This document shows positions 1-64,000 of a stretch of DNA of 64,000 bases, in pieces. How positions within the stretch are numbered: the stretch's first letter is position 1; each line of letters opens with the position of its first letter. Under the pieces are notes generated by a model. The model saw only the letters and a list, made by a program, of their open reading frames with translations, did no database searches and was not told where the DNA came from. The translations under genes and the position numbers were made by a program. Origin of the DNA: Halobellus salinus (GTDB lineage: Archaea > Halobacteriota > Halobacteria > Halobacteriales > Haloferacaceae); assembly GCF_014646875.1 (NCBI RefSeq), contig NZ_BMOC01000014.1:1-64000 (forward strand), given 5' to 3'.

Positions 1-109
1 CGGCGGTTCGGTTCGCGCAATACAGGTATTGCTCGGCAGTTCGGTGGAGTGCATCACGTTGCCCGTCAGAAAGGTCGAGTTTCACGACGGCAGTTCGACG
101 CACATCCAT
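1..109 (-). CDS. TnpB-type RNA-guided nuclease, N-terminal fragment (runs off window)
   Basis: Only the first 36 codons lie in the window; the gene continues to the left. The N-terminus MDVRRTAVVKLDLSDGQRDA matches the usual start of haloarchaeal IS200/IS605 (IS1341-type) TnpB proteins, which begin with a basic VRRTAVVKL strand and a Leu-His-Arg-Thr helix. TnpB proteins are RuvC-fold endonucleases guided by an RNA made from the right end of the element. The ATG was chosen because a TATA-like sequence (minus-strand gtataag, 135-141) lies about 26 nt upstream, fitting a leaderless transcript. Whether the protein is intact and whether a tnpA partner exists cannot be seen here. Confidence 0.75.
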   Translation of the reverse strand, partial: MDVRRTAVVKLDLSDGQRDALHRTAEQYLYCANRTA

Positions 110-268
110 AACTTCAGGGAGTACCTGACGGTACTTATACATTCGGGAGTCAGTCGGTCGGAGTATGCCGGTTGTGTCGTACTATGTCGGTTTCCTCTCC
201 GGCCTACTCACTCCCTTTGCTACGCTTCGGTCGCTCGTTGAGGCCGGAGGCTCCACCTCCAAAACGCT
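110..268. mobile_element. Left end of IS200/IS605-type element with tnpB promoter
   Basis: This stretch separates the tnpB start codon from the point where homology to glycerol dehydrogenase stops (about 268). It holds several inverted repeats: tcagg/cctga at 114-128, gtacc/ggtac at 121-134, both between the tnpB TATA box and its ATG, and a long hairpin whose 9-bp arms are 197-205 and 241-249. Subterminal hairpins are typical of IS200/IS605 ends, where they are recognised as single strands. The exact left boundary is inferred only from the break in the neighbouring gene. Confidence 0.55.
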
Positions 269-766
269 GAAGAAGCGAACGGGTGCGGCTGCGACAACGG
301 CGGTGTCGACGAGCACCAGATCCGGATGGACGCCGTGGAACCGGAGTGTATCGAACTCCCCGTCGTCGGTGTAGATGACCGAGAGGCTGCTAGTCGGCGC
401 GTCGGTCGAGGCGATGGTGGGGACGGTCACCAGCCGTGTGTCCAACCGGGCACTGACAGCCTTTGCCGTGTCAAGGGCCCGCCCGCCGCCCGCGCCGACA
501 ACGAGGTCGGCCCCCGCAGTCACGCCGGCGACACGGTCGATCTCGGCCCGGGTACACGGCCCGTCGAAGGTGACCGCGTCGACGGTCAGCCCGGCGGCCG
601 CAAGCCCCGATGCGATCGAATCGCCGACGATCCCGCGGACTACTGGATCAGCGACGACCACGGCGCGGGACCCGTCTGTCGGCGCGTGTTCGCTGATGGC
701 CTCGACCGCGTTTCGGCCCTGGACGTACGTGCTCGGCGCGCGGAAGATGCGGGTCACAGGAGGCAC
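269..766 (-). pseudogene. gldA: Glycerol dehydrogenase (GldA), truncated by element insertion
   Basis: Residues 1 to about 166 match the N-terminal half of haloarchaeal NAD-dependent glycerol dehydrogenase, which oxidises glycerol to dihydroxyacetone. A Rossmann-like N-domain with GAGGGRALDTAK and a TIASTDAPTSSLS segment is visible. Family members are about 350-360 residues. Here homology stops after APVRFF, at about 269, and the frame runs on into element DNA with about 29 unrelated residues before a stop near 182. The C-terminal metal-binding domain is therefore missing from this reading frame and may lie beyond the element, outside the window. The start is GTG 766 or GTG 757. A functional product is unlikely. 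Confidence 0.75.
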
Positions 767-885
767 CCCACCGCGTCGGGGTTGGTCTGTCGTCGCATAC
801 CACGTGTCGGATACGGGATGATATCAAACACCGGGGCGGAGACGCCGCGGGAGCGCCGGTCGGGGACGCCGGGTTGTGACACGGA

Positions 886-2460
886 CTACTGCAGGTCGCC
901 GTCGACGGCGCTTTCGACCCGCTCGAAGAGCGCGTCGTCGGTGACGAGGTCACGAGCGGTCTCAACGTCGTCGCCGACCGGCCGATCAGCGTCGAGGTGC
1001 GGAACGTGCTCGCGCACCAGCCGGGCCGCGGCACCGGTTCCGTCGCCGGGGTCGAGGTCGTCGGCCACGAAATCCAGCGCCTGTGTCGCACACACCAGCT
1101 CGGTCGCGACGACGTGGAGGACGTTGCCGACGGCGTCCCGAGCGAGGAGGGCGCTCTGGGCGCTCATACTCACGTGGTCCTCCTGGTTGCCGCTGACGGG
1201 GACGTTGTCCGTCGAGGGGCGACCCAGGTTCCGGGTCGAACTGACGAGATCGGCCGCGGTGTACTGGGCGATCATGTACCCCGATTTGAGCCCGCTGCCC
1301 TCCGTCAGAAACGGCGGGAGGTGGTCCTCCTGGATTTCGGGGTTGAGCATCCTGTCAACGCGGCGCTCGGCGATGGCACCGAGTTCCGCGAGCGCACTCG
1401 TGACGTAATCCAGCGGGAGCGCGAGCGGTTCGCCGTGGAAGTTCCCGCCCGAGAGGACCGCGGCGGTGTCGGTCCCGCTGGCACGGTCGTCGACCGACGC
1501 GGCGTCGAACACCAGTGGGTTATCAGTCGCGCTGTTGAGTTCCGTCTCGACCACCGACCGGAGGTGTGATACCGCGTCGCGGACAGCACCGTGAACCTGC
1601 GGAAGACACCTAACGGAGTACGCGTCCTGGATCCGGTCGCAGTTCCGGTGGGATTCGACGATCCCTGAATCGGCAGTGAGAACGCGGACGTTCCGGGCGG
1701 ACACGCCGTGGCCCTCGTGCGGTCGTACGTCGTTGATCCGCGGGTGGGCGGCGGCGATCGTCCCCATCGTCACCTCAGTCGTCAGCGACCCGGCGATGTC
1801 GGCGGCGCGCACCGCGCGCTCGGCGTCCCGGACGACGAGCGCCCCGAGTCCGACAGTCAACTGTGTGCCGTTGATAAGCGCGAGTCCCTCCTTAGCGCGC
1901 AGGTCGATGGGGTCGAGATCGCGGCGGGCAAGGGCTGCGTCGCCGGGCAGACGGTCACCGTCAACGCGTGCCGCGCCCTCGCCGATGGCAACCAACGCGA
2001 GGTGCGCCAGCGGCGCAAGGTCGCCACTCGCGCCGAGGCTCCCTTTCTCGGGCACTATGGGGTGGACCCGTTCGTTGAGCATCGCAACCAGCAGGCCGAT
2101 CGCGCGCTCTCGGATCCCCGAGTATCCCTTGAGGAGGGCGTTGAGTCGGGTGAGAAGCATCGCACGCACCGCTTCGGTCGGCAGTTCCGCTCCGGTGCCG
2201 GCGGCGTGGCTCCGGAGCAGGTTCCGCTGGAGCTCCCCGATGTCGGTCTGAGAGATCCGCTCGCGGACGAGTTCGCCGAACCCGGTGTTGACGCCGTAGA
2301 CCGCCTCGCCGGAGTCGACAACGTCTTCGACCCGTGCTCTCGAGTTTCGGACGCGAACGCGTGCGTCCTCGGGGATGGCGACGGTGGCACCCTCGCGTGC
2401 GACCGCCTCAACGTCTGCCGGGGTGAGCGACTCGCCGTCGGCGCGGACCTCACCGGGCAT
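886..2460 (-). CDS. hutH: Histidine ammonia-lyase
   Basis: Catalyses the first step of histidine degradation, non-oxidative deamination to urocanate, in the cytoplasm. The 524-residue protein carries the Ala-Ser-Gly triad in GSLGASGDLAPLAHL (residues 144-146), which self-cyclises into the MIO electrophile, and the conserved YGVNTGFG near residue 55. ATG 2460 was chosen because it gives the family N-terminus (MPGEVRADGESLTP) and overlaps the end of hutI by 11 nt, which suggests translational coupling. It is the last gene of the hutU-hutI-hutH operon. Confidence 0.95.
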   Translation of the reverse strand: MPGEVRADGESLTPADVEAVAREGATVAIPEDARVRVRNSRARVEDVVDSGEAVYGVNTGFGELVRERISQTDIGELQRNLLRSHAAGTGAELPTEAVRAMLLTRLNALLKGYSGIRERAIGLLVAMLNERVHPIVPEKGSLGASGDLAPLAHLALVAIGEGAARVDGDRLPGDAALARRDLDPIDLRAKEGLALINGTQLTVGLGALVVRDAERAVRAADIAGSLTTEVTMGTIAAAHPRINDVRPHEGHGVSARNVRVLTADSGIVESHRNCDRIQDAYSVRCLPQVHGAVRDAVSHLRSVVETELNSATDNPLVFDAASVDDRASGTDTAAVLSGGNFHGEPLALPLDYVTSALAELGAIAERRVDRMLNPEIQEDHLPPFLTEGSGLKSGYMIAQYTAADLVSSTRNLGRPSTDNVPVSGNQEDHVSMSAQSALLARDAVGNVLHVVATELVCATQALDFVADDLDPGDGTGAAARLVREHVPHLDADRPVGDDVETARDLVTDDALFERVESAVDGDLQ

Positions 2461-3670
2461 CGTAGACCACCTCCCCCGCTTTGAGAACGGTTTCGACCGT
2501 ACTGACGCCGAAGTTATACGGGAGATGCTCACAGTCTGGGACGTCGGCGATCACGAGATCACCGGGGTGACCCTCGCGGAGCCGTCCGAGGCCGTCACGA
2601 CGGGTGATGGCGGCGGCGGCACCGACCGTTGCCGCTCGGATGGCCGATCCCGGCTCCATCCGCATCCCGTGACACGCAAGGTCGACAGCGAACTCCATGC
2701 TCTGTGAGAAGCAGTTGGGGTTGAAGTCCGTCGCGATCGCGACTTCCGCACCCGCGGCCGCGAACTGGTCGGGGTCGGCGTAGTCGGCAGCCAGCGCGAA
2801 GGCCGTCCCCGGGAGTAGAACGGGTACCACGTCGGCCCTCGCCAGCGCCTGGGCGTCCGCCGCGGTCGCTTCCAAGAGGTGGTCAGCGCTCGCTGCGCCC
2901 AGTTCAGCGGCGAGTTCCGCCCCACCGATTCGCTCGAACTCCTCGGCGTGGACCTTCGGCGTCAACCCATAGTCCCGGCCGGCGGTCAGAATGCGGCGGG
3001 ACTGCTCCACCGAAAAAATCCCAGCCTCACAGAAGACGTCGCAGAACTCCGCCAGTCCGCGGTCAGCGACGACCGGAAGCTGGTCTTCGATCACGTGGTC
3101 GACGTAGTCGTCGGTCGACCAGTCGTCGGGGACAGCGTGTGCGCCCATAAACGTCGGGACAAGGTCGATCGGGTGCCGGTCGTCGGCCTCCCGGATCGCT
3201 TCCAACAGCTTCGTCTCGGTGTCGGGGCGCAAGCCGTATCCGGATTTGACCTCCGCGGTCGTGGTCCCGTGAGCGAGCATCCCATCTAACTGCGAAAGCA
3301 GGTTCTCGACCAGCGTCTCCCGGGTGGCCTCCCGGACAGCCCGGACGGTCCGGAGGATGCCGCCGCCCGCCGCTGCGATCTCCTGGTAGGTCTTCCCGCG
3401 GAGCTTGTCGGTGAACTCGTCGGCCCGGTCGCCGGCGAAGACGGCGTGGGTATGGGGATCGACGAAGCCCGGAAGCACGGTTTTTCCCCCCGCATCCACG
3501 GCGACCACGGCGTTTTCTCCGGGGTACGCCCGGACCACCTCGTCGGTCGGGCCGGCCGCCACGACGTGACCGTCTTCGACGGCGACAGCGGCGCCCGACA
3601 CGGTGTCAAGCCCGTTATCCCCGTTCCGAACGAGCTGTGCGGCGTCGTGAACGAGGGTATACTCAGTCAT
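2450..3670 (-). CDS. hutI: Imidazolonepropionase
   Basis: Hydrolyses 4-imidazolone-5-propionate to N-formimino-L-glutamate, the third step of histidine catabolism. It has the amidohydrolase-superfamily metal motif in GFVDPHTHAVFAGDRADEF (HxH near residues 73-75) and normal length for the family (406 residues). It lies between hutU and hutH; the 66-nt gap to hutU is where relatives usually carry hutG, and no reading frame for HutG is present there. Confidence 0.95.
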   Translation of the reverse strand: MTEYTLVHDAAQLVRNGDNGLDTVSGAAVAVEDGHVVAAGPTDEVVRAYPGENAVVAVDAGGKTVLPGFVDPHTHAVFAGDRADEFTDKLRGKTYQEIAAAGGGILRTVRAVREATRETLVENLLSQLDGMLAHGTTTAEVKSGYGLRPDTETKLLEAIREADDRHPIDLVPTFMGAHAVPDDWSTDDYVDHVIEDQLPVVADRGLAEFCDVFCEAGIFSVEQSRRILTAGRDYGLTPKVHAEEFERIGGAELAAELGAASADHLLEATAADAQALARADVVPVLLPGTAFALAADYADPDQFAAAGAEVAIATDFNPNCFSQSMEFAVDLACHGMRMEPGSAIRAATVGAAAAITRRDGLGRLREGHPGDLVIADVPDCEHLPYNFGVSTVETVLKAGEVVYDAR

Positions 3671-3736
3671 CCCGACCTCCGCGGAGCGCCGGATCGGTTG
3701 TCGCCGGCCGATGCGGACTCTTGGGTCGTGAAAGCG

Positions 3737-5500
3737 TCACGGTCGGTCTCGCGTCGGGATAGCCACGTCCGACCGCTCGGCTTCGTCGATTGCGTCCCGG
3801 TAGCCGGCGTCGGCGTGACGGATCACGCCCATCCCTGGATCGGTCGTAAACACCCGCTTCGCAGTCTCGGCGGCGCGGTCGGTGCCGTCAAGCACGACGT
3901 GGTTATTCGTGTGCAGGGAGTTTCCGATCCCGACGCCCCCGCCGTCGTGGACGGAGACGATGTCGGCGCCGGCAGCACAGTTCAGGAGCGCGTTCAGGAT
4001 CGGCCAGTCCGCGACCGCGTCGGTGCCGTCCTTCATGGCCTCGGTCTCGCGGTTGGGGCTGGCAACGCTGCCCGCGTCGAGGTGATCGCGCGTGACGACG
4101 ATCGGGGCCGCGATCTCGCCCTCGGCGACGAGTTCGTTGATGCGAAGCGCAAACTGGGCTCGCTCGGTGAGTTCGTCCCCGGGATCGACCGCGGCCAGAT
4201 CGGACAGCGGGGTGTCGTCGGCCGGCGTGGTCTCATAGCCGAGCCAGCAGACCCGGGAGGGGAGCCCCTGGAACTCGATCTGCTCGTTTGCGAGTTCGAT
4301 CCAGCGGACCAGACGCTCCTTTTGTGGGAACAGTTGCTTGACGGCTTCGTCGGTGCGGTGGATGTCGGCCTCCTCGCCCGACAGCGCAAGCCACCGGAAG
4401 GGGCCCTGCCCCCGGCAGAACATCGGGCGGACGTACGCCGGAACGAAGCCGGGGAAGTCGAACGCGTCGTCGCGGTCGCGGTGCTCTTTGACTTGCCCGC
4501 GGATGTTGTTGCCGTACTCGAAGGCGATCGCCCCTCGCTCCTGCATCTCCAGGATGGCGTCGAGGTGTCGCTCCATCGTGTCGATGCTCGCCTCGCGGTA
4601 CGCGTCGGAGTCGCGCTCACGGAGCGCGTCGGCCGCCTCAACGGTGTAGCCGGCCGGATAATACCCCTCTAACGGGTCGTGAGCAGAGGTCTGGTCGGTT
4701 ACCACATCGGGGACGAAATCCCGCTCAAGCAGCTGCTCGTACGCCTCCGCGGCGTTCATGTGGACACCGATGCTGTACGCCTCGCCGTTCGCCGCGGCCT
4801 CCCTAGCCGCCGCGATCGCCTCATCGAGGTCGTCGGTCATCTCCTGACAGTAGCCCGTGTCGATCCGCCGCTGGATCCGGTCGGCGTCGATGTCGGCCGC
4901 GATGCAGACCCCCTTGTTCATCGTGACTGCGAGCGGTTGCGCGCCGCCCATGCCTCCGAGGCCGGCAGTGAGGACGATCCGGCCTTCGAGGTCGCCGCCG
5001 AAATGTTGGTCGCCACACTCCGCGAGCGTCTCGTAGGTGCCCTGGATAATGCCCTGCGTCCCGATGTACGCCCACGACCCCGCGGTCATCTGGCCGTACA
5101 TCATCAGCCCCTGGGCTTCGAGTTCGTGGAAATGGTCCCAGTTGTCCCAGCTCCCGACGAGATTGGAGTTGGCGATGAGAACGCGAGGAGCGGCTTCCCG
5201 AGTCCGGAAGCGCCCGACCGGTTTTCCGCTCTGGACGAGCAACGTCTCGTCGTCGGCCAACGCTTCGAGCTCATCCATGATCGCGTCGTAAGCGTCCCAA
5301 CTACGCGCGGCTCGCCCCGTGCCACCGTAGACGACCAGGTTCTCGGGGTCTTCCCCGACCTCCGGGTCGAGATTGTTGTTCAGGAGCCTGAGGGCGGCCT
5401 CCTGGCGCCATCCGTTCGTATTGAGGTCGGTTCCGGTCGGGGCGCCCTGGAGTTCACGCCAGCGCTCGCTGGGCGCGCCGCGTTGCTGTTGTTCGGACAT
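3737..5500 (-). CDS. hutU: Urocanate hydratase
   Basis: Converts urocanate to 4-imidazolone-5-propionate using tightly bound NAD+. The 587-residue protein shows the NAD-binding loop GLGGMGGAQ (residues 180-188) and the conserved active-site segment [11 protein letters not shown] with Cys about residue 362. ATG 5500 was chosen because an AT-rich box (caaatac on the plus strand, about 5531-5537) lies about 30 nt upstream, giving a nearly leaderless mRNA, and because the longer frame adds non-conserved residues. First gene of the hut operon. Confidence 0.95.
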
Positions 5501-5602
5501 ACAAACTCGAAGTAGTATCAACACAGCAATCAAATACGAGCCGTCATATGGGGGTTAATTTAAGTCGTGGAACGGCAATTACACCACGAGTAACGATACC
5601 AC
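5501..5602. promoter_or_regulatory. Divergent promoter region of hutU and the HTH-10 regulator
   Basis: The 102-nt gap between two divergent genes is AT-rich. For the minus-strand hut operon a TATA-like gtatttg lies at about 5531-5537, some 30 nt before ATG 5500. For the plus-strand regulator ttaatttaa lies at 5555-5563, about 40 nt before ATG 5603. The boxes are only about 20 bp apart, so a regulator bound here could affect both genes. No clear palindrome was seen. Confidence 0.5.
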
Positions 5603-6253
5603 ATGTACGAGGCAACGCTCAGAATAGATCACGACAGCCCCTACGCCGCGATCACCAGAGAGAACGACGCACAGGTTGAGCTGTGGTGCAACCGCTACTG
5701 CGATCTGTTGCATCTGACGGGGACGGATCTGGAGCCGTCGCTGGCGGAGGTTTCTGACGAGGTCGGTGTCAAAGACATCGTGCACAAAGACCAGGAGGTT
5801 GTACTCATCACCGATAGCTGTCTGTTGGACTCCTGTGATGACCTCCTCGAGGAGTACCTCCAGGAGAACAACTGCCTGTCGCTACCGCCGCTGACGTACG
5901 ACCACGGGACCCTCCTGACCCGTGTTGTCTCGCTGACCGAAGCGGAGCTAACCGCGGTCTACCAAGCCATCAACCGGGACCACTACGTCGACGTGGAGTC
6001 GAAACACGAGATCGAGTCCGTCGTGCCGGACATGCCGCTTCTGATGTTGGACTCCGCGCTACCGAACCTCTCGGATGGACAGACGCAAGCGATCTTCACC
6101 GCCATCGACGAGGGCTACTACGAGATCCCGCGGGAGACCACCACCGCCGACGTCGCCGAGCAACTGAACATCTCCCGGCGCACCTTCGAGGAACACCTCC
6201 GTCGGGCGGAGAACAAGCTGGTGAAGAACATCACCGAGTATATCACCACCTGA
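5603..6253 (+). CDS. HTH-10 (bacterio-opsin activator-like) transcriptional regulator, probable hut regulator
   Basis: 216-residue protein. The C-terminal 55 residues are a typical haloarchaeal HTH-10 domain (LSDGQTQAIFTAIDEGYYEI, then TTTADVAEQLNISRRTFEEH), a sigma-70 region-4-like DNA-binding fold used by Bat-type regulators. The N-terminal half is a predicted sensory domain of unknown ligand. The gene is divergent from hutU with a shared promoter region, so control of histidine degradation is a reasonable inference from position, not from recognition of a known HutR. The start follows a TATA-like box at 5555-5563. Confidence 0.85.
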   Translation: MYEATLRIDHDSPYAAITRENDAQVELWCNRYCDLLHLTGTDLEPSLAEVSDEVGVKDIVHKDQEVVLITDSCLLDSCDDLLEEYLQENNCLSLPPLTYDHGTLLTRVVSLTEAELTAVYQAINRDHYVDVESKHEIESVVPDMPLLMLDSALPNLSDGQTQAIFTAIDEGYYEIPRETTTADVAEQLNISRRTFEEHLRRAENKLVKNITEYITT

Positions 6254-6331
6254 GGTCGGGTCCCGTTCGCTGCAGCCGCCGTTCGGAGGGGTGTATCTAT
6301 TTTTGTGTGGGCGAGTACGGCACAGCATAGA

Positions 6332-7453
6332 ATGGCGCCAAAGCAGATACCGGAGCGCGACCCCGACGCGGAGGAGGAGCCTGTGGTCGAGATCGACCGT
6401 GTCACGAAGCGGTACGGCTCGCTCGTGGCAGTCAACGACGTGTCGATCCCGGTCCGAGACGGGGAGTTTCTGACGATTCTGGGTCCGAGCGGTGCGGGGA
6501 AAACGACCCTGTTGCACATGATCGCCGGGTTCGAGCGCCCCTCGGACGGCGAGATCTACATCGACAACCGGCCGGTCTCCGACGAACCGCCGAACGAGCG
6601 GAACATCGGGCTCGTGTTTCAGAGCCTTGCGCTGTTCCCGCACATGAGTGTCAAAGAGAACATCGCCTTCCCGCTAAAGATGCGTCGGGAGGCCCCCGAG
6701 GATATCGACGGGCGGATCGAGGAGGTGCTCGAACTGGTGCAGCTTCCCGTCGATTACAAGCACAAGCCGGTAGGGGACCTCTCGGGCGGCCAACAGCAGC
6801 GCGTGGCCTTCGCGCGGGCGATCGTCTACGAACCCACGCTGTTGCTGCTGGACGAGCCGCTGAGTTCACTCGACAAGAAGCTCCGCGAGGAGATGCGGAG
6901 TGAGCTCACGCGGATCCACGCGGAGACTGACCTGACCATCGTCCACGTCACCCACAACCAGACCGAAGCGCTGTCTATGGCCGACCGGATCGCCGTGATC
7001 AACGACGGCGCGCTCGAACAGCTCGCGCCGGCGAAGGAGATCTACGCGGAGCCGGCGACGCCGTTCGTCGCGGAGTTCATCGGTGACACGACGATGCTCG
7101 ACGGGACCGTCGACCGGGTGGACGGCGGGCGGGCCACTGTCGCTGTCGGCGACGACGGGGTCGCGGTCGAGACCGACGGCGGGCTTACTCCCGGCGACGG
7201 CGTCCGGATCGCGCTGCGGGCCGAGAAGATCGCGCTCGATCACAACAGCGTGGACGCGGACAACGCCTACGACGCGACCGTCAAACAGGTGGCGTTCGAG
7301 GGGGACCAAACCCAGTACACGGTTTCGGTCCCCTCGCTGGACACCGTGATCGACGTGACCCACCAGGATCCCGACCCCGAGACGGTCTTCGACCGCGGCG
7401 ACGCGGTCACCGCCGGGTGGGACGCCGCCGACACGTTCGTCTACGACCAGTGA
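6332..7453 (+). CDS. ABC transporter ATP-binding protein, PotA/MalK-like
   Basis: ATPase subunit of an import-type ABC transporter. Visible motifs are Walker A GPSGAGKTT (residues 51-59), Q-loop FQSLALFPHM, signature LSGGQQQRVAFARA (150-163), Walker B LLLLDEP (170-176), the switch His in HVTHNQTEA, and a C-terminal TOBE-type regulatory domain from about residue 245. ATG 6332 follows a TATA-like tatcta-rich stretch (6293-6303) by about 30 nt, which supports it over an upstream GTG. No permease or binding protein lies next to it, so the substrate (polyamine, iron, thiamine or sugar) is open; partners must be elsewhere. Confidence 0.85.
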   Translation: MAPKQIPERDPDAEEEPVVEIDRVTKRYGSLVAVNDVSIPVRDGEFLTILGPSGAGKTTLLHMIAGFERPSDGEIYIDNRPVSDEPPNERNIGLVFQSLALFPHMSVKENIAFPLKMRREAPEDIDGRIEEVLELVQLPVDYKHKPVGDLSGGQQQRVAFARAIVYEPTLLLLDEPLSSLDKKLREEMRSELTRIHAETDLTIVHVTHNQTEALSMADRIAVINDGALEQLAPAKEIYAEPATPFVAEFIGDTTMLDGTVDRVDGGRATVAVGDDGVAVETDGGLTPGDGVRIALRAEKIALDHNSVDADNAYDATVKQVAFEGDQTQYTVSVPSLDTVIDVTHQDPDPETVFDRGDAVTAGWDAADTFVYDQ

Positions 7454-7454
7454 G

Positions 7455-8618
7455 TCACCGCGTTTCGACCGCCCGCTCGAACCGGTCCATCGCCGTTCGG
7501 ATCACCGTCTCGTCGTTGGCGTACGAGAACCGGACGAACCCCTCGCCCGCCGCCCCGAACACCGATCCCGGGACCGCCGCCACCCCGTCGGAAAGCAGGT
7601 GTTTCGTGAACTCGGTGGTGTCGTCCGTGAGGGCTGAGACGTCCGCGAACACGTAGAACGCGCCCTGGGGAGCGCCCGGGTCGACATCCGGGATGTCGGC
7701 CAGCCGGTCGAGGATGAGCTCCCGGCGACGGGCGAACGCCTCGTGGATCGCCGATGCGACCTCCGGGTGATCAAGCGCCGCCACTGCGGCGACCTGTGCG
7801 GGTTCGGCGGCACACGAGACGGTGTGCTCCTGGAGCACACGCATCTGTTCGATCACGTCGGCGGGGCCGGTCGCGTACCCGATCCGCCACCCCGTCATGG
7901 CGTAGGATTTCGAGAAGGTGTGGACCGTGATCGACCGCTCGAAGAACGCGTCGTCGCTGGCGAGTGAGTGGTGGACCGCGCCGTTGTAGACCAGATCCTC
8001 GTAGGTTTCGTCGAGAATCGCCCAGAGGTCGTGTGCTTCGAGCACCTCCCCGATCGCCCGGAGTGTCGAGGGAGGCACGACGGCGCCGGTCGGGTTGTTC
8101 GGCGTGTTCAGGATCACTCCAGCGGTGTCGTCGGTAATCCGCCGGGCGATGGCCTCGGGGTCGGGGACGAAGTCGTCCGCGGCGGCCGTCGGGACAGTGA
8201 CCAGGTCCGCACCGGTGTTGGCGACGTGCCCGTGGTAGTTCGACCAGTAGGGCTCGGGAAGCAACACCTCGTCGCCGGCGTCGGCCACAACCTGCGTCGC
8301 AGCGAACAGCGCGCCCATCGCTCCGGGCGTGACGATCACCTCAGTTTCGGGGTCGGCGTGGATGCCGTTTGCGTCCGCGAGTTTCTCCGCGATCGCCGCC
8401 CGGAGGTCCGATCGTCCGGCGGTCTGTGTGTACCCGCTAGCGCCGGCACCGACGGCGTCGGCCACCGCCGCAGCGATTGGTTCGGGCGTCGCGAAGTCCG
8501 GTTCGCCGATGCTCAGGTCGGCGAGGTCGTCGTAGTCTTGGGCAGCGTCGAATATCTCGCGGATCCCCGACTGTGGCATCCGTGCCATCCGGTCGGTACA
8601 CTCGAAGGAGTACGGCAT
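7455..8618 (-). CDS. Class I/II pyridoxal-phosphate aminotransferase (aspartate aminotransferase-like)
   Basis: 387 residues, usual for fold-type I aminotransferases. Family hallmarks include the N-terminal LSIGEPDF, the substrate loop NTPNNPTGAV (171-180), DETYEDLVY, the PLP Schiff-base Lys in HTFSKSYAMTGWRIGY (Lys about 237) and a C-terminal Arg region (GEGFVRFSYANDE). It probably transfers amino groups between an amino acid and 2-oxoglutarate; the substrate cannot be assigned. It ends 1 nt after the convergent ABC ATPase gene, so the two share a terminator region. Confidence 0.85.
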   Translation of the reverse strand: MPYSFECTDRMARMPQSGIREIFDAAQDYDDLADLSIGEPDFATPEPIAAAVADAVGAGASGYTQTAGRSDLRAAIAEKLADANGIHADPETEVIVTPGAMGALFAATQVVADAGDEVLLPEPYWSNYHGHVANTGADLVTVPTAAADDFVPDPEAIARRITDDTAGVILNTPNNPTGAVVPPSTLRAIGEVLEAHDLWAILDETYEDLVYNGAVHHSLASDDAFFERSITVHTFSKSYAMTGWRIGYATGPADVIEQMRVLQEHTVSCAAEPAQVAAVAALDHPEVASAIHEAFARRRELILDRLADIPDVDPGAPQGAFYVFADVSALTDDTTEFTKHLLSDGVAAVPGSVFGAAGEGFVRFSYANDETVIRTAMDRFERAVETR

Positions 8619-8668
8619 ACGCCACGTACTGATACCACCGAGTAAACGCTATCGCCTCCGTATGGTGG

Positions 8669-9652
8669 CTACGCGTTCCCCAGCGCGCCGGGGTTGACCA
8701 GGCCGTCGACCTCCTCGCCGCGGAGGGCGGCGACCGCGATCTCGGTCCCCCGGCGGCGGAGCGTCGCCGCCGAGCCGGTCGAGTACCACGCGGCGTGTGG
8801 CGTAACGATGACGTCGTCGCGGCCGAGCAGCGGGTTGTCGGGTTCGGGCGGTTCCTGCGCGAGCACGTCCAGCCCCGCGCCACGGAGTTCGCCGGCGTTG
8901 AGCGCGTCGACCAGTGCCGTCTCGTCGACGACACGCCCGCGCGAGGTGTTGATCAGGACGGCGTCGTCGCGGAGTCGGGCGAGGGCGTCGGCGTCGATCA
9001 TACCCTCGGTCTCCTCGGTGAGTGGCGTATTCAGCGAGAGCACGTCGGCGCTGTCGAGTAGCTCCCCGAAGTCGACCGGTGTGGCGCCCAGCGCGTCCAG
9101 CTGGTCGTCGCTCAGGTAGGGGTCGTGAGCGACCACGTCGAACCCGAGCGCGCTGGCGCGTTCCGCGGCGGCTTGAGCCTTGTTACCGAACGCGAGGAAC
9201 CCGAACGTCTGGCGTTCCGGCGGCCTGATCGGCGCCGCGCGGTCCCACTCCCAGGTCCCGTCCTCGGCGGCAGCGTCGTACATCGGCAGCCCGCGGACCA
9301 GCGCCATCGCCAGCGAGACGATGTGGGTCCCCACCTCGTCGTTGCAGTACGTGGGGACCCGCGTCACGCGGACGCCCCGGTCGGTTGCCGCCTCGACATC
9401 GATGCCGTCGATCCCGGTCGCGTAGCGGCTCACGACCTGACACCCGGTCGCGTCCATCACGTCGGCGGAGACGCCGGTGTAATGTGAGAGCAGCAGGTCG
9501 GCCTCCCCGACCCGCTCGGGGATCTCGGCCTCGTCACAGTTGATCCCCTCAACCACAACGTCGTCGAGAAGGTCCCGGAAGTGGTCCCGCTCGGCGGCGA
9601 CGTCCCCGAACCAGTCGGGATCGAGCATCACCGCCCGGATCGCGTCACTCAT
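8669..9652 (-). CDS. D-2-hydroxyacid dehydrogenase family protein
   Basis: 327-residue NAD(P)-dependent dehydrogenase of the phosphoglycerate dehydrogenase/formate dehydrogenase superfamily. Catalytic residues are present: Arg in NTSRGRVVDE, Glu in DVLAQEPPEPDNPL and His in TPHAAWYS. The dinucleotide loop reads GFLAFGNKAQAA, in which the usual third Gly is replaced, so cofactor binding may differ from classical members. ATG 9652 is supported by a TATA-like atatacaa (9679-9686) about 27 nt upstream. Substrate unknown. Confidence 0.85.
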   Translation of the reverse strand: MSDAIRAVMLDPDWFGDVAAERDHFRDLLDDVVVEGINCDEAEIPERVGEADLLLSHYTGVSADVMDATGCQVVSRYATGIDGIDVEAATDRGVRVTRVPTYCNDEVGTHIVSLAMALVRGLPMYDAAAEDGTWEWDRAAPIRPPERQTFGFLAFGNKAQAAAERASALGFDVVAHDPYLSDDQLDALGATPVDFGELLDSADVLSLNTPLTEETEGMIDADALARLRDDAVLINTSRGRVVDETALVDALNAGELRGAGLDVLAQEPPEPDNPLLGRDDVIVTPHAAWYSTGSAATLRRRGTEIAVAALRGEEVDGLVNPGALGNA

Positions 9653-9713
9653 ACCGGAAGGGGACGGCCGACCGTATTGTATATTGCCCCTCCGTGTGGC
9701 GGCGGCTGCGGGT

Positions 9714-9843
9714 CGCGTTTCCCCCTCCGCGAGCGCGGACACCGCGCCGTCCGTGCTCGCGACGGGGACCGTCTCTCCGACCACCGCCGGCGACGACCCG
9801 ACCGCCGCACCCGGCTCGAACCCCCACTGTTCCGTGACTTCGC
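9714..9843 (-). pseudogene. Relic of a PQQ-type beta-propeller repeat protein
   Basis: Minus-strand translation gives one clear blade of a PQQ/BamB-like beta-propeller: WGFEPGAAVGSSPAVVGET followed by VPVASTDGAVSALAEGE. This resembles the family consensus W-F-x-x-G-x-x-V-x-S-S-P-A-V-x-x-G-x-V-Y-V-G-S-x-D-G-x-x-Y-A-L. There is no start codon context, no second blade and no stop of its own before the dehydrogenase promoter. It looks like the decayed remnant of a larger secreted or lipid-anchored protein gene. Confidence 0.5.
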
Positions 9844-9884
9844 CGGCGGGCGAACTAAACGATGGGCGCTCGTGTTGGCGGACA

Positions 9885-10931
9885 ATGGAGACCCGACACC
9901 GGGTCGCGACCGGCGACGCCCGCGACCTCGACGGGATCGACGACAACGCCGTCGAACTCGTGGTGACGTCGCCGCCGTACCCGATGATCGAACTGTGGGA
10001 CGATGTCTTCGCCGACCTCAACCCCGCGGTCGACGACGCCCTGGCGGCCGGCGACGGCGCGACGGCGTTCGAGTTGATGCACAAAGTCCTCGAGGACATC
10101 TGGGCGGAGGTCGAACGCGTCCTCGTCGATGGGGGGCTCGCGTGCGTGAACGTCGGGGACGCGACCCGAACCGTCGACGGGAGTTTTCGGATCTATCAGA
10201 ACCACGCCCGGATCGTCGAGGCGTTTGAGACACTGGGGTTCGACCCGCTTCCGGAGGTGCTCTGGCGGAAGCCGGGCAATGCCGCGGCGAAGTTTATGGG
10301 GTCGGGGATGGCACCGCCGAACGCGTACGTCACGCTCGAACACGAGTACATCCTGGTGTTCCGGAACGGCTCCGACTCGCGGTCGTTCGATCCGAACGCG
10401 GACCGACGGTACAACGCGGCGTACTTCTGGGAGGAACGGAACCGGTGGTTCTCCGACGTCTGGACCGACGTCGGCGGGACGAAACAGGACCTCGACCACG
10501 ACGGCCTCCGGGACCGGGCCGCCGCGTACCCGTTCGAGATCCCGTACCGCCTGATCTGTATGTACAGCGTCTACGGCGACACCGTCCTCGATCCGTTTTG
10601 GGGCACCGGCACGACATCGCTCGCGGCGCTTGTCGCCGGCCGCGACTCAATCGGGGTGGAACGCGACCCCGAGTTCGCCGAGGTGTTCGACGAGCGGGTA
10701 GAGACGGCCCCTCGGCTGTCGCGACGCGTGGTCAAGTCACGTCTGGACGACCACCGGGCGTTCGTCGAGGAGCGGCGCGAATCAGGGGCAACCGTCGGCT
10801 ACGACGCCGACAGCTACGACTTCCCGGTGACCACAAAACAGGAGGTGCCGATCCAACTCTACGCGATCGAGTCGGTCGACGCCACCGACGAGGGGTACCG
10901 GGCGGTCCACACGCCCGTCGGTTCGGAGTGA
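9885..10931 (+). CDS. zim: Probable N4-cytosine DNA methyltransferase, CTAG-specific (Zim-like)
   Basis: 348 residues. SAM-dependent amino-methyltransferase with catalytic motif TSPPYP (residues 28-33) before the SAM-binding motif DPFWGTGTT (236-244), the beta-class order. The SPPY form of the motif points to N4-cytosine methylation. Length and order fit the haloarchaeal orphan CTAG methylase (Zim, HVO_0794 type); the assignment rests on overall resemblance. ATG 9885 follows a TATA-like ctaaac about 27 nt upstream. No restriction endonuclease gene is adjacent. CTAG is strongly under-represented in this window, as in other haloarchaea with this enzyme. Confidence 0.8.
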   Translation: METRHRVATGDARDLDGIDDNAVELVVTSPPYPMIELWDDVFADLNPAVDDALAAGDGATAFELMHKVLEDIWAEVERVLVDGGLACVNVGDATRTVDGSFRIYQNHARIVEAFETLGFDPLPEVLWRKPGNAAAKFMGSGMAPPNAYVTLEHEYILVFRNGSDSRSFDPNADRRYNAAYFWEERNRWFSDVWTDVGGTKQDLDHDGLRDRAAAYPFEIPYRLICMYSVYGDTVLDPFWGTGTTSLAALVAGRDSIGVERDPEFAEVFDERVETAPRLSRRVVKSRLDDHRAFVEERRESGATVGYDADSYDFPVTTKQEVPIQLYAIESVDATDEGYRAVHTPVGSE

Positions 10932-11014
10932 GGCCCCGGAGTCGGCGTCGGGTGGCGGGCGTCGTGCGACCGAACCACGTGGAGTTTTGAACACCCGACC
11001 CGAACGTTCGGCCG

Positions 11015-12187
11015 ATGTTGGAGGGCGTCAACGTCGCGCTCGGGATCTCGGGGAGCATCGCCGCCGTGAAGGTGGTCGAACTCGCCCACGAACTCCGGCG
11101 GCAGGGCGCTGCGGTCCGCGGGGTGATGACCGACAGCGCACGGGGGATCATCCACCCGTGGGCCGTCGAGTTCGCGACAGAGAACGACGTGGTGACCGAG
11201 ATCACGGGCCGCGTCGAACACGTCGAACTCTGTGGCCGCGAGGGGTGGGCGGACGTGCTCCTGCTCGCGCCCGCGACCGCGAACACCGTCGGGAAGGTCG
11301 CGAGCGCGGTCGACGACACACCCGTGACGACGTGTGCGACAACCGCCCTCGGAGCGGGGGTGCCGGTCGTTGTCGTGCCCGCGATGCACGAGCCGATGTA
11401 CGACCACCCGGGGGTGCTCGACGCGCTCGACCGGGTCGAGTCGTGGGGCGTCGACGTCGTCGACCCCCGGCTCGAGGAGGGTAAAGCCAAGATCGCGGCT
11501 GAACCGGCGGTCGTGACCGCGGTCGGGCGGGGGGCCACCGACGACACCCTCGTCGGGAAACACGTCGTCGTGACCGCGGGTGCGACCGCCGAAGCGGTCG
11601 ACCCCGTCCGGATCCTCACGAATCGAGCCTCCGGGAAGACCGGCCGCGCGGTCGCCCGCGCGTGCCACATCCGTGGCGCGGATGTCACGCTGGTCCACGA
11701 CGGCGGCGACGTCCACTACGCCGACACCGTCACCGTGGAGTCCGCCGCCGAGATGCACGACGCCGTCTTGGCCGCGATCGGTGACGGAACCGGCGCCGCC
11801 GCGGCCGACGCCTTGGTGTCGGCGGCGGCGATCTCCGACTACACCGTTGCGGCCGCCGCCCAGAAACTCCGGTCCGGGGAGCCGCGGAGCCTCGAGTTCG
11901 ACCCGACGCCGAAGCTGTTGGACGACGTGCGCGCGGCCCACCCCGACCTCGCCATCGTGGGGTTCAAGACCGAGACCACCGGCGATGACGACGCGATGAT
12001 CGACGCCGCCCGCGGCCTCCGGGACCGGATCGACTGCGCGTTCGTCGTTGCCAATGACGCGTCGGTGATGGGCGACGACGACACCCGAACCCTGTTCGTC
12101 GACGCCGACGACGCCGCGGCGTTCTCGGGGTCGAAGACCGCACTCGGCGGCGAGGTCGCGGCGCGGCTCGCTGTCGAACTGGGCTGA
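11015..12187 (+). CDS. coaBC: Bifunctional phosphopantothenoylcysteine decarboxylase / phosphopantothenate-cysteine ligase
   Basis: Coenzyme A biosynthesis: condenses 4'-phosphopantothenate with cysteine and decarboxylates the product to 4'-phosphopantetheine. The N-terminal flavoprotein CoaC domain (about 1-175) begins GVNVALGISGSIAAVKVVEL and includes APATANTVGKVA and PAMHEPMY. The C-terminal CoaB domain (about 178-390) has VVTAGATAEAVDPVR and the NRASGKTG segment. Full length at 390 residues. Confidence 0.95.
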   Translation: MLEGVNVALGISGSIAAVKVVELAHELRRQGAAVRGVMTDSARGIIHPWAVEFATENDVVTEITGRVEHVELCGREGWADVLLLAPATANTVGKVASAVDDTPVTTCATTALGAGVPVVVVPAMHEPMYDHPGVLDALDRVESWGVDVVDPRLEEGKAKIAAEPAVVTAVGRGATDDTLVGKHVVVTAGATAEAVDPVRILTNRASGKTGRAVARACHIRGADVTLVHDGGDVHYADTVTVESAAEMHDAVLAAIGDGTGAAAADALVSAAAISDYTVAAAAQKLRSGEPRSLEFDPTPKLLDDVRAAHPDLAIVGFKTETTGDDDAMIDAARGLRDRIDCAFVVANDASVMGDDDTRTLFVDADDAAAFSGSKTALGGEVAARLAVELG

Positions 12188-12210
12188 ACGCGCTCCCGGG
12201 GGCGTCGAGG

Positions 12211-12963
12211 TCACCCGCCGTCGATCGGCTGTCCGGCCCGGAACCGGAGCCGAGCGTCGCTGTGGAACCGCGCGAACGCCCGGTCGCCGAGGTCGAGGTC
12301 CCGAAGCGTCGCGGCTCGGGGGTGCTCGCCCAGCGAGTACGAGAGGCCCGTCGTGTACGGCCACACGCCCAACTTGCCCGTGACGTCGGCCCGAACCCGG
12401 AGAAGCTGCCCGTCTCGGACCGCGTACGTGGTCAGCGTGTCGCTACGGGAGACGGTCGGTGGCTTCCGTATCGCAACCGTGAGCAGGCGGTCGCCGTCGA
12501 CGGTGACGGTCGTCCGCCGACGCCCGGGTCCTTCTTCGATACTGATGTCGGCGACGACCTTCGGATACCCCCAGATCTCCTCGCCGAACGCGCGGGCGGG
12601 CTCGGTCGTGACGGGCATCGACCACACGTAGGTTTCGGTCCGGAGCGCAGGCGACACGTACGGGACGCCATCGGGCGCGCCGGGCGTCGCGCTCACCATC
12701 ACCGCGAACTCGTGGTAGTCATCCAACGCGCCGCCGCCGACGTTCCGGTGGGTGGCGCTCAGCAGCCAGACCGCGGCGGTGGCGCGGCCCGCGCGGATCG
12801 GCGACAGCCCGTCGGGGAGCAGCTCCGCCGCAGCCCGCCGGTCGGCGGGGAGAACGACCGCGGTGATCGAGCTATCCATCGATACCGGGGGCTCGAGTGT
12901 CTGCCCGGTGGAGAGGGTGACCGCGTCGCCGTCGGTGGGAAGCCGTGTAACGCCCTCGCTCAC
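12211..12963 (-). CDS. Acetoacetate decarboxylase-like protein
   Basis: 250 residues with the acetoacetate decarboxylase (ADC) family signature FGEEIWGYPKVVADISIEE; the Lys of GYPK aligns with the substrate-orienting region of ADC. Members of this superfamily in haloarchaea are uncharacterised and act as decarboxylases, aldolases or dehydratases in other lineages, so the reaction is open. It is convergent with coaBC and lies upstream of, and on the same strand as, the last antiporter gene. Confidence 0.7.
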   Translation of the reverse strand: MSEGVTRLPTDGDAVTLSTGQTLEPPVSMDSSITAVVLPADRRAAAELLPDGLSPIRAGRATAAVWLLSATHRNVGGGALDDYHEFAVMVSATPGAPDGVPYVSPALRTETYVWSMPVTTEPARAFGEEIWGYPKVVADISIEEGPGRRRTTVTVDGDRLLTVAIRKPPTVSRSDTLTTYAVRDGQLLRVRADVTGKLGVWPYTTGLSYSLGEHPRAATLRDLDLGDRAFARFHSDARLRFRAGQPIDGG

Positions 12964-13021
12964 ACCGGTACATCGGGGTCCAGATGCATGGCCCTGTCGG
13001 CTGCCGGGGCGGACATCACCG

Positions 13022-14824
13022 TCAGAGCAGGCCGACGAGCGTCGCCGCCAGCACGACGATCACGAGCAGTACGCTCGTGGCGATGCCGGCTCGGAGACTG
13101 CCCTCCCGGACCGGCTCGTCACCGCCGACAACCCCCGACAGCGGCCCGCGGATCGTGCCGTAGGGGTCCGACGCCGCCGAGAGCGCACCGCGGGCGGTCG
13201 CGACCGCCCCACGGTCGACCGCGGCGAACAGGTCGGTCGCCGCCCGAACAACGCCGCGGACGCCGTAGAACGTGAGCGGTTCGAGCACGCGGTCGACGTC
13301 GACGCCGGGACCGACCTTCGAGAGCGGCGTTTTGAGCACTGCGAACCCGACAACACCCAGCGCCGCCAGCGCGAAGCCCTCCCCGAGGTGGCTCAGGGTG
13401 AACGGGTGCGCGTCGGCGGTGCTGCCGGGGAGCAGCGCGAACAGCGCGTCGGGGAAGACGCCGAGAACGACGCACAGGCCGGCGACACCGAGCATCGCGA
13501 CCCGCTGGCCGGTGACAGACTGCTTGACCGACCACGTGCCGGCGGAGTCCTTGAGGAACGCGTAGTAGCCGAACTTGATGAACGACATGAACGTCCCCAC
13601 GCCAGCCGCGAGCAGGATGTAGAAAATCCCGTCAAGGTGCTCCTTGTGTGCGGCCGCGGTGATCATCCCCTTGCTCACGAACCCGTTGAACCCGGGGAAG
13701 CCGCTGATCGACAGCGCCGCGACAGTGAAGGCAAGGGCGGTCACGGGCAGCGCCCGACCCAAGCCGCCGAGATATTTCAGGCTCTGCTCGTCGGTTCGGG
13801 CGATCACGACGCCCGCGGTCATGAACAGCAGCGCCTTGTAGAGGATGTGGTTGAACACGTGGGCGAACGCGCCGGCGGTCGCGAGTGCGGTCCCGACGCC
13901 GACGCCCGCGACCATGTACCCGACCTGCGACTGGATGTGATACGACAGCAGCCGGCGCATGTCGTTCTGGAGCAGGGCGTAGACGACGCCGACGAGCGCC
14001 ATCGCCGCGCCCATGTACGCGATCGCGAGGCTGCCGTCGGGAAACGCCCGCGCGAGCCCGTAGACGCCGGTCTTCGTGGTGTAGACCGACAGGAACACGC
14101 TCGCGGCGACGTGCGGCCGCGGGTAGGTGTCGGGCAGCCAGGTGTGCAGGCCCACGAACCCCACGTTGACCCCGATCCCGACCGCGGCGATCGCGGCGGG
14201 GATCCCAGCGGTGATGCCGTCGGCGGCGGAAAACAGGAACGACCCCACAGTCGTGTAGTGCCACACCACCGCGATCATGAGCAGGCTGCCGCCGAGGCCG
14301 TGGTAGATGGCGTACCGGAATCCCGCCCGGACCGCCCTGCCCCCGTAATCCCACACCAAGAGCGTCGAGGTGACGGCCATGAGCTCCCAGAAGAACACGA
14401 GCGTGAGCCAATCGCCCGCGAACACCGCGCCGAGGCTGGTGCCGACGTATCCCAAAGCGAAGGCGGTCTGTCTGGTCCGGGCGTCGGAGGAGTACGAGTA
14501 CAGAACCGCAGCGGCGCCGATGAACCCGAAAATAACCCCCATCACCCGGGAGAACGCGTCGACGTTGAACAGCACGGCGTCGAACCCCAGGAACGAGACC
14601 GCGAGGTACGTCCCCGCGGGCATCAGCAGCGACCAGACCGCGACCACGGCGGCGGCCCCGAACCCGAGCGCGTGGCCGACCCGCCGCGACAGGAACGGCG
14701 CCAGGAGCGCCGCCCCCAGCACGAAGAACGCGGGCGGCGCCACCGCGGGGATGTCCGCAGTCGGCAGCGACACCGACGACGCGAGGACGACAGCCGGCCC
14801 ACCGCCGAACGCGACGCCGGGCAT
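13022..14824 (-). CDS. MrpD-like proton-translocating antiporter subunit (third D-type)
   Basis: 600-residue integral membrane protein of the NuoL/M/N-MrpD family, with about 14-16 predicted helices. The proton-channel hallmark helices are recognisable (HTWLPDTYPRPHVAASVFLS; HIQSQVGYMVAGVG; HVFNHILYKALLFMTAGVVI with its conserved Lys). It pairs with the upstream D-type genes in the Mrp/Mnh-like Na+/H+ antiporter. It starts on the last base of the previous stop (TGATG overlap at 14824), indicating coupled translation. Last gene of the operon. The C-terminus adds a loop and one helix beyond typical MrpD. Confidence 0.85.
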   Translation of the reverse strand: MPGVAFGGGPAVVLASSVSLPTADIPAVAPPAFFVLGAALLAPFLSRRVGHALGFGAAAVVAVWSLLMPAGTYLAVSFLGFDAVLFNVDAFSRVMGVIFGFIGAAAVLYSYSSDARTRQTAFALGYVGTSLGAVFAGDWLTLVFFWELMAVTSTLLVWDYGGRAVRAGFRYAIYHGLGGSLLMIAVVWHYTTVGSFLFSAADGITAGIPAAIAAVGIGVNVGFVGLHTWLPDTYPRPHVAASVFLSVYTTKTGVYGLARAFPDGSLAIAYMGAAMALVGVVYALLQNDMRRLLSYHIQSQVGYMVAGVGVGTALATAGAFAHVFNHILYKALLFMTAGVVIARTDEQSLKYLGGLGRALPVTALAFTVAALSISGFPGFNGFVSKGMITAAAHKEHLDGIFYILLAAGVGTFMSFIKFGYYAFLKDSAGTWSVKQSVTGQRVAMLGVAGLCVVLGVFPDALFALLPGSTADAHPFTLSHLGEGFALAALGVVGFAVLKTPLSKVGPGVDVDRVLEPLTFYGVRGVVRAATDLFAAVDRGAVATARGALSAASDPYGTIRGPLSGVVGGDEPVREGSLRAGIATSVLLVIVVLAATLVGLL

Positions 14825-16782
14825 CAGACCGCCACCCCCGTGACCTCGAAGACGACGCGTTGGATCACCGCGAGGAAGACCATCGCCCGCGGCGCGATGC
14901 CGAGCGCAACGGCGCCCGCGGCCGCGACGGTGATCGGGCCGAGCATGAACCACGTCGTCTCGGCGCCGAACCCCCGGGCCTCCCACCCGCTGGCGGGCGC
15001 CCCGCCGTGGTGGCTGTGGCCGTCGTCGGTGCCGTCGGCGTGGTGCTCTGTGTCGGGGACGGCATCCGCCGGCGCCGGGTCGTCGTCCCCACGTTCGTCG
15101 CGACGATGGTCGCTCGGGTGCCGATCAACCGCGTACTCGCCTTCGACTTTCGCTTCAAGCTCGACTTGGCTCTCACCCTCGGAAGGGTCGATGTCGGGTT
15201 CAACCGTGCCCTCGGTCGGTGTGGTGTCGATCAACGCGCCGGCATCAAGCCCGGTGTCGGGGTCTGCGCCGCCGTTCGGGTCGGTCTGGTCGTCCCCGGC
15301 GGACGATTCGGTGTCCGCGGGGTCGGTCTGGTCGTCGTCACCACCGGCCGTACCGTCGTCTTCCTCGTCGCGATCGACCGGGTCGCCGCCGTCGGCGCGG
15401 ACCCGCTGGCCGCCCAGCGGGAACTCCACCAGCGGCTTTGCGTCGGAGTCGTCGGCGGTCTGGAAGAACGCTTGGTAGACGATCGGCCAGAAGTAGCCGA
15501 TGTTGAGGAGCCCGGAGAGGAACAGCACACCCGCAAACACCGCGGTCCCGCTGTCGATGCTCCCGATCAGGAGGTACCACTTGCTCACGAACCCCGCGAC
15601 CAGCGGCAGTCCCGCCATCCCGAGACTCGCGACCGCGAACGCCGCCATCGTGACCGGCATCCGCCGACCGATCCCCGCCATCTCGCTGATGTTGTCGGTG
15701 TGGGTTTCGACGTGGATCGCGCCCGCACAGAAGAACAAGGTGAGCTTCATGAACGCGTGTGCCGGGATGTGGAGCAGCCCGCCCACAAGCGACGTGGGCG
15801 AGAGGATCCCCAACCCCAGGACGATGTACGACAGCTGGCTGATCGTGGAGTACGCCAGCCGGCGCTTCAGGTTGTCCTGCCGGAGCGCGATCACGCTCGC
15901 GACCAGGATGGTGAGCGCCGCGACCGCCGCCAGCGGGAGGCCGACCCCGAGTTCGGAGATCGTCTCCGGGCCGAACACGTCGAGGACGACCCGCGCGACC
16001 CCGAACACGCCGCTTTTGACGACCGCGACCGCGTGGAGTAATCCCGAGACCGGGGTGGGCGCGACCATTGCGTCAGGGAGCCACGAATGCACCGGCATCA
16101 ACGCGGCCTTCACCCCGAACCCGCCCGCAAGTAGCGCGAAGGCCGCCCGCGCGATCACCGGGTCCGCCGACGCGAGTGCCGCGATCCCGCCGGGCGTGAA
16201 CGCGACCGTGCCGGTGGTCCAGAAGACCAGCACCGCGCCCGCCAGCACCGCGACGCCGCCGCCGAAGGTGTAGGTGAGGTATTTCCGACCGGCCTCCCGG
16301 GCGGTCTCGCTCTCGTCGTGAGCGACCAGGGGGTAGGTCGCGACCGTCAGCAGCTCGTAGAACACGTACAGCGACACCAGATTCGACGCGAACGAGACGC
16401 CGAGCGCCGCGCCGACGCTCCCTGCGAACGCCGCGAAGTACCGGGTCTGGGAGTGCTCGTCAAGCCCGCGCATGTAGCCGATGCTGTAGAAACTGGTGAC
16501 GAGCCACAACAGGCTGGCCACCAGCGCGAAGATCATCCCCAGCGGGTCGGCGCTGAGCGTGAGTTCGATCCCGGGGACGAGCGTCCCCAGCCGAGTGACG
16601 TAGACGTCCCCGGAGAGCGTTGCGGGGACGATGCTCGCGACGATCCCGAACGTCGCGAGCGCGGTGAGGATGGTGGCGCCCTCGCGGACGTCGGGGTTGC
16701 GGCGTAGTGCGACGATCGCCAGGACACCGATCGCGGGGAGGAGCACCGCCGCGAGCGGTCTGAGAGAGAGGATCTCGGTCAT
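14824..16782 (-). CDS. MrpD-like antiporter subunit (second D-type) with large acidic insert
   Basis: 652 residues. Residues 1 to about 455 are a typical MrpD/NuoM-like core (HSWLPDAMVAPTPVSGLLHA; LKRRLAYSTISQLSYIVLGL; HIPAHAFMKLTLFFCAGAI). Before the last helix lies about 135 residues of low-complexity, Asp/Glu/Gly/Thr-rich sequence with a His-rich end (HHADGTDDGHSHHGG), absent from ordinary MrpD. Being hydrophilic, it should protrude from the membrane. Overlaps the first D-type gene by 4 nt (16779-16782). Confidence 0.85.
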   Translation of the reverse strand: MTEILSLRPLAAVLLPAIGVLAIVALRRNPDVREGATILTALATFGIVASIVPATLSGDVYVTRLGTLVPGIELTLSADPLGMIFALVASLLWLVTSFYSIGYMRGLDEHSQTRYFAAFAGSVGAALGVSFASNLVSLYVFYELLTVATYPLVAHDESETAREAGRKYLTYTFGGGVAVLAGAVLVFWTTGTVAFTPGGIAALASADPVIARAAFALLAGGFGVKAALMPVHSWLPDAMVAPTPVSGLLHAVAVVKSGVFGVARVVLDVFGPETISELGVGLPLAAVAALTILVASVIALRQDNLKRRLAYSTISQLSYIVLGLGILSPTSLVGGLLHIPAHAFMKLTLFFCAGAIHVETHTDNISEMAGIGRRMPVTMAAFAVASLGMAGLPLVAGFVSKWYLLIGSIDSGTAVFAGVLFLSGLLNIGYFWPIVYQAFFQTADDSDAKPLVEFPLGGQRVRADGGDPVDRDEEDDGTAGGDDDQTDPADTESSAGDDQTDPNGGADPDTGLDAGALIDTTPTEGTVEPDIDPSEGESQVELEAKVEGEYAVDRHPSDHRRDERGDDDPAPADAVPDTEHHADGTDDGHSHHGGAPASGWEARGFGAETTWFMLGPITVAAAGAVALGIAPRAMVFLAVIQRVVFEVTGVAV

Positions 16783-18344
16783 TGGAAGGACACCTCCACG
16801 ACGGGCTCAAGGACGGAAATCAGGTCGGTCGCGAACACCCCGAGCACCACCGCGGCGACCGCAGCGACGACGACGACGACCCGGGCCTGTGGCGGGACCG
16901 TCGGGACGGCGTCGACAGGGTTATTGTCCGCGCCGGCCGCACCGCCGGAGCCGCTCCCGTCGGCGGTCAGCGCGGCGTCGGTATCGGACGCGGTCGCGGC
17001 GTCGGGACGATCCGCCACGCCGGCCGCGACCGGGGCGTCACGGAAGTAGAGCCGTTCGAGCACGCGGGCGAAGTACGCGAGCGTCAGCAGGGTGCTCACG
17101 ACCGCGACGCCCGCGACGATCCACCGCCCGGCCTCCACGGCGCCCAGGACGATGTGCCACTTGCCCGCGAACCCGACCGCGGGCGGTACGCCCACCAGTG
17201 CGAACGAAAGCACCGCGAACGCCCCGCTCACGACCGGTGCGCGGTCGGCCATCCCCGCGAGGTCGTCGACGGTCCGCCCGCCGGCGACCGTCGCGAGCGC
17301 GCCGACCGCAACGAACAGTCCCGCCTTCATGACGGCGTGGCCGACAAGGTGGACCAACCCGCCGATGGCCGCCGTCTGGTTGACGACTGCAAAGCCCGCG
17401 ACCACCAACCCGAACTGCGCCACCGACGAGTACGCCAACATCCGCTTGAGGTCGGACTGCAGCACCGCGAGCACGGAGCCGACCACCACACTGACCGACG
17501 CGAGCACCACGAGAACGTCCAGCGCGGCCGGGACCGCCGCGTCGAACGTGGGGGTGAACACCGTGTAGATCACGCGGAACAGCGCGTACGCCGCCGCGGT
17601 CGACACCAGTGCGGAGATATACGCCGTGACGCTGGTGGGCGACTCCGCGTAGGCGTCGGGCTGCCAGGTGTGCAGCGGGAACAGCGCGGTCTTCACGCCC
17701 AACCCGACCACGAGCAGCGCGAAGCCGGTCAGAAGCACCGGCGAGTCGTAGCCGACCGCCGGGAGGAGTCCGGCCAGGTCGGCCATGTTCAGCGTGCCCG
17801 TCGAGATGTAGAGGTAGCCGACGCCGAGGAGGTACAGCGACGCCCCGATGGTGCCGACGAGCAGGTACTTCAGGCCGGCCAGCGCCGCGGCGGGCGACCG
17901 CCCGGTCGCGACCAGCGCGTACGTCGCCAACCCGGTGATCTCTAAGAACACGTAGAGGTTGAACAGGTCGCCGGTCACGACGACCCCGGAGATCCCGGCG
18001 GTCAGGACGAGGAGTTCGCTGTAGAAGGTGTTCGAACGGGGACCCACCGAGCGCGCGTAGACCACGGTCGCGAGCGTCACCGCCGAGACCAGGACCACGA
18101 GCACTGCCGAGACCCCGTCAGCCACGAGTTCGATCCCGAACGGCGGGGCGTAGCCGCCGACCGCATACGACGTTCGCCCCGAGCCGAGGACGGTCCCGAG
18201 GACGCTGAACGAGAGCCCGAGGTGGGCAACGGCGGCCGCAGCGGCCGCGAGCCACCCGGTGTTCTCACGGACGCGGTCGACCGCGATGGGAGCCAGCGCG
18301 AACACGATGGGGACGACCACGAGGAGCGGAAGCGCGTCAGTCAT
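16779..18344 (-). CDS. mrpD: MrpD-like antiporter subunit (first D-type)
   Basis: 521 residues, the closest of the three D-type proteins to canonical MrpD in length. It has the channel motifs FPLHTWQPDAYAESPTSVTA, LKRMLAYSSVAQFGLVVAGF and HLVGHAVMKAGLFVAVGAL. A Gly/Ala/Asp-rich cytoplasmic-type linker of about 50 residues precedes the last helix, a smaller version of the acidic insert in the next gene. Follows mrpC with an 8-nt overlap. Confidence 0.88.
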   Translation of the reverse strand: MTDALPLLVVVPIVFALAPIAVDRVRENTGWLAAAAAAVAHLGLSFSVLGTVLGSGRTSYAVGGYAPPFGIELVADGVSAVLVVLVSAVTLATVVYARSVGPRSNTFYSELLVLTAGISGVVVTGDLFNLYVFLEITGLATYALVATGRSPAAALAGLKYLLVGTIGASLYLLGVGYLYISTGTLNMADLAGLLPAVGYDSPVLLTGFALLVVGLGVKTALFPLHTWQPDAYAESPTSVTAYISALVSTAAAYALFRVIYTVFTPTFDAAVPAALDVLVVLASVSVVVGSVLAVLQSDLKRMLAYSSVAQFGLVVAGFAVVNQTAAIGGLVHLVGHAVMKAGLFVAVGALATVAGGRTVDDLAGMADRAPVVSGAFAVLSFALVGVPPAVGFAGKWHIVLGAVEAGRWIVAGVAVVSTLLTLAYFARVLERLYFRDAPVAAGVADRPDAATASDTDAALTADGSGSGGAAGADNNPVDAVPTVPPQARVVVVVAAVAAVVLGVFATDLISVLEPVVEVSFQ

Positions 18345-18696
18345 AAGTCCGGACCTCCTCGATCGCGTCCTCGTCGAGCGTCCCGTAGGCGTCGTAGATC
18401 CGGACCACGAGCGCCAGCGCGACCGCGGTCAGGCTGACCCCGACCACGATGGCAGTGAGGATCAACACGTGGGGAAGCGGGCTGGCGTACGGCGCCGACC
18501 CGTGGCCGAGCAGCGGCGGGGCCGCGCCGTCGACGAACCCGCTGGTGACGAAAAACAGGAAAATCCCGACCTGGAAGACGTTCAGACCGATGATCTTCTT
18601 CACGAGGTTCGGGCTGGCGGTCACGCCGTACAGCCCGATGGCGAGCAGCGCGACGACGGCGAGGTAATTGAAATGCGTCGCGAGGAGGTCGATCAC
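18337..18696 (-). CDS. mrpC: Na+/H+ antiporter subunit C (MrpC, NuoK-like)
   Basis: 119 residues with three predicted helices, as in MrpC/NuoK. The conserved segment KKIIGLNVFQVGIFLFFV and the third-helix PLPHVLILTAIVVGVSLTA are present. Starts with GTG inside the mrpB stop (GTGA overlap). Confidence 0.9.
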   Translation of the reverse strand: MIDLLATHFNYLAVVALLAIGLYGVTASPNLVKKIIGLNVFQVGIFLFFVTSGFVDGAAPPLLGHGSAPYASPLPHVLILTAIVVGVSLTAVALALVVRIYDAYGTLDEDAIEEVRTYD

Positions 18697-19199
18697 GCCT
18701 CCTCACCCCCAGGGGTGGCCGCGTCGCGCTCGTTGTCGGGTGCGTCGCCCGTGGACGTGGTGAAGTCGCCGCTTGCGAGGCTGAAAAACAGCCCCACCAG
18801 AACCCCGGAGACGACCGCGCCGATCCCGAGTTCGACGAGTTCGATGCCGTACTTCACGCCCGTGGAGCCGACGTCGTACGCGACGTACTCGAGGAACGCG
18901 CCGTCGAGCACGATGGCACCCACCCCGATGAGCGCGAACGCCGCGCCGCCGCCCGCGATCGCGGTTCGCGTCAACGGTCCGGCGAGCCACGCGCGCGTGG
19001 CATCGATCCCGAACGCGAAGGCGAGAAGCAACACCGCGGCGGCGACCAACACGCCGCCCTGGAACCCGCCGCCCGCCGACTCCGCGCCGTGAAACATCAC
19101 GAACAGTCCGAAGGTGAAGACGAACGGCGCGATCACCCGGACCGTGGTCATGATGATCGTGCTCTCGACGTAGACGCCGTCGCTGCCGGTTCCGCTCAT
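18693..19199 (-). CDS. mrpB: Na+/H+ antiporter subunit B (MrpB)
   Basis: 168 residues, four predicted helices. Family signatures are VRVIAPFVFTFGLFVMFHGA and the glycine-rich ESAGGGFQGGVLVAAAVLLL. A short polar acidic tail follows the last helix. The start codon overlaps the stop of the upstream DUF4040 gene (ATGA). Confidence 0.9.
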   Translation of the reverse strand: MSGTGSDGVYVESTIIMTTVRVIAPFVFTFGLFVMFHGAESAGGGFQGGVLVAAAVLLLAFAFGIDATRAWLAGPLTRTAIAGGGAAFALIGVGAIVLDGAFLEYVAYDVGSTGVKYGIELVELGIGAVVSGVLVGLFFSLASGDFTTSTGDAPDNERDAATPGGEEA

Positions 19200-19738
19200 A
19201 CGTACGCCTCCTGTCGGAGCACCAGCAGTACCGCGACACCGGCGGAGATCACGACCGTCGCCTCGCCGAAGGTGTCGAACCCGCGGTACGCCGCCAATAC
19301 GGCGGTCACGGCGTTTTCCACGCCGGTTTCGCTATACGCGTTGGCGAGGTAATACTCCGTGACCGGCGAGGTCGCGACCGGGGCGTCGGCGGCGCCGACC
19401 GCCGGCAGCGATCCGACCGTCGCGAGGAGCGCCCCCGAGAGGATCGCCACGACCGCGACCGACCGCCACTCGATCCGCTCGAACAGCCGCTCGCCGCCGG
19501 GACGGACCGTCTTCGCGATGGTCACCAGGAAAAAGACGGTGGTGATACCGGCGCCGACCGCGGCCTCCGTCAGCGCGACGTCGGGCGCCGCGAGCAGGAC
19601 CCACACAGTGGCGATCCCGAAGCTGAACGCCGCGAACGCGATGATGGCGTTGAGCACGTCCCGGAGGAGGATCGCCGCCGCGGCACCGAGCGCCGAGAAC
19701 GTGAGCACCGCCGCGAGCACGATGGCTTCGGAGGTCAC
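19196..19738 (-). CDS. DUF4040 / MrpA C-terminal-like (MbhD-type) antiporter subunit
   Basis: 180 residues that correspond to the C-terminal part of bacterial MrpA, here a separate protein as in archaeal Mrp and Mbh complexes. The conserved helix pair is seen in FSFGIATVWVLLAAPDVALT and EAAVGAGITTVFFLVTIAKT. GTG 19738 was chosen because it overlaps the mrpG stop as GTGA and the residues upstream are not conserved. The last helix is followed directly by the stop. Confidence 0.85.
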   Translation of the reverse strand: MTSEAIVLAAVLTFSALGAAAAILLRDVLNAIIAFAAFSFGIATVWVLLAAPDVALTEAAVGAGITTVFFLVTIAKTVRPGGERLFERIEWRSVAVVAILSGALLATVGSLPAVGAADAPVATSPVTEYYLANAYSETGVENAVTAVLAAYRGFDTFGEATVVISAGVAVLLVLRQEAYV

Positions 19739-20046
19739 TCTTCGCCCTCCGTTGTCCAGGGGGTGATGTCCTGGTCGTACGCGGCCCGCGTGATCGCGTG
19801 AGCAGCCGTCGGGTTGGTCACGAACAGGAACAGCCCCAACAGCGCGGTCTTTGCGACCGCGAGGTCGGCCCCGAACACCAGGGCGACGCCGCCGAGCGTC
19901 AGGACGATCCCGAGGGTGTCGCTCTTTGAGGTTGCGTGCGCTCGGGTGTAGAGGTCCGGAAGCCGGATGATGCCCACGACCGCGACGAACCCAAAGAAGG
20001 TTCCGCCGCCGACTAAAGCGACGATCAGGATCTCGGTCGGAGTCAC
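19735..20046 (-). CDS. mrpG: Na+/H+ antiporter subunit G (MrpG)
   Basis: 103 residues, three predicted helices, with the MrpG/MnhG hallmark RLPDLYTRAHATSKSDTLGI. GTG start at 20046 immediately follows the mrpF stop without spacing. Confidence 0.92.
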   Translation of the reverse strand: MTPTEILIVALVGGGTFFGFVAVVGIIRLPDLYTRAHATSKSDTLGIVLTLGGVALVFGADLAVAKTALLGLFLFVTNPTAAHAITRAAYDQDITPWTTEGEE

Positions 20047-20331
20047 TCAGATCACCCCCCCACGCTCGACGGAGAACTTCGAGATCGCGATGCTCATGAG
20101 GAAGTTCAACAGCCCGTAGACCAACGCGATGTCGAGAAAGCCCGGGCGGTCGAGCGCGGCCGCAAGCAACGCGAGCACCACGACCGCGTTGGTGCCGATC
20201 CCGTTGACCGCGATGACGCGGTCTTGCATCGTCGGGCCGGCCATAATCCGGTAGACGAGCACGACCGCGAAGACCACGAACGCCGCCGCCGCGCCCAGAA
20301 GCACCGTTTGGAGGAGCCCCGAGACCGCCAT
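20047..20331 (-). CDS. mrpF: Na+/H+ antiporter subunit F (MrpF)
   Basis: 94 residues, three predicted helices, with the MrpF signature YRIMAGPTMQDRVIAVNGIG. ATG 20331 overlaps the mrpE stop (TGATG); a GTG one codon upstream is the alternative. Confidence 0.9.
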   Translation of the reverse strand: MAVSGLLQTVLLGAAAAFVVFAVVLVYRIMAGPTMQDRVIAVNGIGTNAVVVLALLAAALDRPGFLDIALVYGLLNFLMSIAISKFSVERGGVI

Positions 20332-21575
20332 CACTCGACCTCCTCTCCGGATTCAGCCGCCGGCTCGGTCGGTCGATCGGCGCCCGGATCACCCGTCCGC
20401 TCGGCGTCGGGAGCCGCCGGGCGTGGGTCGGAGTCGTCCGCCGAAGCCCTCGAATCCGACGGTCGTGAAGCGGCGACTGCGTCGATCACGACACTCCCAC
20501 CGCTCCCGGTGTCGGTGTCGGTGTCGGTGTCGTCAACGGCCGAGATGCTCCCGCGCTCGGCCGGCGACGGAATCCGGGCGGCGGAGCGTCCGTAGAACAC
20601 GAACCGGACCGCCCGTTCCAGTCCGCCGGCGGCGAGGTCGTCGCGGGCGCCGCCGGTCAGGGTGTGAATGTCAAGTCCCTCGCGCCCGACGTCGACGGTC
20701 AGCGTGCCGGGGGTGAGCGTGATGCTGTTGCCGAGCGTCGTCACGGGGAACCCGCCCCAGACCGCCGCCCGGTACCGTTGCATCTCGGGGTCGATCGGCA
20801 GCGACGGGTGGAGAATGATGTACGCGATCGAGAGGTTGGCCTTGGTGATCTCCCACACCAGGTACGGGACGAAGAGCAAGAGCCGGAGGACCCGAGCCCC
20901 AGTCCGGCGCGGGGACGGCGACGTGAGAAAGGAGACGCTCGAAAACCCCGCGGCGGCCAACAGGGCGGTCAACGCTCCGGTTGCGAGGTTGAACGGGGTG
21001 ACCGACCCCGCTATCAGGAGGTAGAACGCGTAGGTGGCGCCGAACGTTGCAACCCCTTTCGAGAGGGTCGCCCGAGACACCAGTGGGACCCGCTCGGTCC
21101 GGCGCGTGGTCGGCGCCTCCTCGACGGTCAGCGACGACCGCGCGAGCTCGCGCTCGAAGGGCAGGAGCATCGGGGCGTTCCCGCCGGGCTGGAACCCGGG
21201 GTCGACAACGACGCGATCGAGGCCGAACTCCGCGGCGTACTCGGCGACCGCGTCCGCGTAGTCGCCGGGGCTGAAGAGGTACCGGTCGGCGCCGACAATG
21301 GCGGTCCTGATCTCGACCGCCGGGTCGTCGTCGGCGTCGCGGTCCAGGTCCTCACGGGCCCAGACCACGGCCCGATCGAGGAGGTCGGCCGCGATGTCGT
21401 CGCCGAGGTTGCCGCTGTCGGTGCGCCCGCGAGCGGGGGAAACGAAGTGAACAGTCGCCGCCTCCGCACCGGCCTCGACACCCGACCGGGCCGCGCGGAC
21501 GGCGTACGCCACCGTGTTCCGGAACGTCGAGGACGCTCCGACCGGAACCAGGATCCGGGCGCTCCCCGCGGCCAT
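20331..21575 (-). CDS. mrpE: Na+/H+ antiporter subunit E fused to an N-terminal universal-stress-type domain
   Basis: 414 residues, more than twice the size of ordinary MrpE (about 160-190). Residues 1-155 resemble a UspA domain (ARILVPVGASSTFRNTVAYA; a GLDRVVVDPG strand). MrpE follows at about 160-345 (VWEITKANLSIAYIILHP; TPGTLTVDVGREGLDIHTL). The last 70 residues are disordered and acidic with a DTDTDTDT repeat encoded by 6-bp tandem repeats at 20514-20532. First gene of the operon; a TATA-like gtatttga lies at 21657-21664. A UspA domain suggests nucleotide sensing coupled to ion exchange; that role is inference. Confidence 0.85.
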   Translation of the reverse strand: MAAGSARILVPVGASSTFRNTVAYAVRAARSGVEAGAEAATVHFVSPARGRTDSGNLGDDIAADLLDRAVVWAREDLDRDADDDPAVEIRTAIVGADRYLFSPGDYADAVAEYAAEFGLDRVVVDPGFQPGGNAPMLLPFERELARSSLTVEEAPTTRRTERVPLVSRATLSKGVATFGATYAFYLLIAGSVTPFNLATGALTALLAAAGFSSVSFLTSPSPRRTGARVLRLLLFVPYLVWEITKANLSIAYIILHPSLPIDPEMQRYRAAVWGGFPVTTLGNSITLTPGTLTVDVGREGLDIHTLTGGARDDLAAGGLERAVRFVFYGRSAARIPSPAERGSISAVDDTDTDTDTGSGGSVVIDAVAASRPSDSRASADDSDPRPAAPDAERTGDPGADRPTEPAAESGEEVE

Positions 21576-21832
21576 CACCCACCACCCGCGCCGGTGGCCG
21601 GCCGCCGCGTTCGGTTGGTCGCTCGGCTCATGCGTTACCCCACTGTTACTAAGGGTATCAAATACGTCTGTCGCTCTCGCACCGGCCCGGTTCCGAACCG
21701 GCAGCGCGTTATTTAAATCAGTGTAGAAAACCAACGCCTCCGCTGCGGTGTGTGACGGCGAGGTACTGAGGCGTGTGATGTGTTACACGTGAATACAGAA
21801 ATTTTATGCTTCCGTCGGGCGTACGCTATGCT

Positions 21833-22288
21833 ATGGATATTAAAGAACTATTCACCGACGATTCGGCCGTCTCGCCGGTCATCGGTGTGATCCTGATGGT
21901 CGCGATCACGGTCATTCTCGCGGCCGTCATCGGCTCGTTCGTACTCAACCTCGGCGGGTCGCTCAACGACACCGCGCCGCAGGCGAGCTTCGACTTTGAT
22001 TACGATACAGACACTAACAGCGTGACCATCACCCACCAGTCGGGGGACACGATCAAGGCCGACCGGCTGAACACGACGGGACTGGATGGCGGCAGTAACA
22101 CCACGGCGTGGACAAATCCCGCTACGGGCTTGAGTTCCGGAGACACGGTATCCGCGGGGACAAGTATCAACATCACCAATGGCGGTAGTGGAAACACCTG
22201 GAGTGGCGAAACCGTCCGCGTCGTCTGGGAGTCCGAGAACAACGAGAACTCCGCGACGCTGAGCAGTTCGACGGCACCCACCGTCTGA
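21833..22288 (+). CDS. Archaeal type IV pilin
   Basis: 151 residues with the haloarchaeal pilin N-domain: short acidic leader, then [20 protein letters not shown] as the hydrophobic helix (residues 13-32), followed by a Thr/Asn/Ser-rich extracellular domain with several N-x-S/T sequons. PibD is expected to remove the leader at the Ala-Val junction (12/13). The residues before the cut are Ser-Ala instead of the usual Arg/Lys-Gly. A TATA-like tttta at 21802-21806 gives a leaderless mRNA from ATG 21833. No other pilus gene is nearby. Confidence 0.85.
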
Positions 22289-22377
22289 TCGGCCGATCGG
22301 TTTCGGCCCGGTGACACCCCACCGCCCGGCGGTGGCGGAACCGCTACCTTTTATTTTCGACCCCCAGAACCCAGGGT

Positions 22378-22944
22378 ATGGATCGACTGCGGCAGTCGCT
22401 ACTCGACGCGCCGATCATCGAAAAGGGCGACTACGAGTATTTCGTCCACCCGATAAGCGACGGGGTGCCGATGCTCCGTCCGGAACTCCTGCGGGAGATC
22501 GTCATCCGGATCATCCGGAAGGCCGAGATCGACGACGTCGACAAGATCGTCACCCCCGCCGCGATGGGGATTCACATCTCGACGGCAGTCTCTTTGATGA
22601 CCGACATCCCCCTGGTGGTCATCCGGAAGCGGCAGTACGGCCTCGACGGCGAGGCGGCGCTGAGCCAGCAGACCGGCTACGACGAGAACGAGATGTACAT
22701 CAACGACGTCGACCCCGGCGACCGGGTGCTCGTGCTCGATGACGTGCTCTCGACCGGCGGGACCATGCGGGCGGTGCTCGACGCTCTCGACGAGATCGGC
22801 GCCGACATCGTCGACACCGTCGCGGTGATCAAGAAGGCCGGCCCCAACGAACTCGACGACACCGACCACCACGTCAAGACGCTGGTCAACGTCCGCGTCG
22901 AAGACAGCGAGGTCGTGATCGTCGACGAGCACGGCGACGACTGA
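22378..22944 (+). CDS. hpt: Purine phosphoribosyltransferase (HGPRTase type)
   Basis: 188-residue type I phosphoribosyltransferase that makes purine nucleotides from free bases and PRPP. The PRPP loop reads [20 protein letters not shown] (about 121-140), and a [14 protein letters not shown] base-binding segment is present. It matches the haloarchaeal hypoxanthine/adenine phosphoribosyltransferase group; base preference cannot be read from sequence. A TATA-like ttttatttt at 22349-22357 precedes the ATG by about 27 nt. Confidence 0.88.
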
Positions 22945-22971
22945 GCCGGCGTTCCCGCCGTTTTCGACCCG

Positions 22972-23271
22972 CTACTCGATCACGAACGTCGGGGGCGCGA
23001 TCCGTTCCGAGCGGCACTCCGGACACCGCGAGGGGTCGTTCAACGGGTCGTCGAAGCCGTCGAACCCGCAGGCCCGACACTCCGGGGGCGCGACCAGGAA
23101 CTGCTCGTCAGCCGCGTCCGCGCGGACGCTCCGCGCGACGTGTTCGAGGTGACGGTACACCGTCGACCGGGGGACGCCGACCGCCGTCGAGAGGTCGGCC
23201 GCGTCGTGCGGCGCCGTCCGCAGGGCGTCGGCGATCCGCTGTCGGGTGGTGGCGTCCTCGGCGTCGGACAT
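22972..23271 (-). CDS. HTH-Zn ribbon transcriptional regulator (COG3357-like)
   Basis: 99 residues. A winged-HTH (RQRIADALRTAPHDAADLST, then VGVPRSTVYRHLEHVARSV) is followed by a C-terminal zinc ribbon with CRAC and CPEC pairs. This domain pair is a small predicted DNA-binding family of archaea; targets unknown. A TATA-like atatatac at 23293-23300 lies about 25 nt before ATG 23271. The divergent gene at 23384 may be a target. Confidence 0.8.
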   Translation of the reverse strand: MSDAEDATTRQRIADALRTAPHDAADLSTAVGVPRSTVYRHLEHVARSVRADAADEQFLVAPPECRACGFDGFDDPLNDPSRCPECRSERIAPPTFVIE

Positions 23272-23383
23272 ACCCGAAGACGGGGACGTCGAGGTATATA
23301 TGTCTCTTGGCGTTGTCCACGGTGGCCCTGGGGACGCTGCGACCACCGCAGAACGTATACGCGCCGGTGGCGTAATAGTGACA

Positions 23384-24526
23384 ATGCGAACACCCGACGA
23401 TGAAGACAGGGGCGCCGTCGCCGCCGTCGTCGTGATCGCCGCGCTGCTTTTTGTGGGCGTTGCGGCCGCGGCGGGACTGGGGATCGCGGACGTCGGCGAC
23501 CCGTCCGGTGACGCGGTCCTTGACGACGCCGAGGAACGGTACGAGACCGCCGACACCGTCGTCGGCGCCGCGACCGTGACCGTCGCGAACGACACCACCG
23601 AGCGGCAGTACAACGCGTCGTTCACCGCCGGCGAGGGCAACGCCACCCGGGTGTCGGTGTCGAGCGACAACCGCACCGTGGTCGCGGGGACGAACGGCAC
23701 CGTAGCGTGGGTCCACGACGAGCGGACCGGCATAACTCGGGTGGTCTCGAACGGGACCCACGGCGAAAACGCGACGAACGCGTCGGTTCGCGGCGTGGCG
23801 GCCGCTAACGCGACGGCCGAGTATCCGAACACCGGCGAGTACGACAACGAGAGCCTCCGGGACGCGGCCGAGCGGGTGGAGTCGTTCGTGTTCGACTGGA
23901 CCGAAGACAACACCACGGCGACCCGAACCGGGCGTGAAGCGGTCGACGGCACCGACGCGTGGGTCGTTGAGGTCACCCCCGACAACGAGACCCGCGACGG
24001 AGCCATCACCCACTGGGTCGGGGTCGACTCCTCGACCGTGCTCAAAAGCGAGTACGACCGGCCGAACGCCACCGTGACCGTAGAATACACCGAAACCAGG
24101 TTCAACGTCAGCGTCGCAAACAGCACGTTCCGGCCGCCGGACGCGGGAGCGGGGCCGGTCTTCGACTCGTTTGAGCCGCTTCAAGACGCCACCAGGCTGA
24201 CCGTGCCGGAACTCGGGAACGACTCCTACGCCTTCGAGGAGGGCCGGGTCGTCGGGTTCGGCGGCGAGACTGCGATCACCCGGTACGACGGCCCCGCGGA
24301 CGTGACGCTCGTCGCCACCACCGCCGACGCCGACCGTCCGGATGACGGGAACACGACCACCGAGACGGTCGCCGGGGTGACCGCGAACGTCACCGAGACC
24401 GACAACGGAGTCGCAGTGAGTTGGGACCGCGCGGACCGCACCGTCTCGCTGTTCACTGACGCCGACCGCGGAACCGCACTCGATCTCGCCGCCGACGCAA
24501 TCGAGGCGACCGACACCGAAGAGTAG
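23384..24526 (+). CDS. Secreted/membrane-anchored LolA-like lipoprotein-sorting domain protein, sequon-rich
   Basis: 380 residues with one N-terminal membrane helix (about 11-33, AVAAVVVIAALLFVGVAAAA) and a large extracellular domain. The layout matches haloarchaeal outer membrane lipoprotein-sorting (LolA/RseB-like) proteins: ERYETADTVVGAATVTV early, DAWVVEVTPDNETRDGAITH in the middle. There is no lipobox Cys. About 18 N-x-S/T sequons are present, far above chance, so heavy N-glycosylation is likely. TATA-like cgtatac at 23354-23360 supports ATG 23384. Confidence 0.65.
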   Translation: MRTPDDEDRGAVAAVVVIAALLFVGVAAAAGLGIADVGDPSGDAVLDDAEERYETADTVVGAATVTVANDTTERQYNASFTAGEGNATRVSVSSDNRTVVAGTNGTVAWVHDERTGITRVVSNGTHGENATNASVRGVAAANATAEYPNTGEYDNESLRDAAERVESFVFDWTEDNTTATRTGREAVDGTDAWVVEVTPDNETRDGAITHWVGVDSSTVLKSEYDRPNATVTVEYTETRFNVSVANSTFRPPDAGAGPVFDSFEPLQDATRLTVPELGNDSYAFEEGRVVGFGGETAITRYDGPADVTLVATTADADRPDDGNTTTETVAGVTANVTETDNGVAVSWDRADRTVSLFTDADRGTALDLAADAIEATDTEE

Positions 24527-24601
24527 GGAGCGCCGCCACAACGGGCGAACGGCTCCGACCCCGCCCACAACGCTTTGGTTGTCAGGGTCCAACCCACGTG
24601 C

Positions 24602-25162
24602 GTGGACGAACTCGTCGTCAGCACCGTCGTCTACCTGCCGGCGGAGGAGACCTACGACTTCCTCGTCGACTTCCCGCGGTACGCGAACTACTCCGAACAC
24701 CTCAAGGAGATCGTCCAGCGGCGCGGCGACGGCGGCGCGGGCACCCGCTACGCGCTCCGGTTCGCGTGGTGGAAGCTCTCCTACACTGTCGAATCCGAAG
24801 TCACCGAGGTCGACCCGCCGGCCTGGGTCGAGTGGCGGATCGTGAAGAACCTCGACGCGAGCGGTCGGTGGCGAATCGAGGAGCTTGCGGACATCCCTGA
24901 GGACGCCCCGGCGGATGCGACAGTGGCCTCCCGGGTCTCGATGGAGGTGGCCTACGACCCCGGATCGGCCAACGAGAGCCGGGTCAGCCTGCCGCGGTTC
25001 GTCAACCTCGGGTGGGTGGCCGACAAGATCAGGCCCGCGATCACGAGCGAGGCCGAGAACGTGGTCGAACGGGTTGTCGCCGACCTCGAAGGCGAGCCCC
25101 GGTCTGTCGATCTCACGGTCGAGCGCGGGTCGGGGTCGGGGTCGGGGTCGGCCGTGGAATGA
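24602..25162 (+). CDS. SRPBCC-fold (START/polyketide cyclase-like) protein
   Basis: 186 residues with the coenzyme Q-binding/START-like pattern of small haloarchaeal proteins: VYLPAEETYDFLVDFPRYAN, YALRFAWWKLSYTVESEV and DPPAWVEWRIVKNLDASGRW. These folds have a hydrophobic cavity for lipids or cofactors; the ligand is unknown. GTG 24602 gives the family N-terminus. The C-terminus ends in Gly-Ser repeats encoded by gggtcg hexamers (25128-25151). Confidence 0.7.
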   Translation: MDELVVSTVVYLPAEETYDFLVDFPRYANYSEHLKEIVQRRGDGGAGTRYALRFAWWKLSYTVESEVTEVDPPAWVEWRIVKNLDASGRWRIEELADIPEDAPADATVASRVSMEVAYDPGSANESRVSLPRFVNLGWVADKIRPAITSEAENVVERVVADLEGEPRSVDLTVERGSGSGSGSAVE

Positions 25163-25297
25163 CACGAGACTCGGGGAGAGGCGGCCCGGGCGGCCCGTTC
25201 GTTCGGCTCCGGGCGCCGCCCTAACCACAGCCCGATGCCGAAAGATGAATACGTCCCCGTCGGGCACCTCGAACCGAACTATGCCGGGTGACCGTCC

Positions 25298-26635
25298 GTG
25301 AACGTGATCATCGTGGGTGCGGGACAGGTCGGCTCCAGCATCGCGGCCGACCTCGCGGGCGAACACGACGTGATCGTCGTCGATCGGGACGACGAACGGG
25401 TAGAGGAGGTCAACTACTCGCTCGACGTGCTCGGAGTGACCGGCGACGGAACCGCGATGGACACGCTCGAGGAGGCCGGGATCGGCGACGCGGACATGGT
25501 GATCGCCTCGACCGACAACGACGAGACCAACATCGTGGTCTGTTCGACCGCGAAAGCGGTCTCGGACGCGTTCACCATCGCGCGGGTGAAAAACACCGAG
25601 TACCTCCGGACGTGGGAACGCTCAAATCGGGCCTTCGGGGTCGACTTCATGGTCTGCACCAACCTGCTGGCCGCGAAGTCGATCGCCCGGATGCTGAGTC
25701 TGCCGGCCGCGCGCGACGTCGACCTGTTCGCGGACGGCCAAGTCGAGATGGCGGAGTTCGAGGTCGGGGCGGAGAGCCCGGTCGCAGACCAGACCGTCGC
25801 GGAGGCCGACCGGTTCGAGTCGCTGACGTTCGTCGCGGTGCTGCGGAACGGGTCGGTCGAGATCGTCCGGGGGGAGACGGTCATCTCTCCCGGCGACCGG
25901 GTGGTTGTGATCGGCTGCCCGAGGAGCGTGCGCGGGTTCGCGGAGTCGATCGCGCCCGAGGAAGCGGCGGGCGGCACGGAGGAGGTGGTGGTCGTCGGGG
26001 GATCGGAGATCGGCTACCACGTCTCGCGCCTGCTCGAGGACCGCGGGTTCCGGCCGCGGCTGATCGAACAGGACGACGAACGTGCGCGCGACCTCGCCGA
26101 GCGCCTCCCGAAGACCGAGGTCATGAAGTCCGACGCAACCAACGTGGAGTTTCTCGAACGGGAACACATCGGCGACGCCGGCGTGGTCGTGTCGACGCTC
26201 GACTCCGACGAAAAGAACCTACTTGTGTCACTGCTGGCCGACCGGATGGGCGTCAAGCGAACCATCGCCATCATCGACACCGCGGAGTACGTCAACCTCT
26301 TCGAGACAGTCGGGATCGATATCGGCGTGAGCCCGCGGAGCGTGGTCGCCGAGGAGATCTCTCGGTTCACCCTGGAGGGCAACGCCGAGAACGTCGCGTT
26401 CATCGAGTCCGACAAGGCGGAAGTCTTAGAGATCGAAGTGGGCGGCGAGAGCATCCTCGCGGGGCAGCCGATCCGGGAGTCCGCCCGGGAGCTGCCGGAC
26501 GGCGTCGTGATCGGCGCCTTGGTCCGCGACGGGACGTTCATCACGCCCCGCGGCGACACGATCGTCGAAGCCGGCGACCACGTGGTCGTCTTCGCGGAGA
26601 TGGACGTCGTCGACGAGGTCACCTCCCAGCTCTGA
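25298..26635 (+). CDS. trkA: Trk potassium uptake system regulatory subunit TrkA
   Basis: 445-residue cytosolic NAD(H)-binding regulator of K+ uptake. It has two RCK modules in tandem: RCK-N with VIIVGAGQVGSSIAADLAGE (1-120) and RCK-C (about 140-215), then a second RCK-N with VVVVGGSEIGYHVSRLLEDR (about 230-345) and RCK-C (about 360-445). GTG start at 25298. Convergent with trkH (49-nt gap), with which it should form the transporter. Confidence 0.93.
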   Translation: MNVIIVGAGQVGSSIAADLAGEHDVIVVDRDDERVEEVNYSLDVLGVTGDGTAMDTLEEAGIGDADMVIASTDNDETNIVVCSTAKAVSDAFTIARVKNTEYLRTWERSNRAFGVDFMVCTNLLAAKSIARMLSLPAARDVDLFADGQVEMAEFEVGAESPVADQTVAEADRFESLTFVAVLRNGSVEIVRGETVISPGDRVVVIGCPRSVRGFAESIAPEEAAGGTEEVVVVGGSEIGYHVSRLLEDRGFRPRLIEQDDERARDLAERLPKTEVMKSDATNVEFLEREHIGDAGVVVSTLDSDEKNLLVSLLADRMGVKRTIAIIDTAEYVNLFETVGIDIGVSPRSVVAEEISRFTLEGNAENVAFIESDKAEVLEIEVGGESILAGQPIRESARELPDGVVIGALVRDGTFITPRGDTIVEAGDHVVVFAEMDVVDEVTSQL

Positions 26636-26683
26636 GGACGTGAGAGCCGGGACTCGAACCGGAGCGGCTCGCGTCGCGGCGTC

Positions 26684-28222
26684 TCAGCGGTCTTCGACCG
26701 AGGAGATGAACACCGCAAGCACCGGGACGATCTCCAGCCGGCCGATCCACATCAGGAAGATCATAAGTAGCTTCGAGGGGTCCGAAAAAAACAGGTAGCT
26801 CCCGAACGGCCCCAGCCGACCGAACCCCGGACCGATGTTCCCGAGCGTCGCGAGCGACGCGCTGACAGCCTCGAGCGTCGTGAGTTGGATTCCGAGCCGG
26901 GCGGTGTCGAGCGAGAGGAACACTGACGCCAACCCGAACAACAGGACGTACAGCATCGTGAACACCAAGATGCCGCGGATCGCGTCCTCGTCGACGACCT
27001 CGCCGCCGAGCCGGACTGGTTGCACCACGTCCGGGCGAGCGGAGGTGAAAAGCTCTCGTCGGATGGCTTTCAGGACGACCAGCCACCGGACGACTTTCAC
27101 CCCGCCACCGGTGGAGCCGGCCGACCCGCCGACGAACATGGCGAACAGCAGGAGGATCTGGGCGTGTGTGTCCCACTCCGCGAAGTCGGAGGTGGCATAG
27201 CCCGTGGAGTTGAGCAGCGACCCGATCTGGAACGCCGCCTGCCGGACGGTGTTTTCGGTGAATCCACCCGTGACGCCGCCGAGGTCCCCGAGCATCGGGG
27301 CGGCGCCGCCGAACAGCAGCACGGCGACGCCGGCTGTGAAGACCGCGATCGCGCCGGTGTACGCACGGAACTCCGGATTGTCGACCATCACCTCAACTTC
27401 GCCTTTCAGTACGTGCCAGAACAGCGCGAAGTTGACGCCCGCGATGACCATGAACGGGATCACGGCCCACTGGACCGCCGCCGAGAAGTACGCGATGCTG
27501 TCGGCCTGTGGGGAGAATCCGCCGGTCGGCAGCGTGGTGAACCCGTGGGCGATCGCGTTGTAGAGGTCCATGTTCGGCGCCATCCCGAGCAGGTGGAGCG
27601 CGTACAGCACTCCGATGTAAACGAACGTGAATCCGAAGTAGATGAGCCACAGCGCGCGGGCGGTCTCGGCGATCTTCGGGGTCAGCTTCTGAAGCTCCGG
27701 GCCGGGCGCCTCCGAATCCATCAGTTGGGCGCCGTTGACCGCGACCTCCGGAAGGATCGCGATCATGAGGACGATGATCCCCATCCCGCCGAGCCATTGG
27801 GTGAGCTGTCGCCACATCAAAAGCGCGTGGGAGTGTTGCTCGAAGCTGATCTCGCCCATCACGGTCGCACCCGTGGTGGTGAACCCGCTCATGGACTCGA
27901 AGAGTGCGTTGACCGGGTCCGCGAGCGTCGAGGTGGTCCCGGCGCCAGCCAGCACGTACGGCACGGCACCCACGAGGGCAGCGACCAGCCACGCCAGCGT
28001 CACGAACACCAGCGCCTCGCTCGGACCGAGGTCGGGGTCGGGGTCGACCCGTTCTAAGCCGAACCCGGCGGCCGCGACCACGAGGATAGACACCGCGAAG
28101 ACCCACATATCGTCGCCGTATATCACCGCCACTGCGAGCGGAACGAACATCGTCACCGAGAGGTATTTCATCCCGGTCCCGAGCAGTCCGACCGTCGCAC
28201 GCCAGTTGGGTCGCCACGGCAT
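26684..28222 (-). CDS. trkH: Trk potassium uptake system membrane subunit TrkH
   Basis: 512-residue K+ channel-like transporter with about ten helices and four P-loops; the filter glycines are visible in MSGFTTTGATVM, TLPTGGFSP, NSTGYATSDF and SASLATLGNIGPGFG. It imports K+, the main compatible cation of haloarchaea. It is encoded on the opposite strand from trkA. Confidence 0.93.
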   Translation of the reverse strand: MPWRPNWRATVGLLGTGMKYLSVTMFVPLAVAVIYGDDMWVFAVSILVVAAAGFGLERVDPDPDLGPSEALVFVTLAWLVAALVGAVPYVLAGAGTTSTLADPVNALFESMSGFTTTGATVMGEISFEQHSHALLMWRQLTQWLGGMGIIVLMIAILPEVAVNGAQLMDSEAPGPELQKLTPKIAETARALWLIYFGFTFVYIGVLYALHLLGMAPNMDLYNAIAHGFTTLPTGGFSPQADSIAYFSAAVQWAVIPFMVIAGVNFALFWHVLKGEVEVMVDNPEFRAYTGAIAVFTAGVAVLLFGGAAPMLGDLGGVTGGFTENTVRQAAFQIGSLLNSTGYATSDFAEWDTHAQILLLFAMFVGGSAGSTGGGVKVVRWLVVLKAIRRELFTSARPDVVQPVRLGGEVVDEDAIRGILVFTMLYVLLFGLASVFLSLDTARLGIQLTTLEAVSASLATLGNIGPGFGRLGPFGSYLFFSDPSKLLMIFLMWIGRLEIVPVLAVFISSVEDR

Positions 28223-28291
28223 ACAGTACGGTCCGAGGGAGTACCAACGGCCGTATCAAACCATCGAAAGCGGGGCTGTGCGACGTGGTCG

Positions 28292-29632
28292 TTAGCCTTC
28301 GACCGCGGACGCCGCCCGAACGATAGCTTCCTCGCCGAACTTCGGGCCGACGAACTGCAACCCCACCGGAAGCCCGTCGGCCTCGCCGGCGGGCACCGAT
28401 ATCGCGGGGAGGTTCGCGAGGTTGACCGGAACGGTGTTTGCGTCCATAAGGTAGAGCTGGAGCGGGTCCGACAGGCTCTCACCGAGCGCCGGCGGGAGCA
28501 CCGGCATCGTCGGCGTCGCGAGCACGTCCGCGCGCTCGAAGGCGTCGTCGAAGTCGCGTTTGACCCACGCCCGAGCGTCCTGGGCCTTCTGGTAGTATTT
28601 GTCGTGGTACCCCGCCGAAAGGGCGTAGGTCCCGAGCAGGATCCGGCGTTTGACCTCCTCGCCGAACCCGTCCTCGCGGGCGCGGGCGAACGACTCGTTC
28701 CAGTTGCCCTCGTCTCCCCCGGAAACCCCGTACCGAACGCCGTCGAACCGTGCGAGGTTCGACGACGCCTCCGACATCGCAATGACGTAGTACGCTTGGA
28801 CCGCGTGCTCGACGGAATCGAGCGAGACTTCGACCGTGTCGACGCCCTGCGACCGGAGGTCGTCGAGTGTGGCCTCGAACCGGTCGACAACCCGGTCGTC
28901 GGCACCCTCAAGAAGGTCGGTGACCACGCCGACGGTCGTCCCGTTGACGTCGCCGTCGGCGGCCGCAGCGTAGTTCGCGTCGGTCGCGGGGTGGGTCGCG
29001 GACCCGCCGTCGGCGGCGCTCCGGTCGTCCGCCGCGCCCCCGTCGTCGCCAGCGAGATCGAACCGGGTGGTCCCGTCGTTCGGGTCCGGACCGGAGATGA
29101 CGTCGAGCAGCGCGGCGGCGTCCTCGACGGTCTGAGCGATCGGCCCGATCTGTTCGAGAGAGTTGGCGTAGGCAACGAGGCCGTACCGGGAGACCAGCCC
29201 GTAAGTGGGCTTGATCCCGACCACGCCGCAGAACGCCGCGGGGTTGCGGACCGATCCGCCCGTGTCGGAGCCGAGCGCGAGGTCAGCCTCGCCGGCGGCG
29301 ACCGCCGCGGCCGACCCCCCGGAGGAGCCGCCGGGGACGTGACCGGAGTCGGCCGGGTTCTCAACCGGGCCGTACGCCGACGTCTCGGTGGTGCCGCCCA
29401 TACCGAACTCGTCCATGTTCGTCTTGCCGACGATGGTCGCCCCCGCCTGCTTGAGGCGTTCGACGACGGTCGCGTCGTACGGCGGGACGTACGACTCCAG
29501 CATGGCCGACCCGCAGGTGGTCCGGACGCCCTCGGTGCTGATGTTGTCCTTGACCGCGACCGTCCGGCCCGAAAGCGGCCCGTCGTCGGCGCCGTCGATC
29601 GTCTCCCGAGTGATGAACGCGTTGTGTGCCAT
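28292..29632 (-). CDS. gatA: Asp-tRNA(Asn)/Glu-tRNA(Gln) amidotransferase subunit A
   Basis: 446-residue amidase that releases ammonia from glutamine for tRNA-bound Asp/Glu amidation by GatCAB. The Ser-cisSer-Lys triad is present: Lys in VAVKDNIS, Ser in GSDTGGSVRNPAAF and GGSSGGSAAAVA. An acidic low-complexity insert (about residues 195-235) is typical of halophile surface loops. Starts on the gatC stop (TAATG). gatB is not in the window. Confidence 0.93.
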   Translation of the reverse strand: MAHNAFITRETIDGADDGPLSGRTVAVKDNISTEGVRTTCGSAMLESYVPPYDATVVERLKQAGATIVGKTNMDEFGMGGTTETSAYGPVENPADSGHVPGGSSGGSAAAVAAGEADLALGSDTGGSVRNPAAFCGVVGIKPTYGLVSRYGLVAYANSLEQIGPIAQTVEDAAALLDVISGPDPNDGTTRFDLAGDDGGAADDRSAADGGSATHPATDANYAAAADGDVNGTTVGVVTDLLEGADDRVVDRFEATLDDLRSQGVDTVEVSLDSVEHAVQAYYVIAMSEASSNLARFDGVRYGVSGGDEGNWNESFARAREDGFGEEVKRRILLGTYALSAGYHDKYYQKAQDARAWVKRDFDDAFERADVLATPTMPVLPPALGESLSDPLQLYLMDANTVPVNLANLPAISVPAGEADGLPVGLQFVGPKFGEEAIVRAASAVEG

Positions 29633-29910
29633 TACGACACCCGCGGCCCTTTGAAGAAGCCGTCCTCGGTCTCGTCGGCGTTCTGCAGCGCCGCCGTCTG
29701 GTCAAGGCTCTCCTCGATGTCGTCGGCCCGCATCACGTTCACCAGGTCCTCGTGGGTGTCGACTTCGGGCACTTCGTCGAGAGCGTCGAAATACTCCAGT
29801 ATCTCCGCGAACTGCGCGGCGAAGGCGTCGGCCTCCTCGCTGTCGAGGTCGACGCGCGCGAGTTCAGCGACGTGTTTGACCTCCGCGGCGTCGACGGGCG
29901 TCTCGCTCAT
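29632..29910 (-). CDS. gatC: Asp-tRNA(Asn)/Glu-tRNA(Gln) amidotransferase subunit C
   Basis: 92 residues; the small stabilising subunit of GatCAB. Pattern VKHVAELARVDLDSEEADAF near the N-terminus and the C-terminal FFKGPRVS that packs on GatA. ATG 29910 gives the family start (MSETPVDAAEVKHVAEL). It overlaps gatA by one base. Confidence 0.92.
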   Translation of the reverse strand: MSETPVDAAEVKHVAELARVDLDSEEADAFAAQFAEILEYFDALDEVPEVDTHEDLVNVMRADDIEESLDQTAALQNADETEDGFFKGPRVS

Positions 29911-30000
29911 ACTCGTGGGGTGCCGTGGATCGGGAGTAAGGGTTTCGGTGTCGGGGGCGTGAGAAGGCACACCTCAGATGAACAGGAGAAACTGGGTCCA

Positions 30001-30378
30001 CCTCGAAAGCCCCCGCCCGCTCGCCGTCGCCGGCACTTTGCCCCGGCTGCCAGAGGGACCGCAGGTCCCTCCCCGCCTACGACTCGCTGCGCTCCTCACT
30101 TCGTTGCGGTGCTTGCATCGTCTCGGCTGACGAGCGGGCGGCCCCTTTCAGTCCTACCCGCGTCGGCTGCTTACTCGGCCCTACCGGGTGGGACTGATAC
30201 TGTCGGCTATAGTCGCGTGACGTATTTCGACACCCCGGGGTGTCGAAAATCTTCACGTAGTTATAGCCGACAGTATGAAAGTGGCGCTTCGCTGGAGGAA
30301 GGCGGCCGACGTAAGCACGCGAGCGAAGCGAGCGCGCGCAGCGAGGCCCCCAACTCCAGCGAAGCGGGGCTTTCGAGG
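30001..30378. repeat. Repeat-rich intergenic element bounded by 13-bp inverted repeats
   Basis: The gene-free stretch 29911-30462 contains cctcgaaagcccc at 30001-30013 and its exact reverse complement at 30366-30378. Between them lie GC-rich stretches with haloarchaeal gcgagcgaagcgag-type motifs and a complete 80-bp palindromic element. No protein frame is credible. The layout looks like a decayed non-autonomous mobile element with a second element nested inside it; no transposase or target duplication was recognised. Confidence 0.45.
30197..30276. repeat. 80-bp palindromic repeat, copy 1
   Basis: The sequence begins atactgtcggctata and ends tatagccgacagtat (perfect 15-bp terminal inverted repeats), with a central caccccggggtg palindrome. 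An identical 80-bp sequence occurs in inverted orientation at 63725-63804. Too short to encode a protein; it could fold into one long hairpin. The form fits a MITE or a REP-like element. Confidence 0.85.
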
Positions 30379-30462
30379 GGTTCTCACCACATTCTATCCT
30401 GTTTGCACACTACTGCGTGATGGAACCGCAAAGCCCACCTACGACTTCCCCAACGGAACGGT

Positions 30463-30984
30463 ATGGAGACCACGCGTCACTTCACCGCGACAGTGTACAT
30501 CGTCGAGAGCGGCGCGGTCGCGCTACATCACCACGACCGACTCGGGATCCAGGTTCCCCCGGGCGGCCACGTCGACCGCGACGAACTCCCCCACGAGGCC
30601 GGGCTCCGGGAGGTCGACGAGGAAACGGGGCTGGACGCGACGCTACTCGACGACACAGAGCCGGTGGACGCCCCCGCCGGCCGGGTGCTCCCGCAACCCC
30701 GCCACCAGATGCTCTACGACATCGACGTCCACGGCGACGGGAAAGTGAGCCACCAGCATATCGACCACGTCTACTACGCCCGCGTCGGCACCCGGGAGAT
30801 CGACCCCGCGGGCGACGACGAAGCCGACCCCTCTGCGTGGGCGTGGTACGACCGCTCGGAGCTCCGAGATTCGGAGCTGGACCCCGACACGGTGCAGTTG
30901 GCGCTGGAAGCGATCAACGCTGCCGAGCCGGCCACCGGCGGCTACTCCGGGGCGTCCGGCTCCGACTCGCCGAGCAGCGACTGA
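30463..30984 (+). CDS. NUDIX hydrolase
   Basis: 173 residues. The complete Nudix box GGHVDRDELPHEAGLREVDE followed by ETGL (about residues 34-57) fits Gx5Ex7REUxEExGU, which binds divalent metal for hydrolysis of nucleoside diphosphate-linked compounds; substrate unknown. The 3' end overlaps the convergent downstream gene by 43 nt. Confidence 0.88.
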   Translation: METTRHFTATVYIVESGAVALHHHDRLGIQVPPGGHVDRDELPHEAGLREVDEETGLDATLLDDTEPVDAPAGRVLPQPRHQMLYDIDVHGDGKVSHQHIDHVYYARVGTREIDPAGDDEADPSAWAWYDRSELRDSELDPDTVQLALEAINAAEPATGGYSGASGSDSPSSD

Positions 30985-32096
30985 ACGTACCGCTCAACGT
31001 GGTCGTCCATCCGTCGTTTGTAGCCTGCCTGCCGGGCCAGCCGGTCCAGTTCGCGGGCGACGTAGGTGCCGTACTGCACCGCCTTCTTGTCCGCGGTCCG
31101 GACCGATTCCGGGACAACCCCGCGGGCCGCCGCTCGGAGCGCGATCTTCCGCTCGTCGCCGTCGACGAGGAGGTGACCCGGAAGCGACAGCGCCGCGGCG
31201 ACGACATCGTCGTGGAGCAGCGGGGTCACGGGCTCGACGCCCGCGGCTCGGAGCGCCAGCACGTCGCGTTCGGCCTGGTCGGGGATCGTCCCGAGGAGTT
31301 CGCGGCGCGCACCCCTGACCGTGTCGGCGTCGACGCGGGGGTCGTCGGGCGCTTTCGCCACCTTCGCGTACCCGCCGAACAGTTCGTCGGCGCCCTGTCC
31401 GAGCGCCAACCGATCGAACCCGTCGGCCGCGGCACGGTCGCCGACCAAGAAGAGCGGCAGCGCGATCGCGAGGTCCATGGGGTTGGTGCGGCCGGTGGCG
31501 GCCGCGAGGTCGGGGATCCGTTCGCGGATGTCGTCGTGCGTGAGCTCGACGACCCGGAGGTGCCGGTCCATCGCTTCGGCCGCCTCGCGGGCGGCGGCGA
31601 CGTCGTGACACCCCTCAAAGCCGGCGACGTAACACGGCGCGTCGGGGACGCCGGCTGCGACGACCGCCGAGTCGACACCGCCGGAGAACGCCACGGCGAC
31701 CGAGCCACCGCCCGGGTTGTCGGTCGCCCGCGTCCGATCCAGCACCGCCGCCCGGACGGCAGCAAGCGCGCGATCGTCGTCCGTTTCGGGATCGGTTGTC
31801 GGGAGGGTCCACCGCCGATCGTCGGTGTGGGTGCCTCCACTGTCGAGAGCCCGAACGGAGCCTGCGGGCACCGAAACGGGACCCGCAAGCTCGGACGGAT
31901 CGAACGCCCACGCGTCGCCGTCGACGAAGAGCGGCCGGCGGCCGAGAACATCGCGAACCAGGCGCCCGTCGAGTCCGCCCGCAAACCCCGCGGTTCCGGG
32001 GAGAGCGTCTCCCGTCTCGATCGCGTGCCGGACGGTCTCCGGATCGGCGCCGTCGAGTCGGTCGCGTGGGGGAGCCGCGCTGATGCCGTTCGGCAT
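30942..32096 (-). CDS. Asparagine synthase-related ATP-pyrophosphatase
   Basis: 384 residues. The C-terminal synthetase domain has the PP-loop AFSGGVDSAVVA (about residue 130) and GQGADELFGGY, as in AsnB. The N-terminal region is short and lacks the Cys-2 nucleophile of class II glutaminases, so it would need free ammonia or a partner, or may act on a different acid. ATG 32096 is used; the next gene upstream (32102-32785, same strand) ends 5 nt before it, suggesting an operon. Confidence 0.75.
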   Translation of the reverse strand: MPNGISAAPPRDRLDGADPETVRHAIETGDALPGTAGFAGGLDGRLVRDVLGRRPLFVDGDAWAFDPSELAGPVSVPAGSVRALDSGGTHTDDRRWTLPTTDPETDDDRALAAVRAAVLDRTRATDNPGGGSVAVAFSGGVDSAVVAAGVPDAPCYVAGFEGCHDVAAAREAAEAMDRHLRVVELTHDDIRERIPDLAAATGRTNPMDLAIALPLFLVGDRAAADGFDRLALGQGADELFGGYAKVAKAPDDPRVDADTVRGARRELLGTIPDQAERDVLALRAAGVEPVTPLLHDDVVAAALSLPGHLLVDGDERKIALRAAARGVVPESVRTADKKAVQYGTYVARELDRLARQAGYKRRMDDHVERYVQSLLGESEPDAPE

Positions 32097-32101
32097 CCGA
32101 G

Positions 32102-32785
32102 CTACACCAGATCCGAGACGGTGCGTTTGATTCGTCGCTTGACGCCGCCGCCGAACTGCCGGAAGGAGATCCGCCACGGCGTCCGCCGGCCGACCACGCT
32201 GGTCCGGCCGTCGACAATGGCGTCCAAGATCCCCTGAACCGATCGGTCGTCAGTCCCGACTTCGGTGACGGCCTGGCCGACCATCTCCCCGATGTGGGCG
32301 TCGCTGCCCGCTGTCATCGGGAGGTCGCGGGTGGTGGCGAACCGCTCGGCCTTCCGGTTCGCTCGACCGGTGAAAAGCCGGGAGTTGTACACCTCGATCC
32401 CGTCGGCTTTCGCGAGTTGGTCCCGGGAGATGTGGGCCGCGACGCCGTGGCGCGACGACTGGAACGGGTGTGGGACGACGGCGATCCCACCCTGGTCGTG
32501 GATGTGCTCAAGCGTGTCGTCGTACGAGAGGTTCTCCGGGACGAGTTCGTTGATCCCGAACGCGAGCACGTGCCCCGCCTCCGAGGTGACCTCCATCGCC
32601 GGAATCCCGACGAGCCCGTACTCCGGTGCCAGCTCGGCGGCTTCGAGGCTGGCGTTGATCTCGTCGTGGTCCGTCACCGCGAGCGCGTCGAGCCCGACCG
32701 CCTGCGCCTGGGCTAACAGGAGCTCGACGGGATCGCGGCCGTCGTACGACAGCGACGAGTGGGCGTGCAGCTCGACCGACAGCAC
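32102..32785 (-). CDS. PHP-domain metal-dependent phosphoesterase
   Basis: 227 residues with PHP-family metal ligands: ELHAHSSLSYDG at the N-terminus, VTDHDEINAS, VPHPFQ and GSDAHIGEMVG near the C-terminus. PHP proteins hydrolyse phosphoesters with two or three metals; the physiological substrate is unknown. GTG 32785 lies about 25 nt after a TATA-like tttttta (32806-32812). Probably co-transcribed with the asparagine synthase-like gene. Confidence 0.85.
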   Translation of the reverse strand: MLSVELHAHSSLSYDGRDPVELLLAQAQAVGLDALAVTDHDEINASLEAAELAPEYGLVGIPAMEVTSEAGHVLAFGINELVPENLSYDDTLEHIHDQGGIAVVPHPFQSSRHGVAAHISRDQLAKADGIEVYNSRLFTGRANRKAERFATTRDLPMTAGSDAHIGEMVGQAVTEVGTDDRSVQGILDAIVDGRTSVVGRRTPWRISFRQFGGGVKRRIKRTVSDLV

Positions 32786-32909
32786 GCCTCAAGCTTGGAC
32801 CCGAGGTTAAAAAAGCGGTCCGATCCCGCCGGCGGGTGGACCGCCGGATACGCTCCCGCGCCGCGGACACAGTAAGACATTAACCCGGCCTCGCTGAAGT
32901 GAGACCCGA

Positions 32910-35057
32910 ATGAGCCTGTCGGACCCCGACCGCGAACTCGTCACCGCCGAACTCGGGCGCGACCCGACGCCCACCGAGGCCGCCCTGTTCGAGAACCTCT
33001 GGAGCGAACACTGCGCGTACCGCTCCTCGCGGCCCCTGCTTTCGGCGTTTGACTCCGAGAGCGACCAGGTGGTCGTCGGCCCCGGCGACGACGCCGCGGT
33101 CGTCAGCGTCCCCGACAACGGCGGCACCGAAGACTCGGAGACCTACGTGACAATGGGGATCGAGAGCCACAACCACCCTTCGTACGTCGATCCCTACGAC
33201 GGCGCGGCGACCGGCGTTGGGGGGATCGTCCGCGACACGCTGTCTATGGGCGCGTACCCGATCGCGCTGGCTGACTCGCTGTACTTCGGCGGGTTCGACC
33301 GCGAACACACCCGGTACCTCCTCGACGGCGTGGTCGAGGGGATCGCGGACTACGGCAACGCGATCGGCGTCCCGACGGTGGGCGGGAGCGTCGAGTTTCA
33401 CGACGGCTACGAGGGGAACCCCCTGGTCAACGTGGCCTGCGTCGGCCTCGTCGACGGGGAGCGTCTGGTGACCGCCGAGGCGCAGGCGGCCGGCAACAAG
33501 CTGGTGCTCGTCGGCAACGCGACCGGACGGGACGGCCTCGGCGGCGCGTCGTTCGCCAGCGAGGATCTCGCTGAGGACGCCGAAACCGAGGACCGCCCGG
33601 CGGTGCAGGTGGGCGACCCCTACTCGGAGAAGCTCCTGATCGAGGCCAACGAGGATCTGATCGACGCCGGCCTGGTGCAGTCCGCGCGGGACCTCGGTGC
33701 AGCGGGACTCGGCGGCGCCTCCTCGGAACTCGTCGCGAAGGGTGGGTTCGGCGCGCGGATCGAACTCGACCGGGTCCACCAGCGCGAGCCGAACATGAAC
33801 CCTCTGGAGATCGTGCTCGCGGAGTCCCAAGAGCGGATGGTCTACGAGGTCCGCCTGGAGGATGTCGACGACGTCGCGGCGGTGGCGGAACGGTACGACC
33901 TCGGGTGTTCAGTGATCGGCGAGGTCGCCGAGGGCAACTACGTCTGTACTTTCGAGGGGAGCGAGCCGGGAGAGCGCGAAACCGTCGTCGACGTGCCCGC
34001 GGAGTTCCTGGCGGACGGCGCACCGATGAACGATCTCGTCACTGTCGAGCCCCCGGAACCGGAACGGAACCCCCCCGACGTCGATGTCGAAGCCGCGTTC
34101 GAGGCGGTCGTCGGGTCGCCCAATGCGGCCTCGAAACGGTGGGTCTACCGACAGTACGACCACGAGGTCGGCACGCGGACGGCGCTGCGGCCCGGCGACG
34201 ACGCCGCGATTGTCGCACTCCGGGAGGCCGGGACCGGGCTCGCAATCTCGTCGGGCGCGGTCCCCGCCTGGACCGACTGTGCGCCGTACGACGGCGCACG
34301 CGCGGTGGCGCTAGAGAACGCCACGAACCTCGCGGCGAAGGGAGCGACGCCGCTGGCTGCAGTCGACTGCCTGAACGGCGGCAACCCCGAGACGCCGGAC
34401 GTTTACGGCGGGTTCTCCGCGGTGGTCGACGGGCTCGCGGACATGTGCAGAGAGCTGTCGGTGCCGGTGGTCGGCGGGAACGTGTCGCTGTACAACGACT
34501 CTGTGGCGGGGCCGATCCCGCCGACGCCGACACTCGCGATGATTGGCACGAAGGCCGGCTACGACGCGCCGACGGCCGAGCTTGACGGCGACGGTGCGCT
34601 CCTACTCGTTGGCGCCGGCAGCGACGCGCTCGGCGGGTCGGAGCTCCTGTCGCAGGCGGGGGGGACCGACCGGTTCCCGACACTGCCCGAGAACGCCCCT
34701 GAGGTGGTCGCGACGCTCGCGGATGTCGCGGACGCCGACGCAACGCTGTCGGTCCACGACGTGAGCACCGGCGGGCTGGCGGTCGCGCTCGCGGAACTGC
34801 TCACCGCCGATGCGGGTGCGGACGTCGCCGTCGACGACGCCGTCTCGCTCTTCGAGGAGACGCCAGGCCGCGCGGTCGTCGAGACAACCGACCCGGAGAG
34901 TGTGGCGGAGGCGTTCGACGACGTCGCACCGGTCACGCGGCTCGGAACGGCGACCGACGACGGCTCGTTGTCGCTCGACGTCGGTGGGGAGGAACTGACG
35001 GTCGACGCCGACCGGGTCGCCGCGATCCGCGGCGTGCTCGACGAAGCGTTGGATTGA
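32910..35057 (+). CDS. purL: Phosphoribosylformylglycinamidine synthase subunit PurL
   Basis: 715 residues. ATP-dependent conversion of FGAR to FGAM in purine biosynthesis, with PurQ and PurS supplying ammonia. Signature segments are [15 protein letters not shown] (30-44), [20 protein letters not shown] (83-102) and [14 protein letters not shown]-like cattaa at 32878-32883 is about 28 nt upstream of the ATG, fitting a leaderless mRNA. Divergent from the PHP gene. Confidence 0.95.
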
Positions 35058-35082
35058 CGAGAAGTGCGCAGCGGTTCTGCCG

Positions 35083-35298
35083 CTACAACAACAGCGGGAT
35101 CCCGAACACGACGACGAGACCCACGACAAGCACCACTAGCCCGGTCGTCACCTGGCTCGATCCGAACTCCTGCATCGGCGAGGTGACGCGCCCCGCGTCG
35201 GCGCCCCCGTGGTCGCCGTGTTCGGCAGCGTGGTCCTCGTGTGCCTCACCGTGGTCCTCGTGTGTCTCGGCGTGGCCGTCCGCGTCGTGGTCACTCAT
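35083..35298 (-). CDS. Small His/Asp/Glu-rich membrane protein
   Basis: 71 residues: an N-terminal half very rich in His, Asp and Glu (12 His in the first 35 residues) and one C-terminal helix (TTGLVVLVVGLVVVFGIPLLL region). It resembles a small conserved haloarchaeal family with the pattern PMQEFG before the helix. The His-rich part could bind metal ions such as Zn2+ or Ni2+; this is inference. TATA-like ttttacc near 35320 supports ATG 35298. Confidence 0.7.
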   Translation of the reverse strand: MSDHDADGHAETHEDHGEAHEDHAAEHGDHGGADAGRVTSPMQEFGSSQVTTGLVVLVVGLVVVFGIPLLL

Positions 35299-35413
35299 AC
35301 GCGGTGGATCAGCCTCAGATGGTAAAACGCTCCCGGATCCTGCCGGGTCGCGGGTCAGGAATCGAAACGGGCGAACAGGCGACACGCCGCTGGAGCCCGC
35401 CGGCTCCCGTCCC

Positions 35414-35430
35414 GCGACACACCGTGTCGC
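35414..35430. promoter_or_regulatory. Inverted repeat upstream of hisF
   Basis: A 7-bp inverted repeat gcgacac-acc-gtgtcgc, followed by another gtgtcgc at 35443-35449 and a TATA-like tataaa at about 35491-35496. It lies between the small membrane protein gene and hisF and could be an operator; nothing identifies the binding protein. Confidence 0.3.
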
Positions 35431-35588
35431 ACACCCGCACGTGTGTCGCGGCCGATCTCAGGACACGCGGCGTCTGGCCGCGGTCACGTGTATAAACGTT
35501 CGTCACAGGGTCGGATCCGGGGTCGAAGCAACCCGCCCACCGGATCCAGACCCCTTTTGACGCGGCGTCGCCTACCGTGAGCTATCAG

Positions 35589-36404
35589 ATGACGCTCACG
35601 AAACGGATCATCCCCTGCATCGACGTCGATCTCGACGACGACGGCAACCCTGCGGTCTACACCGGCGTCAACTTCGAGGACCTGCAGTACACCGGCGACC
35701 CGGTGGAGATGGCGAAACTGTACAACGAGGCGGGCGCCGACGAGTTCGTCTTCCTCGACATTACCGCCTCCGCGGCGGGCCGGGAGACGATGCTCGATAC
35801 GGTCTCAGCAGTCGCCGACGAGGTGTTCATCCCGCTCACGGTCGGCGGCGGGATCCGGACTCGCGACGACATCAAGGAGACCCTCCGGGCGGGCGCCGAC
35901 AAGGTCTCGATCAACACTGCGGCGCTGGAAAACCCCGAGGTGATCGACGAGGGCGCCCGGTCGTTCGGGTCGCAGTGCATCGTGATCTCCGTCGACGCGC
36001 GGCGGCGGTACGACGAGGCGGGCGAACACTACGTCGGGATTAACGGCGAGTCCTGCTGGTTCGAGTGTACAGTGAAAGGCGGGCGTGAGGGAACCGGCGT
36101 CGACGTGGTCGAGTGGGCGCGTGAGGCCGAGTCGCGCGGCGCGGGCGAACTGTTCGTCAACTCAATCGACGCCGACGGCACCAAGGACGGATACGACATC
36201 CCGCTCACAACGGCCGTCTGCGACGCCGTCTCCACCCCCGTGATCGCCTCCTCGGGGTGTGGCGGCCCCGAGGACATGCACGAGGTGTTTACCGACGCCG
36301 GCGCGGACGCGGGGCTGGCGGCGTCGATTTTCCACTTCGGCGACTACAGTATTCAAGACACTAAGGCGTATCTCGACGAGCGCGGCGTTCCGGTCCGGTT
36401 GTGA
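35589..36404 (+). CDS. hisF: Imidazole glycerol phosphate synthase cyclase subunit
   Basis: 271 residues from ATG 35589 (a GTG 12 nt upstream is possible). Cyclase of histidine biosynthesis that uses ammonia from HisH to make IGP and AICAR. TIM-barrel motifs are KRIIPCIDVDL with the catalytic Asp, LTVGGGIRTRDDI, INTAALENP, and the C-terminal phosphate-binding IASSGCGGPEDM. The biosynthetic hisF stands apart from the catabolic hut operon. Confidence 0.93.
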   Translation: MTLTKRIIPCIDVDLDDDGNPAVYTGVNFEDLQYTGDPVEMAKLYNEAGADEFVFLDITASAAGRETMLDTVSAVADEVFIPLTVGGGIRTRDDIKETLRAGADKVSINTAALENPEVIDEGARSFGSQCIVISVDARRRYDEAGEHYVGINGESCWFECTVKGGREGTGVDVVEWAREAESRGAGELFVNSIDADGTKDGYDIPLTTAVCDAVSTPVIASSGCGGPEDMHEVFTDAGADAGLAASIFHFGDYSIQDTKAYLDERGVPVRL

Positions 36405-36439
36405 GACGCCGACGGGAGTCGGAGCGGGGCCGGGAGCCG

Positions 36440-36727
36440 CTACGGCGCAGCGGCCTCGAACGCCTCGGAAAAGTCCTCGACAGTCGTCTGGACGTCGCGG
36501 GACGCGCCACCCAGCGCGTCGAGCGGGTCGACGCCGGCCTCGGTCTTGATCGAGAGGATGGGTTCGGTCTGGCCCCCCGATTGTTCCGGGTTCATATCGT
36601 ACGTAGCCGCGGCGACGCCGTCGGTCTCCAGGAGTGCACCCTTGATTACGTTCATAAACGTGTGGTCCTCGCCCGCAACCTCCATCCGGAGTTCCTCGTC
36701 GGTCTTGTCGATGACCCGCAGTTCCAT
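36440..36727 (-). CDS. rpoL: DNA-directed RNA polymerase subunit Rpo11 (RpoL)
   Basis: 95 residues. Archaeal homologue of the eukaryotic Rpb11 alpha-like subunit that pairs with Rpo3 in the assembly platform. Family pattern [20 protein letters not shown] and [17 protein letters not shown]. Convergent with hisF. Confidence 0.93.
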
Positions 36728-36752
36728 ATGCGATGTAGCTGACGCCGGCGTT

Positions 36753-37754
36753 TCAGTATTTCGTATTCGGGAACAGCGACGGAACGTCGGGGTCGACGTC
36801 GACGAGGTGGAACTCGTCCCCGTCGCGCTCGACGATCCCGTGGCGTTCGAGGTGGTCGAGGTGTGCGAACGCCTCGCCGGGGCCGTGGAGGACGTGGATC
36901 CCCTCGAGTTCGCCGAACAGCCGGGCGCTGACCGTCCAGGTGTCGGCCGGGCCCTGGTCGTCGAGCGCTTCGATCACACGCCGCGTGCGGTCGATGTGGT
37001 GGGTCCGGATCTCACCCGCTCGCCCGGCAGGGTCGTCGATCGGATCCCGGTGGCCGGGCCACGCGCGGTCGAGGTCGCGGGCCGCCAGCCGATCCAGGCT
37101 GTCGACGTACTGCGCCAGCGGGTGGCCGACGCGGAGGTCCGCACCGCCGACGTTCGGGGTGTACTGCGGAAGGATGGCGTCGCCGACGAACGCCTCGGCG
37201 GACTGGGTCGGCGAGCCGTCCGCGGAAACCGTCTCGTAGGCGACCAGCCCGGCGGCGTGGCCGGGGAGGTGCAACACCGAGAGTGCTCCGTCCCCGGCCG
37301 CGACGCGGTCGCCGTCGGTCAGCGGCTCGACCGCCACCGACTCGCCCGCCGCGCCCGCGAACTCGGTCCGGAACGCCTCGAGTTCCGCCCGCTTGGCCGG
37401 GGGGATTCCCCACGCCTCGAACTGGCGGTCCCGGCGGTCCCACAGGTCCGAAAACGCGTCGTCGTCGCCCGCGACGAGCGGCACGTCAGCCTCGTGGGCG
37501 AACACCGTCGCCCCCGACTCCACGGCGAGTTCACCCGCGAGCCCGCTGTGGTCGGCGTGCCAGTGCGTGAGCAGGATCCGGTCGAGATCCGGGAGGTCGA
37601 GGCCGGCGTCGGAGAGCCCCTCGACGAGGTCGGCCCGGACGTCGGGCGTCGAGACGCCGGTGTCGATCAGCGTCGGCGTGTCGCCGTTGAGCACGTACGC
37701 GTTGTTCCGCCCCTCGAACACCGTGTTCCCGAGCCGGATCCGCGTGAGTTTCAT
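36753..37754 (-). CDS. MBL-fold metallo-hydrolase
   Basis: 333 residues from ATG 37754. The dinuclear zinc motif HWHADHSG (HxHxDH), a later Gly-His in HLPGHAAGL and the Asp in VGDAILP are present, then a C-terminal winged-helix-like segment ([17 protein letters not shown]). The architecture resembles LACTB2/RNase Z-like or hydroxyacylglutathione hydrolase-like enzymes; substrate unknown. 25 nt upstream of rpoL on the same strand. Confidence 0.85.
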
Positions 37755-38025
37755 ACCTCGATACACGAGCGGGCGGGTATGAGCGTTGTCGTCCCCCGTC
37801 GGTGTCGGCGGGGCCAGCGGTCGGCGGACAACGCGGCTGTCTGGGACCTCCGCGCGCTGTCGGTGGAGCGACTCCCGGGCCCGCGGCAGCAGCGATCCCG
37901 CCGGAACGGCCGGGCGCGAACGAGCGGCGAACGTGCGAACGACACGAGAACGGAGCGGGCGGACGCAACCGCGGACTGACACGAGGGTGTCGCCGACTGG
38001 ACAGCCCGAGCGGCCCCGGAGACCG

Positions 38026-38294
38026 GTGGCGTACGGGCGGGGAGGAACCGCTGTCGCGAGCGTGGTGTCTCTCCTCGGCGCGTGGGCGCACCTCTACGCG
38101 GTGGAGGGCTCACCCCGAACGCGGGACTCGTGATCGGGCCGGTCGTCGTCGTCATCCCGGACGGGCCGGTTCTCGCGCTCGTCGTGGTGGCCCCGACGGC
38201 GACTGCGGGGCTGTTTCGCAGTGACGTCGGAGAGAGCGTCTCACCGGCCGGTGAATCGGAACCCGGGTGTTGGGACAGTGATCCCGACTACTGA
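38026..38294 (+). pseudogene. Small membrane protein split by a single-base frameshift
   Basis: One frame encodes a hydrophobic segment (TAVASVVSLLGAWAHLYAVE, up to about 38106). The adjacent frame continues with LTPNAGLVIGPVVVV, then VLALVVVAPTATAGLFRS, to a stop at 38294. Adding one G in the GGAGGG run at 38103-38108 would join them into one protein of about 90 residues with two helices. This may be a real inactivating mutation or a sequence error. Family not recognised. Confidence 0.4.
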
Positions 38295-38340
38295 CGGTCG
38301 CCCGACGGTTCGGCAGCGACCGATCGGCGACGAGGATGGT

Positions 38341-38366
38341 GAAAGAAAGGGGTCCGCGAGGACCCC
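38341..38366 (-). terminator. Hairpin plus T-rich tail ending the candidate ncRNA
   Basis: On the minus strand ggggtcc (38355-38349 after complementing 38360-38366) pairs with ggacccc around a tcgc loop and is followed by tttctttc. Archaeal terminators are mainly T-runs, so both parts fit. In the opposite direction no T-run follows the stem. Confidence 0.5.
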
Positions 38367-38465
38367 TGACTGACCAAGCCACTGCGGAGAGCACCAGTCT
38401 CGCAGGCTTTTGCCTGACGCGCCCGGCGTTTCCGGGCCGGACGCGCCGTATTATTGTCCAACGTT
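38341..38465 (-). ncRNA. Candidate structured non-coding RNA
   Basis: Read on the minus strand. An AT-rich block with several TATA-like motifs (38486-38520) precedes about 110 nt of GC-rich sequence with successive hairpins: a GC-rich stem in 38416-38447, aggc-aaaa-gcct with a four-base loop (38404-38415), and a gactg/cagtc stem (38368-38399). It ends in a 7-bp stem with a 4-base loop and the T-rich tail tttctttc. There is no credible protein frame. It does not look like tRNA, SRP RNA or RNase P RNA. The 5' end is a guess from the promoter position. Confidence 0.5.
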
Positions 38466-38653
38466 TGTGAGTAAAAATGCTATGATAGGGCCAAGATATA
38501 CAATATATATTCTTATTATACCCCACTCGTCTTCTCGCTGTGTCTAATACTGCGCGATAGGTCGTTTCGGCTTCCGAAAGCGCAACTGTGTCCGGTCATT
38601 CCCGAAGACACCGACGCCACAACGGAGGTGGCAACCAGCCGGGACGGCAGGGA

Positions 38654-39292
38654 TCACCGAACGAGATACGACTCATCACCCGGGAGGAACCGACCGAGGT
38701 CCGCCTCGCGGCGGAAGTCCGTCGACTGGAGCTGTCCGAGTCCGTCGACCAGCCGGTCGTGGTGGGTTCCGTTCCACGCCGCCGGGTCCACGATGGGGAT
38801 GACAAGAAAGCCGCGACCGACTCGTTCGGCGGCGTGTAGCGACTCCATATCCGGCTCGCCGTCCGCAGGGTGAGCGGTGTAGGTCTCCAGCACGTGCGCC
38901 GTCGCCCGTGCGCCGACCGGCAGGAGGACGTGGGCCGCGATCGCGCGGAGTTCGGCGTCGAAAACGGGTTCGAGTTCGTCGTACGACGACCGCGACGGCG
39001 GAGTCTCCGCGAGCGCGCACGGGTGAAGATATGAGAGGAACGTCTCCGCGACAACCGGAGCGTCCCCCGTCGCGGCCAAAAGCCCGGCGTCGGCCAGTGC
39101 AGCCTGGAGCCGGCGCCCGGCCGCGTTGGTGAACGGCACCCCGGTGTCGAGGCCGCCGTGGACACCAGGGTGGTCGCCGATAACGTGGAACGCGGCGTTG
39201 GCGTCGCCGTACCCTGCCACGAAGCGCTTACACGGCGCGCACATCCCGAAGGGGTTGCTGATCCGGTCGGTGACGTTCTCCACGGCGACCAC
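38654..39292 (-). CDS. Uracil-DNA glycosylase family protein, Fe-S type
   Basis: 212 residues. Haloarchaeal member of the uracil-DNA glycosylase superfamily with Cys pairs for a cluster (MCAPCKRF near residue 18 and SYLHPCAL near 90), the motif HVIGDHPGVHGGLDTGVPF and the substrate-recognition VLLPVGARATAHVL. It should excise uracil or a related base. GTG 39292 follows a TATA-like ttttaat (39306-39312). The exact UDG family (4 or 5) is not certain. Confidence 0.8.
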   Translation of the reverse strand: MVAVENVTDRISNPFGMCAPCKRFVAGYGDANAAFHVIGDHPGVHGGLDTGVPFTNAAGRRLQAALADAGLLAATGDAPVVAETFLSYLHPCALAETPPSRSSYDELEPVFDAELRAIAAHVLLPVGARATAHVLETYTAHPADGEPDMESLHAAERVGRGFLVIPIVDPAAWNGTHHDRLVDGLGQLQSTDFRREADLGRFLPGDESYLVR

Positions 39293-39341
39293 AAGAGCAG
39301 CGTCGATTAAAACGGCTCGGTTCGGGGGGCTCGACGGGACC

Positions 39342-39815
39342 TCAGAGTTCGACGCCCGAGGGGATCAGGCTGTGCGACCGGAGGAGGTTCCCCTCGGCAT
39401 CGTACACCAGAAACGTCTGTTTCTCGTAGACAACGACCTCATCGCCGTCGATGCCGACCTCAACGCGGTACCGGCCGTCGTCAGAGTCGGACGCGCGGCC
39501 ATACTCTCGTGCCGCCCGGATGAACGTCAGTACGTCGTCAGCGGTCTGGTTGAGTTCCAGAACGAAATCACCGGTGATCCGGTTGGTGACGCTCACGACA
39601 CCGCCGGCGTCCGACGCCTCGAGAGAGTCCTGCAGCCGGAACGCCACGTCGGTCTCCTCGGCGTCGAGATATGTGCCGGATGGATCCGAAAGCCGGCGCT
39701 CGAGTTCCTCTCTGGGGCCGCGAAAGTCGATCCGGACGAGCGGCTTCTCGGGATCGCCGCTCCCGTCGACCCACGTGACATTGTCAACATCTAGCTCGAA
39801 GTAGTCCCGCCTCAT
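39342..39815 (-). CDS. Conserved haloarchaeal protein (DUF5793-like)
   Basis: 157 residues. Begins MRRDYFELDVDNVTWVDGSG and ends SHSLIPSGVEL, both strongly conserved in a haloarchaeal family I associate with DUF5793. No membrane segment, mixed alpha/beta. Function unknown; it is upstream of the glycosylase gene on the same strand with a 49-nt gap. Confidence 0.75.
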   Translation of the reverse strand: MRRDYFELDVDNVTWVDGSGDPEKPLVRIDFRGPREELERRLSDPSGTYLDAEETDVAFRLQDSLEASDAGGVVSVTNRITGDFVLELNQTADDVLTFIRAAREYGRASDSDDGRYRVEVGIDGDEVVVYEKQTFLVYDAEGNLLRSHSLIPSGVEL

Positions 39816-39996
39816 TCCGTACGCACGGTTTGGGTAGCATCAGGTATGAACGTAACGCCGTGTCAGACGGGTGGACGCCGAGTACCCCGCGTGGGCGGTG
39901 CCGGCGATCCGAGCGGTGATGTCGGGTGAGCCGGACGGGTCTCAGCAGTCGGGACTGGCGTTCTCACTGCGCACGACCCCGAGTATCCACGCCCAC

Positions 39997-40012
39997 CAAC
40001 CAAGTTTGGTTG
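39997..40012. promoter_or_regulatory. Palindrome upstream of nrdR
   Basis: caaccaa-gt-ttggttg is a perfect 7+2+7 inverted repeat directly followed by the AT-rich tactatatcaa, about 110 nt before nrdR. It could be an operator for the nrd cassette; NrdR itself is the obvious candidate ligand although the sequence is not the bacterial NrdR box. The rest of the 308-nt gap 39816-40123 shows only a TATA-like gctttatgt (40037-40045) and a gaggag motif 7 nt before GTG 40124. Confidence 0.4.
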
Positions 40013-40123
40013 TACTATATCAATTCCATTGGGGAAGCTTTATGTCCCAGGCTTTACCACCAGATGTTGCGGTCAAAACCGAGGGGCCCCACATATGAGG
40101 TTAAGACCCCAGAGGAGTAAGCA

Positions 40124-40621
40124 GTGACAACGATGAACTGTCCGGACTGCGGCAACGAGCAAACACGCGTCATCGATACAGGGGCCAGTGCCGACGGTAC
40201 CTCCGTCCGACGGCGCCGCGAGTGTCAACGCTGTTCGTTCCGTTTTACGACCTACGAACGTCCGGGGTGGGAGTCCCTCCAAACAAAGAAGCGCGACGGG
40301 ACCATCGAACCGTTTGAGCGACAGAAACTCCGCGCAGGGATCGAGCGAGCCGTTGAGAAGCGACATGTGACCGAGAAAACAGTGACTGGTCTCGTCGACG
40401 ATATCGAGAGCGAACTACAAGACCGAGAGGGACGCATCGTCTCTTCGAGTCTCATCGGCGAACTCGTCTCTGAGAAGCTCCGCACGCTCGATAAGATCGC
40501 CTACATTCGATTTGTCTCCGTTTACAAAGCATTCGCCGAGCCGGAGGAATTTTTGAGAGAGCTTGATGCAGTCTTGGATGCAGAACTTGATGACTTCGAA
40601 GCCTCGACCGATTCACAATGA
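40124..40621 (+). CDS. nrdR: Transcriptional repressor NrdR
   Basis: 165 residues. An N-terminal zinc ribbon (CPDCGNEQTRVIDT, then CQRCSFRFTTYERP) and an ATP-cone domain (KRDGTIEPFERQKLRAGIER onward) are diagnostic for NrdR, which senses dATP/ATP and represses ribonucleotide reductase genes. GTG 40124 has a gaggag Shine-Dalgarno-like motif 7 nt upstream, better placed than for ATG 40133. First gene of the nrdR-ORF-nrdB-nrdA cassette. Codon use is less GC-extreme than neighbours, suggesting acquisition. Confidence 0.92.
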   Translation: MTTMNCPDCGNEQTRVIDTGASADGTSVRRRRECQRCSFRFTTYERPGWESLQTKKRDGTIEPFERQKLRAGIERAVEKRHVTEKTVTGLVDDIESELQDREGRIVSSSLIGELVSEKLRTLDKIAYIRFVSVYKAFAEPEEFLRELDAVLDAELDDFEASTDSQ

Positions 40622-40758
40622 CACAAAGAGACGTAATTCAGACGAATGCGCGGTCAGTTCTTGACCGAGCGAACACAGCCCACGTCCAGATGCACAGACA
40701 ACGACGGACCCAGAAATCGACCGACAGCGGACGACTCTTCCGGAGTACGTGCCAATGA
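40618..40758 (+). CDS. 46-residue small protein between nrdR and nrdB
   Basis: The ATG lies within the nrdR stop (ATGA at 40618-40621), and its own stop overlaps the nrdB start (ATGA at 40755-40758). This double coupling is strong evidence that the frame is translated. The product is basic and polar (starts MTQRDVIQTNARSVLDRANT, ends RLFRSTCQ), without a membrane segment or recognised domain. It may be a regulatory peptide, or serve only to pass ribosomes to nrdB. Confidence 0.65.
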   Translation: MTQRDVIQTNARSVLDRANTAHVQMHRQRRTQKSTDSGRLFRSTCQ

Positions 40759-41765
40759 CTGAAAGCAAAACAACGGGCGGAGATTCCGAGACTGACATCT
40801 TCTCCGAACGGACGCGGCTCAAACCGTACGAATACCCCGACGTCATCGAGTACAAAGACGCGATACGGAACAGCTACTGGGTTCACACGGAGTTCAACTT
40901 CTCAGGAGACGTTCAAGACTTCAAGGTCAACACGACTCTCGCCGAGAAGACCGTTATCAAGCGGACGATGCTGGCCATCGCGCAGATTGAGGTCCAGGTC
41001 AAGACGTTCTGGGCAGACATCTACGACGAAATGCCCAAAGCAGAGGTCGGGAACGTCGGCATGACCTTCGCAGAGAGTGAGGTCAGACACATGGACGCGT
41101 ACAGCCACCTGCTCGACATCCTGGGGATTACGGAGGACTTCGAGGAGGTGACCGACGTCCCCGCAATCGAAGAGCGGATCAGCTACCTCGACGAGTACCT
41201 CGAAAAGAGCGAGAGCGACGACACACAGGAGTACGTGATGAGTCTCCTGCTGTTCGCCACGTTCGTCGAGCACGTCTCGCTGTTCTCGCAGTTCCTCATC
41301 ATGACGAGCTTCGACAAACACGAAAAGAAATTCAAGGGGATCGCGAACGCCGTCGAAGCAACCAGCAAGGAGGAGCAGATTCACGGACTGTTCGGTGTCG
41401 AACTCGTGGAGACGATTCGCGAGGAGAATCCGGACCTCTTCGACGAGGACTTCGAGGACGAGGTCCAAGCGGCCTGTCAGCAGGCGTTCGAGGCAGAGAT
41501 GAAGATACTGGACTGGATCTTCGATGAGGGCGAACTGGAGTTCCTTCCCCGAGCGCACGTCGACGCGTTCCTGCGGGACCGGTTCAACCAGAGCCTCGAG
41601 AACGTCGGTGTCGAGCCGATATTCGACCCGGACGAGGGCCTGATCGAGAAAACGCGGTGGTTCGAGGAGGACATCATGATGACGAAGGACAACGACTTCT
41701 TCAGCAAGCGGTCAACCACGTACAACAAGCACACACAGAGCGTTACCGCGGACGACATATTCTAA
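40755..41765 (+). CDS. nrdB: Ribonucleoside-diphosphate reductase beta subunit (class I)
   Basis: 336 residues. Ferritin-like subunit that generates the radical. Iron ligands are visible: Glu near 79, E109-x-x-H112 in SEVRHMDAY, Glu172, and E207-x-x-H210 in EEQIHG. The radical Tyr is at 116, four residues after His112, so this is a tyrosyl-radical (Ia/Ib-like) enzyme. Works with NrdA to make dNDPs aerobically. A GTG two codons upstream is possible; ATG 40755 is preferred for the ATGA overlap with the preceding small ORF. Confidence 0.93.
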   Translation: MTESKTTGGDSETDIFSERTRLKPYEYPDVIEYKDAIRNSYWVHTEFNFSGDVQDFKVNTTLAEKTVIKRTMLAIAQIEVQVKTFWADIYDEMPKAEVGNVGMTFAESEVRHMDAYSHLLDILGITEDFEEVTDVPAIEERISYLDEYLEKSESDDTQEYVMSLLLFATFVEHVSLFSQFLIMTSFDKHEKKFKGIANAVEATSKEEQIHGLFGVELVETIREENPDLFDEDFEDEVQAACQQAFEAEMKILDWIFDEGELEFLPRAHVDAFLRDRFNQSLENVGVEPIFDPDEGLIEKTRWFEEDIMMTKDNDFFSKRSTTYNKHTQSVTADDIF

Positions 41766-41767
41766 CA

Positions 41768-43462
41768 ATGGCACAAACAGAACCAACACTCGACGAGGTA
41801 CAACAGCAGCACAAAGAGCCGTTCTACTGGCTGAACGAGGATAGCAGGGCATTCCTCAACGAGGGTTACCTGCTTGAGGGCGTCACAGCCGAAGAAAGGG
41901 TCAGGGAGATCGCAGAGCGGGCTGAAGAAATCCTGAACGACGACGGCTTCGCGGACAAGTTCTACGACTACATGAGTCGGGGTTTCTACAGCCTCGCGAG
42001 TCCAGTGTGGTCGAACTTCGGCCTGGACCGAGGCCTGCCCATCAGCTGCTTCGGGAGCTACATGGAGGACAGCATGGAGAGCATCCTCTACACGCAGGCC
42101 GAAGTGGGCGAGATGACAAAGCTGGGCGGCGGGACCAGCGGGTACTTCGGCGACATCCGGCCTCGAGGCAGTTCGATCACGAACAACGGCAAGAGCAACG
42201 GGAGCTACAGTTTCACCGAGCTGTTCGACACGATCATCAACGTCGTCAGCCAAGGGGAGACGCGACGCGGCCAGTTCGCGGGGTACATCGACATCGAACA
42301 CGACGACCTGGATGAGTGGCTCAACATCAAGACCGAGGGCGACCCCGTACAGGACATCTACTACGGTGTCATCATTGGTGACGACTGGTTCCAGGCGATG
42401 GTCGACGGTGACGAGGAGAAGCGAGAGACATGGGCGGAGATCATCGAGACGCGGATCAACATCGGTGTCCCGTACATCATCTTCCGGGACAACATGAACG
42501 ACGGGAAGCCACAGGTCTACAAGGACGGAGACTACGAGATCAACGCCTCCAATCTGTGCACCGAGATCGCGCTGCCGGCCACCCCGGACGAGAGTTTCGT
42601 CTGTTGTCTCTCGTCGATGAACGCGCTCCACTACGACGAGTGGAAAGAGACCGACGCAGTAGAGACGCTGACGCGGTTCCTCGACGCCGTTATGGAGGAG
42701 TTCATCCAGGAGGCTGCGGGGACGCAGTTCATGGAGCGCCCGGTGCGGTTTGCGAAACGGCACAGGGCGATCGGCATCGGCGTTCTCGGCTGGCACAGCT
42801 ACCTCCAAAGCGAGATGATTCCGTTCGACAGCATGGAGGCGATGGAGAAAAACGAGGGAGTATTCCGCACAATCAAGCAGCGAAGTTACGAGGAGAGTCG
42901 TCGGCTCGCCGACGAGTTCGGTGAGCCGGAGGTACTCGACGGCTACGGCCGCCGGAACACGACGACTATGAGCGTGGCCCCGACGAAATCCAGCAGTGTC
43001 ATCCTGGGGCAGGTCAGTCCGAGCATCGAACCCCTAAAGTCGAACTACTTCGTCCGCGACGGTGCGAAGCTGAAATCGACGCAGAAGAACCGGTTCCTCG
43101 AGACGATACTGAAACAGCGAGGTAGAGATGAGCGCGAGGTCTGGGACAGCATCGCACAGAACGACGGGAGCGTCCAACACCTCGAGTGCCTGACCGAGAA
43201 TGAAAAGGAGGTATTCAAGACCTTCGCTGAGATCCCGCAGATGGCGATCATCAATCAGGCAGCGCAGCGGCAGAAACACATCGATCAGGCACAGAGCCTG
43301 AATGTCTCGATCGATCCGAGCGAAGTGAGCATCAAACAGATCAACCAGCTCTACATCGAGGCCTGGAGAAAAGGGGTGAAGAGTCTCTACTACCAACACA
43401 GCGTGAACGCCGCACAGAAGTTCAGCCGAGACATCCTCGAATGCAAGGCCTGTGAGAGCTGA
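41768..43462 (+). CDS. nrdA: Ribonucleoside-diphosphate reductase alpha subunit (class I)
   Basis: 564 residues, shorter than E. coli NrdA (about 760) because there is no N-terminal ATP-cone. The catalytic Cys pair is Cys94 (PISCFGS) and Cys279/280 (FVCCLSS), the active-site triad N-x-C-x-E is at 262-266 (NLCTE), and C-terminal redox cysteines are in ECKACES. Absence of the ATP-cone suggests little dATP feedback on the enzyme itself. It starts 2 nt after the nrdB stop. Confidence 0.93.
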   Translation: MAQTEPTLDEVQQQHKEPFYWLNEDSRAFLNEGYLLEGVTAEERVREIAERAEEILNDDGFADKFYDYMSRGFYSLASPVWSNFGLDRGLPISCFGSYMEDSMESILYTQAEVGEMTKLGGGTSGYFGDIRPRGSSITNNGKSNGSYSFTELFDTIINVVSQGETRRGQFAGYIDIEHDDLDEWLNIKTEGDPVQDIYYGVIIGDDWFQAMVDGDEEKRETWAEIIETRINIGVPYIIFRDNMNDGKPQVYKDGDYEINASNLCTEIALPATPDESFVCCLSSMNALHYDEWKETDAVETLTRFLDAVMEEFIQEAAGTQFMERPVRFAKRHRAIGIGVLGWHSYLQSEMIPFDSMEAMEKNEGVFRTIKQRSYEESRRLADEFGEPEVLDGYGRRNTTTMSVAPTKSSSVILGQVSPSIEPLKSNYFVRDGAKLKSTQKNRFLETILKQRGRDEREVWDSIAQNDGSVQHLECLTENEKEVFKTFAEIPQMAIINQAAQRQKHIDQAQSLNVSIDPSEVSIKQINQLYIEAWRKGVKSLYYQHSVNAAQKFSRDILECKACES

Positions 43463-43694
43463 GTTCTCACCGGTCGGTGAGATAGCGTAGTCGATCTCAG
43501 CCTGAACAAAGAAGCTGCTCCATTCGAGAAGCAGGCGACCGAACGCCAGAGTGGGGGTCGCATCCGACCGCGTTCCACATGGCGACGTGGGTCCGTACAG
43601 CGGCGTTTGCGAGTCTGTACTCACTTGATCGCACGCAGTCGTGCGGTCTGATGAGTAATCAGCTGCAAACGCTACTATAGCCGTCCTCGAAACA

Positions 43695-43820
43695 TGGCTG
43701 TATCTCCTTGTCGGGGGAGACCTTACAGGCTGTATCTCCTTGTCGGGGGAGACCTTACAGGCTGCATCTCCTTGTCGAGGAGACCTTACAGGCTGTATGT
43801 CCTTGTCGAGGAGACCTTAC
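43695..43820. repeat. Four tandem 31-32-bp hairpin repeats
   Basis: Units at 43695-43726, 43727-43758, 43759-43789 and 43790-43820. Each follows the pattern ggctgtatctccttgtcg, then ggggagaccttaca. In each unit tctcc and ggaga can pair around a 5-7-nt loop, so a transcript would form a row of small hairpins. There are no spacers, so this is not a CRISPR array. No protein frame is convincing. Function unknown. Confidence 0.8.
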
Positions 43821-43858
43821 AGCGTCTCTTGAGCGGATTGTTCCGGCGGCGCGGTGCC

Positions 43859-44010
43859 GTGGAATTCAATCGCCTGCAGGCGTGGGAGGATGTCAGGCAC
43901 CACAGCCTCGCTCCCGCTGTTGTCTCGACCGGCCGGTTTTGATGTAGCGGTATGTACTTTACACTATACACGGAGAATGCCCCGGGGCGTGACCCCGGGC
44001 GGTTCACATC
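43859..44010. mobile_element. Possible right-end / omega-RNA-like relics of IS605-type elements
   Basis: gtggaattcaatcgcctg, then caggcgtgggaggatgtca (43859-43894), has the cgcctgcaggcg hairpin and gaggatgtca tail that I associate with the right ends of haloarchaeal TnpB elements. A second stem, ccccgggg-cgtga-ccccgggc, followed by ggttcacatca (43980-44012) is similar in style. No tnpB frame is adjacent. The assignment is by resemblance only. The remaining gene-free sequence from 43463 to 43694 shows nothing else clear. Confidence 0.3.
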
Positions 44011-44033
44011 ATTGTTTGGGGAGCGTGACGCCG

Positions 44034-44942
44034 CTACACCGTGTGGGACCGGACTGTCTCGAAGTCATCGGCAGCGATTCGCTCGCTCACCGCGTCGACG
44101 TCGAGGGTCGGTATCGGTCCGGGATATTTGCGCCGGAAGTACGAAACCAGGTTTCCGACGTCGCGCTCGAGGAACTCGCGGGCGTTCTCGTGGTCGGTGG
44201 GCACCGACTGTGGCCAGTCGAAAACCGTGACCCCGGACTCGCTAACCGCCACGTTGTACTCGCTCATGTCCGCGTGGACGTAGCCGGCGGCGTGCGCTGT
44301 CGCAACTTCCCGGAGGATCAGATCCAGCACTCCGACCGCCTGGTCGTCTGTGAGTTTCGTCCGGTCGAGTTCGACACCGTCGAACTTTCCCATCACGATG
44401 GCGTGGCGGTTCTGGTCGATCGGGCGGGGGACCGAGACCTCCGGGTAGAGTGCTTCCAGCGCGTCGTACTCGCGTTCGGCGGCCTTCCGGGCGGTGTAAA
44501 GCCACGACACGTGCTGGTTGTCCGCGGTGTAGTCCCGCTCTCGGGTCACCTCGCGGAACTCCGTGTACCCCTCCCTGTGGAACTTCAGCGCCAGCGGCGT
44601 GTACGACTGTACTTCGAGCACGTCGCTCTCCTTGCCGACGCCGAGCGGCGCGCCGACCCCTTCGATCGTGTCGCGTTCGGAGAAGGTCCGGAGCGCCAGC
44701 GCGTCGTACCCCTCGGCTGTCAGGGTGTAGCCCTCGTACTGGATGGTCTTGCGGTGGATCAACTCCCTGGTCGCACACCGATCAATCCGGTACTCAACCT
44801 CCTCGCTCGTGAGATTCGAGAGCTCCGGGAGCTTCCCCCGGTTGACCCACTCGGAGAACCGCATGCCCTGTTCGACGCCGGAGAGGAGATAGAAGTCCTC
44901 GGGTTCGAGTTCTGCCATCACACCGGCGACGTTCCGAACCAT
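44034..44942 (-). CDS. rio2: RIO2-family serine/threonine protein kinase
   Basis: 302 residues. An N-terminal winged-helix (EPEDFYLLSGVEQGMRFSEW onward) and a RIO kinase domain with P-loop GVGKESDVLEVQ, catalytic loop YVHADMSEYNVAV (H-x-D-x4-N) and metal-binding VFDWPQSV. RIO2 acts in small-subunit ribosome maturation. ATG 44942 is about 25 nt downstream of a TATA-like cttttag (44964-44970). Confidence 0.93.
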   Translation of the reverse strand: MVRNVAGVMAELEPEDFYLLSGVEQGMRFSEWVNRGKLPELSNLTSEEVEYRIDRCATRELIHRKTIQYEGYTLTAEGYDALALRTFSERDTIEGVGAPLGVGKESDVLEVQSYTPLALKFHREGYTEFREVTRERDYTADNQHVSWLYTARKAAEREYDALEALYPEVSVPRPIDQNRHAIVMGKFDGVELDRTKLTDDQAVGVLDLILREVATAHAAGYVHADMSEYNVAVSESGVTVFDWPQSVPTDHENAREFLERDVGNLVSYFRRKYPGPIPTLDVDAVSERIAADDFETVRSHTV

Positions 44943-45121
44943 ATGTGCGAGTAGACAGCGACGCCTAAAAGCCTCGCGAGTCGGCGCCTCAGGCTGTTGG
45001 CAGTAGTGATCCCGACTGAGCGGGTTGTACTGCTGCCGGCAATAATATAGCACATATCGCGATATCAAACTGCGATTCCGGGGGGCGAAACGGGTTTCCC
45101 TCCCCGGGTGTAGCCTCAGAT

Positions 45122-45949
45122 ATGGTCGATGACACGGCTGGTCCGCTCGGAGAGCGGGAGTGGCGTCTGATCCGCGAGGACGTCCGTGGCGGACCGATGC
45201 AGATGGCGCTCGACGAAGTGGCCGCCGAAACCGCCGCAGCGGGCGGGCCACGGACGGTTCGAGTCTACCGGTGGCGGCCGAGCACTCTCTCTGTGGGCTA
45301 CGGCCAGGACCCCGACACCGTCGACTGGGACACCTGCGCCGAGCGGGGGGTCTCCGTCACCCGCCGCCAGACCGGTGGCGGCGGCATCTACCACGACGTC
45401 GACGGGGACATTTCCTACTCAATCGTGGCCCCGCGGTCGGAGCTCCCGGGCGACCTGCTCGACGCGTACCACCTCCTGTGTGAGCCGGTATTGAACGCCC
45501 TCGATCGACTCGGTGTCGGCGCCGACTACGCCGCGGAGTCGGTGCCTGCGACATGGTCGCCCGCCTGTTACCTCCGGGCGTTACACCCTGCTCACGACAT
45601 CGTTGCCGCGGGGCGGAAGGTGAGCGGCAACGCCCAGTACCGCCGGCGGGAGTCGGTGGTCCAACACGGATCGCTCACCTACTCGGTCCGGCCGGACGCG
45701 CACCTCGACGTCTTCTCGGGCCACGGCGTGACCCACGAGGAGTTCCGCGAGCGCGTGGTCGGAGTCGACGAGTTGGTCGATGCCTCCCGCGAAGAGACCG
45801 TAACGGCGCTTGAGGCGTCGCTCGCGGAGTGGGCCGACGCGTTCGAGGGGTCGTGGACCGACGCCGAACTCGACACCGCCCGCGAGAAGGTCAATCGAAA
45901 GTACGACGCCGACGAGTGGGTGCGGCGGCGCCCCGAGGTTCGATCGTAG
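45122..45949 (+). CDS. Lipoate-protein ligase / octanoyltransferase family protein
   Basis: 275 residues of the LplA/LipM superfamily. It has the lipoyl-binding motif [12 protein letters not shown] (81-92) and the catalytic Lys in [12 protein letters not shown] (Lys166). It would attach lipoate or octanoate to E2 or GcvH proteins. The C-terminal adenylation accessory domain of bacterial LplA is reduced ([20 protein letters not shown]). Whether it is a ligase or a transferase cannot be told from sequence. Confidence 0.85.
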
Positions 45950-46001
45950 GCTACCGGACCGACTCCGAAGTCGCTTTACTCCCCGGGTCACATCCTCGTG
46001 T

Positions 46002-46829
46002 ATGCGAGTTGGTGCACACGAATCGATCGCCGGTGGCGTCGCGAAAGCCGTGGATCGACAAGTCGACGACGGCGGGAACTGCGGCCAGGTCTTCACTCAC
46101 TCCCCGCAGGTCTGGCAGGATCCAAACATCGACGACGACGACGCTGCGGCGTTTCGTGACCGCTCCGCGGAGCACGACGTCGGCCCGTGGGTTATCCACT
46201 CGTCGTACCTCGTGAACCTCTGCACGCCGAAAGACGACCTCCGAGCGAAATCGATCGAGTCGATGCAGCGGGAAGTCGACGCCGCGGCGACCCTCGGCAT
46301 CCCGTACGTGAACGTCCACCTCGGCGCACACACGGGTGCAGGGGAGCAACAGGGCCTCGACAACGCGGTTTCGGCGCTCGACGAACTCGATATCCCGGAA
46401 GGCGTCACGGCCCTCGTGGAGTCCGACGCGGGTTCGGGAACCAAACTCGGCGACGATTTCGCCCACCTGGGGTACGTCATCGAGAAGAGCGCCCACGACC
46501 TCGAAGTGTGTCTCGACACAGCTCACACCTTCGCAGCGGGCTATGACCTCTCGACGCCGGCGGGTGTCGACGAGACGTTCGCGGAGTTGGACAGCGAGGT
46601 CGGGGTCGGGAACCTGGGGTATGTCCACCTCAACGACTCCAAACACACCTGCGGGACAAACAAGGACGAACACGCCCACATCGGGGAAGGCGAGATCGGC
46701 GAGGCGGGGATGCGCGCGTTCATCAACCACCCTGCGGTGGAGGACGTGCCGCTGGTCGTCGAGACGCCGACGGAGGATGGGAAGGGGTTCGCCTGGAACA
46801 TCCAACGGGTCCGCGACCTCCGCGGGTAG
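46002..46829 (+). CDS. nfo: Endonuclease IV
   Basis: 275 residues. AP endonuclease of base excision repair, with metal-binding TIM-barrel motifs: [55 protein letters not shown] and VVETP near the C-terminus. It would process abasic sites left by enzymes such as the uracil-DNA glycosylase at 38654. ATG 46002. Confidence 0.93.
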
Positions 46830-46905
46830 TCCGAGCGGCCCCACTTGACGGTCGTGACGGGGCGTGATCGACCCGTTTTTTACCCGCCGAACCGGTGTCG
46901 TATCT

Positions 46906-47712
46906 GTGCGGCGTTTCTCACCCGAGTACCTGCGCCGGACCCGTGAGGGGTTGTGGGACCGCTCAACGGCGGCGTTGGAGCCGTTTTCGCTGCCGGACCG
47001 CAATCGGATCCTCGACGCCGGCGCGGGGACCGGGGAGTTCGCGCGCGTGCTCGCTGCCGAGTCCCCGGCCGACGTGGTCTGTCTCGACGCCGACACCGGC
47101 CTCCTCGGTGTCGCACGCGAGGAGACCGGACTCAACGCGGTCGCGGGCGATGCGACGCGACCCCCCATCGCGGACGGCACCTTCGACCTGGTGACGTGCC
47201 AAGCGCTGCTCGTGAACCTCCCCGAGCCGGCGGCGGCGCTCCGGGCGTTCGGCGGTCTCTCGACGGACCTCGTCGGCGCTGTCGAACCCGATAACTCCGA
47301 CGTGAGTGTCGACTCGACGGTTGACAGCGAGGCCAACCTCGAACGACAGGTCCGAGCGGCGTACATCGAGGGTGTCGGGACCGACGTCGCAATGGGGTCC
47401 CGGCTCGAGAGGCTGTTCCGGGAGTCCGGGTTCGGGTCGGTCCGGAGTCGGCGGCACTACCACCGGAAGGTCGTGGAATCGCCGTACGACCGGGCGTCGC
47501 TGTCGGCGGCCGCGCGGAAGGCCAGCGGCGCGGGGCTGGCCGACCACGAAACCGAGCTCCGGCGCGTGCTCTCCGCGGACGAATACGACGCGCTCAGGTC
47601 CGAATGGCGGGAGATGGGGCGAGCGGTCGTCGACGCGATGCGAGCGGGAACCTACCGGCGGGTCGAAGTCGTGCCGTTCGACGTCGTCGTCGGAGGCGTC
47701 ACCGACGAGTGA
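46906..47712 (+). CDS. Class I SAM-dependent methyltransferase
   Basis: 268 residues with the SAM motif ILDAGAGTGEFARVL and the post-I acidic turn VVCLDADTG; a motif-IV-like FDLVTCQALLVNLPEP is present. Substrate unknown. GTG 46906 is preferred to GTG 46864 because a TATA-like tttttta (46875-46881) lies 27 nt upstream of it. It ends 1 nt from the convergent stress-protein gene. Confidence 0.8.
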   Translation: MRRFSPEYLRRTREGLWDRSTAALEPFSLPDRNRILDAGAGTGEFARVLAAESPADVVCLDADTGLLGVAREETGLNAVAGDATRPPIADGTFDLVTCQALLVNLPEPAAALRAFGGLSTDLVGAVEPDNSDVSVDSTVDSEANLERQVRAAYIEGVGTDVAMGSRLERLFRESGFGSVRSRRHYHRKVVESPYDRASLSAAARKASGAGLADHETELRRVLSADEYDALRSEWREMGRAVVDAMRAGTYRRVEVVPFDVVVGGVTDE

Positions 47713-47713
47713 C

Positions 47714-48589
47714 CTACTGGTTCGCCCGGACCGAGACAACGGCGCTACGGGCGCCGTGTCGGACGGTCCGGCTGGTCGACCCCGCGATGAACGCACGGAG
47801 GCGCCCCTTCGTGGGCGCGCCCAGAACAGTCAAGCCGTAATACTCCGACTGCGCAACGATGGCATCGGCCGGCGACTCCGCTTCGAGCACCCAGGTCGTG
47901 GTCCGGTCGGGCCGCTCAATCCGGTTGTAGATTGTGTCGACACACTGGGTGGCCCGCTCCCGCTGCCGGTCGGTGGCGCGGGGCGGAACGACGTGGAGGA
48001 TGTCGATCCACGCGTCGGTGTCCGCGGCGATCCCCCGGACGACGTCAGCGGCGGGGCCCGAGTGGGGGCCACCGGTGACTGCGAGCAGAATCGACCGGGC
48101 GCCGTCGTAGCTCCGCCGGCCGTTGACCGTGACGATGTCACACGACCCCCGGAGTGCCAGGTGCTCGGCCAGGCTCTGCCGGAAAAATCCGGTTTCGGAC
48201 GCGCTCGGCGTCACGAGCGCCTCGATATCGGTGGTTTCGATCGCGGCGAGGATGCCGTTCAAGAGCGCGCGCATCCGGAGGAGTTCCGGCTGTGCCGGCC
48301 GGATCGTCGACTGCACCGCACGATCGATGAGGTTCCGTTCGGCGTCCCGCGAGAGGTTCGGCCCGTGGGCTGTCGGCGTCTCGCTCGTCGGATCCACAAC
48401 GCAGAGGCTGGCGTCCGACGACCGCGAGAGTGAGGCGGCCACCCGGAGTTGATGCGTGACTGCGGGTTCCGACGGCGAGAGGAGGGGGACTAAAACGCAA
48501 TCGTCCGTGAGGCCGTCAGCCACCGCGGAGGCACCCACGGGCGCGGTGCCGGCTTCGATCAGGAGCGACGGCGCGGCTGTGAAACCCAT
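47714..48589 (-). CDS. Tandem UspA-domain (universal stress) protein
   Basis: 291 residues with two Usp-like halves: first about 30-150 (CVLVPLLSPSEPAVTHQLRV), second about 160-290 (SILLAVTGGPHSGPAADVVR onward). The second half ends with a G-x(n)-GST loop (GAPTKGRLRAFIAGSTSRTV) like the ATP-binding motif; the first half lacks it. Probably a cytoplasmic nucleotide-binding stress protein. ATG 48589 chosen; a TATA-like tataaac lies at about 48632-48638. Confidence 0.75.
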   Translation of the reverse strand: MGFTAAPSLLIEAGTAPVGASAVADGLTDDCVLVPLLSPSEPAVTHQLRVAASLSRSSDASLCVVDPTSETPTAHGPNLSRDAERNLIDRAVQSTIRPAQPELLRMRALLNGILAAIETTDIEALVTPSASETGFFRQSLAEHLALRGSCDIVTVNGRRSYDGARSILLAVTGGPHSGPAADVVRGIAADTDAWIDILHVVPPRATDRQRERATQCVDTIYNRIERPDRTTTWVLEAESPADAIVAQSEYYGLTVLGAPTKGRLRAFIAGSTSRTVRHGARSAVVSVRANQ

Positions 48590-48781
48590 CGGGTCACGCA
48601 ATAGCGTGCCGACGCAAAAAGGTACATCATAGTTTATATCGGGTTGTTGGGGATGCTACCGTCTGATATCACGGGTATTACTCATGTGACGGAACCGGTC
48701 CGGGCGAGGCCGGTGGCGGTGTGGGCCGGGAACGGGCGATCGGCGTCCACCGGGACCCCTCGAACGCCCGGACGGAGCGCC

Positions 48782-49426
48782 TCAGACGACGTCCCCGCGG
48801 ACGCTACGCCCCGACTGCGACGTCCGGGCGGCCGCGATCGCGTCAGCCGCCTCCGCGGCGTCGTCGTCGGCGGCCCCGAGCATCGACAGCGACTCCGGAA
48901 GCGTCGGGAACGCGAGTTCGCCGCCCCGGAGCTTCGCCAGCGTTTCTGGTGACCGTTGCTGCTCCGCGTACAGACAGACGCCCCGAGGGTCGATAACGTG
49001 GTCGTACGCCCCGCGATCCAAGGCGATCTCCAGCCGCCGTCGGACGTTCTGCTCAAACGGGGCGTTACACACCTCCAAGTGGGTCGGTTCGTCGTCCGGG
49101 AGGAGCGCGGCGGCGAGACAGTCCGCCGGGGCGGCGTGGCCGCTGGCGTTCGTCCGGACGAGGTCCGGGTTCCCCTCGGCCCACTCGGCGGACACGGCGG
49201 AGCCGACCCCCTCCACCCCGTGTTCGGCCCTGAACGCCTCGCCGGCCTCGGTGTCGCCGCGGAGGAGGAGGTCCTTCGTGACGTAGACATCGAGGCGATC
49301 GACGGGGTCAAGTCCGAGCGCGACATCCCCGTACACCCAGACCTCCCGAACCGGAACCGGAAGCGGTCCTGCCTCGACGGTGTCAAGAACGGCCTCGACC
49401 CGGTCCAACGCGCTCACACGGTCCAT
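48782..49426 (-). CDS. Conserved haloarchaeal protein of unknown function
   Basis: 214 residues. The segment VREVWVYGDVALGLDPVDRL resembles the start of nucleotidyltransferase-like folds but has no clear catalytic GS-x-D motif. A later part (CLYAEQQRSPETLAKLRGGE, then LAFPTLPESLSMLGA) is well conserved among haloarchaeal hypothetical proteins (I recall DUF7095). Function not known. Divergent from ncsA. Confidence 0.6.
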   Translation of the reverse strand: MDRVSALDRVEAVLDTVEAGPLPVPVREVWVYGDVALGLDPVDRLDVYVTKDLLLRGDTEAGEAFRAEHGVEGVGSAVSAEWAEGNPDLVRTNASGHAAPADCLAAALLPDDEPTHLEVCNAPFEQNVRRRLEIALDRGAYDHVIDPRGVCLYAEQQRSPETLAKLRGGELAFPTLPESLSMLGAADDDAAEAADAIAAARTSQSGRSVRGDVV

Positions 49427-49647
49427 ACCCCCTGATCCGACCCCACGGCGTGAAATTCTTTCGCCACCCGACCGCGAGCAGGTGGAGGGTGTATGCTGTT
49501 CCGAGCCCAGACGGCCCCTCTTGGGTGTCGGCCGGCCGGTCACCGCGACGGTGGTCGCTCGGGGCACCACAACCCCCGGGTGTTCCCCCGAATCCTGTGT
49601 TCGTTGAGGCGAAACCGGTATCCTTCCGCGTCGCGAACCGCGGGTCG

Positions 49648-50613
49648 ATGAAGTGCGACAAGTGCGGGCACGACGCCGTGATGCACGCGGGGTACTCCGG
49701 GGCACACTTGTGCGATGAGCACTTCCGGGCGTCGGTGGAGAAACGGGTCCGCCGGCGGATCCGGTCCGATGGTCTGGTGCCGCGTGACGCCACCACCGAA
49801 GACCCCAACCGGTGGGTCATCGGGCTCTCGGGCGGGAAAGACAGTGTCGTGCTCGCACAGATTCTCGACGACACGTTCGACCGGGATCCTCGGATCGACG
49901 TCATCGCGCTGACAATCCACGAAGGGATCGAGGGCTACCGCGACGAGAGCGTCGACGCCTGCGTCGAACTCGCGTCGGATCTGGACATTCACCACGAACT
50001 CGTGTCGTACGAGGAGGAGTTCGGTGTCCGGATGGACGACGTCGTCGACGAGGACCCCGAGGGGATGGCGCCGTGTGCGTACTGCGGCGTCTTCCGTCGT
50101 GACCTGTTGGAAACCTACGCCGAGAAGTTGGACGCCGACCTGCTTTTGACCGGCCACAACCTCGACGACGAGGCCCAGACCGCGCTCATGAACGTTCTCA
50201 ACGGCGACGTGGAACAGATGGCGAAACATTTCGATGCCAGTTTGGGGCCGCTCGGCGAACGGGCCGACCAGGCCGCGTTCGTCCCCCGGGCGAAACCCCT
50301 CCGGGACATCCCCGAAAAAGAGGTGGCGCTGTACGCCCACCTCCGGGACCTCCCGGCGCACATCACCGAGTGTCCCCACGCCTCGGAGGCGTTCCGCGGT
50401 GAGATCCAGGAACTACTCCTGAAACTCGAGGCGGACCACCCCGGCACCAGACACTCGATCGTCTCCGGGTACGAGGAGGTGGCGTCGATGGCGGCCGACC
50501 GGTATCGTGGCGAGTCGACGCCCGACCTCCGGGAGTGTGCGGAGTGTGGGTCGCAGACGACCCGCGAGGTCTGTCGAAAATGTCGGCTGCTGGAGTCGAT
50601 TCGGGCGATGTAG
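49648..50613 (+). CDS. ncsA: tRNA 2-thiolation protein NcsA (TtuA/Ncs6 family)
   Basis: 321 residues. ATP-pyrophosphatase that activates tRNA uridine for thiolation, using SAMP2 as sulfur carrier in haloarchaea. PP-loop GLSGGKDSVVLAQIL, catalytic Cys motif APCAYCGVFRRDLL, and zinc fingers at both ends (CDKCGHD with HLCDEHF; ECAECGSQTTREVCRKCRLL). ATG 49648 follows a TATA-like ggtatcc by about 27 nt. Convergent with ftsZ2, an arrangement also found in Haloferax. Confidence 0.9.
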   Translation: MKCDKCGHDAVMHAGYSGAHLCDEHFRASVEKRVRRRIRSDGLVPRDATTEDPNRWVIGLSGGKDSVVLAQILDDTFDRDPRIDVIALTIHEGIEGYRDESVDACVELASDLDIHHELVSYEEEFGVRMDDVVDEDPEGMAPCAYCGVFRRDLLETYAEKLDADLLLTGHNLDDEAQTALMNVLNGDVEQMAKHFDASLGPLGERADQAAFVPRAKPLRDIPEKEVALYAHLRDLPAHITECPHASEAFRGEIQELLLKLEADHPGTRHSIVSGYEEVASMAADRYRGESTPDLRECAECGSQTTREVCRKCRLLESIRAM

Positions 50614-50718
50614 GACGCGGAGCAGGTCCACACACCGTGTTCGATGGCACGGCTCACCGACGGAACGATCGAAGAAACGGCGCGAGCCCGGGCCGCAAAC
50701 GACTGGAGACACCGGGTC

Positions 50719-50815
50719 CGTCGCGTCCGGTGGGCGGCCGTCGCGTCCGGTGGGCGGCCGTCGCGTCTGGTGGGCGGCCGTCGCGTCCGGTGGGCGGCCG
50801 TCGCGTCCGGTGGGG
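50719..50815. repeat. 20-bp tandem repeat, about 4.8 copies
   Basis: The unit cgtcgcgtccggtgggcggc is repeated head-to-tail from 50719 with one C-to-T change in the third copy and a diverged fifth copy. It occupies most of the 213-nt gap between the convergent 3' ends of ncsA and ftsZ2. No gene is seen here. Probably a slippage-prone minisatellite. Confidence 0.9.
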
Positions 50816-50826
50816 TGGTGCGGCGT

Positions 50827-52029
50827 CTACCGGATGACGTCGAGACCGTTCTGTTTCTCACGCGGCTGTTCGCCGCCGTCGGACTCCCAAGAGCCGCCGG
50901 TGGCGGTCGAGCCAGTCTCGCCGAAATCGACGTTTTCGGTCGCGTCGAACTCCGAGCCGGTGGATTCAATGCTCTGGCGTGACTTGTCTGCCTGCTTCTG
51001 GGTCGAGGGGCCGAGGACCTGCGCGGACTGGACGCCGGTCATGATCGCCATCACCCGGACCTTCCCCTTGTACTCGTCTTGGATTCGAGCGCCCCAGATG
51101 ACGTTCGCGCGCGCCTCTAGGCGCTCGGTGATGCTCTCGGCGATCCCCTGTGCCTCCTTCAGTGTGAGGTCGGGCCCGCCGGTGATGTGGACGAGGCCCC
51201 CGGAGGCCCCGCGGTAGTCCACGTCCAGAAGGGGATGGTTCATGGCGTCGTTGACCACCTCCTCGGTTTTGTTCTTGTCCTGTGTCTCCCCGACGAGCAT
51301 CACCGCGACGCCGCCCTGGTCCATGATCGTGGACATGTCCGCGTAGTCCAGGTTGATCAGGGAGGGCTGGGTGATGGTCTCGGAGATCCCCTTGACCGTC
51401 TCGGCGATGATCTGGTCCATCACCGAGAACGCCTTGCCGATCGGGAGGTTGGGGACGTAGTCGAGCAGCCGGTTATTGTCGAGGACGATGATGGAGTCGG
51501 CCTCGTTCCGGAGCTTCTCCAGCCCCTCTTCTGCCTTCACGGTCCGCGCGCGTTCGACGTTGAACGGGGTCGAGACCATCCCGACCACGATCGCGCCCTG
51601 TTCTTTCGCGATTTTGGAGACGACCGGGGCCGCACCGGTCCCGGTACCGCCGCCCATCCCCGCGGTGACGAAGACGAGGTCCGCCTCGCCGAGCACGTCC
51701 TTGATGGTTCCTTGCGCCATCTCGGTCGCGCGTTCGCCCATCGAGGGGTCGCCGCCGGCACCCAGCCCCTGCGTGAGCGATTTGCCCACCAGGATCTTGG
51801 TGTCGGCTTCGATCATCTTCAGGTGCTGTTTGTCGGTGTTGATCGCGACGGTTTCGGCGCCGTCGACACCGATGTTGTACAGCCGGTTGACCGTGTTGTT
51901 GCCGGCACCGCCCGCGCCGACGATGACGATCCGGGGACTCCCGAAGTCGTCGTCGCCATCCGGGACCTCGGCGTTCGTATCCTGCTCTTCCTCGTCGCGC
52001 TTCATAGCCTCTCTGACGATGTCTTGCAT
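50827..52029 (-). CDS. ftsZ2: Cell division protein FtsZ2
   Basis: 400-residue tubulin-superfamily GTPase. Contains [20 protein letters not shown] (37-56), the GTP signature GGGTGTG (126-132) and a T7 loop [12 protein letters not shown]. FtsZ2 is the haloarchaeal paralogue needed for constriction. The disordered C-terminal tail ends in QNGLDVIR, like membrane/partner-binding tails. Four nt downstream of the cdrS stop, so co-transcribed with it. Confidence 0.93.
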
Positions 52030-52033
52030 CGGA

Positions 52034-52213
52034 TTACACCTTGGCCCAGGTTCGTTTGGTCGGCGACTCGCGCCCCTCGGGCTCCTGTTCGTCGATCATC
52101 TCGCGAACAGCCGAGCGGATCGCTTCCGACCGGTTCGGGTACTGGCCGGTCTCGACCATCTGTTCGACCTCCTCGATCTGCTGTTTCGGGATCCGTAGTG
52201 TCACACGTTCCAT
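52034..52213 (-). CDS. cdrS: Ribbon-helix-helix regulator CdrS
   Basis: 59 residues. RHH fold: [20 protein letters not shown], then [18 protein letters not shown]. The short RHH protein next to ftsZ2 is CdrS, shown in other haloarchaea to control ftsZ2 and cell division. ATG 52213. The 210-nt upstream gap carries a strong TATA box and palindromic operator, consistent with autoregulation. Confidence 0.9.
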
Positions 52214-52314
52214 TGTTGCATTCCCCCGGTAAGACGGCACGCGGCTCGCGTGCGAGCGCCTCGCACGCCCGATGACCGGACGGAGATCCGCTCCCCGCCC
52301 GATCTGTCGGGTCT

Positions 52315-52384
52315 GTAAGACGACCGTCTTACGCATCTGACAACACAGACTCACGGAATATAAATGTACCGGCGTTTGTAAGAC
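52315..52384 (-). promoter_or_regulatory. cdrS-ftsZ2 promoter with palindromic operator
   Basis: A TATA box (minus-strand tttatatt, about 52356-52363) predicts transcription starting near 52332. At that point lies gtaagacg-ac-cgtcttac (52315-52332), a perfect 8+2+8 palindrome. A further half-site gtaagac sits at 52378-52384, just upstream of the TATA box. Sites flanking a TATA box suit repression by a dimeric RHH protein such as CdrS or CdrL. The leader to ATG 52213 would be about 115-120 nt, unusually long here. Confidence 0.65.
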
Positions 52385-52423
52385 ACGCCGGCCGGTGTGG
52401 CGTATGCGCCCGCCGCAGAGGGG

Positions 52424-53017
52424 CTACGAGCGCTCCAGTACGTTGGCGGCCGAGGTCCGCCGGCCACAGCCCGGACAGAACGCCCAGTCGGACCTGACCT
52501 CATCGCCGCACTCGCAGAACACGCGGTGAGCGGCCTTCTCGCCGCAGTTTGGACAGTAAACGTGAGCGTCCTCGATCGGTTCCCCGCATTTGTCACACGC
52601 GTCCGCGGCACCGCCGGCACCGGTGTCTGACGACGCGGACCCGGTGGTCGTCTTGCGGCCGTCGCCGTCACGCGCGCCGACGGTCGTCCCGCCGTCTTCA
52701 CCGGCCCTGGCGGCGTTTACGCCGTCGAGCGTGACGTTGAGGTTGAGGTCGCGGGGTCGCCCCACGGGAGCGACCCGCTCGCCGGGGAGGGTATCGAGCC
52801 GGTCGGCCACCAGCTCGTCCACGCGCTCCCGTATGACATCATCAACGGAGCCGGTGTCAGCGCCGTCCCCACCCAGGCCCGTCGCGGCCCCCGCATCACG
52901 GCCCGCCCCGTCGAGATACGCGCGCAGTGCCTCGCGCATCGCCTCGCTTTTGGAGGTGTCGAGGCCCTCGAGCCGCTCGACGAGGTCGTCGTCCGCGCGG
53001 AACGTGATCTTACTCAT
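52424..53017 (-). CDS. cdrL: RHH regulator with C-terminal zinc ribbons, CdrL
   Basis: 197 residues. N-terminal RHH (MSKITFRADDDLVERLEGLD, then TSKSEAMREALRAYL), an acidic Gly/Thr/Asp-rich linker (about 45-135) and C-terminal double zinc ribbon (CDKCGEP, CPNCGEK, CECGDE, CPGCGRR). Matches the long partner CdrL of the cdrSL-ftsZ2 locus. Its role is less clear than that of CdrS. Confidence 0.85.
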   Translation of the reverse strand: MSKITFRADDDLVERLEGLDTSKSEAMREALRAYLDGAGRDAGAATGLGGDGADTGSVDDVIRERVDELVADRLDTLPGERVAPVGRPRDLNLNVTLDGVNAARAGEDGGTTVGARDGDGRKTTTGSASSDTGAGGAADACDKCGEPIEDAHVYCPNCGEKAAHRVFCECGDEVRSDWAFCPGCGRRTSAANVLERS

Positions 53018-53145
53018 CGGTTAGGGATACACGACAGACTATTTCAAACTTCCCACGTGTCTGACGCGTGTCTGCCGGGACAACAGGTGAGGGTCTCACC
53101 CCAACAGTCGACAGTATCAAGTCCGCGTTCGTCGATCCACCTGTC

Positions 53146-53784
53146 GTGGTAGTTACGTTCGACCTCTTCGGGACGCTTGTCGACGCCGACCGCCCCGAGT
53201 CCCCGGCGGCGGCCGTCGAGGCGGCGCTGTCGGCCCGTGGGATCGCCGTCCCCGCCGACTGGACGGTGGCGTTCCGAGAAGCACACATCGACGCCCCCGG
53301 GGGCGCGGCGGTGCCCCTGCCGGCGCACGTCGCCGCGGCGCTGCGCTCCCGGGGCGTCGACGCGCCAGGGAACGCCGCCCGCCGCGCGGTCGTCGCCGCG
53401 TTCGACCCCGACGTCCGGACCCGCGCCGGCGCGGTCGACGCCGTCGCCGCCGCGGCCAGTCGTGGACCGGTCGGACTCCTCTCGAACTGCTCGGTTCCTG
53501 AACTCGTCGCCCGCACGTTGATCAGGTCCGACCTTGGCCGGGAGGCGTTCGACGCGACCGTGACCAGCGTGGGGTGTGGGTGGCGGAAGCCCCACCCGAA
53601 GGCGTTCGAGGCGGTCGCCGAAGGGTTAGGGGTCGGCGCCGACGCGATCACCCACATCGGCGACAACCCCGCGGCCGACGGCGGAATCGCGGACCTGGGC
53701 GGGACGTTCGTCGACGTCGACGACGCGGGACTGGAGACGGTCGCGGAGCGCCTGCGTGCGGGAGCGCCGCCGGGGGGCGAGTGA
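53146..53784 (+). CDS. HAD-superfamily hydrolase
   Basis: 212 residues from GTG 53146. Motif I TFDLFGTLVDA (Asp nucleophile and acid/base position Leu-Phe-Gly variant), motif II LLSNCS, motif III Lys in GWRKPHPKAF, motif IV HIGDNPAADGG. The second motif I position reads D-L-F instead of D-x-D, as in haloacid dehalogenase-type members, so it may not be a phosphatase. The start is 27 nt after a TATA-like agtatcaa. Overlaps cbiB by GTGA and so heads the cobamide operon. Confidence 0.8.
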   Translation: MVVTFDLFGTLVDADRPESPAAAVEAALSARGIAVPADWTVAFREAHIDAPGGAAVPLPAHVAAALRSRGVDAPGNAARRAVVAAFDPDVRTRAGAVDAVAAAASRGPVGLLSNCSVPELVARTLIRSDLGREAFDATVTSVGCGWRKPHPKAFEAVAEGLGVGADAITHIGDNPAADGGIADLGGTFVDVDDAGLETVAERLRAGAPPGGE

Positions 53785-54809
53785 CCGTGCCGGCGACCGC
53801 GGCGGCCGCCGTCGCGGTGGCGGCCGCGCTGGACGCCGCGGTCGCGGAACCCCCGTCGAGGGCCCACCCGGTCGCGCTGTTCGGGCACCTGGTCGCCGTC
53901 GTCGACCGCGACGTGGACGGATCGGAGTCCAGTGGGTGGACACACCCACGGATCGTCGGCGTCGCCGCCGCGGTGATCCTCCCGGTGTTCGCCGCGGCGG
54001 TCGCGACCGCCGCGGTCCTCGCCGGGTCGCACACACACCCGTGGGTGGGGGCGGCCGTCGCGGGTCTGGTCCTCTTCTCGACAACGAGTTTGCGTGCGTT
54101 GCTCGACCGCGCTCGGGAAGTGATCGCCGCGAGCGGCGGCGACCTCGACGCCGCCCGACACAGCCTCCGGGCGCTCGCGGGGCGCGACGCGTCGTCGCTG
54201 GACGCGGCCCACGTCCGCTCGGCGGCCGTCGAGAGCCTCGCGGAGAACCTCGCCGACGGGTGGGTGGCCCCGCTTGTGGCGTTCGGCGGGGTCGTCGGCG
54301 GCGGCGAGTTCGTCGGCGGCGTGACGGTCGTTGGGATCGACGCGGGGGTCGCACTCGCCGCAGGCGCGGCGGCGTGGGTGAAGGCTGTCAACACCATGGA
54401 TTCGATGCTCGGCTACCGGTCGAAGCCGGTCGGGTGGGCGCCCGCCCGGCTGGACGACGTCGTGATGTGGCTCCCGGCGCGGCTCTCGGCGGGCCTGCTC
54501 GGGGCCGCGGCCGGGACGCCCGGGGTCCCGAGCAGGCGGCGGGTCCGCGCGCTCGCCCGCACCCCCGCATCGCCGAACTCCGGGTGGCCGATGGCGACGA
54601 TGGCGGCAGCGCTGCCCGCACGGCTGGTCAAGCCGGGGGCGTACGACCTCGATCCGGCCGGGTCCGAGACAGGGAGCGGCGGAGCGGCCGGCGGGGCCGA
54701 CAACACCACCACGCTCCCGGATATCGCGACGGCGACCCGTGCGGTCGGGGTGACGCGGCGGGCGGGCGTGCTCGCCGCTGCCGTCACGGGGGGCGTAGTG
54801 TGGTTCTGA
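53781..54809 (+). CDS. cbiB: Adenosylcobinamide-phosphate synthase CbiB
   Basis: 342-residue membrane enzyme that joins aminopropanol phosphate to adenosylcobyrate. Family segments include EPPSRAHPVALFGHLV, SLRALAGRDASSLDAAHVRS, ENLADGWVAPLVAF and NTMDSMLGYRSKPVGWAPAR. Several predicted helices. GTG 53781 sits inside the HAD stop. The C-terminal part carries a Gly/Ala-rich insert. Confidence 0.92.
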   Translation: MTVPATAAAAVAVAAALDAAVAEPPSRAHPVALFGHLVAVVDRDVDGSESSGWTHPRIVGVAAAVILPVFAAAVATAAVLAGSHTHPWVGAAVAGLVLFSTTSLRALLDRAREVIAASGGDLDAARHSLRALAGRDASSLDAAHVRSAAVESLAENLADGWVAPLVAFGGVVGGGEFVGGVTVVGIDAGVALAAGAAAWVKAVNTMDSMLGYRSKPVGWAPARLDDVVMWLPARLSAGLLGAAAGTPGVPSRRRVRALARTPASPNSGWPMATMAAALPARLVKPGAYDLDPAGSETGSGGAAGGADNTTTLPDIATATRAVGVTRRAGVLAAAVTGGVVWF

Positions 54810-55564
54810 CCGCGCTCCGGGGTGCGCTCGGGTTTCTGACTAGGCTGCCGGTCGGCGGCGGCGAGCGGTCGTGGGAGGCGTTCCGGCGGACGCCCGTGTC
54901 GATCCCGCTCGCGGGCTACGTGGTTGGTGGGCTCGGGGCCGTCCCGCTGCTTTTGCCCCTGCCGGTCCCCACCGCCGCGGCGGTGTACCTCGTCACCATC
55001 GTCCTGCTCACCGGCGTCACCCACGCCGACGGGCTGGCCGACCTGGGCGACGCCGCGGCGGTCCACGGCAGCGTCGACAGGGAGCGCCGCCGAGAGGTGT
55101 TGCACGATTCCGCGACCGGGGTCGGCGGCGCGCTCGCGGTGGTGCTCGTGTTCGTCACCCTGGGGTTGGGTGCGCTGGGACTGGCCGGGTCGCGGCCGCG
55201 CGTCGCGTTCGGGCTGGCGCTCACGGCGGAGGTCGGTGCGAAGGTAGGTATTGCGGTCCTGGTCTGCACGGAAGACGCCGCCCACGAGGGGCTCGGGTCG
55301 GCGCTGACAGAGCACGCAACTCCGACCGCCCTGCTCCCCGTCGCCGCGGTGATCGCGCCCCTCCTCGGGCTCGCGACCGTGCCGGCCGTCGGCGGGGTGG
55401 GGATCCCGGCGGCGCTTCTCGCGCCGGTCGGCGTGGCGTGGTTGGTGGGGGCGTGGGCGCGAGGGGCGCTCGGCGGCGTCTCCGGCGACGCACTCGGCGC
55501 CGCGAACGAACTCGGACGGGTCGCGGGCGTGCACGCGGGGGTGGTCGCGTGGACGCTCTTGTGA
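54800..55564 (+). CDS. cobS: Adenosylcobinamide-GDP ribazoletransferase CobS
   Basis: 254-residue integral membrane cobalamin synthase that joins AdoCbi-GDP with alpha-ribazole (phosphate). Signature: GALGFLTRLPVGGGERSW at the N-terminus, then THADGLADLGDAAAVHGSVD and HDSATGVGGALAVVLV. GTG 54800 overlaps cbiB by 10 nt. Confidence 0.92.
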   Translation: MVLTALRGALGFLTRLPVGGGERSWEAFRRTPVSIPLAGYVVGGLGAVPLLLPLPVPTAAAVYLVTIVLLTGVTHADGLADLGDAAAVHGSVDRERRREVLHDSATGVGGALAVVLVFVTLGLGALGLAGSRPRVAFGLALTAEVGAKVGIAVLVCTEDAAHEGLGSALTEHATPTALLPVAAVIAPLLGLATVPAVGGVGIPAALLAPVGVAWLVGAWARGALGGVSGDALGAANELGRVAGVHAGVVAWTLL

Positions 55565-56166
55565 TGTGCGGCGGTCGCGGGAGCCGGCTCCGGGTGGGAG
55601 ACGCCGGCGGTAGGGGTGATGCGGCCGGTGTTGAAAAGCCGCTGGTCGAGGTCGCCGGCGCGTCGATGCTGTCGCGGGTGACCGACGCGCTGCGCGCGAG
55701 TGAGGTGGAGACGGTCCACGCCGTCGTGTCGCCACACGCCCCGGAGACGGCCGACCGCGCCCGGAGCCTGTCGGTGCCGACGATCGAGACTCCCGGCGAC
55801 GGGTACGTGTCCGATCTTCGCGCAGCGCTCGAAACCGTCGGGCGGCCGGCGGTGACCGTCCCCGCCGACCTCCCGCTGCTCGCGGCCGGCCACGTCGACG
55901 ACGCGGTGGCGGAGGCGCGACACCGAGGTGACGGGCGCGGCAGTGGTGTCACCTCGCTCGCTGTCTGTGTCCCCGCTGCAGTGAAGCGCCGGCTCGGCGC
56001 GTCGGTCGACACCGCCTTCGACCACGACGGTGGGACGGTCGCCCCGACAGGGGTGAACGTCGTCGCCGACGGCGACGACACCGTGGCGTTGACGTACGAC
56101 GCGCGCCTCGCGGTCAACGTGAACCGACCCCAGGATCTGGAGCTCGCGGAGGCGCTGTGCGGCTGA
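55549..56166 (+). CDS. cobY: GTP:adenosylcobinamide-phosphate guanylyltransferase CobY
   Basis: 205 residues. The archaeal nonorthologous replacement of CobU: a nucleotidyltransferase with MCGGRGSRL near the N-terminus, [16 protein letters not shown], and [17 protein letters not shown]. It makes AdoCbi-GDP. GTG 55549 overlaps cobS by 16 nt. It has no kinase activity, consistent with the archaeal route in which CbiB makes the phosphorylated form. Confidence 0.92.
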
Positions 56167-57200
56167 TCCTCGTCGCGGGGACGACTCGCACAGCGGAGAT
56201 CGACGGGATCACCGCTGCGGGCGCGTCGCGGGAGCTGCTGGTCCACACGCCGAGTGCCGACACCGAGATCCTGACGTACGGCGACACGGTCCGCGCACCG
56301 GTGACGCCCGTGAGCCCGGGCGGGTGTCCGACACCGGCGGTGGTGACCCGCGCGGTCCGGGAACTGCTCGGGTTCGACGTCACGGTGGTCGACGCCGGGA
56401 TCGCAACGCCGACCGGCGCGCCGACGGTGGCGGTGGGCGCGCGCCCCGGCGACGACATCCGGGAGCCTGACCCCGTCCGGACCGCGCCGGGGGCGTTCGC
56501 GGCCGCGCGGTCGTTCGGGCAGGGCCTCCCGGACGACCGGATCGTGGTCGGGGAGACCGTCCCCGGCGGGACCACGACGGCGATGGCGGTCCTCAGGGCG
56601 CTCGGAGAGGGGCCGCTCTCGGCCACGTCGTCGTCGCTGCCCGAAAACCCGCTGGGGTTGAAACGGCGCGTCGTCGCCGAGGCGTTCGAGGCATCGGACC
56701 TCAACCCCGGCCAGGCCGCCCACACCCCGGAGCTCGCCGTCCGGTTCGTGGGCGATCCGGTGTTGGCCGTCGCGTCGGGGGTGGTCGCCGGCGCCTTGGA
56801 ATCGGGAACCGACGTCGTGCTCGGCGGCGGCACCCAGCTGCTCGCGGTGGCGGCGTTGGTCCGTCACGCGGGCGTGCCGACACCCGCGACGCTCGCGACG
56901 ACGCCGTACCTCGCGGCCGATGTGCCCGATCTCGGCAGCAACGCCGCCGCGTTGGATCTCGACTTAGCGGTCGCGGACCCGGGGTTCGACCCGTCGGACG
57001 GGGGGCCGTTGGCTGCGTACACCGACGGCGTCGCGAAGGAGGGCGCGGGGATGGGCGGCGCGCTCCACCTCGCCGACGAGGCGGGTCGGCTCGGGGAGGT
57101 CCGTGACGCGACCCGTACGGTGCTCGAGCGCGTAGGGAACGACGAGAGCCCAGCGTCGGCGGCTGACGACGCCGGTCGGGGGACCGAGGGTGGATCCTGA
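56157..57200 (+). CDS. cobT: CobT-like nicotinate-nucleotide phosphoribosyltransferase
   Basis: 347 residues of the archaeal TIGR00303-type family related to nicotinate-nucleotide:dimethylbenzimidazole phosphoribosyltransferase. Motifs include [46 protein letters not shown] and [13 protein letters not shown]. It should activate the lower-ligand base; which base is used is unknown. GTG 56157 overlaps cobY by 10 nt. Confidence 0.85.
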
Positions 57201-58284
57201 CGCCGTCGACGACGCCGTGCGCGTTCCCCACGGCGGCAGCGACGACCCCGACGTCGTCGACTTCAGCGCGAACACGAACCCCCTGCGACCCGCGGGCGTC
57301 GCGGACGCGTACGAGGCCGCGCTCGCGGACGCGACGAGTTACGCCGATGATCACCCGGAGTTCCGGGACGCGGCCGCCGACTACGTCGCGTGCGACCCGG
57401 CGAACGTGGTTCCGACCGCCGGCGGGGTCGCGGCGCTCCGGCTCGCGTTCGGCGTGACGGTTACGCCCGGCGACCGCGTTGCGCTCCCGGTACCGGGGTT
57501 CGGGGAGTACGCCCGCGAGATCCGGCTCCAGGGCGGCGAGCCGGTTGGGGTCCGGGACGAGACGCTCCTCGACGTCGATCCCGCGGCGTACGCCGCGGTG
57601 GTGGTCTGTACGCCGAACAACCCCACCGGATTCCTCCCGGACCCGGCGGCGCTCCGAGCGTTCCGCGCGGAGTGTCGCGCGGCCGAGACGCCGCTGATCG
57701 TCGACGAGGCGTTCCTGGACTTCACCGACGCCCCCAGCCTGGCCGGCGACCCTGGGGTGATCGTCGCCCGCTCGCTCACGAAGATGTTCGGGCTGCCCGG
57801 GATCCGGGCGGGCTTTGCGGTCGCGACCGGCCGCCTCGGCGACCGGCTCCGGACCGCCCGGCCGACGTGGTCGGTGTCGGCCCCCGCGGCCGCGGTCGGG
57901 ACACACTGCCTCCACGCGGAGGCGTTCGTCGAGCGCACCCGCGAGCGGGTCGAAACGGAGCGAACCCGCGTGCGCGCGGCGCTGTCGGACGCGTACGACG
58001 TGGCGCCGTCGGACGCGCCGTTCCTCCTCGTCGATGTCGGCGACGGGCCGGTCGGCGGCGACGGGCCGGTCGGCGGCGACGGGTCATCCGGGTCCAGCGA
58101 GCGGGTCGGTTCCGGGAGTCGATCCGCCGATGACCCCGTCGACGCGGTGCTCGAACGGGCGCGCGCCGACGGCATCGCGGTTCGCGACGCGCGGACGTTC
58201 TCGGGACTCGACTCCCACGTCCGCGTTGCCGTCCGACGCCCCCACGAGAACGATCTGCTGCTGGACTCCCTGCTCGACCGATGA
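57190..58284 (+). CDS. cobD: L-threonine-O-3-phosphate decarboxylase CobD
   Basis: 364-residue PLP enzyme that makes (R)-1-amino-2-propanol phosphate for CbiB. Features: [35 protein letters not shown], and the PLP Lys in [15 protein letters not shown]. Near residue 285 is a low-complexity insert from a duplicated 18-bp unit (GPVGGD twice, 58045-58080). GTG 57190 overlaps cobT by 11 nt. Confidence 0.9.
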
Positions 58285-59063
58285 CTGGGTCGGATCGGGG
58301 CGACGACGCCGACCCGACGCCCGTCTTCGAGGCGACCGTTCGCGGGGAGGTCTGTCGGCTTCGACGCCCCGGGACCCGGTGGGTCTCGACCGGGCACGCC
58401 GGCGGGGAGTGCCGCTGCGACGCGGCGTTTCTCCTCTCCGTTCCCGAGAGGTGGGGTGATGTCGACATCCCGGCGTACGTCCGCGAGCGGTGCGACGCCG
58501 CCGGGTTCGCGACCGGACCGTCGGCGCCGGCGTTGCTCACCGGGGTCTCGATGCGGCACGCCCGCCGCGCCCGGCTCGGGCCCGTCGAGGCGATCGCCAC
58601 GGCTGGGGTGAGCAACCCCGCGGCGCTGCCGGTCGGCGGCGGAGCGGACGGTGACGTGCCGGAGGGATCGGGAGGTGGTGGGAGCGACACCGACCGACAC
58701 CACACGGGCACCGTCAACGTCGTCGTCGGGACGACGCGGTCGCTCGCTCCGGGCGCGCTGCCGAACCTCGTCGCCGTCGCCGCGGAGGCAAAGGCCGCGA
58801 CGTTGCTCGCGCGGGTGGGGGTTCCCGGGACCACGTCCGACGCCGTCGCTGTCGGGTGCGACCCCGAGGGCGAGACGGCGGCCTTCTCCGGGAGCGCGAC
58901 GCCGGTCGGGTCGGCCGCGCGGGTCTGCGTTCGGGACGCCGTGGCGGCGGCGCTGGACGCTCGGTACGAAGACGAGTCGCCGCCGACATCGGTCGACGCC
59001 GCCGAGTACGGTGTCGTGAGTGACGCGCGAGCGCGAGTGGAACGGGTCGGAGGGCGCGAGTGA
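58281..59063 (+). CDS. cbiZ: Adenosylcobinamide amidohydrolase CbiZ
   Basis: 260 residues. Salvage enzyme that removes the aminopropanol side chain of adenosylcobinamide to give adenosylcobyrate. Conserved STGHAGGECRCDAAFLLSVP-like region is read as STGHAGGECR, plus TVNVVVGTTRSLAPGALPNL and EAKAATLLARVGVPGTTSDA. A Gly/Asp-rich insert (about 117-140) is halophile-specific. ATG overlaps the cobD stop (ATGA). Its presence shows scavenging of external corrinoids. Confidence 0.88.
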   Translation: MTGSDRGDDADPTPVFEATVRGEVCRLRRPGTRWVSTGHAGGECRCDAAFLLSVPERWGDVDIPAYVRERCDAAGFATGPSAPALLTGVSMRHARRARLGPVEAIATAGVSNPAALPVGGGADGDVPEGSGGGGSDTDRHHTGTVNVVVGTTRSLAPGALPNLVAVAAEAKAATLLARVGVPGTTSDAVAVGCDPEGETAAFSGSATPVGSAARVCVRDAVAAALDARYEDESPPTSVDAAEYGVVSDARARVERVGGRE

Positions 59064-59095
59064 GACGGAACCAGCGGCCGGGGAGGAACCGCCGG

Positions 59096-59644
59096 CTACG
59101 CCGTGTCGCGGGGCAGCCGGTCCCGGACGGTGCGTCGGACGCGTTCGGGTCGCGGAACGTTCGCGAACTCGAGGTGGGCGGGGCTCTGTGCGACGCTCCC
59201 GGTGAGAAACGCCACGCTCCCGATCCCGAAGATGGCCTCGATCCGGCTTCGACGGAGTTCGAGGCTCCGCAATCTCGCGAGGGGGAGTTCCCGTGAGAAC
59301 GTCTTGTACAACAGGGAGTACTCACGGCGGACGGCGTTCGGGGTGACGACGTACCGCGTCTTTGTCAGGACGTAGAGCCGAGTAAGGAGCCGCCCGGCGC
59401 CGATGGCCGTCAGGATCACCACCAGGTTGGCGGCGATCTCCGTCCGCTCGGCCGCGCCGAGCAGGGTGGGGTTGAGAAACAGGAAGCCGACGACGACGAG
59501 TCCCCCCAGGATCACCCCCGCGAGGCTGAGAAGCGTCGGCTTCAGCGTCGGCTGGGTTTCGAGGACGAGACCGCTACGCGCCCCGGTGGCGCCGGCCTCG
59601 TTGGCGTTCCGTTCGGTCTGTGTGTCAGTGTGTGATTGGCTCAT
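59096..59644 (-). CDS. Bacterial PH-like (bPH2/DUF304) membrane protein
   Basis: 182 residues: polar N-terminus, two membrane helices (about 38-60 and 68-90), then a PH-like domain typical of bPH2 (TRLYVLTKTRYVVTPNAVRR, then LARLRSLELRRSRIEAIFGI, GSVAFLTG). Function unknown; such proteins are membrane-bound and sometimes stress-related. ATG overlaps the upstream gene stop (ATGA), so the two are coupled. Confidence 0.75.
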   Translation of the reverse strand: MSQSHTDTQTERNANEAGATGARSGLVLETQPTLKPTLLSLAGVILGGLVVVGFLFLNPTLLGAAERTEIAANLVVILTAIGAGRLLTRLYVLTKTRYVVTPNAVRREYSLLYKTFSRELPLARLRSLELRRSRIEAIFGIGSVAFLTGSVAQSPAHLEFANVPRPERVRRTVRDRLPRDTA

Positions 59645-60444
59645 AGCATGAGTCCTCCGGTTGAGTATACGAGGAGGGCCGCGACGTACAGCACGGGGGA
59701 GAGCCCGACCGCGAGAAGCGAGAGCGCGGCGCTTGTGACGCCCGCGCCGTGGTTGAGGCGCGCGCCGAGGTACATCGAGTACGCGAAATACAGGACGAGC
59801 ACGCCGAGGACCGCGAGGATGGTCGTCTCGCTGGGCGACAGCCGCGACGCCGGGACGGGGTCGCCCAGCGTGAACACCCGCTGTGACGGCGGAACGCCGA
59901 AGACGTCGTACATCACGGCGATAAAGCGGACCTGGACGTTGATCACGAGTTCGCGGGCGGTCGCGAACGGGCCGGCGCGCGAGAGGAACACCAGAACGGT
60001 GAAGATCCCCGCCAGGTACGCGCTGACGCTGTACACCACGGTGTGGAGTGTCAGGAGGAACCCCTCGGAGCTTCGGGTCACGATCAACGCGGCGTGGTAG
60101 GTCAGAAGGGTCAGCCCCGAGATCGCAGTGATAAACACGGAGTTCTGGGCGATTCCCGCGAGCAGCCACCACGCAGTGTCCGGGTTCCCCAGGACCGACC
60201 GTCCGATCGGCACGAACCACGCCGGCGCGTCGCTTTCGACCGCGACACCGAACCCCGAGAGGGTCAGCGGCGTCGCGTACAGGACGACGTTAACCACGAA
60301 CACGACCGAGAGGCCGCGCAGACGCCGCAGCGTGCTCCGGATCGACGTCCGCGTGGCGGCGTTCGGGGCGCGCACGAACCGCGACGGCCGGAACACGGCG
60401 TCGAACAGTCCAGTGATGGCTCGGGTCGCTCGTCCGGTCGGCAT
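59641..60444 (-). CDS. Polytopic membrane protein (Yip1-like)
   Basis: 267 residues with about five or six predicted helices. Layout (TRAITGLFDAVFRPSRFVRA N-terminal amphipathic part, then helices, with a YHAALIVTRSSEGF loop) resembles Yip1-family proteins. Paired with the PH-like protein. No function can be assigned. Confidence 0.6.
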   Translation of the reverse strand: MPTGRATRAITGLFDAVFRPSRFVRAPNAATRTSIRSTLRRLRGLSVVFVVNVVLYATPLTLSGFGVAVESDAPAWFVPIGRSVLGNPDTAWWLLAGIAQNSVFITAISGLTLLTYHAALIVTRSSEGFLLTLHTVVYSVSAYLAGIFTVLVFLSRAGPFATARELVINVQVRFIAVMYDVFGVPPSQRVFTLGDPVPASRLSPSETTILAVLGVLVLYFAYSMYLGARLNHGAGVTSAALSLLAVGLSPVLYVAALLVYSTGGLML

Positions 60445-60602
60445 TTCCGATCGGAACGACGTGTGGGGGGGTCAAAAAACGTCGCCTCCCCGACCGGTCC
60501 GTCGATGCGCCGACGGGGAGCCGGGTCGGCCCCGCCGATGTCCGATCCTGCCGAGGCGTCGGACGGAACGACTTAACTCGACGCACGGTCGAGAGGCGCG
60601 TG

Positions 60603-61946
60603 ATGACGACCGACGCAGTGCCCTCGGATCTCCCGGGCGTCGTCCTCGCAGGGACGGGATCCGGCGTCGGGAAGACCGTCGCGACGCTCGCGGTCTGTCG
60701 CGCGCTTGAGCGGGCGGGACGGACCCCGGTTGCCGCGAAGGCGGGGCCGGACTTCGTCGACCCCGGCCACCACGCCGCGGTGCTCGGCCGCGCCGCACGA
60801 ACGCTCGACCCGTGGATCGCGGGCGACGACGGGATGCGACGCGCCTACGCCCGTGGTGCCGACGACGGCGATGTCTGCGTCGTGGAAGGGATGCTGGGTG
60901 TCTACGAGGGGACAGTCAACACTGCCGCGGTCGCGGAGGCGCTCGACCTCCCGGTCGTGCTCGTGGTCGACGCCGAAACCGGAGTGGAACGGGTCGCCGC
61001 CACGGCTCTGGGGTTCAGGGAGTACGCCGACCGCCGGGGCTACGACATCGACATCGTTGGGCTACTCGCCGCCCGCGCCCGCGGGGGCCGCCACGAGGCT
61101 GGGATCCGGGACGCGGTCGACGGACTCCGGTACGTGGGACGGACCCCGCCGCTCGGCAGCCTGTCGATCCCGGATCGGCACCGCGATCCGCGCCTCGGCG
61201 ACGACCACCCGGTCGCCGAGGAGCCCCTGGAAGCGGCGGCGCGACAGATCTGTCCCGGCGTCCTGTTGGATCTGGTCCGCCGGCCGGGCTTCGACACCCA
61301 GCCCTCCCTCCGCGCCGACGACGAGACGGGTGTCCACATCGGAGTCGCGGCCGACCAGGCGTTCCGGTTCGTCTACCCGAGCACCCGCGAACGGCTGGCC
61401 GCGCGGGCGACTGTCGAACTCTTCTCGCCGGTCGCCGGCGACCCAGTCCCCGACTGTGACGTGGTCTACCTTCCGGGGGGGTACCCCGAGCGCCACGCGA
61501 TGACGCTGTCAGCGTCGGAGACACTCGCCGGACTCGCGGCCGTCGCCGCCGACGGCCGTCCGGTCTTCGGCACCGGCGGCGGGCTGATGACCCTCGGGGA
61601 GTCGGTGACAACGGCCGACGGCGATGAGTACGGCATGGCTGGCGTGCTCCCGGTGTCGACCCGAATGTCGGATCGGGTGGTCGCGTCCGACCACGTCGGG
61701 GTCCGCGCCCGGGAGGACTGCCTGCTCGCCCCGATGGGCGAGACCCGGCGGGGCCACGAGTTCCACCACTCCTCGGCGACCCCCGCGCCGGACGCGCGGT
61801 ACGCCCTCGAGATGGTCCGGGGTGCCGGCGTTGACGGGGCCAACGACGGCTTCCGGGAGTACCGGACGCTCGGGACCTACACCCACTTTCACCCGGGATC
61901 GGGCGCGTTCGATTATCTGCTCGAAACGGTGGCTTCGGGGGTCTGA
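60603..61946 (+). CDS. cbiA: Cobyrinate a,c-diamide synthase CbiA, glutaminase Cys missing
   Basis: 447 residues. The N-terminal ATPase domain has the P-loop LAGTGSGVGKTVATLAVCRA and KAGPDFVDPGHH; the C-terminal class I glutamine amidotransferase-like domain has VVYLPGGYPERHAMTLS and a His in TYTHFHPGS. The segment that normally reads A-E-C-G-G-L-M, carrying the nucleophile, here reads G-T-G-G-G-L-M (about 322-328), so glutaminase activity should be lost or ammonia used directly. ATG 60603 with a TATA-like cttaact about 30 nt upstream. Confidence 0.85.
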   Translation: MTTDAVPSDLPGVVLAGTGSGVGKTVATLAVCRALERAGRTPVAAKAGPDFVDPGHHAAVLGRAARTLDPWIAGDDGMRRAYARGADDGDVCVVEGMLGVYEGTVNTAAVAEALDLPVVLVVDAETGVERVAATALGFREYADRRGYDIDIVGLLAARARGGRHEAGIRDAVDGLRYVGRTPPLGSLSIPDRHRDPRLGDDHPVAEEPLEAAARQICPGVLLDLVRRPGFDTQPSLRADDETGVHIGVAADQAFRFVYPSTRERLAARATVELFSPVAGDPVPDCDVVYLPGGYPERHAMTLSASETLAGLAAVAADGRPVFGTGGGLMTLGESVTTADGDEYGMAGVLPVSTRMSDRVVASDHVGVRAREDCLLAPMGETRRGHEFHHSSATPAPDARYALEMVRGAGVDGANDGFREYRTLGTYTHFHPGSGAFDYLLETVASGV

Positions 61947-62033
61947 GGCCGTCGGGGCCACTGTGCTGGTCCGAGTCGCTGCCGACCGCGTCTCGTAGGG
62001 TTTATGACGCCGCCACGGGTACGGTACGGTACT

Positions 62034-62309
62034 ATGGCCGACAACAAAGCGCGTTCGACCGGCAGCGCCGGTCGCTTTGGCGCGCGGTACGGGCGCGTCG
62101 CCCGGCGCCGCGTCAAGGAAATCGAGGCGGCGACACGGGACGCGACGGTCGACGGCGACAGCGTCACCCGAGTCGAACCCGGCATCTGGCGGAACGACGA
62201 GACCGGCGAAGTCTTCACCGGCGGCACCTACAGGCCACAGACCCCCGGTGGCACGCAGGTTCGCCGCTCCATCCGCGCGGCCCTGTCGAGCGACGGTGAC
62301 GAGGAGTAA
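62034..62309 (+). CDS. rpl37ae: 50S ribosomal protein L37Ae, lacking zinc-finger cysteines
   Basis: 91 residues. N-terminal [20 protein letters not shown] and C-terminal [20 protein letters not shown] are typical. Between them L37Ae normally has a CxxC...CxxC zinc ribbon. Here residues 33-60 contain no Cys at all, replaced by an acidic stretch ([20 protein letters not shown]). ATG 62034, about 30 nt after a TATA-like ttta (62001). First gene of the rpl37ae-rpoP-pcc1 group. Confidence 0.9.
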
Positions 62310-62366
62310 CGTGGCGGCATCCGACCAGCGAACGAACCACCAACGACAATCCCGGTTCCCCTTCCG

Positions 62367-62501
62367 ATGAGCTACAAGTGTTCCCGGTGTAAACGCGACG
62401 TGGAACTTGACGAGTACGGCGGCGTGCGGTGCCCGTACTGCGGCCACCGCGTCCTGCTGAAGGAGCGCGCGCCGGAGATCAAGGACGTCCCGGTCGAGTA
62501 A
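62367..62501 (+). CDS. rpoP: DNA-directed RNA polymerase subunit Rpo12 (RpoP)
   Basis: 44 residues, the usual size. A zinc ribbon with CSRC (5-8) and CPYC (22-25) and the conserved start [14 protein letters not shown] and RVLLKERAP segment. Archaeal homologue of Rpb12, part of the polymerase assembly platform. Too short for many ORF lists but unmistakable. Confidence 0.95.
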
Positions 62502-62509
62502 CGCCACCC

Positions 62510-62830
62510 GTGCCGGATCGGACGGGCAGCGCGGACGGGTCCGGCGCCGGCGGTCGACCATCCGACCCCGACGCCGCCGACCACCACCTCAACGTCGACG
62601 TCGAGTATGCCACCGAGCGGCGCGCCGAGGCCGTCGCCGAGAGCATCCGCGTCGAAGTCGGCGAGATGCCCGACGAACGGTCGGGCGCAACCGTTGAGTG
62701 CGATGGAACCGTAGTGCGCCTCAAGATCGGGGCAGCCGACCCGGTGGCGCTCCGTGCCGGAACCAACACCTGGGTCCGACTGGTCGGCGTCGCCGAGGAC
62801 GTCGCCGCCGCGTGTGACGGGCGAGCGTGA
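62510..62830 (+). CDS. pcc1: KEOPS complex subunit Pcc1
   Basis: 106 residues from GTG 62510. Pcc1 fold pattern: VEYATERRAEAVAESIRVEV, then SGATVECDGTVVRLKIGAAD and LRAGTNTWVRLVGVAEDV. Dimerisation subunit of the complex that makes tRNA t6A. The gene order rpl37ae-rpoP-pcc1-pfdB is conserved in haloarchaea. Confidence 0.88.
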   Translation: MPDRTGSADGSGAGGRPSDPDAADHHLNVDVEYATERRAEAVAESIRVEVGEMPDERSGATVECDGTVVRLKIGAADPVALRAGTNTWVRLVGVAEDVAAACDGRA

Positions 62831-62852
62831 CGTGGCGGGGACGACCGGTAGG

Positions 62853-62906
62853 CGGGCCGGTGCGAACGGCAGTCAGTCGCGGGTCGGTGCGAACGGCAGT
62901 CAGTCC
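62853..62906. repeat. 27-bp tandem duplication
   Basis: Two adjacent 27-bp units (62853-62879 and 62880-62906) sharing cggtgcgaacggcagtcagtc with two mismatches in all, in the 180-nt gap between pcc1 and pfdB. No gene seen. A recent local duplication is likely. Confidence 0.85.
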
Positions 62907-63010
62907 GACGCGCACCCCCGTGAGATCCGAACCCGGACCGGATCCGGAAGCGACCGGGCGTCGGTCGACGAATACGGGCCTTTTTCAGTGCGCGTCCCGT
63001 CGCCGTGAGT

Positions 63011-63415
63011 ATGCAGGGTAATCTGCCGCCGGAGGCGCAGGAGAAACTCGAAGAACTGCAGGACCTCCAAGAGACCGCCCAGAAGGTCGCCGCTCAGAAA
63101 GAGCAGGCCGAGTCCTCGCTCACCGAGTCCGAGACCGCATTGGAAGCGCTCGACGACATGGACGAGGACACCCCGATGTACCGCGAGGTCGGCGAACTCC
63201 TCGTTGAGACCGAGTACGGCGACGCCCACGAGGAGCTCTCGGAGTCCGTTGACAGCCTCGAGGTCCGCGTCGAACAGCTTTCGAAACAGGAAGAACGCGT
63301 TCAAGAGCAGTTCGAGAGTCTTCAAGAGGAGCTACAGCAGATGCTCCAGGGTGGCGGCGCGGGCGGTCCGGGTGCCGGCGGTCCGATGGGCCCTGGCGGC
63401 GCCGGCGGCGCGTAA
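63011..63415 (+). CDS. pfdB: Prefoldin subunit beta
   Basis: 134 residues. Two coiled-coil arms (about 8-45 and 75-115) around a beta-hairpin turn ([17 protein letters not shown]), then a Gly-rich tail ([17 protein letters not shown]). It forms the hexameric chaperone with prefoldin alpha. ATG 63011 is used; GTG 63005 is an alternative. Confidence 0.92.
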
Positions 63416-63419
63416 GCCG

Positions 63420-63671
63420 ATGCCCAGCGACGAGGAAGTCGTCCGCACGGCCTCCGCGGCCGCAGAGGGCGTGATCCTCGATTTCTACAAGCAGTCGGAG
63501 TTGACCGACTTCGACGTGACCGTGGAATTCGAAGACGGGGTGTTGGATATCGACGTCTACGTCAACCCACCCGAGGGCGCCGACCCTGACCCCGACGCGG
63601 TCGCGGACGAGGCCGCCGTGGCGGCCGGCGACGCGGTCGATGACCTGTTCGCAGTCGGCAACGGCGAGTGA
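63420..63671 (+). CDS. DUF3194 family protein
   Basis: 83 residues, acidic, starting MPSDEEVVRTASAAAEGVIL with FDVTVEFEDGVLDIDVYVNP in the middle. Follows pfdB with a 4-nt gap, as in other archaea, so it probably shares its transcript. Function unknown. Confidence 0.85.
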   Translation: MPSDEEVVRTASAAAEGVILDFYKQSELTDFDVTVEFEDGVLDIDVYVNPPEGADPDPDAVADEAAVAAGDAVDDLFAVGNGE

Positions 63672-63724
63672 ACCACGCGCGTCGTCCACGCGCCCGGCCC
63701 GGTTCTCGGTTCTCGGTTCGTCTG

Positions 63725-63804
63725 ATACTGTCGGCTATAACTACGTGAAGATTTTCGACACCCCGGGGTGTCGAAATACGTCACGCGACTATAGCCGACA
63801 GTAT
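63725..63804. repeat. 80-bp palindromic repeat, copy 2 (inverted)
   Basis: Reverse complement identical over all 80 bp to the copy at 30197-30276. It lies between the DUF3194 gene and the next convergent gene. The flanks differ from those of copy 1, apart from ctg before and gaa after in both places. Confidence 0.88.
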
Positions 63805-63831
63805 GAAGGCCCGGAGCATTCGGTCCGTCTG

Positions 63832-64000
63832 TTAGGCGAACAGGAAGAGCAGAATGCTCACCGCGACCGCCGCGAGGGTGACCGACACCGCGAACGCGCC
63901 GCCCATTGCGACGACCGCGTTAGCGTGGCTCGCGAGGGCCTCGGTGCGGTCGTTTCCGAACACCGTGACGGTCGCGCGCTCGGTCGCCGCGCCCGCCTCG
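63832..64000 (-). CDS. C-terminal fragment of a membrane-anchored protein (runs off window)
   Basis: The last 55 codons of a minus-strand gene whose start is beyond the right edge. It reads ATERATVTVFGNDRTEALAS, then a C-terminal helix (AFAVSVTLAAVAVSILLFLF) and stop. One or two membrane segments near the end; the family cannot be recognised from this part. Confidence 0.65.
   Translation of the reverse strand, partial: EAGAATERATVTVFGNDRTEALASHANAVVAMGGAFAVSVTLAAVAVSILLFLFA

Follow-up and report, generated by a model that had tools for sequence, protein, structure and literature searches.

A conserved noncoding RNA gene of Haloferacaceae with predicted pairing sites in mRNA 3'UTRs

The DNA examined in this study (the window) is a 64,000-nt stretch of contig NZ_BMOC01000014.1 from Halobellus salinus. 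The original prediction, made from the letters of this stretch, had pointed to a gap of roughly 900 nt without an intact gene and had placed an independent structured RNA gene on its minus strand. We confirmed the gap, which is bounded by two minus-strand genes, one coding for a uracil-DNA-glycosylase-superfamily (UDG-like) protein and the other for an MBL-fold hydrolase. The features of this locus are, in the direction of transcription of the minus strand:

38654 to 39292, minus strand: upstream neighbour, UDG-like gene (PF03167, E 1.7e-10)
38491 to 38494, minus strand: TTGG core of the upstream promoter element (A/T)AT-TTGG, a possible activator site, kept in most of 46 distinct homologues
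38472 to 38477, minus strand: TATA-like box TTTTTA, 25-30 nt before the RNA start
38341 to 38447, minus strand: predicted sRNA of about 107 nt, with the 5' end near 38447 and the 3' end near 38341, placed by a 40-homologue alignment, the covariance model hit and the TATA-like box
38416 to 38447, minus strand: helix P1, the 5' hairpin GGCGCGUCCGGC...GCCGGGCGCGUC
38382 to 38405, minus strand: helix P2, the central hairpin CUGCG[AGACUGGUGCUCUC]CGCAG with a nearly invariant loop
38368 to 38381, minus strand: linker UGGCUUGGUCAGUC, the proposed target-pairing seed
38341 to 38367, minus strand: helix P3, the terminator hairpin AGGGGUCC[UCGC]GGACCCCU followed by a UUCUUUC tail
36753 to about 37755, minus strand: MBL-fold hydrolase gene, the other flank of the gap

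To begin with, a 200-bp region of this locus was compared by blastn with 171 Haloferacaceae genomes, the same GTDB family, and gave strong matches in many genera, centred on CTGCGAGACTGGTGCTCTTCGCAGTGGCTTGGTCAGTC. A covariance model (R1), which matches the window at 38329-38447 with 104 bits and E 4.8e-23, detected a single strong copy in each of 138 among the 171 family genomes, representing 22 of 28 genera. The match in g23 was then excluded because it looks like coding sequence, leaving about 137 genomes and about 21 genera. Among the genera compared within the family are Halobellus, Haloferax, Halogeometricum, Haloplanus, Halonotius, Halohasta, Salinigranum, Halegenticoccus, Haloparvum, Halopenitus and Halobium. 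The Haloferax homologue, recognisable by GACGCGCGTGGTTCGATTC...GTGGCTTGGTCAGTC, has its predicted start at GACGCG. A class-wide draw of 392 genomes produced just six marginal matches outside the family (E 1e-4 to 1e-2). We inspected these singly and took them as chance, since most fall within coding-like sequence and the layout of promoter, hairpins and linker is seen in none. Hence, by this search the sRNA is not convincingly present outside Haloferacaceae. Viral contigs, searched for the exact pattern, and plasmids contained no copies.

The order of elements on the RNA strand is (A/T)AT-TTGG, the TTTTTA box, about 24 nt, P1, a variable spacer, P2, the linker, P3 and the T-rich tail. In 46 distinct homologues the four T's of the TTTTTA box are nearly invariant and the spacing matches; one homologue has TATT. 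This box agrees with the haloarchaeal TATA consensus TTWT (PMC4983044). The (A/T)AT-TTGG element lies about 17-20 nt further upstream than the T-run and is likely the site of an activator of the sRNA gene. The original prediction had taken a very AT-rich (TATATA) block as the promoter. This block is not kept in relatives, where the conserved core consists of the TTTTTA box and the TTGG element. The position of the promoter also bears on the idea that the RNA is a cis-acting 3' element or a read-through product of the UDG-like gene, which indeed lies upstream of it on the same strand in Halobellus, Halogeometricum, Halegenticoccus, Halonotius and Haloparvum. We regard this idea as very improbable, because a conserved TATA box and upstream element of its own separate the sRNA from the UDG-like gene, the two are 207 nt apart, and the neighbours are different in Haloplanus, Halopenitus and Halalkalirubrum.

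The minus strand at 38341-38458 folds with -59 kcal/mol, compared with -43.5 +/- 3.8 kcal/mol for dinucleotide shuffles (z -4.1; 0 of 200 shuffles reached this value), and the plus strand folds more weakly (z -2.7). A lack of stem conservation in relatives had been named as one refutation of the predicted gene. We aligned 40 diverse homologues and counted 23 pairs in three helices. Both sides have changed in 14 of these pairs. The number of double-change cells is 60, as opposed to 29 +/- 4 after column shuffling and 14-24 in slid controls. P1 diverges fast in sequence and preserves its pairing (84.6% of cells paired, with double-sided changes in five of 11 pairs). P2 is paired in 98% of cells, and nine sequences carry a compensatory change from CG to UA. 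The columns of its loop, GACUGGUGCUC, are nearly invariant. All seven counted pairs of P3 have changed on both sides, and the T-rich tail after this hairpin also occurs in relatives.

These data refine the predicted architecture. Stable hairpins on the minus strand had been proposed, and three helices (5' hairpin, central hairpin and terminator) do covary. The proposed hairpin with an aaaa loop, CAGGC-AAAA-GCCTG, is not kept in relatives, where this region instead supplies the 5' strand of the covarying CUGCG...CGCAG hairpin. A hairpin at the RNA end also withstood comparison; it was described as a 7-bp stem with tttctttc and measures 8 bp, followed by TTCTTTC. The predicted length of about 107 nt, from 38447 to about 38341, is slightly shorter than the 110-130 nt first suggested for the transcript.

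Searches of the window locus with Rfam and ARAGORN returned no Rfam family, tRNA or tmRNA, in line with the earlier remark that the RNA matches neither SRP RNA, RNase P RNA nor tRNA. Likewise, none of three divergent homologues reaches the gathering cut-off of any Rfam family, including those of SRP RNA, RNase P RNA and tRNA. Two classes of guide RNA, C/D box and H/ACA, were rejected by eye for the window copy: its RNA strand contains neither a C box (RUGAUGA) nor a D box (CUGA), and an ACA box is lacking 3' of both P1 and P2. A conserved reading frame is absent, as the homologues differ by indels of any length and by changes that preserve stems. This pattern leaves hardly any room for the notion that the locus codes for a tiny protein. 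In favour of one, the Haloferax copy has frame 1 open; the window copy lacks an ATG, and tagged sRNA_61, the probable counterpart in H. volcanii, gave no protein signal (PMC12482152). The independent structured noncoding RNA gene of the original prediction is thus supported by stem conservation with compensatory changes and by the lack of a match to known RNA families. The conserved TATA box, the upstream element and the covarying terminator hairpin with its T-rich tail mark it as an independent transcription unit. On this comparative evidence, the minus strand at 38341-38447 is a genuine stand-alone noncoding RNA gene that is presumably expressed.

We then turned to the question as to how this RNA may act. 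The linker UGGCUUGGUCAGUC, which joins P2 to P3, is near-invariant in 40 sequences from about 20 genera. Its mean unpaired probability in single-sequence folds is 0.39, which means that it is free only in part. A pseudoknot between loop and linker (GACUG:CAGUC) could form in 87.5% of cells; its positions show zero covariation and pair no better than shuffles. In three AT-richer genomes of one genus (G098, G099 and G100), P1, P2 and the loop are kept and the linker is altered, in G098 from UGGCUUGGUCAGUC to UCAAUUGAUCAUGA. The altered linkers suggest a retargeted or relaxed seed.

Complements of the linker were found at conserved places in mRNA 3'UTRs. Searching 17 Halobellus genomes for the 15-nt linker complement with at most one mismatch gave eight matches besides the sRNA itself, five of which fall at one place, 10 nt past the stop codon of a single gene. 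This gene codes for a syringate/vanillate-O-demethylase-like (desA/ligM-like) protein of the GcvT family. In all eight of the closest Halobellus orthologues of this desA-like gene (L156-L163), GACTGACCA occurs about 10 nt beyond the stop codon in otherwise diverged flanks. No longer word is shared by all eight 3'UTRs; the shuffled null gave words of at most 4 nt.

A second target class emerged from four Halogeometricum species, in which a 13-nt complement is located 34-43 nt downstream of the stop codon of a gene for a winged-helix (wHTH) protein of about 90 aa. In three of the four species with the site, the match extends to a perfect 17-nt complement, CGGACTGACCAAGCCAC. The gene (HTH_24) is present in 161 of the 171 genomes. 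Its 3'UTRs in Haloferax, Halogeometricum, g11, g16 and g28 have a single long word in common, GACCAAGCC, which is complementary to the linker; across 17 wHTH 3'UTRs from these five genera, no longer word is shared. With shuffled sequences, the longest shared word never exceeded 7 nt in 2000 trials with five UTRs, or 4 nt in 500 trials with 17 UTRs. The Haloferax wHTH 3'UTR carries GCAGACCAAGCCACC. In g10, g11 and g16, the site falls largely inside the loop of a 3'UTR hairpin, the stem of which differs among species.

The third class comes from two Haloferax species. In H. elongans and H. larsenii (L219 and L220), a 17-nt complement, CCGGACTGACCAAGCCA, follows the stop codon of a gene for an HVO_0416-family zinc-finger protein (mu-protein) and continues directly into GAGCACC, which complements GGUGCUC in the sRNA loop. 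The stretch right after this stop codon, CCGGACTGACCAAGCCAGAGCACC, therefore complements both linker and loop. Two observations from Haloplanus may be added here. In one genome (L214), a 13-nt complement overlaps a start codon (ATGACTGACCAAGCC), possibly by chance. In two others (L216 and L218), GACTGACCAAGCC is kept at matching intergenic places with partly similar upstream sequence.

In all three classes, the site lies on the sense strand of the mRNA. Duplexes predicted with the sRNA of the respective genus range from -23.5 to -42.2 kcal/mol, 9-23 kcal/mol better than shuffled sequences (about -14 to -20 kcal/mol). Conserved mRNA sites complementary to the seed are hence found in the wHTH 3'UTRs of five genera and in the desA-like 3'UTRs of eight Halobellus genomes. 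Genome-wide, 13-nt complements are not enriched across the family (21 matches outside the sRNA, against 16 for the reversed word), and the case for these targets consequently rests on orthologous position. The 13-nt matches cluster by genus. When 17 genomes were sampled from five genera that lack the sRNA, none contained the wHTH 3'UTR site. The site is also absent in many genera that do contain the sRNA, including Halobellus, so that the targets appear partly lineage-specific and the comparison of presence and absence is weak on its own. Nine-base matches in the window's own genome included no convincing target (GACTGACCA: 17, versus 22 for the control).

The words GACCAAGCC and GACTGACCA near stop codons might instead be DNA sites at which a transcription factor controls the downstream gene, in which case they would have nothing to do with the sRNA, and the sRNA would act otherwise. 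At the wHTH locus the site is indeed about 50-70 nt upstream of the start of the next gene, near the position of an upstream activator. This explanation is difficult to reconcile with matches of up to 17 nt that include a base at which the sRNA differs between genera, with the frequent location of the site in an RNA hairpin loop with a changing stem, and with its occurrence at three unrelated genes in one orientation relative to the upstream gene. We consider it improbable.

The main rival is that the RNA has a structural role or associates with the ribosome or a protein, with the invariant loop and linker as the binding surface and the 3'UTR complements as a secondary or lineage-specific feature. 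Both loop and linker are near-invariant, more so than a seed with changing targets would need, and the lack of genome-wide enrichment points in the same direction. Moreover, the probable counterpart sRNA_61 is highly abundant and ribosome-occupied and yields no detectable protein (PMC12482152). We examined complementarity to rRNA in the 16S and 23S loci of two other Halobellus, because the window's own assembly yielded no rRNA genes, and detected nothing beyond chance. Association with a ribosome or protein would also leave the conserved words in antisense register in orthologous 3'UTRs unexplained, and in G098-G100 the linker changed while the hairpins stayed. We judge this alternative to be rather unlikely, if clearly the one to be taken most seriously.

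We therefore favour, as the probable reading, a trans-acting small regulatory RNA that pairs with sites in mRNA 3'UTRs. The linker UGGCUUGGUCAGUC, perhaps together with the central loop GACUGGUGCUC, would serve as the pairing seed and hybridise to complementary sites of 9-17 nt downstream of the stop codon, which in several genera sit within a 3'UTR hairpin loop. Pairing would alter, in either direction, the stability or the translation of the target mRNA. The clearest candidate target, in five genera including Haloferax and Halogeometricum, is the mRNA of the small conserved winged-helix regulator, and lineage-specific targets would be the syringate/vanillate-O-demethylase-like gene in Halobellus and the HVO_0416-type zinc-finger gene in two Haloferax. 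Expression, pairing in vivo and the regulatory effect are what we infer from sequence comparison. Two reports on haloarchaeal 3'UTRs are relevant here: they set the direction of translational control (PMC2636863), and the transcribed 3'UTR of HVO_0416 is unusually long, exceeding 100 nt (PMC6490895). A link of the RNA to CsmR was considered and discarded, as the CsmR paper deals with an Lrp/AsnC-like protein and offers nothing toward the wHTH target.

A more elaborate version of the trans-acting model is conceivable, and we propose it tentatively. Loop and linker of a family-wide sRNA with a frozen seed might kiss 3'UTR hairpins; the winged-helix regulator could be the ancestral target, and other genes could have been recruited by gain of a site after the stop codon, resulting in a microRNA-like 3'UTR regulon. 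Such a regulon would be more novel than a trans-acting sRNA. If the favoured reading of a trans-acting, 3'UTR-pairing sRNA is right, it would provide a conserved model sRNA and a mechanism of 3'UTR-based control in archaea. Targets of archaeal sRNAs are rarely known, and this RNA offers specific, testable ones in 3'UTRs, within a covariation-supported family that spans about 21 genera and includes the genetically tractable Haloferax.

Trans-acting sRNAs as a kind of system are already known. The present RNA is new as a conserved family, in that it is absent from Rfam and we found no paper describing it as such; its Haloferax copy has probably been seen already in RNA-seq lists. Most haloarchaeal sRNAs studied are not conserved (22 of 27 are confined to H. 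volcanii), and a few from H. volcanii, namely H225.2R, hts10, htsf_359 and htsf_242, were found in 7-19 other haloarchaeal genomes (PMC3956466). Any of these four could be the present RNA, judged by description, as the text of that report gives no sequences. In Methanosarcina mazei, an unrelated lineage, sRNA162 is reported to act in trans through two pairing domains and to have a transcription-factor mRNA among its targets (PMC3510493). The likeness to the present RNA is that of a trans-acting archaeal sRNA with a transcription-factor target.

The sRNA132 of H. volcanii is a stand-alone intergenic RNA of 138 nt with its own promoter and predicted 3'UTR pairing that lowers HVO_0416 mRNA (PMC6560208). 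The present RNA resembles it by its own promoter and its link to 3'UTRs, and in two Haloferax the 17-nt complement lies in the 3'UTR of just such an HVO_0416-type gene. We rejected identity of the two by description: sRNA132 is reported only in Haloferax and is flanked by two hypothetical genes at 101 and 107 nt (PMC6560208), whereas the present RNA has about 107-115 nt, about 21 genera, and other neighbours and spacing.

The probable counterpart in H. volcanii is sRNA_61, described as an abundant, ribosome-occupied intergenic RNA of 111 nt with a 32-codon stop-less frame, found to be noncoding by Western blot (PMC12482152). The parts consulted of this report and of a second one (PMC5892119) mention neither a family nor targets for it. 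From its length, we infer that sRNA_61 corresponds to STRG.2577.4 in the latter report. Among the Haloferax copies of the present RNA, seven that are H. volcanii-like are likewise 111 nt long with a 32-codon stop-less ORF as the longest frame, which is expected in 5.8% of random 111-mers. The Haloferax copy is therefore probably sRNA_61, an identity drawn from length and frame, as the main texts give neither sequence nor coordinates. This fit suggests that the Haloferax homologue is expressed and, if true, would probably put a name to an RNA that ranks among the most abundant in H. volcanii.
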